Assembly (NCBI GenBank): GCA_012274225.1
Contig: JAAOZX010000175.1
Coordinates: forward strand, 1-33,860
From: Comamonadaceae bacterium
GTDB lineage: Bacteria; Pseudomonadota; Gammaproteobacteria; Burkholderiales; Burkholderiaceae_C
Length of the DNA stretch: 33,860 nucleotides
Reading direction: 5' to 3'
This document shows positions 1 to 33,860 of the stretch, piece by piece. Positions within the stretch are counted from its first letter, which is position 1; every line of letters starts with the position of its first letter. Made by a program: the position numbers and the translations under genes. The notes below the pieces were generated by a model. The model did not search any database and was not told the DNA's origin. It worked only from the letters and a program-made list of their open reading frames with translations.

Positions 1-580
1 CGATGTGACGAAGTCCGCCGACGTCAAGGCTCTGGTTGCTGCTGCCATGCAGCGCCACGGCAGGCTGGACGTGATGGTCAACAACGCGGGCTGGACCCAT
101 CGCAACCGGCCGGCGCTGGAAGTGAGCGAGGAAGAATTCGACAAGGTCTACGCGGTCAACATGAAGAGCATCTACCTGGCCACCGTCCATGCGGTGCCGG
201 CCTTCCGCGCCAACAAGGGCGGCAGCTTCATCAACATCGCGTCGACGGCCGGCATCCGACCGCGCCCGGGCCTCACCTGGTACAACGGCTCCAAGGGCGC
301 GGTGATCATCACCAGCAAGTCACTGGCTGCGGAGTTCGGACCCGAGAACATCCGGGTGAACTGCATCAACCCGGTTTTCAATCCCGATACCGGCCTTTCG
401 GCCGAGTTTGCCGGCGGACCGGTGGACGAAGCGCGCCGCGCCAAGTTCCTGGCGAGCATTCCGCTGGGGCGATTCTCCACGGCCCTGGACGTCGCCAATG
501 CCGCCTTGTACCTGGCCAGCGACGAGGCTTCCTTCATCTCCGGCATCTGCATCGAGGTCGACGGCGCTCGGTGCGCTTGA
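1..580 (+). CDS. SDR family oxidoreductase, 5' truncated by the window edge
   Basis: Contains NNAG, a YNGSKGA active-site-like motif, IRVNCINP and a C-terminal ISGICIEVDGA typical of classical SDRs. The N-terminal Rossmann TGxxxGIG lies outside the window. Confidence 0.9.
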   Translation, partial: DVTKSADVKALVAAAMQRHGRLDVMVNNAGWTHRNRPALEVSEEEFDKVYAVNMKSIYLATVHAVPAFRANKGGSFINIASTAGIRPRPGLTWYNGSKGAVIITSKSLAAEFGPENIRVNCINPVFNPDTGLSAEFAGGPVDEARRAKFLASIPLGRFSTALDVANAALYLASDEASFISGICIEVDGARCA

Positions 581-625
581 GGTGCCATTCGCCCGGTAGG
601 GGCCGGCCTCGCACCTCGTTTTCTC
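579..625 (+). terminator. Putative terminator after the SDR gene
   Basis: GAGGTGC (579-585) pairs perfectly with GCACCTC (611-617), with possible inner CCGG/CCGG pairing, followed by GTTTTCTC. Confidence 0.5.
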
Positions 626-689
626 GATGCCCTTGCGGTTTCTGGGGGCAGGCTCGGCCGAAGCTCGGCCAACCCGGCGAAAATAGGCC

Positions 690-1826
690 ATGGCTGAACG
701 AGTGATCCCCCTGATCGACCAGCGCTTCGCGGTGCTGCCCGCGGTCGTGCCCGCGCGGGCCGTCCCGGCGACGGGCCTGCTTTCCGACGCCCTGGGGCGG
801 CCGCTGCGGGACCTGCGCATCAGTGTGACCGACCGCTGCAACTTCCGCTGCAGCTACTGCATGCCCAAGGAAGTGTTCGACAAGGACTATCCGTACCTGC
901 CGCACTCGGCCCTGCTCAGCTTCGAGGAAATCACCCGGGTGGCGCGGCAGTTCGTGGCGCATGGCGTGCGCAAGATCCGGCTGACCGGCGGCGAGCCGCT
1001 GTTGCGCAAGAACGTCGAGCTCCTGGTCGAGCAACTGGCCCGATTGCGCACCGTGGACGGCGCGCCGCTGGACCTGACGCTGACCACCAACGGATCGCTG
1101 CTGGCGCGCAAGGCGAAGGCCTTGAGGGACGCCGGCCTGCAGCGGGTGACCGTGAGCCTGGACGGCCTGGACGACGCGGTGTTCCGGCGCATGAACGACG
1201 TCGACTTCCCGGTCGCCGACGTGCTCGAGGGCATAGCCGCGGCACGGGCCGCGGGGCTGGGACCCGTCAAGATCAACATGGTGGTCAAGCGCGGTACCAA
1301 CGAGCATGAAATCCTGCCGATGGCACGCCACTTCAAGGGCACGGACATGGTGCTGCGGTTCATCGAGTACATGGACGTCGGGGCCACCAACGGCTGGCGC
1401 ATGGACGAGGTGATGCCTTCGGCCGAGGTGGTGAAGCTCATAGCCGCGCAGATGCCGCTGGTGCAGTTGGAGCCCAGCGCACCGGGCGAGACCGCCGGCC
1501 GCTGGGCCTACGCCGACGGCAGCGGCGAGATCGGCGTGATCAGCAGCGTGACCCAGGCGTTCTGCGGCGATTGCAACCGGGCGCGCCTGTCCACCGAGGG
1601 CCAGCTCTACCTGTGCCTGTTCGCCAGCCGCGGCCATGACCTGCGCAATCTCATTCGCGGCGACGCCGCGAAGGGCCTGGCGGCGGCCAGCGATGCGGAC
1701 CTGGCTTCGGCGATCGCACAGATCTGGCAGGGCCGCTCGGACCGCTACTCGCAACTGCGTGCCACCCTGGCGCCCGACCAGGGGACCGGCTCGCGCCGCG
1801 TCGAGATGAGCTACATCGGCGGATGA
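690..1826 (+). CDS. moaA: GTP 3',8-cyclase MoaA (radical SAM)
   Basis: [17 protein letters not shown] radical SAM CxxxCxx[10 protein letters not shown], and a C-terminal [21 protein letters not shown] second cluster motif. Confidence 0.97.
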
Positions 1827-1830
1827 GCGG

Positions 1831-2451
1831 ATGGCGTCCGTGATCGATGCGTCCGACGTGACCGGTCTCATCCTGGCCGGTGGACGCGGCGCGCGCATGG
1901 GCGGCGTCGACAAGGGATTGCAGAACTTCAACGGCATGCCGCTGGCCCTGCACACCTTGCTGCGGTTGCAACCCCAGGTGGCCGACGTGATGATCAACGC
2001 CAACCGCAATCTGGGAGCCTACGAGGCCTTCGGCGTGCCGGTATGGCCCGACGTGCTGGCCGATTATGCGGGGCCGCTGGCCGGTTTCCTGACCGGGCTG
2101 GAGCGTTGCGAGACTCGCTGGCTGGTCACGGTGCCCTGCGACACCCCGCGGTTTCCGCTCGACCTCGTCGAGCGCTTGGCCAGCGCGGCGCAGGAGCAGG
2201 ATGCGGAGATCGCCATGGCCACGGCTCCCGAGGAAGACGGGCAATTGCACACGCAACCGGTGTTCAGCCTGATGCGGATTGACTTGCTCGAGAGCCTGGT
2301 CCGGTTCACGCAGGGCGGCGGCCGCAAGGTCGACGCCTGGACCGCGCGGCACAAAACCGCAACCGTGCCGTTCACGGCGCCTGGCGATGATCCGCGCGCA
2401 TTCTTCAATGTCAACACGCTGGCGCAGTTGCATCAGCTCGAACAGTCATGA
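1831..2451 (+). CDS. mobA: Molybdenum cofactor guanylyltransferase MobA
   Basis: [18 protein letters not shown] nucleotidyltransferase motif, [19 protein letters not shown]; sits between moaA and moeA. Confidence 0.95.
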
Positions 2452-3716
2452 AGAGCATCGCGGAGATTGCCGCGCAACTGCAGGGCTACGACCCGCAGGC
2501 GCTCAGCGCTGCGGCGGTGAACGACTTCCTGGCGCGCCTGGTCGAGCCAGTGCAAGAAACGGAGAACGTCGCACTCTTCGACGCGCTCGATCGGGTACTG
2601 GCGCACGACCTGGTCTCGCCCATCAGCGTGCCGCCGCACGACAACTCGGCCATGGATGGCTATGCCTTCGACGGCAGCCAGCTCAAGCCCGATGCCGAGC
2701 TCTCGCTGGCGGTGGTCGGGACGGCCCTGGCCGGCAAAGCCTGGCAAGGCAGGGTGGGCCCGGGCCAGTGCCTGAAGATCATGACCGGGGCGATCATGCC
2801 GGCAGGCCTGAACACCGTAGTGCCGCAGGAGTTGACACGGTCCGCGGCTGACGGCCGGATCGCCATTCCCCCCGGACTGCTGCGACCGGGCGACAACCGC
2901 CGGCTCAAGGGCGAGGATCTGCAGGCGGGCACGCCGGCGCTGCGACGCGGCGAGCGTCTGTCGCCGGCCGCCTGCGGGCTGGTGGCCAGCCTCGGCATCG
3001 CGACGGTTGCGGTGATGCGCCGGCTGCGCGTGGCCTACTTTTCCACCGGTGACGAGATCCTGAGCGCGGGTGATGCGCCGCGTGAAGGCGCGGTGTATGA
3101 CAGCAACCGCCACACCACTTTCGGCCTGCTGCGGCGCCTGGGCTGCGAAGTCATCGACGTCGGCATCGTGCGCGATGACCCGGCGCGGCTGGAGGACGCC
3201 TTCCGCGACGCCGCCGCGCGGGCCGACGCCATCATCACCAGTGGCGGCGTGAGCGTGGGCGAGGCCGACTACACCAAGGCGATGATGAAGAAACTGGGCG
3301 ACGTGGCATTCTGGAAGATCGCCATGCGCCCCGGCCGCCCCATGGCCGTCGGCCGCATCGGCCCGGCCATCCTGTTCGGGCTGCCGGGCAACCCGGTCGC
3401 GGTGATGGTGACCTTTCTGGCGTTCGTGCGCCCCGCCCTGCTGCGCATGATGGGGTGCACCGCCGATCCGCTCCCGCTGCTGAAGGCGCGCAGCCAGGAG
3501 CCCATCCGCAAGAAAGCCGGGCGCACCGAATACCAGCGCGGCCGGGTCACCACCGCGGCCGACGGATCCCTGCACGTTCGCACCACCGGCAACCAGGGCT
3601 CGGGCGTCCTCAGTTCCATGGTCCAGGCCAACGGCCTGCTCGTGCTGCATCATCAGCAGGGCAATGTCGCGGTCGGCGACGAGGTCGACGTGATGATGTT
3701 CGAGGGCGTGATCTAG
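2448..3716 (+). CDS. moeA: Molybdopterin molybdotransferase MoeA
   Basis: [49 protein letters not shown]; overlaps mobA by ATGA. Confidence 0.96.
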
Positions 3717-3717
3717 A

Positions 3718-4803
3718 TCACGCGAACCGCAGCACCGCGACCGGCGGCAGGTCGCGCGAGAGGCAGGACCAGGAACTGCCGGCATCCTCGCTCAGCCACA
3801 GCCCGCCGGTGGTCGAGCCCATCGCCAGCGTCCCGCCGTCGGCACTGGCCACCAGCGCATGCCGGTAGACAAGGTGCCATGCATCGTGCTGCGGCAGTCC
3901 CTCCCCGAGCACGCTGAATTTCTTGCCGCCGTCGCGCGTTTCGGTGACCACCATGCGGCCATCGGGGGCCATGCGCTGGGCATCCGAATGGGCCGGCACG
4001 AACCAGGCACGTTGTGGGTCCTGCGGGTGCGCGGCAACGGCAAAGCCGAAGGCGCTAGGCCGCGGTTGGGCCACCGCCTGCCACCGCATGCCGCCATCGA
4101 CCGAGCGGAAGATCCCGCCATGGTGCTGGCACCACAGCACGTCGGGATCGGCCAGGCACTGGTCAATGCGATGGGGGTCCTGGATGTTCGGGTCTTCGCG
4201 CCGCTCGGGCGGCATGAAGTCGGCGACCATGCCGGCCGACGTATTGGTCCAGTTGGTGCCGCCGTCGCGGGTCTGCCATACGCCGCCGCAGGAAATGGCC
4301 ACCGTGACGTGCGACGCGTCGCGCGGATCGATCAGTATTGAATGGATTCCCGCATGGTCATAGCCGCCCCCGAACCATTCGCGGCGCTCCGGCCGGTTCC
4401 ACAGACTCTCGACCAGCTGCCAACTGCCGCCGCCATCCCGGGAGGTGAAGAGGCCTGCCGGCAGGCAACCCGCCCACAGCCGGCCATCCGGGGCGGACTC
4501 CAATCCCCACACCAGGTCCACGCTCCAGGGCGTGGGGTCATCCTGCCACGGGCCGCTGCCAGGCTTGGGCGGAAACGCCGGCGCGGCAACTTCCTTCCAT
4601 TCGCTGCCGCCGGCCAGGCTCCTCCAGAGCTTGACGCCGAAGTGACCCAGCCGTAGCGCCGCGTAGGCGTCCCCGTCCGCGGACATCGCGAACTGGCTGA
4701 CCGGCTCGCCAGGGAACAATGGCTTGGCGATGCGCCAGTGGCCGGCGTCCTGGCGCACTGAGAACAGCCCTTTGCGGGTGCCGACCCACAACATTTGCGC
4801 CAT
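3718..4803 (-). CDS. BNR/YCF48/WD40-like beta-propeller protein (often annotated exo-alpha-sialidase-like)
   Basis: Repeated SxDGGxxW Asp-box motifs (TSRDGGGSWQLV, QTRDGGTNWTN, RSVDGGMRWQAV, ETRDGGKKFSVL, LSEDAGSSWSCL). Confidence 0.85.
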   Translation of the reverse strand: MAQMLWVGTRKGLFSVRQDAGHWRIAKPLFPGEPVSQFAMSADGDAYAALRLGHFGVKLWRSLAGGSEWKEVAAPAFPPKPGSGPWQDDPTPWSVDLVWGLESAPDGRLWAGCLPAGLFTSRDGGGSWQLVESLWNRPERREWFGGGYDHAGIHSILIDPRDASHVTVAISCGGVWQTRDGGTNWTNTSAGMVADFMPPERREDPNIQDPHRIDQCLADPDVLWCQHHGGIFRSVDGGMRWQAVAQPRPSAFGFAVAAHPQDPQRAWFVPAHSDAQRMAPDGRMVVTETRDGGKKFSVLGEGLPQHDAWHLVYRHALVASADGGTLAMGSTTGGLWLSEDAGSSWSCLSRDLPPVAVLRFA

Positions 4804-4805
4804 GG

Positions 4806-5075
4806 CTAACCTCCTGTCAATGCCTGCAGCACGATGACCTGGTCGTCGGGCTGCAAGGGAATATCCAGCTGCGCACGGCTGGCGATCATCTGGGTGTTGA
4901 CGAAGACGGCCACGTGCTTGCGCACGCAGCCCTGCTCGTCAAGCACATAACCCTGCAATGCCGGCGCAGCAACGAATGCCGCCTCAAGCGCAGCGCGCAA
5001 GGTACCGGCGGTCACGCGCTGGGCGGGGCATGGGACATGGCGCGTCAGCGCCGGAGCGAACTCGACGAGCGGCAT
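4806..5075 (-). CDS. MoaD/ThiS-like small protein (89 aa)
   Basis: Start chosen at MPLVEFAPAL inside the longer track ORF. Ubiquitin-like pattern VAVFVN...LDIPLQPDDQVIVLQALTGG with a terminal GG. Confidence 0.8.
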   Translation of the reverse strand: MPLVEFAPALTRHVPCPAQRVTAGTLRAALEAAFVAAPALQGYVLDEQGCVRKHVAVFVNTQMIASRAQLDIPLQPDDQVIVLQALTGG

Positions 5076-5166
5076 CGGCGGATTCTGGCATCCGCCCTGG
5101 GGCCGGTGTGCGGCGACCCTGCGGCCAGCACGACTTTTTTCTCGTCGACGGCGGCCTGCCGCTTCC

Positions 5167-5628
5167 CTACGACGGCGGCGACAGCCGGCCCAATGCCGTC
5201 TCGACGCCCAGGTTGGCCAGCGCGTCGGCCCGTTCGTTGCCGGGGTCGCCGTCGTGACCACGCACCCAGCGCCAGTCGATGGCGTGGCCGCCGGCGCGGA
5301 CCAGTTCATCGAGCGCCTGCCAGAGCTCTACGTTCTTCACCGGCTGCTTGGCCGCCGTGCGCCAACCCTTGGCTTTCCAGCCCGGTAGCCACTCGGTCAT
5401 GCCCTTGAGCACGTACTGGCTGTCCACGTGCAGGGTCACCGCGCACGGTCGCTTCAGGGCCTGCAATGCCTGGATCACGGCCATCAGTTCCATGCGGTTG
5501 TTCGTGGTCATGCGCTCGCCGCCGAACAATTCCTTCACGGTACTGCCGGACTGCAGCAGCACGCCCCAGCCGCCCGGCCCGGGATTGCCTTTGCAGGCGC
5601 CGTCGGTGTAGATATGAACCGGATTCAT
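5167..5628 (-). CDS. rnhA: Ribonuclease HI
   Basis: [79 protein letters not shown]. Start refined to 5628. Confidence 0.97.
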
Positions 5629-6410
5629 CGCTGTTCTTCCATGTGCGTTGGCCGGCGCCGGCGGTTGACCAGGGGGACGGCTTCGGTCGCGATCTTCTTG
5701 GGCGACTTCCAGATCGGGCCGATCAGCTTGATCCCGCGCACCCGCTTGACCGCCACCAGGAAATAGACCGCGCCGAATATCGGCCACCATCGCTCGCCGG
5801 CATGGTCGAGCCAGTCATAGCGGGCCAGCCACTTTTCGGTCTTCATTGCCGGCCGGTAGCAGCCGAAGGTGCCCGACTCGACCTCGAAACTCAGGAGCCG
5901 CAACCAGTCGCGCAGCCTGCGGTAGCCGATGAAATCGCCGGCTTCGGGCAGGAAGAGGTCGCCGAACCCCAGGCGGCGGAATAAACGGGCACGGCGCTGG
6001 CGCAGGCCCCAGAGGCTGGCCGGATTCAAGCCGCAGATCACCACCCGGCCCTCGGGCACCAGCACCCGCTCGACTTCGCGCAATGTCGCGTGAGGGTCGC
6101 TGTGAAAGTCCAGCGAATGCGGCAGAACCACCAGGTCGAGGCTGTTCTCCTCGAAGGGCAGGGCCGCAAAGTCGGTGATCAGCGCAGCTTTGACAGGCGA
6201 TGATTCCGCGCCGGGCTCGCGCAGCGCCAGCCATTTGTGCGGCATGCGATTGGCCTGCAGCGTGTCCAGTTCCGGCAATCCGAGCTGCAGCGCGTGGTAG
6301 CCGAAGACATCGCCCAGCGCCCGGTCGAATTCAGCCCGCTCCCAGGCCAGAAGGTATCGGCCGGGCGGGGTTTCAAACCACTGCCGCATTCCTATAATCT
6401 GGTCGCTCAT
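5625..6410 (-). CDS. Class I SAM-dependent methyltransferase
   Basis: [24 protein letters not shown] start. [48 protein letters not shown] is a methyltransferase domain. Overlaps rnhA by 4 nt. Confidence 0.88.
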
Positions 6411-6600
6411 GAAGTTAAACCTGCTGCCGAGTTGCCAAGACTGTGACCTGTGGAGATTGCACGACGGGCCCCCGGCACCGGCTGCTGGCACGGAGGCCGC
6501 GTCGACGGCCTCTTGCAGCGTGATGAATTGCAACTGGGAGGGATTCTAGTGTCGCACCCCGGCTGCGGACCCGACGGGCGGATTCGAGGCACGCCCGCGC
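6409..6600 (+). pseudogene. gloB: Degraded remnant of glyoxalase II (gloB)
   Basis: Frame from 6409 reads [21 protein letters not shown] different frame (ORF 6450) then reads ARRAPGTGCWHGGRVDGLLQRDELQLGGILVSH. Together these resemble the GloB N-terminus (MNLLPLPAF.DNYIWMLHDGRRALVVDPG...LQRxGLQLEGILVTHHHxDH). The metal motif and the rest of the gene are missing. Confidence 0.72.
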
Positions 6601-6816
6601 CAGCTCGGTGCGAATTGCGTTACACATCTCTACACATGGGCCAACCCGGGTTGCCCGTGAGCTCGAACCCATCAATAATGGGGGTTCAAGCGGAACTACC
6701 CGTTCCTGCGCATGCGCCGTTCCGGCGTGGCCAGGCCGCGCACGCCCATGTTGGCGTGACCCGCCGGGATGACGTGACGGTCCAAGCCACGCACCGGTAA
6801 TCGAAGACGAGTTCAA

Positions 6817-8352
6817 ATGAAGTCAATTTACATCGCAGCCCTTTTCATGCTGCTCTGGCTGGCCGGATGCGCCACGCCGCCGGTCGAAAAAGCCGCGGAG
6901 GCGACCGGTGCGTCCGCAGCAGCCAAGCCGGCTGAGCCCGCCGAACCGGCGGTGTTCCCGAGCGGACCGCTGGCACCCATCACCGCAGCCGAGGCCGCGT
7001 CCCGCGCGGTGGCGCAGCTGAAGCCCCCCGCCGACCTGTGGGAACGCATTCGCCGCGGCTTCGCGATGCCCAACCTGCAAGGCGACTTGGTGCGCCAGCA
7101 GGAACAGTGGTATGTCTCCCGGCCCGACTACATCCAGCGGATGACCGAGCGCTCGCGCAAGTACCTCTTCCACGTGGTCGAGGAATTGGAGCGCCGCAAC
7201 ATGCCGACCGAACTGGCGTTGCTGCCCTTCATCGAAAGCGCCTTCAACCCGCAAGCCGTCTCCAGCGCACGCGCGGCCGGCATGTGGCAGTTCATGCCGG
7301 CGACCGGGCAGTACTTCGAACTCAAGCAGAACGTTTTCCGCGACGACCGGCGCGACGTGCTGGCTTCCACCAAGGCGGCGCTCGACTACCTGCAAAAGCT
7401 GTACAGCATGTTCGGCGACTGGCATCTGGCGCTGGCCGCCTACAACTGGGGCGAGGGCAGCGTGGCGCGGGCGATCGCGCGCAACCAGCGGATGGGCCTG
7501 GGCACCGCGTATACAGACCTCAATATGCCGGCCGAAACCCGGTCCTACGTGCCGAAGCTGCAGGCGGTGAAAAACATAGTCGCCGACCCCGAGGCGCTGC
7601 ACGCTGAGCTGCCACTGATCGAGAACCACCCCTACTTCCAGACCGTGACCGTTACCCGTGACATCGACGTGGAACTCGCGGCCCGGCTCGCCGATGTCTC
7701 GGTGGAGGACTTCAAGGCGCTGAATCCGTCGATGAAGCGACCGGTCGTGCTGGCGGCGGGAACGCCGGAGATCCTGCTGCCCTGGGACAACGCCAAGATC
7801 TTTCAACGCAATTTCGAGGCCTACACCGCCGGCCAGTACGCGAGCTGGACCGCCTGGAGCGCGCCGACCACCATGACGGTCGCCGAGGCGGCGCGTCGCG
7901 TGGGCATGAACGAGACCGACCTGCGCATGGTCAACACGATTCCGCCGCGCATGCTGATCAAGGCCGGTTCCGTCCTGATCGTTCCGCGATCGGCCAAGAT
8001 GCAGGACGACGTGACCAGCCACGTGGCCGACAACGGCCAGCTGAACCTGGCGCCGGAACAGGTCACCCGCCGCACCACGATCAAGGCCGGCAAGCGCGAC
8101 AGCGTGGCCAGCGTCGCCACCCGCTACCGTTTGTCCGCTGGCCAGGTTGCCGAGTGGAACCATGTGTCGGCTTCTTCGACCTTCACGTCCGGGCAGCAGG
8201 TGGTGGTATTTCTGCCGCTCAAATCGACGGCCAGGTCCAGCGGCCGCGGCAGCAAGAGCGCAACCCGGCACGCGGGCAGCTCGAAGAGGACCACCAAGGC
8301 CGCGAGCTCGACCCGGCACCCGGCCAGGAACTCGATCCACGCCAGGCAGTGA
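6817..8352 (+). CDS. mltD: Membrane-bound lytic murein transglycosylase D-like lipoprotein (SLT + LysM)
   Basis: Lipobox LLWLAGCATPP, ALLPFIESAFNPQAVSSARAAGMWQFMPATGQYF, YNWGEGSVARAI, two LysM-like segments, basic C-terminal tail. Confidence 0.9.
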   Translation: MKSIYIAALFMLLWLAGCATPPVEKAAEATGASAAAKPAEPAEPAVFPSGPLAPITAAEAASRAVAQLKPPADLWERIRRGFAMPNLQGDLVRQQEQWYVSRPDYIQRMTERSRKYLFHVVEELERRNMPTELALLPFIESAFNPQAVSSARAAGMWQFMPATGQYFELKQNVFRDDRRDVLASTKAALDYLQKLYSMFGDWHLALAAYNWGEGSVARAIARNQRMGLGTAYTDLNMPAETRSYVPKLQAVKNIVADPEALHAELPLIENHPYFQTVTVTRDIDVELAARLADVSVEDFKALNPSMKRPVVLAAGTPEILLPWDNAKIFQRNFEAYTAGQYASWTAWSAPTTMTVAEAARRVGMNETDLRMVNTIPPRMLIKAGSVLIVPRSAKMQDDVTSHVADNGQLNLAPEQVTRRTTIKAGKRDSVASVATRYRLSAGQVAEWNHVSASSTFTSGQQVVVFLPLKSTARSSGRGSKSATRHAGSSKRTTKAASSTRHPARNSIHARQ

Positions 8353-8379
8353 CGTTCCGCGCCGGTGCGCGGCGGCCCC

Positions 8380-9219
8380 TCAGAGCTTCTCGGTTTCGCC
8401 TTGGCGCGGCTGCCACTTCATCAGGCTTTTTTCGATCCGGCCCACTGCGCCGTCGAGCACCAGCGCGAATGCGGTGAGGACGACGATCCCGGCAAACACG
8501 GTGTTCACGTCGAAGGTGCCCTCGGCCTGCAGGATCAGGTAGCCCACGCCCCGGGCCGAACCCAGGTATTCGCCGACCACCGCGCCGACGAAAGCCAGCC
8601 CCACCGAGGTGTGCAGGCTGGAAAACACCCAGCTGGTGGCGCTGGGCAGGTACACGGTGCGCAGCAACTGCTTCTGGTTGGCGCCCAGCATGCGGGCGTT
8701 GGCCAGCACCACCGGACTGACTTCCTTGACACCCTGGTAGACGTTGAAGAACACGATGAAGAAGACCAGCGTGACCGCCAGCGCCACCTTGCTCCAGATG
8801 CCCAGGCCCAGCCACATCGAAAAGATCGGCGCCAGGATCACGCGAGGCATCGAGTTGGCGGCCTTGATATAGGGATCGAGTATCGCGCTGGCCGTGGGCG
8901 CCAGTGCCAGCCAGAGCCCGAAGACCAGGCCCAGCACGGTGCCGATGCCGAATGCCAGCACGGTCTCCAGCAACGTAACGCCCAGGTGCACGTAGATGTC
9001 GGCCCGGCCCGGCACGCCGTCGGGAAACAGCTCGGTCGGCGCGAACGACCAGGGCATGAACCAGGACCAGATGCGTCCGGCCACCTTGATCGGTTCGCCC
9101 AGGAAGAATGCATATTGCTCGTTGCGCGACACCAGGTGCCAGCCGAACAGGAACACGACGAGCAGGCCCACCTGCCAATAGCGCAGGTTCCCGGCGGAAG
9201 GTTTGAGCGCGGCCAACAT
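8380..9219 (-). CDS. ABC transporter permease (SsuC/TauC-type)
   Basis: Multi-TM protein with the EAA-like loop ANARMLGANQKQLLRTVYLPSATSWVFSSLHTSVGLAFVGAVVGEYLGS. Confidence 0.92.
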   Translation of the reverse strand: MLAALKPSAGNLRYWQVGLLVVFLFGWHLVSRNEQYAFFLGEPIKVAGRIWSWFMPWSFAPTELFPDGVPGRADIYVHLGVTLLETVLAFGIGTVLGLVFGLWLALAPTASAILDPYIKAANSMPRVILAPIFSMWLGLGIWSKVALAVTLVFFIVFFNVYQGVKEVSPVVLANARMLGANQKQLLRTVYLPSATSWVFSSLHTSVGLAFVGAVVGEYLGSARGVGYLILQAEGTFDVNTVFAGIVVLTAFALVLDGAVGRIEKSLMKWQPRQGETEKL

Positions 9220-9221
9220 CG

Positions 9222-10037
9222 TCAGGCCGCCTTCTTCAATTGCTGCGCGTAGCCCTTGAGCACCTCGTCGCGCAGCACCGCCCAGATCTGCGTGTGCAAC
9301 TCGACGAAGCGCGGCTGGGTCCGGACCTCGGCCACGTCGCGCGGCCGGGGCAAATCGATTTCGAACTCGCCGATGGGCCGGGTCGCGGGCCCGGCCGACA
9401 GCACCACCACGCGGTCGCTCATGGCAATGGCCTCATCGAGGTCGTGGGTGATGAACAGCACGGCCTTCTTGCGCGCGGCCCACAGGTCGAGCACTTCGTT
9501 TTCCATCAGCTGGCGCGTCTGGATGTCGAGCGCGCTGAACGGCTCGTCCATCAGGATGATGTCGGGGTCGAGCGCCAGCACCTGGGCCAGGGCCGTGCGC
9601 TTGCGCATGCCGCCCGACAGCTGATGCGGATAGCGGTCGCCGAAGCCGGACAGGCCGACCCGCTCCAGCCAGGCCTGCGCTTGCGCCCGGGCCTCGCCAT
9701 CTGGCACGCCTCTGTATTGCAGCCCCACCATCACGTTGTCGATCGCGCTGCGCCAGGGCATCAACGCTTCGGTCTGGAACATGTAGCCGGCGCGGCGGTT
9801 GATGCCCTGCAGGTCCTGCCCGAACACCCTGACCTGGCCGGATGACGCCTGCATCAGCCCCGCCCCGATATTGAGCAGCGTGGACTTGCCGCAGCCCGTG
9901 GGTCCAACCACAGAGACGAACTCGCCGGCCCGGATTCGCAAGGTGCTGTCGGCGACGGCCGTGTAGCGCTGCCCCGGATTGTCCGCGGAATGAAAGGTGA
10001 CGGTGATCCGGTTGAGCTCGAGCGCGAAAGCAGACAT
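9222..10037 (-). CDS. ABC transporter ATP-binding protein (SsuB/TauB-type)
   Basis: [17 protein letters not shown] Walker A, LSGGMRKRTALAQVLALDPDIILMDEPFSALD signature and Walker B. Start at MSAFALELNRI. Confidence 0.95.
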   Translation of the reverse strand: MSAFALELNRITVTFHSADNPGQRYTAVADSTLRIRAGEFVSVVGPTGCGKSTLLNIGAGLMQASSGQVRVFGQDLQGINRRAGYMFQTEALMPWRSAIDNVMVGLQYRGVPDGEARAQAQAWLERVGLSGFGDRYPHQLSGGMRKRTALAQVLALDPDIILMDEPFSALDIQTRQLMENEVLDLWAARKKAVLFITHDLDEAIAMSDRVVVLSAGPATRPIGEFEIDLPRPRDVAEVRTQPRFVELHTQIWAVLRDEVLKGYAQQLKKAA

Positions 10038-10049
10038 GGGCCGGAGGTT

Positions 10050-10082
10050 AACAAAAACAGGAAGCCGGCCACGCGGCCGGCT
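10050..10082 (-). terminator. Rho-independent terminator between the substrate-binding protein and ATPase genes
   Basis: Minus strand AGCCGGCC-GCGT-GGCCGGCT (perfect 8-bp stem, 4-nt loop) followed by TCCTGTTTTTGTT. Confidence 0.82.
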
Positions 10083-10106
10083 CTGCACCCGTGTGGCAAC
10101 GCGCTT

Positions 10107-11153
10107 TCAGGCCTTGAATTTGTCCTTCGCGCGGCGGGCGAAGTCGTTGGTGTAGGTCTTGGCCAGGTCGATCTTTTCCGGCTTGATTTCGGGCTCGAAG
10201 CTCGCCAGCGCCCGCAGTGCCGTGCGCGGCCCTTCGTCGGGCATGATCCCGTCGAGGCCGATCGCCTCGCGAACCTTGTTGAAGGACGCCAGGTACAGCG
10301 CCCGGTCGCCCAGCAGGTAGCCCTCGGGCACGGTCTTGATGATGTCGCTGGGCCCGGCCGTCTGCAGCCACTTCAGGCCGCGCACGATCGCGTTGGCCAG
10401 GGCCTGGCAGGTATTGGGATTCTTCTGGATGAAATCGACGTGCGTGTAGAAGCAGGCCGCCGGCATGGGCCCGCCGAACACGTCGGTAGTGCCCTTGAGC
10501 GTGCGGGTGTCGCTGATGATCTTCACCTCGCCCTTCTGCTCCAGCATGGTCATCACCGGATCGGTGTTGCTCATGGCATCGATCTGGCCGGACCGCAGCG
10601 CCGCCAGGGCGCCGGCGGCCGTGCCAACACCGACATAGCTCACTTCGCTGGCCTTGATGCCGGCGCGCGAGAGCACCAGGTTGGCCACCATGTTGGTCGA
10701 TGAACCCGGGGCCGACACCCCGATCTTCTTGCCGCGCAGATCGGCCAGGCCTTTGTAGTTGGGCATCGTCTTGGTCGACACGCCCAGCGCAATCTGCGGC
10801 GCTCGTCCCATCAGGACGAATTCCCTGATCATCTGATTCTTCGCCTGCATGTTGATGGTGTGCTCGTAGGCACCGCTCACCACATCGGCCGAGCCGCCCA
10901 CCAGCGCCTGCAGCGCCTTGGCGCCACCCGCGAAGTCGGAAATCTCCACATCCAGGCCCTCGGCCTTGAAGTAGCCCAGCTGCTCCGAGATCGTCAGGGG
11001 AAGGTAGTAGAAAGCGGCTTTGCCGCCCACCGCGATCGCAATCTTGCTTTTCTCCAGCTTGGATTGGGCGCGCAGCGCGGGCGCGGCGATGGAAGCCACC
11101 GTCAAGGCGGCGGCCGAAGTGAACACGCGACGATTCAGGACAATCTTTTTCAT
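10107..11153 (-). CDS. ABC transporter substrate-binding protein (SsuA/NMT1-like)
   Basis: Signal peptide with an RR-like start, LTISEQLGYFKAEGLDVEISDFAGGAKALQALVGGSADV, GLADLRGKKIGVSAPGSSTNMVANLVL. Confidence 0.92.
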   Translation of the reverse strand: MKKIVLNRRVFTSAAALTVASIAAPALRAQSKLEKSKIAIAVGGKAAFYYLPLTISEQLGYFKAEGLDVEISDFAGGAKALQALVGGSADVVSGAYEHTINMQAKNQMIREFVLMGRAPQIALGVSTKTMPNYKGLADLRGKKIGVSAPGSSTNMVANLVLSRAGIKASEVSYVGVGTAAGALAALRSGQIDAMSNTDPVMTMLEQKGEVKIISDTRTLKGTTDVFGGPMPAACFYTHVDFIQKNPNTCQALANAIVRGLKWLQTAGPSDIIKTVPEGYLLGDRALYLASFNKVREAIGLDGIMPDEGPRTALRALASFEPEIKPEKIDLAKTYTNDFARRAKDKFKA

Positions 11154-11271
11154 TGGAATGCACCTCTCTGGCTGGCTTTAGAGGCTACCCCGGGGTGCTG
11201 CAGTGCCGCATCGGGAACATCCCCGTGCGGGTTTCCACGTAAGGTGCGCGCCGAATCGCGCGCGGACCGAG

Positions 11272-11691
11272 TCAACGGTAGCCGGAGAACAGGATCACGA
11301 TGTTCACCAGCAGCGCCAGCGTCCAGATGGCGGAGCGGATGGTGGGCAGTCCGGCCACGTACATCGCGATGTAGACCATCCTGAGCGTGACGAACACGAC
11401 GGCCAGGGTGTCCAGCCGGGTCTGCGGCGCGCCCAACTGGTGCGCGATGATCACCGCGCCAATGAACAGCGGCAGGGCTTCGAAGCTGTTGGCCTGGGCC
11501 GCGTTGGCACGGGCATGCCAGTCGGTCTGCCGCGCCAGCCAGCCGCGCGGGTCGTTGTTGTCGTAACCGCCCTGCTTGCGCGGCTTGCCGAAGCCGCTGG
11601 ACTTGGCAAGGGTCGCGCAAACGAAAGGCAGCAGCGCGGCGATCAGCACGCACCAGTACGCCACCGTGAACCGTGCCAGCTGCATCGTCAT
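11272..11691 (-). CDS. MAPEG family membrane protein
   Basis: Four predicted TM segments; DNNDPRGWLARQTDWHARANAAQANSFEALPLFIGAVIIAH is typical of the family. Confidence 0.88.
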   Translation of the reverse strand: MTMQLARFTVAYWCVLIAALLPFVCATLAKSSGFGKPRKQGGYDNNDPRGWLARQTDWHARANAAQANSFEALPLFIGAVIIAHQLGAPQTRLDTLAVVFVTLRMVYIAMYVAGLPTIRSAIWTLALLVNIVILFSGYR

Positions 11692-11701
11692 GTCGTCTCC
11701 T

Positions 11702-12289
11702 TCATCGCCGGTCCACCATCGCGTGGGCGATGGTGCCCAGGTCGACGTATTCCAGCTCGCTGCCGGCCGGCACGCCTCGCGCCAGCCGCGTGACGTTCAG
11801 GCCGCGGGCCCTGAGCGCTTCGCCGATGACATGGGCCGTGGCCTCGCCCTCCGCGGTGAAATTGGTCGCCAGGATCACTTCCTGCACCACCCCGTCGGTG
11901 GCGCGTTCGAAGAGCTTGGCCAGGCCGATGTCCTTGGGCCCGATGCCGTCCAGCGGGCTGAGCTTGCCCATCAGCACGAAGTACAGCCCGCGGAACGCCG
12001 CCGTCCGCTCCACCGCCGCCTGGTCGGCCGGTGTCTCGACCACGCACAGCTTGCTGCGATCGCGTTGTGGGTCCAGGCAGGTAGCGCACATCTCGTTTTC
12101 GGTGAAGGTGTGGCACAAGGTGCAGTGTGTGATGCGCGTGGCCGCCTGCTGCAGTGCCTGCGCCAGCACCTGCGCGCCGGCGCGGTCGTGCTGCAGCAGA
12201 TGGAAGGCCATGCGCGAAGCCGACCTGACGCCCACGCCCGGCAGCCGGCGCAGCGCCTCGATCAGGGCGTCGAGGGCGTTGGCGCTCAA
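11702..12289 (-). CDS. recR: Recombination protein RecR
   Basis: Probable TTG start at 12289 ([32 protein letters not shown]). [16 protein letters not shown] zinc finger, [16 protein letters not shown] Toprim. 4-nt TTGA overlap with the upstream ybaB stop. Confidence 0.95.
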
Positions 12290-12618
12290 AACGGCAGCTT
12301 CATCCCGCCCGGCAGGCCGGGCATGCCGGCGGTGATCTTGCCGAGCTTTTCCGACGATGTTTCCTCGGCCTTGCGCACCGCCGCGTTGAAAGCGGCCGCC
12401 ACCAGGTCCTCGAGCATGTCCTTGTCTTCCGCCAGCAGGCTGGGATCGATGGTCACCCGCTTGACGTCGTGCTTGCAGGTCATCACCACCTTGACGAGGC
12501 CGGCGCCGGACTCGCCGGATACCTCCACCAGCGCCAGTTCGTCCTGGGCCTTTTTCAAGTTGTCCTGCATGGCCTGGGCCTGCTTCATGAGGCCGGCCAG
12601 CTGTCCCTTGTTGAACAT
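12286..12618 (-). CDS. ybaB: YbaB/EbfC family nucleoid-associated protein
   Basis: [29 protein letters not shown]...VTIDPSLL...[20 protein letters not shown]...[13 protein letters not shown]; dnaX-ybaB-recR synteny. Confidence 0.96.
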
Positions 12619-12635
12619 GGTATTGGTCCTTTTCT

Positions 12636-14471
12636 CTAATCGGGTAGTGGGTTGGTCGATACCGGCTTGATGCTGCCCGGAACGATTTTCGCGCCAAAGT
12701 CTCGCATCATCGCCTGAATAAAGGGGTCGCCGTGGATGGCCTCCTCGGCCGCCCGCTGTCTTTCGGCTTGCGCGGCCGCCTGCCGGCGCGCCGGGCTGTC
12801 GGTCACGACCCCCACTTCGACGCTGAGGTTCACCGCGTGACCGGCCGCGTGCAGCGCCGCGCGCAGGCGCTCGCGGCTGGCGGACTGGTTGAGCGACTCG
12901 CGCTCGACCCGCAGCATCCAGTGATCCGGGTCGCGCGCCACCAGTTGGGATTGCAGGGCCAGCTCCCGCACCAGCGCCGCCACCGCTTCGCGGGCCACCA
13001 GGGCGGCTACCGTGGCCTGCCAGAAATCGCCTTCTTCCGTGGGTACCAGCCGGCCGGCCGGTGCGGCCGGCTCGCGAGTCGACTCGGCCTGCAAGTGCAC
13101 GGGCACCCGCACCATCTCGCTGGCGGGCTGACCGTTCAGCGTGCGAGGATGCGGCCTGGGCGCGGCCGCCTGCGGGCGTTGCTCCACCACCGGAAGAACG
13201 CGACCCGGAGGTGCGCCGGCAACTGCCTCGATAGCTGCCGGGATGCGCGCTGGCTCGGCCACAGCAGTAGTGGGCATTGGGGCAGCTTGAACGCGGGTGC
13301 CGGGCGGCGCCGCGGCCGCACCGGCATCACTCAGAGTTTTTTTTTCCGCTGAGCCTGCGGCAGCCTCGGAACGCGGCGCATGGAAGGCAAGCAGCCGCAA
13401 CAGCACCATGGTCAGCGCGGAGTACTCGTCGGGCGCCAGGCCGAGTTCGGAGCGTCCATGCAGGCACATGCTGTAGAGCAACTGGGTTTCGTCGGCCGGC
13501 ATCCGCTGCGCCAGCCTCGCAATTTCGGCAGACTCCGGGTCACGCGGGTCCACGGCACCCGGCACGGCCTGGATCACGGCCATGCGCTGCAGGATGGCGC
13601 TCATCTCTTCCAGCGCGGACGCAGCGCTCAGGCCATGCAGCCGCAGCGATTCGGAAATCTCCACCACGGTCTTGCCGTCGCCATGCGCCAGTGCCTCGAT
13701 CAGCCTGAAGACATGGGTGCGATCGACACTGCCCAGCATCTGCCGCACCGCGGCTTCCTGCAGCGTGCCGCCGCCGAACGCGATGGCCTGGTCGGTCAAC
13801 GACAGCGCATCGCGCATCGAGCCGCGGGCCGCGCGCGCCAGCAGGCGCAAGGCCTGCGGATTGGCCTCCACGCCTTCGGCACGCAGTACCTGAACCAGAT
13901 GCTCCTCAATGGTCTCGGGCGCCATCGGCCGCAGGTTGAATTGCAGGCAGCGCGAGAGCACTGTCACTGGCACCTTCTGCGGATCGGTGGTCGCCAGCAC
14001 GAACTTGAGGTACTCCGGCGGCTCCTCGAGGGTCTTGAGCATCGCGTTGAAGGCATGCCCGGTGAGCATGTGCACCTCGTCGATCATGAAGACCTTGAAG
14101 CGCCCCTGCACCGGCTTGTAGACCGCCTGCTCCAGCAGCGATTGCACTTCGTCGACGCCGCGATTGGAAGCGGCATCCAGCTCGGTGTAATCGATGAAAC
14201 GACCGCCGTCGATGTCGCGGCAGGCCTGGCAAACCCCGCAGGGCGTCGCGGTGATACCGCCGTGCCCGTCCGGCCCCTGGCAGTTCAGCGACTTCGCCAG
14301 GATGCGCGCCACGGTGGTCTTGCCCACGCCTCGGGTGCCCGTGAACAGGTAGGCATGATGCAGCCGCTGCTGCGTCAGCGCATTGCTGAGCGCCCGCACG
14401 ACATGGTCCTGGCCGACCATTTCGAGAAATGTTTTCGGCCGGTACTTGCGGGCGAGCACGAGGTAGGACAT
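12636..14471 (-). CDS. dnaX: DNA polymerase III subunits gamma/tau
   Basis: [88 protein letters not shown]-terminal tau extension. Confidence 0.98.
13298..13345 (-). promoter_or_regulatory. Putative dnaX frameshift/transcript-slippage site: A9 run plus downstream hairpin
   Basis: Minus strand GAA AAA AAA ACT CTG AGT GAT with nine A (13337-13345). Then TGCCGG-T-GCGGC-CGCGGC-GCCGC-CCGGCA (13298-13326) forms an 11-bp GC stem with one bulge. Confidence 0.65.
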
Positions 14472-14531
14472 GCGGGAATTCTACGGGGTGGGATATTGCA
14501 GGGGCTTCACCTCCACGGCGGCGACGGCCAC

Positions 14532-14537
14532 TACAAT
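14532..14537 (+). promoter_or_regulatory. Probable -10 element (TACAAT) of the SRP RNA gene
   Basis: TACAAT lies 5 nt upstream of the inferred RNA 5' end. No convincing -35 at standard spacing. Confidence 0.5.
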
Positions 14538-14542
14538 AACGC

Positions 14543-14640
14543 TTGACGGGCCTCCCCGCATGGTGAAGCGGCCAACCGGGTCAGGTGGGGAACCAAGCAG
14601 CCCTAACTGTGGAGCCAGTGCCGGGGGTAAGGCTCGTCAA
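14543..14640 (+). ncRNA. ffs: Small bacterial SRP RNA (4.5S RNA)
   Basis: Core ACCGGGTCAGGTGGGGAACCAAGCAGCCCTAA matches the SRP domain IV GGUCAGGU..GGAA..AAGCAGCC. Ends TTGACGGGCCT/AAGGCTCGTCAA pair. Located next to dnaX. Confidence 0.92.
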
Positions 14641-14672
14641 CCTTCTTTGGCTCCGCCCGACGCGACGCAGAC

Positions 14673-16298
14673 ATGCGCCGCACATTGTTGATGCGTAGCC
14701 CCAGTCCCCGACGCGCTTACATGCTCTCCCCCATCCGATTGGCGGCGGCGATGCTGCTGAGTCTGCTGCTGTTGACCGTGGCGATGGCGGCCGCGGCCTC
14801 GCCGCTGTGGGTGGATCAGGGCCGCCCCACCGACGCAGCCCGCCAGGCGGTGGCAGTGCTGGCATCCGCAGCCGACGACGGGCTGCAGCCCGAGGACTAC
14901 GATGCCGCCCCATTGGCGCAGGCCCTGGATCAAGCCGCGCGGGGCGCTGGGCTCGACACTATGGCAGCCACCCGGCTGGACAACGCGCTGAGCGCGGCCG
15001 TACAACGCTACCTGAGCGACTTGCATTCCGGCCGCGTGGACCCTCGTCGCATCCACGCGGACTTCTCCATGCCCGCGCCCGAGCGCATCGATCCTTCGAG
15101 TTACCTGAGCGCCGCGCTGGCAGGCCCCAGCCTGGCCGATGCGCTCCACGCGGCCGCACCCCACGTGCCGCTCTATGCGAGCCTGCGAGCGCAACTGGCC
15201 CGCTACCGCGCCCTGGCCGGTCACCCGGCCTGGGCCACGCCGCTGCCCGCGCTGCCCGGGCGCAAGCTCGAGCCCGGAACGGCCTGGGCCGGCTTGCCGC
15301 TTCTCACGCAGCGGCTGGTCGCTCTGGGCGACCTGCCGCAGGGCACGCCTGCGCCCGAGGTTTATGACGATGTGATGCAGGGGGGTGTGATGGCATTCCA
15401 GCAGCGCCACGCCCTGACGCCCGACGGGGTGCTCGGCAAGGGCACGCTGGCGCAACTGGTCGTCTCGACCGCGGACCGCGTACGCCAGATCGAACTGGCC
15501 ATGGAGCGCCTGCGCTGGACGCCGCTGTTGCGCGCACCGCGCATGATCGTGGTCAACGTGCCGGAATTCGTGCTGCGTGCCTATGAATTGCACGAAGGCA
15601 AGGTATTCGTGCGGCTCACCATGAATGTCATCGTGGGCAAGGCCTTGAAGACGCAAACCCCGCTGTTCGACGAGGACATGCGTTTCATCGAGTTCAGCCC
15701 CTACTGGAACGTGCCGCCGTCCATTGCCCGCGCCGAGACTGTGCCGCGGCTTCGGCGCGATCCGGCGTATTTCGAGCAGGAAGGTTTTGAGTTCGTCAGT
15801 GGTGGCGGTGAGGTGCACACCACGCTGTCCGCGCAGGACCTCGACGCCGTGGCGCGGGGCCAGATGCGCATACGCCAGCGACCCGGACCGCAGAACGCGC
15901 TGGGCGACATCAAGTTCGTGTTTCCCAACAACAGCAACATCTATCTGCACCATACGCCGGCGACCGGGCTTTTCCAGCGCGATCGGCGCGACCTCAGCCA
16001 TGGATGCATCCGCGTGGAAGAGCCCGTGGCGCTGGCGCAGTTCGTGCTGCAGAACGCCCCTGAATGGACCGAAGCGCGCATCCGCGCCGCGATGGGACAA
16101 GGCCAATCGTCGACCCTGCGCCTGGCCGAGGCGCTGCCGGTGGTGATTGCGTACAGCACCGCGATCGTCAAGAACGGCAAGGTGAATTTCTTTGCCGACA
16201 TTTACGGACACGATCGCCTGCTGGATCGGGCATTGCGGGAACAGGCCCAGGCAAGGGCACAGCAGCGTAGCGCCGATCCCGTGCCTGGTGCAGAATGA
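14673..16298 (+). CDS. L,D-transpeptidase family protein (LdtD/YcbB-like); start may be 14721
   Basis: Signal/TM segment, peptidoglycan-binding-like segment, and the YkuD-type catalytic motif YLHHTPATGLFQRDRRDLSHGCIRVEEPVALAQ. Confidence 0.93.
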   Translation: MRRTLLMRSPSPRRAYMLSPIRLAAAMLLSLLLLTVAMAAAASPLWVDQGRPTDAARQAVAVLASAADDGLQPEDYDAAPLAQALDQAARGAGLDTMAATRLDNALSAAVQRYLSDLHSGRVDPRRIHADFSMPAPERIDPSSYLSAALAGPSLADALHAAAPHVPLYASLRAQLARYRALAGHPAWATPLPALPGRKLEPGTAWAGLPLLTQRLVALGDLPQGTPAPEVYDDVMQGGVMAFQQRHALTPDGVLGKGTLAQLVVSTADRVRQIELAMERLRWTPLLRAPRMIVVNVPEFVLRAYELHEGKVFVRLTMNVIVGKALKTQTPLFDEDMRFIEFSPYWNVPPSIARAETVPRLRRDPAYFEQEGFEFVSGGGEVHTTLSAQDLDAVARGQMRIRQRPGPQNALGDIKFVFPNNSNIYLHHTPATGLFQRDRRDLSHGCIRVEEPVALAQFVLQNAPEWTEARIRAAMGQGQSSTLRLAEALPVVIAYSTAIVKNGKVNFFADIYGHDRLLDRALREQAQARAQQRSADPVPGAE

Positions 16299-16326
16299 CG
16301 CGCAGGAAATACCCCCATCTGACACC

Positions 16327-16887
16327 ATGACCCAGTTCCACCAACCCGGCCGCCGTGGCTTCCTGCGCCGAAGCGCCCAGCTCCTCGTGGCAGGCTCGGC
16401 AGCGCCCCTGGCGGCGGCGCCGGCGCTGGCGGCCCTGCCCGAGGCGCGCAGCCTGGCGCTGGTCCACACCCACACCGGCGAGCGGCTTTCCGTCGTCTAC
16501 GCCATGGGTGAGCAATTCGTGCCACAGGCGCTGGGCCACCTCAATCATTTCCTGCGCGATCATTACAGCGGCGAAGTCGGCCTCATCGACCCGCAGCTGT
16601 TCGATTTGCTGCACGGCCTGTGGCAGGAACTGGGCGCGGGCCAGCCGTTCGAAGTCATCTCGGGTTACCGCACCGCCGCGACCAACAGCCTGTTGCGCAA
16701 CACGCGGGGCGGCGGCGTGGCCAAGCACAGCCTGCACATGGAGGGCAAGGCCATTGACGTGCGGCTGCCGGGCGTGCCGTTGGTGGACCTGCGCGATGCA
16801 GCGCTCTCGCTGCGCACCGGCGGCGTGGGGTTCTACCCGCGCGAGCAGTTCGTCCACGTCGATATCGGACGCGTGCGCAGCTGGTGA
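16327..16887 (+). CDS. DUF882/MepK (YcbK)-like murein endopeptidase
   Basis: Tat-like signal RRGFLRRSAQLLVAGSAA; SGYRTAATNSLLRN...SLHMEGKAIDVRLPGV M15-like metal-site motifs; FVHVDIGRVRSW C-terminus. Confidence 0.92.
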   Translation: MTQFHQPGRRGFLRRSAQLLVAGSAAPLAAAPALAALPEARSLALVHTHTGERLSVVYAMGEQFVPQALGHLNHFLRDHYSGEVGLIDPQLFDLLHGLWQELGAGQPFEVISGYRTAATNSLLRNTRGGGVAKHSLHMEGKAIDVRLPGVPLVDLRDAALSLRTGGVGFYPREQFVHVDIGRVRSW

Positions 16888-17032
16888 TTGACGCACGCTA
16901 GCGCAGCGGCGCCGTGCGCTCGATTGAGGTCACGCATGCATCGCATGGCAGTGACCGACCCCAAAATTCGGCCCAGTCCGACACACATCCCGTTACGGCG
17001 ACCTATACTGAAATCAACCGTTGGAGGTTGTC

Positions 17033-17689
17033 ATGAACGGGATCGCTGCGACAGGGATGGGCCCCTCAGGCGTTGGCGCCAGGCGTCAGCTGCGTGTCGC
17101 CGTACCGTTGCTGCTGAGCCTTATTGCGTCTAGCGTCTTCGCCTGGGAAGCGGCCCCCTCGGCGCCTCTGCGCGCATCGACCCTCACCACTGCAGATCAG
17201 CGGACGGTTCCAGCACAGCTCGAAGTTTCCGCCGCCGCCGTGCCACGCTTCGAGAACGTCGATGGGTCCACGCGAGCTTCGCGGATCGACCTCACCTGGT
17301 TGCCGCCGCGGCAACCGGGACTGGGCCTGGCCATGGGGATGACGTTGGGTATGACGAACCGGACCGCGCCGGGATTCTTTACGGGTGCGCCGTTCCTGGG
17401 CACATCGTCCAGTGTCGACCTCGGGTTCCATTGGCGCTACACCCTGGACAGCAAGTACCGCATCGACTTGACGGCTTGGCATCGCATGGCGCCGACCGAT
17501 GCGATCGACCTGGTGCAAAGCCGCGAGCCCGCGTACGGCGCCCGGGTCGAGATGAGGTTGTGGTCGCTGCCCAAGCGCGGACTGATCGCCGACCGCGGCT
17601 TCCTCGGGGTGCAGCTGGACGGCGGCGCGCGCATCACGGTGCGGCGCAGCGGCGGCAAGCCGATGCTGTATTACCGCGCCAACTTCTGA
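17033..17689 (+). CDS. Hypothetical exported protein, possibly a small outer-membrane beta-barrel
   Basis: GGAGG RBS, N-terminal signal peptide ending AFA/W, alternating polar/hydrophobic strands, terminal Phe (YYRANF). Confidence 0.7.
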   Translation: MNGIAATGMGPSGVGARRQLRVAVPLLLSLIASSVFAWEAAPSAPLRASTLTTADQRTVPAQLEVSAAAVPRFENVDGSTRASRIDLTWLPPRQPGLGLAMGMTLGMTNRTAPGFFTGAPFLGTSSSVDLGFHWRYTLDSKYRIDLTAWHRMAPTDAIDLVQSREPAYGARVEMRLWSLPKRGLIADRGFLGVQLDGGARITVRRSGGKPMLYYRANF

Positions 17690-18942
17690 GACTCCTTCAG
17701 GAAGCGCAGCACGCCGAGTCCGGCGGCACGGCCGCTGGCGAAGCAGGCGGCGAGCAGGTAGCCGCCGGTCGGCGCTTCCCAATCCAGCATTTCCCCGGCG
17801 CAAAATATCGCTGGCGCGGCGCGCAGCATGAGGTTGCCATCCAGCGCTTCCAGCCGCACACCGCCCGCGGTGCTGATGGCCTCCTCGATCGGCCTCGCGG
17901 CGGCGAGCGTCACCGGCAACGCCTTGATGGCCGCCGCCAGCCGAACCGGATCGTGCATCGCTTCGGCCGGCAGCAATTCGTGCAGCAGCGCGAGCTTGAT
18001 TCCGTCCAGATGCAAGCGACTTTTCAGGTGGCTCGCCAGCGAACGCGACCCGCGCGGATGCGCCGCCTCTGCGCGCACCTGCTCGAGGAGGCGATCGGGC
18101 AGCAGGTCCAGTTCGAACGTGGCGCTGCCCCGCAAGCCGATCTCGTCACGCAACAGCGCCGACGCCGCATAGATGAGGCTGCCTTCGACGCCGGTCGCGG
18201 TGGCGACGAATTCGCCCTTGCGGCTGAATTCCTGGAACCGGATGGCCACCGACTTGAATGGCTGCCCCGCGAACCGCGTGACGAAGTACTGGCTCCATCC
18301 ATTCCGCACGTCGAACCCGCAATTGGCCGGCAGCAGTTCGGCCACGTCCACGCCGCGCTCGCGCAACAGTGGCACCCAGGCACCGTCCGATCCGAGCCGC
18401 GGCCAGCTCGCGCCGCCCAGCGCCAGCACCGCGGCGCTCGGCCGCACCGTTCGTTCGCCCAGCGGACTTTCGAAGCGCAAGGCGCCGTCGCGGCCCCAGC
18501 CGATGAAGCGATGGCGCATGTGGAACTGCACCCCGTCGCCACGCAGCCGGTGCAGCCAGGCCCGCAACAACGGCGCGGCTTTCATGTCCACCGGAAACAC
18601 CCGGCCTGAACTGCCGACGAAAGTGTCCGTGCCCAGACCGCGAGCCCACTCCCGCAGCGCTGACGCATCGAAGTCCCTCAGCCACGGCTCGACTTGCGCG
18701 CGGCGTCCTGCGTACCGGGAAACGAACGCGGCGAAGGCCTCCGAATGCGTGAGGTTCAGCCCGCCCTTGCCGGCCAGCAGGAGTTTCCGCCCCGCCGAAG
18801 GCATGGCGTCGAACACCTCGACCGCTTGCCCATGCCGGGACAGCACTTCGGCGGCCATCAGGCCGGCCGGCCCGGCGCCCACCACGGCGATCGGAAAAGC
18901 GCTTGTGTCAGAGTCTTTCGCTATCGCATCCATAGCGGGCAT
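17671..18942 (-). CDS. NAD(P)/FAD-dependent oxidoreductase, BaiN/HI0933 (TIGR03862)-like
   Basis: [51 protein letters not shown]-terminal [41 protein letters not shown]. Track ORF start (19089) is too far upstream, inside trxA. Confidence 0.92.
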
Positions 18943-19021
18943 ACCCGATGCGCTGACTTGGTTTCTGTCACAATTCCTCCACTGTACCGGTATCGCCCAC
19001 AGCCCCAAGGAGGAAAGAACC

Positions 19022-19354
19022 ATGGCCAGCGACCTGATCAAACACGTCTCCGACGCAACCTTCGAAGCCGACGTCCTGAAAGCCGGCAAGCCGGTCCTGG
19101 TGGACTACTGGGCCGAGTGGTGCGGGCCCTGCAAGATGATCGCCCCGATTCTGGATGAGGTGTCCGCCTCCTACCAGGACAAGCTGCAGATCGCCAAGAT
19201 GAATGTCGACGAGAACCGCGACATTCCAGCCAAGTACGGCATTCGCGGCATCCCCACGCTGATGCTTTGCAAGGACGGGCAGCTCGCCGCCACCGAGGTC
19301 GGCGCCATGAGCAAGGCCCAGCTCACCGCCTTCATCGATCAGCAGCTGGCGTAA
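19022..19354 (+). CDS. trxA: Thioredoxin
   Basis: [21 protein letters not shown] active site; [22 protein letters not shown] upstream. Confidence 0.98.
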
Positions 19355-19459
19355 CCGGACGCGAAAGGGGCGCCGCCGGCCCCCGTTCCCCCTCTTTTCT
19401 CTGTCATAATCCCCCTTGTTCGCTGATCCGCCGGTGAGGGCGGGACAGTTCGAGTTCAC

Positions 19460-19493
19460 GGTTTGCGAGGCACCTCTTGCCTTGCAGCAAACC
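19460..19493 (+). promoter_or_regulatory. Structured element in the rho 5' leader
   Basis: GGTTTGC-G-AGGCA-CCTCT-TGCCT-TGCA-GCAAACC: 7-bp + 5-bp stem with a small internal loop, 58 nt upstream of the rho ATG. Confidence 0.55.
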
Positions 19494-19550
19494 TCCCCCA
19501 GACCACCAACAAGAACTCCGCAAGGGGTGCACTTCCGCAGGGTTTCAACC

Positions 19551-20816
19551 ATGCACTTAAACGAACTCAAGGCACTGCATGTGTCTGAAGTCCTCAAACA
19601 GGCCGAAGAGCTTGAGATCGAAAACACCGGCCGCATGCGCAAGCAGGAGCTGATGTTCGCCATCATCAAGAAGCGCGCACGCGCCGGCGAGCAGGTCTTC
19701 GCCGACGGCGTACTGGAAATCCTGCCAGACGGCTTCGGCTTCCTGCGCAGCCCCGACACCAGCTACACCGCCAGCACCGACGACATCTACATCTCGCCCA
19801 GCCAGGTGCGGCGTTTCAACCTGCACACCGGCGACATGGTCGAAGGGGAAGTCAGGACACCGAAGGACGGTGAGCGCTACTTCGCGCTTACCAAGCTGGA
19901 CAAGGTCAATGACGGGCCGCCCGAGCAGAACAAGCACAAGGTGATGTTCGAGAACCTGACGCCGCTGTTCCCCAAGGAGCAGATGAAACTCGAGCGTGAC
20001 GGCTTCAAGGGTGAGGAGAACGTCACCGGCCGCATCATCGACATCATCGCGCCGATCGGCAAGGGCCAGCGCGCCCTGCTGGTGGCGCCGCCCAAGAGCG
20101 GCAAGACCGTGATGATGCAGCACATGGCGCATGCCATCGCCGCCAACTACCCTGAGATCCACATGATGGTTCTGCTGGTGGACGAGCGGCCCGAGGAAGT
20201 GACCGAAATGCAGCGCTCGGTCAAGGGCGAGGTGATCGCCTCCACCTTTGACGAACCGGCGGCACGCCACGTGCACGTGGCCGAAATGGTGATCGAGCGC
20301 GCCAAGCGCCTGGTCGAACTGAAGAAGGACGTGGTGATCCTGCTGGACTCGATCACTCGCCTGGCCCGCGCCTACAACAATGTGGTGCCCTCGTCAGGCA
20401 AAGTGCTGACCGGCGGCGTGGACGCCAATGCCCTGCAGCGGCCAAAGCGCTTCCTGGGCGCCGCCCGGAACGTGGAAGAAGGCGGCTCGCTCACCATCAT
20501 CGCGACTGCCCTGATCGACACCGGCAGCCGGATGGACGAAGTGATCTTCGAGGAGTTCAAGGGCACCGGAAACAGCGAAATCCACCTGGACCGCCGCCTG
20601 TACGAAAAGCGGGTGTTTCCGTCGATCCAGCTGAACCGCAGCGGTACCCGGCGCGAGGAGCTGCTGCTGGCCCCCGAAATTCTGCAGAAGACCCGGATCC
20701 TGCGCCAGTTCATGTACAACATGGACGAGATCGAAGCGATGGAGATGGTCTTGAAGAGCATGAAGGCAACCAAGACCAACGTCGAGTTCTTCGACATGAT
20801 GCGGCGTGGCGGCTAG
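19551..20816 (+). CDS. rho: Transcription termination factor Rho
   Basis: [72 protein letters not shown]-terminal [12 protein letters not shown]. Confidence 0.98.
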
Positions 20817-20866
20817 CCGCTGCGCTATCGCCTCTGCCGCGGATGCGGGCGCGGCACCAAATCCCC

Positions 20867-20872
20867 TATAAT
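20867..20872 (+). promoter_or_regulatory. Probable -10 element (TATAAT) of rpmE2
   Basis: Perfect TATAAT about 70 nt upstream of the L31 ATG; leader contains GCCA-GACGGTT-TGGC. Confidence 0.55.
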
Positions 20873-20942
20873 TGAGAGCTTTTCTGCGATAAGTACGCCA
20901 GACGGTTTGGCGCGGCTGCCGCAACGACCTTAAGGAAAAACC

Positions 20943-21200
20943 ATGAAGCAAGGCATTCACCCCGCTTACCGCGACGTCCTGTTCGTCGACCTGTCCAACG
21001 GATTCAAGTTTGTGACGCGCTCCTGCGCTCAGACCAAGGAAATGGGCAAGACCGACGACGGCCGGGAGCTGCCGCTGTTCAAGCTCGACACTTCGAGCGA
21101 ATCGCACCCCTTCTATACCGGCACCCAGAAGTCCGTCAACGACATGGGCGGCCGCGTCGACAAGTTCTTCAAGAAGTTCGGCAAGACGCCCGCCAAATAA
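20943..21200 (+). CDS. rpmE2: 50S ribosomal protein L31 type B
   Basis: [28 protein letters not shown]...[25 protein letters not shown]; lacks the zinc-binding CxxC set. Confidence 0.97.
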
Positions 21201-21216
21201 GCGCTCCCTGGAGCGC
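21201..21216 (+). terminator. Hairpin directly after rpmE2; possible transcription end, no U-tract
   Basis: GCGCTC-CCTG-GAGCGC perfect stem right after the stop codon. A second hairpin TGCGGG-TT-CCCGCA lies at 21228-21241. Confidence 0.4.
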
Positions 21217-21360
21217 GTCCGCCGCAGTGCGGGTTCCCGCAGAGACTCATTGATCGGGTTAGACCATGCGGCGGTGCAACTCCATCGCGTGAATGATGCT
21301 GGCGGGCAGTGGCCGCTTGGGTGACCAGCCCTGCCCCGTCTTTATGACAAACTCGCCGGC

Positions 21361-23052
21361 TTGAACCAGCCCACGCCCGCCATCATTGCCCAGGACGCAG
21401 TTCGCCGGTTGCCACGCGCGGCGCTGCTGCTGTTCTGCCTGGCCTATGTGGTGCCCGGCTTCGTCGGCCGCCAACCCTGGAAGAACGCCGACATCGCCGC
21501 CTTCGGCTATATGTACGAGCTGGCCCAGGGTGCCGCCTCCTGGTTGCATCCCACCCTGGCCGGCCAGCCGCCCGAGTTCGATGCGCTCTTGCCCTATTGG
21601 CTGGGCGCCTGGGCTATTCGGCTCGCTCCGGCGTGGATCGCCCCGGATTTCGCGGTGCGCATCCCGTTTGCGCTGCTGCTGGCGCTCACGCTGGTCGCCA
21701 CCTGGTACGGCGTCTACCTGCTGGCCCGCAGTCCGCGCGCCCAGCCCGTGCCGTTCGCCTTCGGCGGCGAGGCCAATCCCAAGGACTATGCACGCGCCAT
21801 GGCCGATGGCGGGCTGCTGGCGCTAATCGCCTGCCTCGGGCTGGCGCAGTTGTCGCACGAGACCACACCGGCGCTGGCCCAGGTGGCTTTCACATCGCTC
21901 AGCTTCTTCGCGATGGCGGCGCTGCCCACTCGACCGCTGCTGGCTGCGCTGACCATGTTCATCGGCCTTGCCGGGCTGGCCCTCAGCGGTGCGGCCAGCA
22001 TGGCCATGCTGTTCGGCGGCGGCGCGCTGGCCATCTGCAGCTTCGATCGGGAAGGCCCCGGCGACGCGTCGCGTACCCCGCTGGCGGTGTCCGCCGGCAT
22101 CCTGGTTGCGGCCCTGCTTGCCACGGCGGCGCTGTCCTGGTGGCTGGACCTTTGGCGCTGGCGCATCAGCCCCGGCGGCCTGGCGAGCGACTGGGCGTCG
22201 CTGGGGCGACTGATGCTGTGGTTCACCTGGCCGGCCTGGCCGCTGGCGCTGTGGACCCTCTGGCGCTGGCGCCGGCAACTGGCCGGCCGCCACGTGGCCT
22301 TGCCGTTGTGGTTCGTGCTGGTGTCGACCGCGACCACCTGGGTCACACCGTCTTCCGACCGCTCGTTGCTGCTGGGTCTTCCGGCAATGGCCACGCTGGC
22401 GGCCTTTGCGTTGCCCACCTTGCGGCGCAGCGTGGCGGCATTGATCGACTGGTTCACGCTGCTGTTCTTCAGCGGCTGCGCCCTGGTCATCTGGGTCATC
22501 TGGTTGTCGCTGCAGACCGGCATTCCACCCAAACCGGCGGCCAACGTGGCCCGGCTGGCACCCGGGTTTGAACCGAGTTTTTCATTCGTCGCGTTCGCGG
22601 CCGCATTGGCCGCCACGGTCGCGTGGGCGTGGCTGGTGCGCTGGCGCACCGGTCGGAATCGCGCGGTCATCTGGAAGAGCCTGGTGCTGCCGGCAGCGGG
22701 CGCCGCCCTGTGCTGGCTGCTGCTGATGACGCTCTGGCTGCCCGTGCTCGATTACGCGCGCAGCTACACGTCCGTGGCCAAGGGCGTGCTCCGCGCGATG
22801 GACAAGCCCGGTTGCATCGAAGGCTGGGGCCTGACCCGCAGCCAGATCGCCGCGCTGCGCTTTCACGGCCAGCTCGATGTGCGCCCACCCAGCAGCCCGG
22901 GCACCTGTCCCTGGCGGCTCATGCCCACGGAGTTGTCGCCCCTGATGGAACTGGCGCTGGACCGGCGCGGCTGGCGCCTGGTCACCCGGGTCCAGCGACC
23001 GGTCGACGCCAACGACAACCTGCTGCTGTACCGCAAGGCCTCGGGCGAGTGA
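21361..23052 (+). CDS. Multi-spanning membrane protein, glycosyltransferase family 39/ArnT-like
   Basis: TTG start; many TM helices; N-terminal FVGRQPWKNADIAAFGYMYELAQG loop resembling GT-C acidic loops. Confidence 0.62.
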   Translation: MNQPTPAIIAQDAVRRLPRAALLLFCLAYVVPGFVGRQPWKNADIAAFGYMYELAQGAASWLHPTLAGQPPEFDALLPYWLGAWAIRLAPAWIAPDFAVRIPFALLLALTLVATWYGVYLLARSPRAQPVPFAFGGEANPKDYARAMADGGLLALIACLGLAQLSHETTPALAQVAFTSLSFFAMAALPTRPLLAALTMFIGLAGLALSGAASMAMLFGGGALAICSFDREGPGDASRTPLAVSAGILVAALLATAALSWWLDLWRWRISPGGLASDWASLGRLMLWFTWPAWPLALWTLWRWRRQLAGRHVALPLWFVLVSTATTWVTPSSDRSLLLGLPAMATLAAFALPTLRRSVAALIDWFTLLFFSGCALVIWVIWLSLQTGIPPKPAANVARLAPGFEPSFSFVAFAAALAATVAWAWLVRWRTGRNRAVIWKSLVLPAAGAALCWLLLMTLWLPVLDYARSYTSVAKGVLRAMDKPGCIEGWGLTRSQIAALRFHGQLDVRPPSSPGTCPWRLMPTELSPLMELALDRRGWRLVTRVQRPVDANDNLLLYRKASGE

Positions 23053-24446
23053 GCGAGTTGCGCATCATTGCCCGGCATGCGGGCACCGTGCTGGTCGGCC
23101 AGCTGGCTGTAATGGCTTTCGGCGTGACCGATACCGTGGTCGCCGGCCGGTATTCCGAGCAGGCTCTGGCGGCGCTTTCAGTCGGCTCGGCCGTTTACAT
23201 CACTGTCTTCGTCGCGCTGATGGGCATCCTGCAGGCCCTGCTGCCTACCTGGGCGGAATTGCATGGCAAGGCCCAGGCTGTGTCCAACCTGGCCCTGGAC
23301 GACCTTTCGAGCGAAGCATTGCGCCGCCACGAGGACCTGGGACGCTCGGTGCGACAGGCGCTGTATCTGGCGCTGCTGGCCATGCTGGCCGGCAGCTGGG
23401 CCCTGCTTTTTCCGGGGGCCCTGCTGCGCTGGACCGAGGTGCCCGCCGCGCTGCAGACCGAAGTCCGCGAATACCTGGGAGTGCTGGTGCTGGCCTTGCC
23501 GCCGGCCCTGCTATTTCGCATGTACAGCACCCTCAATCAGAGCCTGGGCAAGCCGCTGCTGGTGACCTGGTTGCAGGCGCTGTCACTGCTCGTCAAGGTG
23601 CCTTTGACCATCTGGTTCGCCTTTGGCGGACTGGGGCTGGAGGCCAGGGGCGCCGTCGGTTGCGCCTGGGCCACCGTGCTGGTGAACTACCTGTTACTCG
23701 GCTGCGCCCTGTGGTTGCTGCACACCCAGCCGCTGTACCGTCCCTACGCCATCGGGCGGCGCATGGAGCGGCCCGACTGGCATGCCATCGGCCAGTACGC
23801 GCGGCTGGGCGTTCCGGCCGGACTTGCGGTGATGGTCGAAGTCACCTCGTTCACGCTGATGGCACTGTTCATCGCGCGGCAGGGCGTGCTGGCCACGGCG
23901 GCGCATCAGGTCGCAGCCAACATGGCCGCCGTCCTGTACATGGTTCCGCTGTCGATCGCGATTGCCACCAGCGCCCGCGTCCGCTACTGGCTCGGCGCCG
24001 CCAACGCCGCGCGTGCGCGCCTGGCCATTCGCACCGGATTCAAGCTGGGGCTGGCGCTGGCGCTGGTGCTGGCCGCCAGCGTCGCCCTCGGTCGCTGGCA
24101 TATCGCCGGCACCTACTCGCGCAACCCCGACGTGGTCGGGGTCGCGGCCGGCCTGCTGGCCTGGCTGGCGGTCTACCACATCGGGGACGCAACCCAGGCG
24201 CTCTGCGTGTTCGTCTTGCGCTGCTACCGGGTGGCGGTCGCGCCCCTGGTCGCCTATTGCGTGCTGCTGTGGGGCGTGGGCCTGATCGGCGGCTACGTCC
24301 TGGCCTATCGCCAGGATGGGGCCTGGACGATCAGCAACAGCCCGGCGGCCTTCTGGGCTGCCGCCACCGTGGCGCTGGCCCTGCTCAGCCTCATCCTTCC
24401 AGTGATTCTGTGGCGGGCGGTGCGGGCATACCGGTCGCAGGGCTGA
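23049..24446 (+). CDS. MATE family efflux transporter
   Basis: GTG start overlapping the previous stop (GTGA). VLVGQLAVMAFGVTDTVVAGRYSEQALAALSVGSAVYI; multiple TM segments across two repeats. Confidence 0.92.
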   Translation: MSELRIIARHAGTVLVGQLAVMAFGVTDTVVAGRYSEQALAALSVGSAVYITVFVALMGILQALLPTWAELHGKAQAVSNLALDDLSSEALRRHEDLGRSVRQALYLALLAMLAGSWALLFPGALLRWTEVPAALQTEVREYLGVLVLALPPALLFRMYSTLNQSLGKPLLVTWLQALSLLVKVPLTIWFAFGGLGLEARGAVGCAWATVLVNYLLLGCALWLLHTQPLYRPYAIGRRMERPDWHAIGQYARLGVPAGLAVMVEVTSFTLMALFIARQGVLATAAHQVAANMAAVLYMVPLSIAIATSARVRYWLGAANAARARLAIRTGFKLGLALALVLAASVALGRWHIAGTYSRNPDVVGVAAGLLAWLAVYHIGDATQALCVFVLRCYRVAVAPLVAYCVLLWGVGLIGGYVLAYRQDGAWTISNSPAAFWAAATVALALLSLILPVILWRAVRAYRSQG

Positions 24447-25755
24447 CCACGGCGCGCAGCCGGCTCGCCGGAAACCGGATTGCGAAGGTCGAGCCCAGGC
24501 CGGGCGTACTGTCGATCGCAAGCTCAGCGCCATGGCGCTGTACGACGTGCTTGACGATGGCCAGACCCAGCCCGGTGCCACCGGTTTCGCGCGAGCGGCT
24601 GCGGTCGACGCGATAGAAGCGTTCGGTCAGCCGCGACAGATGTTCAGGTGCGATGCCCGGCCCGCTGTCGCGCACCGAAAGCTCACCGCGGCCATCGGCG
24701 AGTGCTCGCCATTGCACTTCGATCGTCCCGTGCGCCGGGGTGTAGCGCACCGCGTTGCTCACAAGGTTGGACAGCGCGCTGAGCAGTTCCCTGGATGAAC
24801 CCGCGATCTCCACCGCCGGCGCCGCGCCGAAACGCAGTTGCTGGGAAGACTTGTCCACGGCTTTGGCCAGGGCCTGGCCTTCCTGGGCACACTGCGTCAT
24901 CAGCTCCGCCACCGTCGTCCATTCAACGGCGCCCGGCAAGGGGCTGCCTTCCAGACGCGAGAGGGTCAGCAGGTCGCCCACAAGCGTCTGCATGCGGTGC
25001 GCCTGTTGGGCCATGAGCACCAGATAGCGCCTGCGCTCTTCCTCATCCAGCGGCAAGGTCTGCAAAGTCTCGACAAAGCCCGTGAGCACCGTCAGCGGCG
25101 TACGGATTTCGTGGGAAACATTGGCGACGAAGTCGCGGCGCATCGCCTCCGCCTGCTCCAGTACCGTGACGTCGCGCGACAGCAGCAGCTTGCGCCCTTC
25201 ACCATACGGATGCAGGTGAACCGCGAGCTTGACCGGCCTGGAGGCCAGGCTGCGCGGGCCCGGGATGACGATGTCGCGTCCGAAGTTGCCGCTGTAGAAG
25301 TAGGCCGCAAAGGCTGGATCGCGCAACAGATTGGTCACCTGCTGCATCAAGTCGCGTTGCGGATCGATGCCGAACTGGTCCGCTGCCGTCTGGTTGCACC
25401 ACTCGATACGGCCCTGTGCATCGAGCAACACGACGCCGTTGGGAGACGTCCGGATGGCCGACAGGAATTCCTCCAGGCGGCGCCGCGCGTCCGCGGTCTC
25501 CAGCTCACGCAGGCGCAGGGCGCGTTGGGCGCGGCTCGATGCCTCGCCCCAGAGGCCGCGGGCCGGGAGCACAGCGAAGTCGGCGCCCTGCCGAAGCCAG
25601 CGCAGCATCTGCGCGCCGCGCCAGCTGTCCAGTGCGAGCCACAGGACGCCACCCACTACCAGTCCCAGTGCCGCGGCTCTGTCCCCGGCAAGCCACCAGC
25701 CCAACAGGCCGGCGCCCAGCTGGCCAACGAGAAAGCTGACAAATCGCCAGGTCAT
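24391..25755 (-). CDS. phoR: Phosphate regulon sensor histidine kinase PhoR
   Basis: FVANVSHEIRTPLTVLTGFVETL H-box, NLVSNAVRYTPAHG N-box, RDSGPGIAPEHLSRLTERFYRVD; adjacent to phoB. 56-nt convergent overlap with the MATE gene. Confidence 0.95.
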   Translation of the reverse strand: MTWRFVSFLVGQLGAGLLGWWLAGDRAAALGLVVGGVLWLALDSWRGAQMLRWLRQGADFAVLPARGLWGEASSRAQRALRLRELETADARRRLEEFLSAIRTSPNGVVLLDAQGRIEWCNQTAADQFGIDPQRDLMQQVTNLLRDPAFAAYFYSGNFGRDIVIPGPRSLASRPVKLAVHLHPYGEGRKLLLSRDVTVLEQAEAMRRDFVANVSHEIRTPLTVLTGFVETLQTLPLDEEERRRYLVLMAQQAHRMQTLVGDLLTLSRLEGSPLPGAVEWTTVAELMTQCAQEGQALAKAVDKSSQQLRFGAAPAVEIAGSSRELLSALSNLVSNAVRYTPAHGTIEVQWRALADGRGELSVRDSGPGIAPEHLSRLTERFYRVDRSRSRETGGTGLGLAIVKHVVQRHGAELAIDSTPGLGSTFAIRFPASRLRAVVSPATGMPAPPATESLEG

Positions 25756-25804
25756 GAATGAGCGTGACAGGTGCCGCGGCGGCGCTGGAGCGCGAGCCGT
25801 GCGG

Positions 25805-26515
25805 CTACGAAGCGGCTCCGACGGCAAAGGCCGGGGCTGCCAGCCGGTAGCCCGCGCCGCGCACGGTTTCAATCATGGCGCCGGCGCCGCCCAGCGCTTC
25901 GCGCAGCCGCTTGACGTGAACATCCACCGTGCGCTCCTCGATGAACACATGGTCGCCCCAGACCTTGTCGAGCAGTTGCGAACGGCTGTGCACGCGCTCG
26001 GGGTGCCTCATGAGGTAGTGCAACAGCTTGAACTCGGTCGGCCCGATCTTGAGGGCTGCACCCCGCCAGGTTACGCGATGGGTCGCCGGATCCAGCGCCA
26101 GCTCGCCGACGGTCACGCTGTCGCTGGCCTGCTCCGGCGCGCGGCGGCGCAGCACCGCCCGGATCCGCGCCAACAGTTCCTGGGTGGAAAACGGCTTGGT
26201 GATGTAGTCGTCGGCGCCGGCGTCCAGGCCCGCCACCTTGTCGGGCTCGTCGCCGCGGGCCGTCAACATGAGAATGGGGACGCCCCTGGTTCGCGCATCC
26301 CCACGCCACTTGCGCGCCAGCGCAAGGCCGCTTTGGCCGGGCAGCATCCAGTCCAGCAAAATCACATCCGGCAGTACCGCATCCAGTTCGCGCTGGGCTG
26401 CGACACCATCCTCCGCCCACACGGGCTGGAAGCCGTTATGGCGCAGGTTGACCGACACCAGCTCGGCAATGGCAGGCTCGTCTTCGACGACCAGGACCCG
26501 GGGCAGGTTCTTCAT
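25805..26515 (-). CDS. phoB: Phosphate regulon response regulator PhoB
   Basis: VLVVEDEPAIAELVSVNLRHNGF, VILLDWMLPGQSGL, winged-helix DNA-binding domain EERTVDVHVKRLREAL. Confidence 0.96.
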   Translation of the reverse strand: MKNLPRVLVVEDEPAIAELVSVNLRHNGFQPVWAEDGVAAQRELDAVLPDVILLDWMLPGQSGLALARKWRGDARTRGVPILMLTARGDEPDKVAGLDAGADDYITKPFSTQELLARIRAVLRRRAPEQASDSVTVGELALDPATHRVTWRGAALKIGPTEFKLLHYLMRHPERVHSRSQLLDKVWGDHVFIEERTVDVHVKRLREALGGAGAMIETVRGAGYRLAAPAFAVGAAS

Positions 26516-26524
26516 AGGGCCACT

Positions 26525-27226
26525 CTAGCGAACGACCGACTCGATCTGCTCCATCGAGGTGTGCCGAATGTCCGCACCCTTGACCACGTAGATGATGAAT
26601 TCGGCGATGTTCTTCGCGTGGTCGCCAATGCGCTCGATCGCCTTGGCCACGAACAGCAGGTCCAGACTGGCCGAGATGGTGCGTGGGTCTTCCATCATGT
26701 AGGTGATGAGCTTGCGCACGAACCCGTCGAACTCCTGGTCGATCAGGTTGTCTTCCTTGAGAATGGAAACCGCGGCGTTGGCATCCAGCCGGGCGAAGGC
26801 ATCCAGCGCTTTGCGCAACAGCCCGGACGCCAGGTCGGCCGCAATGCGCAGCTCGGACGCGGGCAGGGTGCGACCCTCGCCGCTGTCGACGATGGACTTG
26901 ACCATGCGGGCAATCTTTTCCGCTTCGTCACCGGCACGCTCGAGGTTGGCCGTGGTCTTGGAGATCGCAATGAGCAGGCGCAGATCGCGGGCGGTGGGCT
27001 GACGCCGGGCGATGATGGACGACAATTCGCGGTCGATGTCGACTTCCAGCAGGTTGACTCGCGCCTCGGCCGCCATGACCTGGTCCGCGGCCTCTCCGCT
27101 GAACTGCGACAGCGCATGGACAGCGGTGCGGATCTGGGACTCCACCAAGCCACCCATCTCCATGACCCGGGTGGAAACAGCGGTGAGTTCACTGTCGAAC
27201 TGGGTGGAGAGGTGTTTGTCAGCCAT
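26525..27226 (-). CDS. phoU: Phosphate signaling complex protein PhoU
   Basis: MADKHLSTQFDSELTAVSTRVMEMGGLVESQI; RVNLLEVDIDRELSSIIARRQPTARDLRLLIAISKT; IGDHAKNIAEFIIYVVKG. Confidence 0.97.
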   Translation of the reverse strand: MADKHLSTQFDSELTAVSTRVMEMGGLVESQIRTAVHALSQFSGEAADQVMAAEARVNLLEVDIDRELSSIIARRQPTARDLRLLIAISKTTANLERAGDEAEKIARMVKSIVDSGEGRTLPASELRIAADLASGLLRKALDAFARLDANAAVSILKEDNLIDQEFDGFVRKLITYMMEDPRTISASLDLLFVAKAIERIGDHAKNIAEFIIYVVKGADIRHTSMEQIESVVR

Positions 27227-27238
27227 TGAAGAGTCCCT

Positions 27239-28018
27239 TCATCCAAACCTTCCCGTGATGTAGTCTTCCGTCTCTTTGCGCGCGGGTTTGAAAAAGATCT
27301 GCTCGGTCTCGCCGACCTCGACCAGGTCTCCCAGGTACATATAGGCAGTGTAGTCACTGACACGCGCAGCCTGCTGCATATTGTGGGTCACGATCACCAC
27401 GGTGTAGTCGCTCTTGAGTTCGGCGATCAGTTCCTCGATCTTGCCGGTGGAGATCGGATCCAGCGCCGAACAAGGTTCATCGAGCAGCAGCACCTCGGGC
27501 TTGATCGCGATGCCGCGTGCGATGCACAGTCGCTGCTGCTGGCCGCCCGACAGGCCGGCCCCGCTTTGCGAGATCTTGTCCTTCACCTCGCCCCACAAGG
27601 CCGCCTTGCGAAGGGCCCATTCCACGCGCTCGTCCATGTCGGTGGCACTCAGGTTTTCGAACAGGCGCACCCCGAAAGCGATGTTGTCGTAGATCGACAT
27701 CGGGAACGGCGTGGGCTTCTGGAACACCATGCCGATCCGCGCGCGGATCAAGGCCACGTCCTGCTTGGACGTCAGCAGGTCTTCGCCGTCCAGCACGATC
27801 TCGCCCTCGGCCCGCTGCTCCGGGTAAAGCTCGAACATGCGGTTGAAGGTGCGCAGCAAGGTCGACTTGCCGCATCCCGAGGGGCCAATGAAGGCAGTGA
27901 CCTTCTTCTCCGGTATCTCCAGGTTGATTCCCTTCAGCGCATGGAACTTGCCGTAATAGAAGTTCAGGTTCCGCACCGAGATCTTCGAGTTCCGGTTTCG
28001 GGTCGTGAGGGTATCCAT
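27239..28018 (-). CDS. pstB: Phosphate ABC transporter ATP-binding protein PstB
   Basis: [86 protein letters not shown]. Start refined to 28018. Confidence 0.98.
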
Positions 28019-28029
28019 AGCCAGTCTTA

Positions 28030-29001
28030 TCAGATCTTGTTGCGCGTCAGGACACGCGCCAGGATGTTCAGCCCCAGCACCGCCGCGGTGATCAGGAACA
28101 CACCGGTCCAGGCCAGCTGCTGCCAGTTTTCGTAAGGGCTCATCGCGAACTTGAAGATCGTGACCGGCAGGCTGGCCATGGGCTCGGACAGGCTCGATGT
28201 CCAGAACTGGTTGCTCAGGGCCGTGAAGAGTAAGGGCGCGGTTTCGCCCGAGATGCGGGCGACCGCCAGCAGGATGCCGGTGACCACGCCCGCGCGCGCC
28301 GCGCGAAGCGTGATGCTCATGATCACCTTCCACTTGGGCGCGCCGAGCGCGTAAGCCGCTTCGCGCAATCCGGCGGGGACGAGCATGAGCATGTTCTCGG
28401 TGGTGCGGATAACGACCGGAATCACGATCAGCGCCAGCGCAACGACACCCGCCCAGCCGGAAAAGCTCTTGTACCGGGCCACGATGACGGCGTACACGAA
28501 CAGGCCGAGCACGATCGAAGGGGCAGACAGCAGGACATCGTTGACGAACCGGGTGAGCGAGCCCAGCCAACCCTTGGTGTCGTACTCGGCCAGATAGATG
28601 CCGGCCAAGATCCCGATCGGGGTGCCGACAAAGGTTGCCAGCATCACCATCAGGAAAGAACCGTAGATCGCGTTGGCAAGGCCACCGGCTTCGTTGGGCG
28701 GCGGTGTCATCTGCGTTAGCGTCGCCCAGGTGAGGCCGCCAATGCCCAGGCGCACTGTGTCCCAGAGAATCCAGACCAGCCAGAACACTCCAAAAAGCAT
28801 GGCCGCCAGCGACAGCGACAGCGCCACCCGGTTGACGCGCTTGCGCTGGGCGAACTTGCGCTCGCGCTCGCGGCTCCGATCGGCTGCCCTCATCAGGCTT
28901 TCGCCGGTACCGGCCAGTGCGCCCCCCTGATTGCTTCGCGCCGCCGCGACGCTGTTTGCCTCAGGGCCCTTTGCGCCTCGGGATGGCCCGGCGGAGCTCA
29001 T
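28030..29001 (-). CDS. pstA: Phosphate ABC transporter permease PstA
   Basis: [73 protein letters not shown]. Confidence 0.97.
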
Positions 29002-30044
29002 GACTTCGCTCCTTCATTCTTCCTCAGACGCGCCAGCAGGATCTTGGACAGCGCGAGAACGACGAAGGTGATGAAGAACAGCACCAGGCCCAGGTACATC
29101 AATGCCGCCTGGTGCAGGCCACTGGCCGCTTCGGCGAATTCGTTGGCCAGCGCCGAGGTGATGCTGTTGGCGGCCTGGAACAGCGACAGCGAATCGAGCT
29201 GGTTGAAGTTTCCGATCACGAAAGTGACGGCCATGGTTTCGCCCAGCGCGCGGCCCAGTCCCAGCATGATGCCGCCGATCACGCCGGCTTTGGTAAAGGG
29301 CAGCACGACCTTGAACACCACCTCCCAGGTGGTGGAGCCCAGCGCATAAGCGGATTCCCTGAGCATCGGCGGCGTGACGTCGAACACGTCGCGCATGACG
29401 GCGGCGATGAAAGGGATGATCATGATGGCCAGGATGATCCCGGCCGAGAGAATGCCGATGCCCACCGGCGGCCCGGAAACCAGCGCGCCCAGGTACGGCA
29501 CGTTGGCAAACAGCGCTTGCAGGGGCTGCTGCACATAGGTGGCCAGGATCGGGCCGAACACCAGCAGTCCCCACATGCCATAGACGATGGAGGGCACGGC
29601 CGCCAGCAACTCAATGGCCGTACCCAGCGGGCGCTTGAGCCAAGCCGGCGAGAGTTCGGTGAGGAAGAGCGCAATCCCGAAACTCACCGGCACCGCAATG
29701 ATGAGCGCGATCAGCGACGTTGCGATCGTTCCGTAGATCATCACCAGGCCGCCGAACTCTCCGGCGACCGGATCCCAGACGCTGTTGGTCAGAAAACCAA
29801 GGCCGTATCTTTCGATCGCGGGCCAGGCACCCACCACCAGGGACAGCAGGATGCCCGTCAGCAGCCCAAGCGTCACCAGAGCCGCCGCCTTGGCGAGCCA
29901 GCCGAACAGCGCATCGGCCCAGGCGCCCGTGCGCGAGGGACGCGCCGCCGAGGGCGTCATCTCGCGCGCGTGGCCCTTGACAGCCAGGTCGAAACGGATC
30001 TCATGGGCCAGAAGTGTAGAGGACATTGGCCACCCCAGCGTCAC
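28998..30044 (-). CDS. pstC: Phosphate ABC transporter permease PstC (start may be a downstream Met)
   Basis: [74 protein letters not shown]. Confidence 0.97.
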
Positions 30045-30068
30045 GCCACGGTCCGGATTGAGAGCGCC

Positions 30069-31103
30069 TTACTTGTACGCGATGGGCTTGCCCGACGCGT
30101 CCTTGATCTCGCCCCAGGCTTTTTCGATCTGTGCCTTCACCACGCTCGGCATCGGCACATAGTCCAGGTCTTCGGCCGTCTTGTCACCGCTCTTGTAGGC
30201 CCACTCGAAGAACTTGAGGGCCGCCGCCCCTTCGGCCGGCTTGTCCTGGGACTTGTACATCAGGATGAAGGTGGCGCCGGTGAGCGGCCACGCGTCCTTG
30301 CCGGGCTGGTTGGTCAGAATCTGGTAGAAGCTCTTGCTCCACTCGGCGCCGGCGGCGGCGGCCTTGAACGCGGTCTCGTCGGGCGCGACGAAGTTGCCTG
30401 CCGCGTTCTGCATCTGCGCATAGGTCATCTTGCTCTGCTTGACGTAGGCGTACTCGACATACCCGATGGAATTGGGCAGGCGGTTGACGAAGGCGGCGAC
30501 GCCCTCGTTGCCCTTGCCGCCGGCCCCGGCTGGCCAATTCACGGCTGTGCCCTCGCCCACCTTGGTTTTCCACTCGGCGTTCACCTTGGACAGGTAGTTG
30601 GTGAAGATGAAACTGGTACCCGATCCATCGGCGCGCCGCACCGGCGCAATGGGCCCATCGGGCAGCGCCAGCGTGGGGTTCAGCGCCTTGATCGCCGGGT
30701 CGGTCCACTTGGTGATCTTGCCCAGGTAGATGTCACCCAGCACCTGGCCGTTGAGCTTGAGCTGCCCCGAAGCGATGCCCTTGATGTTGACCACCGGAAC
30801 CACACCGCCGATCACCGTGGGAAACTGCATCTGGCCCTTCTTGGCCAGATCCTCATCCTTGAGCGGCATGTCCGAGGCGCCGAAAGCCACGGTCTTGGAG
30901 TCGATCTGCTTGATGCCGGCGCCGGAGCCGACGGACTGGTAGTTGACCTTGACGCCGGTGGCCTTGTTGTAGTCCGCGGCCCACTTGGCGTACAGGGGAG
31001 CCGGGAAAGTGGCTCCTGCACCGGTGATGTCCTCGGCGGCGGCCAGCCCGGCCAGGCAAAGGCCGGCCAAGCCGACGGAGGCAAATCGCATGCTGATGTT
31101 CAT
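30069..31103 (-). CDS. pstS: Phosphate ABC transporter substrate-binding protein PstS
   Basis: [63 protein letters not shown]. Confidence 0.98.
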
Positions 31104-31139
31104 TGTTGGACCTCAGGTGTTGTGAAAGGGTACGAGCCG

Positions 31140-31173
31140 ACTTTAGGAGGGTTGTGTGACAGCGATATGACAT
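31140..31173 (-). promoter_or_regulatory. Pho box and -10 of the pstS promoter
   Basis: Minus strand ATGTCAT-ATCG-CTGTCAC (31156-31173) in 7-4-7 layout close to CTGTCATnnnnCTGTCAT, then 10 nt, then TAAAGT as -10. Confidence 0.85.
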
Positions 31174-31205
31174 CTCGAACCGCGTTTCACCAGCTTGCGT
31201 GGCCA

Positions 31206-31245
31206 GGGTCATTCAACTGACACAGGCCGGTCATCGGGCAGTCAC
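31206..31245 (+). promoter_or_regulatory. Array of four 11-bp-phased Pho-like half-sites facing away from pstS
   Basis: GGGTCAT-TCAA-CTGACAC-AGGC-CGGTCAT-CGGG-CAGTCAC. Each half-site matches CTGTCAT at 5-6 of 7 positions; spacers are all 4 nt. Confidence 0.5.
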
Positions 31246-31302
31246 GGCCGATCTCCACTCTCCGTATCCGTCAACCCCTACGAACCAGTCAAAGGAGCCA
31301 GC

Positions 31303-31515
31303 ATGTATTTGTCAACCCAGCCCGAGCGCAGGCGAGGTGGCTTGACCAGCGCCGCCGTCCTGGTACTCAAGACCACTGCGGCTGCCTGGGCGCTACCCAT
31401 CCAGGGGGACGGCCCCCGCGCGGCCAAGCCTTTCGGTACGCTGCCAAGCCTCTGGCCCACTGGCTCAGCCGTCGCCTGGGCGAGACGCACAACGTGGCCG
31501 GCCCCTCGACGCTGA
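31303..31515 (+). CDS. Small uncharacterised ORF (70 aa), possibly frameshifted relative to an ancestral longer protein
   Basis: ATG preceded by AAAGGAG. MYLSTQPERRRGGLTSAAVLVLKTTAAAWAL... has a short hydrophobic stretch. Another frame continues AFRYAAKPLAHWLSRRLGETHNVAGPSTLNSSSDRYRRGLAPTGSS to a stop at 31568. Confidence 0.4.
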   Translation: MYLSTQPERRRGGLTSAAVLVLKTTAAAWALPIQGDGPRAAKPFGTLPSLWPTGSAVAWARRTTWPAPRR

Positions 31516-31559
31516 ATTCCAGCAGCGACCGGTACCGGCGCGGCCTGGCTCCGACCGGC

Positions 31560-31935
31560 TCGAGCTGAACGCAGGGATTGCGCAAGCCCGTCGCTTCGAC
31601 CACCGCGCTGGCGCCCAGGTGCAGGCGTGTGCCCGCGGGCAAGTCCAGCAGGGCCATGCCGCTGGTGATGACGTTCTCGCCCAGGTCGCCCGGCCAGACC
31701 GCGAAGTCGCGCGCCATCAATTCGTCGAACAACTCGGCTTGCATCAGATGCACCTGGCGCAGGTTGGGCTGCGCGGGATCACGCGCCATGCGCGAGCGAT
31801 GGCGAACGGTTTGGCGGGCGTGGGGTCACCATGCACGCCCAGGCCGACGACCAGTTCGATGGCGTCATCGGGGAATCTGCTGAAGTCGTGGCTGGCGCTG
31901 CGATGAACGGCCAGGACCCGGGGACCTGACTTCAA
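31560..31935 (-). pseudogene. MOSC domain protein, frameshifted and C-terminally truncated
   Basis: Frame 1: VLAVHRSASHDFSRFPDDAIELVVGLGVHGD. Frame 2 after losing one base: HARQTVRHRSRMARDPAQPNLRQVHLMQAELFDELMARDFAVWPGDLGENVITSGMALLDLPAGTRLHLGASAVVEATGLRNPCVQLE. The usual C-terminal segment is not recognisable. Confidence 0.8.
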
Positions 31936-33270
31936 TCAGGCGGCCTTCACCGCATCGACCAACCGCTCGGCGGTCGTCCGGGCCTGGGTCGCGTCCCGGG
32001 CCTCCACCATCACCCGCAACACCGGTTCGGTCCCACTGGCACGGATCAGGACCCGGCCATGGCCGTCCAGCTCGGCTTCGGCCTTCCTGGTTTCGCTCGC
32101 CAGTGCCGCGCTCTTCTTCCAGTCCTGGCCGGCTTTCAACCGGACGTTGATCAGGGTCTGCGGGAACAGCCTCACCCCTTCCAGCAATTGGGCCAGGCTG
32201 CGCCCACTGCGCACGGTCGCCATGAGCACCTGCAACGCGCTGATCAGTCCGTCGCCGGTTGTGTGCTGGTCCAGCGCCAACAGATGGCCCGACCCTTCGC
32301 CGCCCAGAATCCAGTGGCGCTTTTCGAGCTCTTCCAGTACATACCGGTCGCCAACCTGCACGCGCACGAACTCGATGCCCCGGGAGCGGAGCGCGACCTC
32401 CACCGCCATATTGGTCATCAACGTGCCCACCACGCCGGGCACCGCCTGGCCCCGGTCCAGTCGATCGGAGGCCATCAGGTAGAGCAATTCGTCGCCGTTG
32501 TAAAGGCGGCCCTGCGCGTCCACCACCTGCACCCGGTCCGCATCGCCGTCCAGCGCAATTCCGTAATCGGCCTGGTGCGCCTTCACGGCCGCCACCAGCG
32601 CCTCCGGATGAGTGGCCCCCACATGGTCGTTGATGTTCAGTCCATCGGGCGAGCAGCCGACGCAGATCACCTCGGCGCCCAGTTCGTGGAAAACCTTGGG
32701 GGCGATGTGATAGGCCGCTCCATGCGCCGCGTCAACGACGATGGTCAGGCCGCGCAAGGTCAGCTCGTGGGCAAAGGTGCTCTTGCAGAATTCGATGTAG
32801 CGTCCCGCGGCATCGTCCAGGCGCCGCGCTTTGCCCAGCCCCGCCGAATCGGCCCAGCTTGGCGGCTCCTGCAGCGCGGCTTCCACCGCCCGCTCCCACT
32901 CGTCGGGCAGCTTGGTGCCCTGGGCGCTGAAGAACTTGATGCCGTTGTCCGGATAGGGGTTGTGGCTCGCGCTGATGACCACGCCCAGGCTGGCTCGCTG
33001 GGCGCGGGTCAGGTAGGCCACGCCGGGTGTGGGCAAGGGCCCCAGCAGCACGACGTCGACTCCGGCCGAATTGAATCCCGACTCGAGCGCGCTTTCCAGC
33101 ATGTAGCCCGAGATACGGGTGTCCTTGCCGATCAGCACCGTCGGCCGCGGCTCGGTCTTCTTGAGCACCCGGCCCACGGCATGCGCCAGCCGCAGGACGA
33201 AGTCGGGCGTGATCGGGGGCTGGCCCACCGTGCCACGGATGCCGTCAGTGCCGAAATAGGTTCTGCTCAT
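31936..33270 (-). CDS. glmM: Phosphoglucosamine mutase GlmM
   Basis: [42 protein letters not shown] catalytic Ser loop, [29 protein letters not shown]. Confidence 0.98.
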
Positions 33271-33860
33271 GAGTCTTGGTCTATGCCCGGTTTGTTTACT
33301 GCCGCCAACATGGCCTCGCGCACCTTCAGCGCCGCCACGGTCTCCCTGACGTCGTGCACGCGCACGACATGGGCGCCCCGCTCGACCGCGAGCAAAGCCG
33401 CTGCGACGCTCGCCGGCAGCCGCTCATCGATGCCCAGCCCGGTCACTTTGCCCAGCGAGGACTTGCGTGACCAGCCCACCAGCAGAGCATAGCCGCTCGC
33501 CAGCAATTCGCGCTGGCGCGCCAGCAGGGCAAAGTTCTGCGCCACGGTCTTGCCGAAGCCGATGCCGGGGTCCCACGCAATGCGCTCGGTCGCCACGCCA
33601 AGATCGCGCAGCGCGCCGGACGCACCCTGAAGGAATTGCACCACCTGCGGCACCGCGTCCCCCTGCATCGGGGAGCGCTGCATCGATTGCGGCTCGCCAT
33701 GCATGTGCATCAGGCAGATGCCGCAACGCGGGTGGGCGGCAACTGCCTGGCGCGCCTCGCCTTGGCGCATCCCGGTGATGTCGTTGACGATGTCGACGCC
33801 CAGGTCCAGTGCCTGGCGCATGACCTCGGGCTTGTAGCTGTCCACTGAAACCGGGACGCC
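33267..33860 (-). CDS. folP: Dihydropteroate synthase FolP, N-terminus outside the window
   Basis: [70 protein letters not shown]; overlaps glmM by ATGA. Confidence 0.97.

Follow-up and report, generated by a model that had tools for sequence, protein, structure and literature searches.

A nine-adenine run conserved in the dnaX genes of Comamonadaceae as a probable site of Thermus-type transcriptional slippage

The need for gamma, the short form of DnaX, has long been debated. In Thermus thermophilus, dnaX is recoded by transcriptional slippage at a run of nine A that is followed by stops in both alternative frames (Larsen et al. 2000, as described in PMC1088944 and PMC5009743). Frameshifting at the Thermus run is about 50%, such that roughly half of the product is short (PMC1088944), and the Atkins review connects tRNA-Lys(CUU) with the reliance of Thermus on slippage by the polymerase (PMC5009743). 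Escherichia coli dnaX makes gamma by programmed -1 ribosomal frameshifting at A AAA AAG. Another arrangement is found in the Chlorobium-type two-ORF dnaX genes described with GeneTack, in which a run of A7-A10 serves as the slip site, probably by transcriptional realignment; that study counts 17 dnaX genes of the two-ORF type, names none from Comamonadaceae where it discusses dnaX, and gives frameshifting of 10, 40 and 63% for cassettes with 7, 9 and 11 A in E. coli (PMC3711429). According to a 2012 review, dnaX lacks a frameshift signature in most bacteria other than enterobacteria and Thermus, and these bacteria may not make gamma (PMC3290774); Baranov et al. considered slippage that yields a truncated product hard to predict comparatively (PMC1088944). 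The literature that we searched held nothing relevant on dnaX recoding in Comamonas, Acidovorax, Variovorax, Bordetella or Burkholderia, and we found no report of the site described below in Comamonadaceae in this largely open-access body of literature. The site is of a known kind; its Comamonadaceae-wide occurrence appears to be new.

The stretch of DNA that we analysed (33,860 nt; the window) forms a single contig in the 4.17-Mb, 82% complete assembly of a Ramlibacter-like (Comamonadaceae) MAG. Its dnaX gene (12636..14471, minus strand) is an open frame of tau length, 611 aa, assigned to the DNA polymerase III clamp-loader subunit from its Pfam domains and its match to E. coli tau/gamma, the nearest solved relative (E 4e-119). 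The closest named homologues all belong to Comamonadaceae: Ramlibacter, Caenimonas, Rhodoferax, Variovorax, Curvibacter, Polaromonas, Acidovorax and Comamonas. Pfam matches on the minus strand delimit a delta2/AAA domain (residues 21-183), a lid domain (residues 188-235), clamp-loader domain III (PF12169; residues 238-363, 13383..13760) and the alpha-binding tau domain V (PF12170; residues 480-600, 12672..13034). A YbaB/EbfC gene, the usual neighbour of dnaX, follows it at 12286-12618. The gene that adjoins dnaX upstream runs on the opposite strand and encodes a small SRP RNA (Rfam RF00169, 64 bits; 14545-14641, plus strand); after it comes an L,D-transpeptidase-like gene (14673-16298, plus strand).

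Read directly from the minus strand, positions 13346-13326 are GAA AAA AAA ACT CTG AGT GAT, with a GCG codon before them. The first four of these codons (E376 K377 K378 T379; 13335..13346) contain a run of exactly nine A at 13337..13345, as an earlier note on this DNA had stated, and place an A AAA AAA heptamer in phase. That note also described stops in both alternative frames, and both are there: a +1-frame TGA at 13331..13333, 3 nt after the run, and a -1-frame TGA at 13327..13329, 7 nt after it. Recomputing the two products that the note had set against the 611 aa of tau gave the same lengths. The 381-aa product (...EKK-NSE-stop) would follow from the gain of one A or from a -1 ribosomal slip on A AAA AAA, the 379-aa product (...EKK-L-stop) from the loss of one A, and a 380-aa product (...EKKK-L-stop) from the gain of two. 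The note was right, too, that the cut falls just after domain III, since the slip lysines, residues 377-378, come after the end of that domain at residue 363 and before domain V. Domain III is the last folded part common to tau and the predicted gamma, and by the Pfam coordinates the predicted truncation keeps the clamp-loader core and drops the alpha-binding domain V, which is found in tau. Residues 1-367 of the window's DnaX align with the 373-residue E. coli gamma that has been crystallised (1jr3).

The locus resembles T. thermophilus dnaX in having nine sense-strand A inside the dnaX frame with tau as the zero-frame product, in having close stops in both other frames that would truncate the protein to a clamp-loader form, and in the presence of tRNA-Lys(CUU). 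Unlike in Thermus, which belongs to another phylum and has its run seven-eighths of the way along the gene, the run here lies about 60% along, just after domain III. With E. coli the locus shares the gene itself, a gamma predicted to arise from inside the tau frame, an A-rich slip site and a -1 stop soon after it; it differs in having A AAA AAA within A9 rather than A AAA AAG, in the constraint on its +1 stop, and in having no internal Shine-Dalgarno element and no conserved stem-loop. The Chlorobium-type genes of the GeneTack study (PMC3711429) likewise have a poly-A slip site; in those genes, however, the zero frame encodes gamma and a slip is required for tau, whereas here tau is in the zero frame.

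To ask what is conserved, we used 157 distinct site-bearing Comamonadaceae dnaX genes, which share ancestry and so represent far fewer than 157 independent trials. Every one of them reads NAA AAA AAA ANN, with A9 in 156 and A10 in one (the run is in all of the first 100 distinct homologues, as A9 in 99 and A10 in one). The first codon of the site is GAA in 145 genes, CAA in 11 and AAA in one, and the last is ACT, ACA, ACG, ACC, AGC or AGT. The run lies 13-127 nt past the end of domain III (median 31), in one codon phase, within an otherwise hypervariable linker where conservation outside the site is largely confined to an alanine preceding it and a leucine following it. Of 162 genes encoding a DnaX that matches the window's with 76% identity or more in the N-terminal part, 155 have the run, which is mostly absent below 76%; its presence as A9 needs eight changes on a tree of 207 rows.

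The sole conserved peptide of the linker is E/Q-K-K-T/S-L, and it could be argued that the selected feature is a protein-level motif, E-K-K-T-L, with the A's an incidental choice of codons. Synonymous sites already contradict this explanation, which we regard as scarcely credible. The slip lysines are AAA in 314 of 314 codons, with zero synonymous changes on the tree, whereas lysine elsewhere in the same genes is AAA in 35% and AAG in 65% of cases; eight protein-invariant lysines elsewhere in the gene each need 8-40 AAA/AAG changes on that tree, with AAG the commoner codon at all eight. The earlier note had held that its reading would be refuted if close relatives had lost the A run at synonymous positions; they have not, as AAG occurs at 0 of the 314 slip lysines. 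Serine at the fourth codon is AGY in 22 of 22 cases, whereas linker serine is otherwise 73% TCN. The first A's of the run are encoded with E, Q or K only, residues that swap solely via NAA, and the ninth with threonine or AGY-serine, never with TCN-serine. Moreover, the leucine is replaced by valine GTA where a stop is thereby kept. These codon choices (AAA only, AGY serine, an NAA first codon) indicate that the constraint is on nine A and not on EKKT.

Homopolymers mutate and are miscalled, and one long-read-like assembly, G014, has A7 at this place (gene L138), as might be expected if the run were a hypermutable, phase-variable tract of DNA, a sequencing artefact or the product of chance. 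The conservation of the run already contradicts these explanations, which we consider very improbable: its length is nine in 156 of 157 genes drawn from many independent assemblies, and there are only five A9 runs in the whole 4.17-Mb MAG, with none longer. We also rejected chance or genome-wide richness in poly-A as the origin of the run. Well-studied bacteria cannot do without tau function, so that a phase-variable tract switching tau off would be costly. A GC stem follows three of the other four A9 runs of the MAG and is terminator-like for the opposite strand. For the dnaX run itself, we rejected a plus-strand intrinsic terminator (a hairpin and then T9), as about 10 nt separate the stem from the T run.

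In 152 of the 157 genes, both alternative frames meet a stop no more than 30 nt from the run, against 9.6% expected from random positions in the same linkers. In the +1 frame, 89% of homologues have a stop exactly where the window has it, 3 nt past the run, and 99% have one within 30 nt (23% expected), part of this signal coinciding with the conserved leucine codon; the -1-frame stop is at the window's exact position in 50% and within 30 nt in 97% (26% expected). On the tree, the identity or position of the stop shows at least 28 changes in the +1 frame and at least 55 in the -1 frame, and the stops are therefore not frozen relics. Indeed, TAA and TAG take over from TGA in some homologues, and where the immediate +1 stop has been lost there is nearly always a further one 6-30 nt away. 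The base after CTG at the site is A in 119 of 121 cases, as compared with 13% elsewhere. CTA, a rare codon that accounts for 2% of leucine codons at other places, turns up where it creates a +1 TAA or TAG, and so does GTA. Across the homologue set, the +1 stop is constrained at least as much as the -1 stop.

The constraint on the +1 stop bears directly on whether the ribosome or RNA polymerase slips. Programmed -1 ribosomal frameshifting of the E. coli type on A AAA AAA, aided by a hairpin, would make the 381-aa gamma; the heptamer is in phase and is followed by a -1 stop in every gene, downstream structure is on average slightly above background, and the ribosome, too, can slip on long A runs. 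Nevertheless, we judge this explanation unlikely, since it does not account for a +1 stop conserved in nearly all homologues, nor for the ninth A. A -1 ribosomal heptamer would require just seven A, and the ninth falls outside any such heptamer. The absence of AAG is similarly unexplained, given that in E. coli shifting is more frequent when AAG is the last codon (PMC5009743). If A's are added or dropped, by contrast, there is a reason for a +1 stop, for which pure -1 frameshifting gives none; what favours slippage by RNA polymerase is that it accounts for both the +1 stop and the ninth A, which would otherwise have no explanation. We therefore regard RNA polymerase rather than the ribosome as the likely agent of slippage, and the better-supported one, although -1 ribosomal slippage on A AAA AAA may be a second source of the 381-aa product. 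Further weight against the ribosomal explanation comes from three relatives with A AAA AAG and a near -1 stop, two from the family (L232 and L269) and one from the class (L157), which have no A9 and have their +1 stops 22, 121 and 37 nt away, respectively; these appear to be ribosomal sites of the E. coli type, though three cases are anecdotal.

In a ribosomal signal of the E. coli type, stimulatory elements accompany the heptamer. The earlier note had reported a GC hairpin after the run, and the structure it described is present: an 11-bp stem-loop with one bulge (13298..13326, minus strand; MFE -22.2 kcal/mol) that starts 11 nt after the heptamer. As a component of the system, the hairpin did not stand up. 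It is no stronger than composition predicts (z = 0.03 at +5..65, and z -1.1 to -1.4 in the best 40-nt windows, by dinucleotide shuffles), and in an alignment of the window with its nearest relative, L003, whose DnaX N-terminal part is 95% identical, its arms are not kept. Of the features whose conservation the note had suggested testing in related dnaX genes, A9 is kept, both stops are kept through many independent changes, and the hairpin is not kept. We searched the 157 genes for a shared or homologous downstream stem with 40-nt sliding folds, 60-nt fixed folds and a best-stem search, and found none. Downstream structure is slightly enriched on average in these genes (z -0.52 at +5..65, as compared with -0.07 to -0.41 elsewhere), with a best-stem score of at least 24 just downstream in 15%, versus 8% in control stretches. 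This slight excess could reflect some ribosomal contribution, but with only a weak average effect and no shared stem, we rejected the hairpin as a stimulator. Similarly, a search 4-24 nt upstream of the heptamer for an internal Shine-Dalgarno element gave a strong match in 2-3 of the 157 genes, like control stretches.

Five genes in a small Ramlibacter subset (L008, L011, L018, L031 and L041) have a homologous, partly covarying stem of 9-11 bp, 15-35 nt past A9, for example GCTGGGGT...ACCCCAGC. This stem is lineage-specific, and we rejected it as a general stimulator.

The window's genome has a tRNA-Lys(CUU) gene, which weighs against ribosomal slippage. Such genes are found in 111 of 151 family genomes, however, both with and without A9, so their presence fits slippage by RNA polymerase but does not discriminate. 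Most relatives have one or two; in one there are four tandem tRNA-Lys(CUU)-like genes (G329:C1:924974-925381).

At the level of sequence, the constraint falls demonstrably on the nine A, their phase and the nearby stops in both alternative frames, and it is close to certain from these patterns that A9 is a selected recoding site. We propose, with a probability of roughly 0.8, that Thermus-type transcriptional slippage at A9 gives a gamma of about 379-381 aa, comprising domains I-III, beside tau. RNA polymerase would slip on A9 during transcription of dnaX, giving mRNAs with nine A and also with 8, 10, 11 or other numbers, each of which would be translated by ribosomes in the ordinary way. Transcripts with nine A, or with nine plus or minus a multiple of three, would yield the 611-aa tau with its alpha-binding domain V; all other counts would lead to a stop within a few codons and hence to the gamma-like protein. 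The comparative evidence supports the earlier note's preference for a Thermus-like over an E. coli-like arrangement, and from it we infer that slippage takes place in the cell, that its agent is RNA polymerase and not the ribosome, and that the cell produces gamma and puts it to use.

Letter-for-letter conservation of A9, with stops in both wrong frames, across almost the whole of this family of soil and water bacteria strongly suggests that slips by RNA polymerase are used to make a shorter clamp-loader protein. On balance, it appears probable that the whole family Comamonadaceae makes gamma by RNA-polymerase slippage at A9, the Thermus solution, in a phylum with known ribosomal recoding of dnaX; the few relatives that seem to carry an E. 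coli-type A AAA AAG instead, in roughly that position, raise the prospect that the mechanism may switch under constant selection for gamma. The family-wide constraint at the level of single letters argues that selection for a short DnaX operates in one more large lineage, and that the route there is a different one. In addition, synonymous-site constraint together with dual-frame stops achieves here a comparative prediction of truncating slippage. The family has culturable members (Ramlibacter, Variovorax, Acidovorax, Comamonas and Rhodoferax), making the proposal testable with existing RNA-seq data.

Two further observations concern runs that depart from the family pattern. The A7 of L138 (G014:C1:1762500-1764700) stands in place of A9 in a Ramlibacter-like genome in two contigs, such that the -1-type stop falls in the zero frame; it is most likely a long-read homopolymer miscall, although the gene may alternatively be read as a two-ORF (Chlorobium-like) dnaX. 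Lastly, runs of A9 or A10 occur at other positions of the linker in distant members of the order or class (L151, L156, L159, L212, L301, L313, L319, L335, L338, L339 and L356); several of these have near stops in both frames, possibly through repeated origin or through chance in AT-rich sequence.
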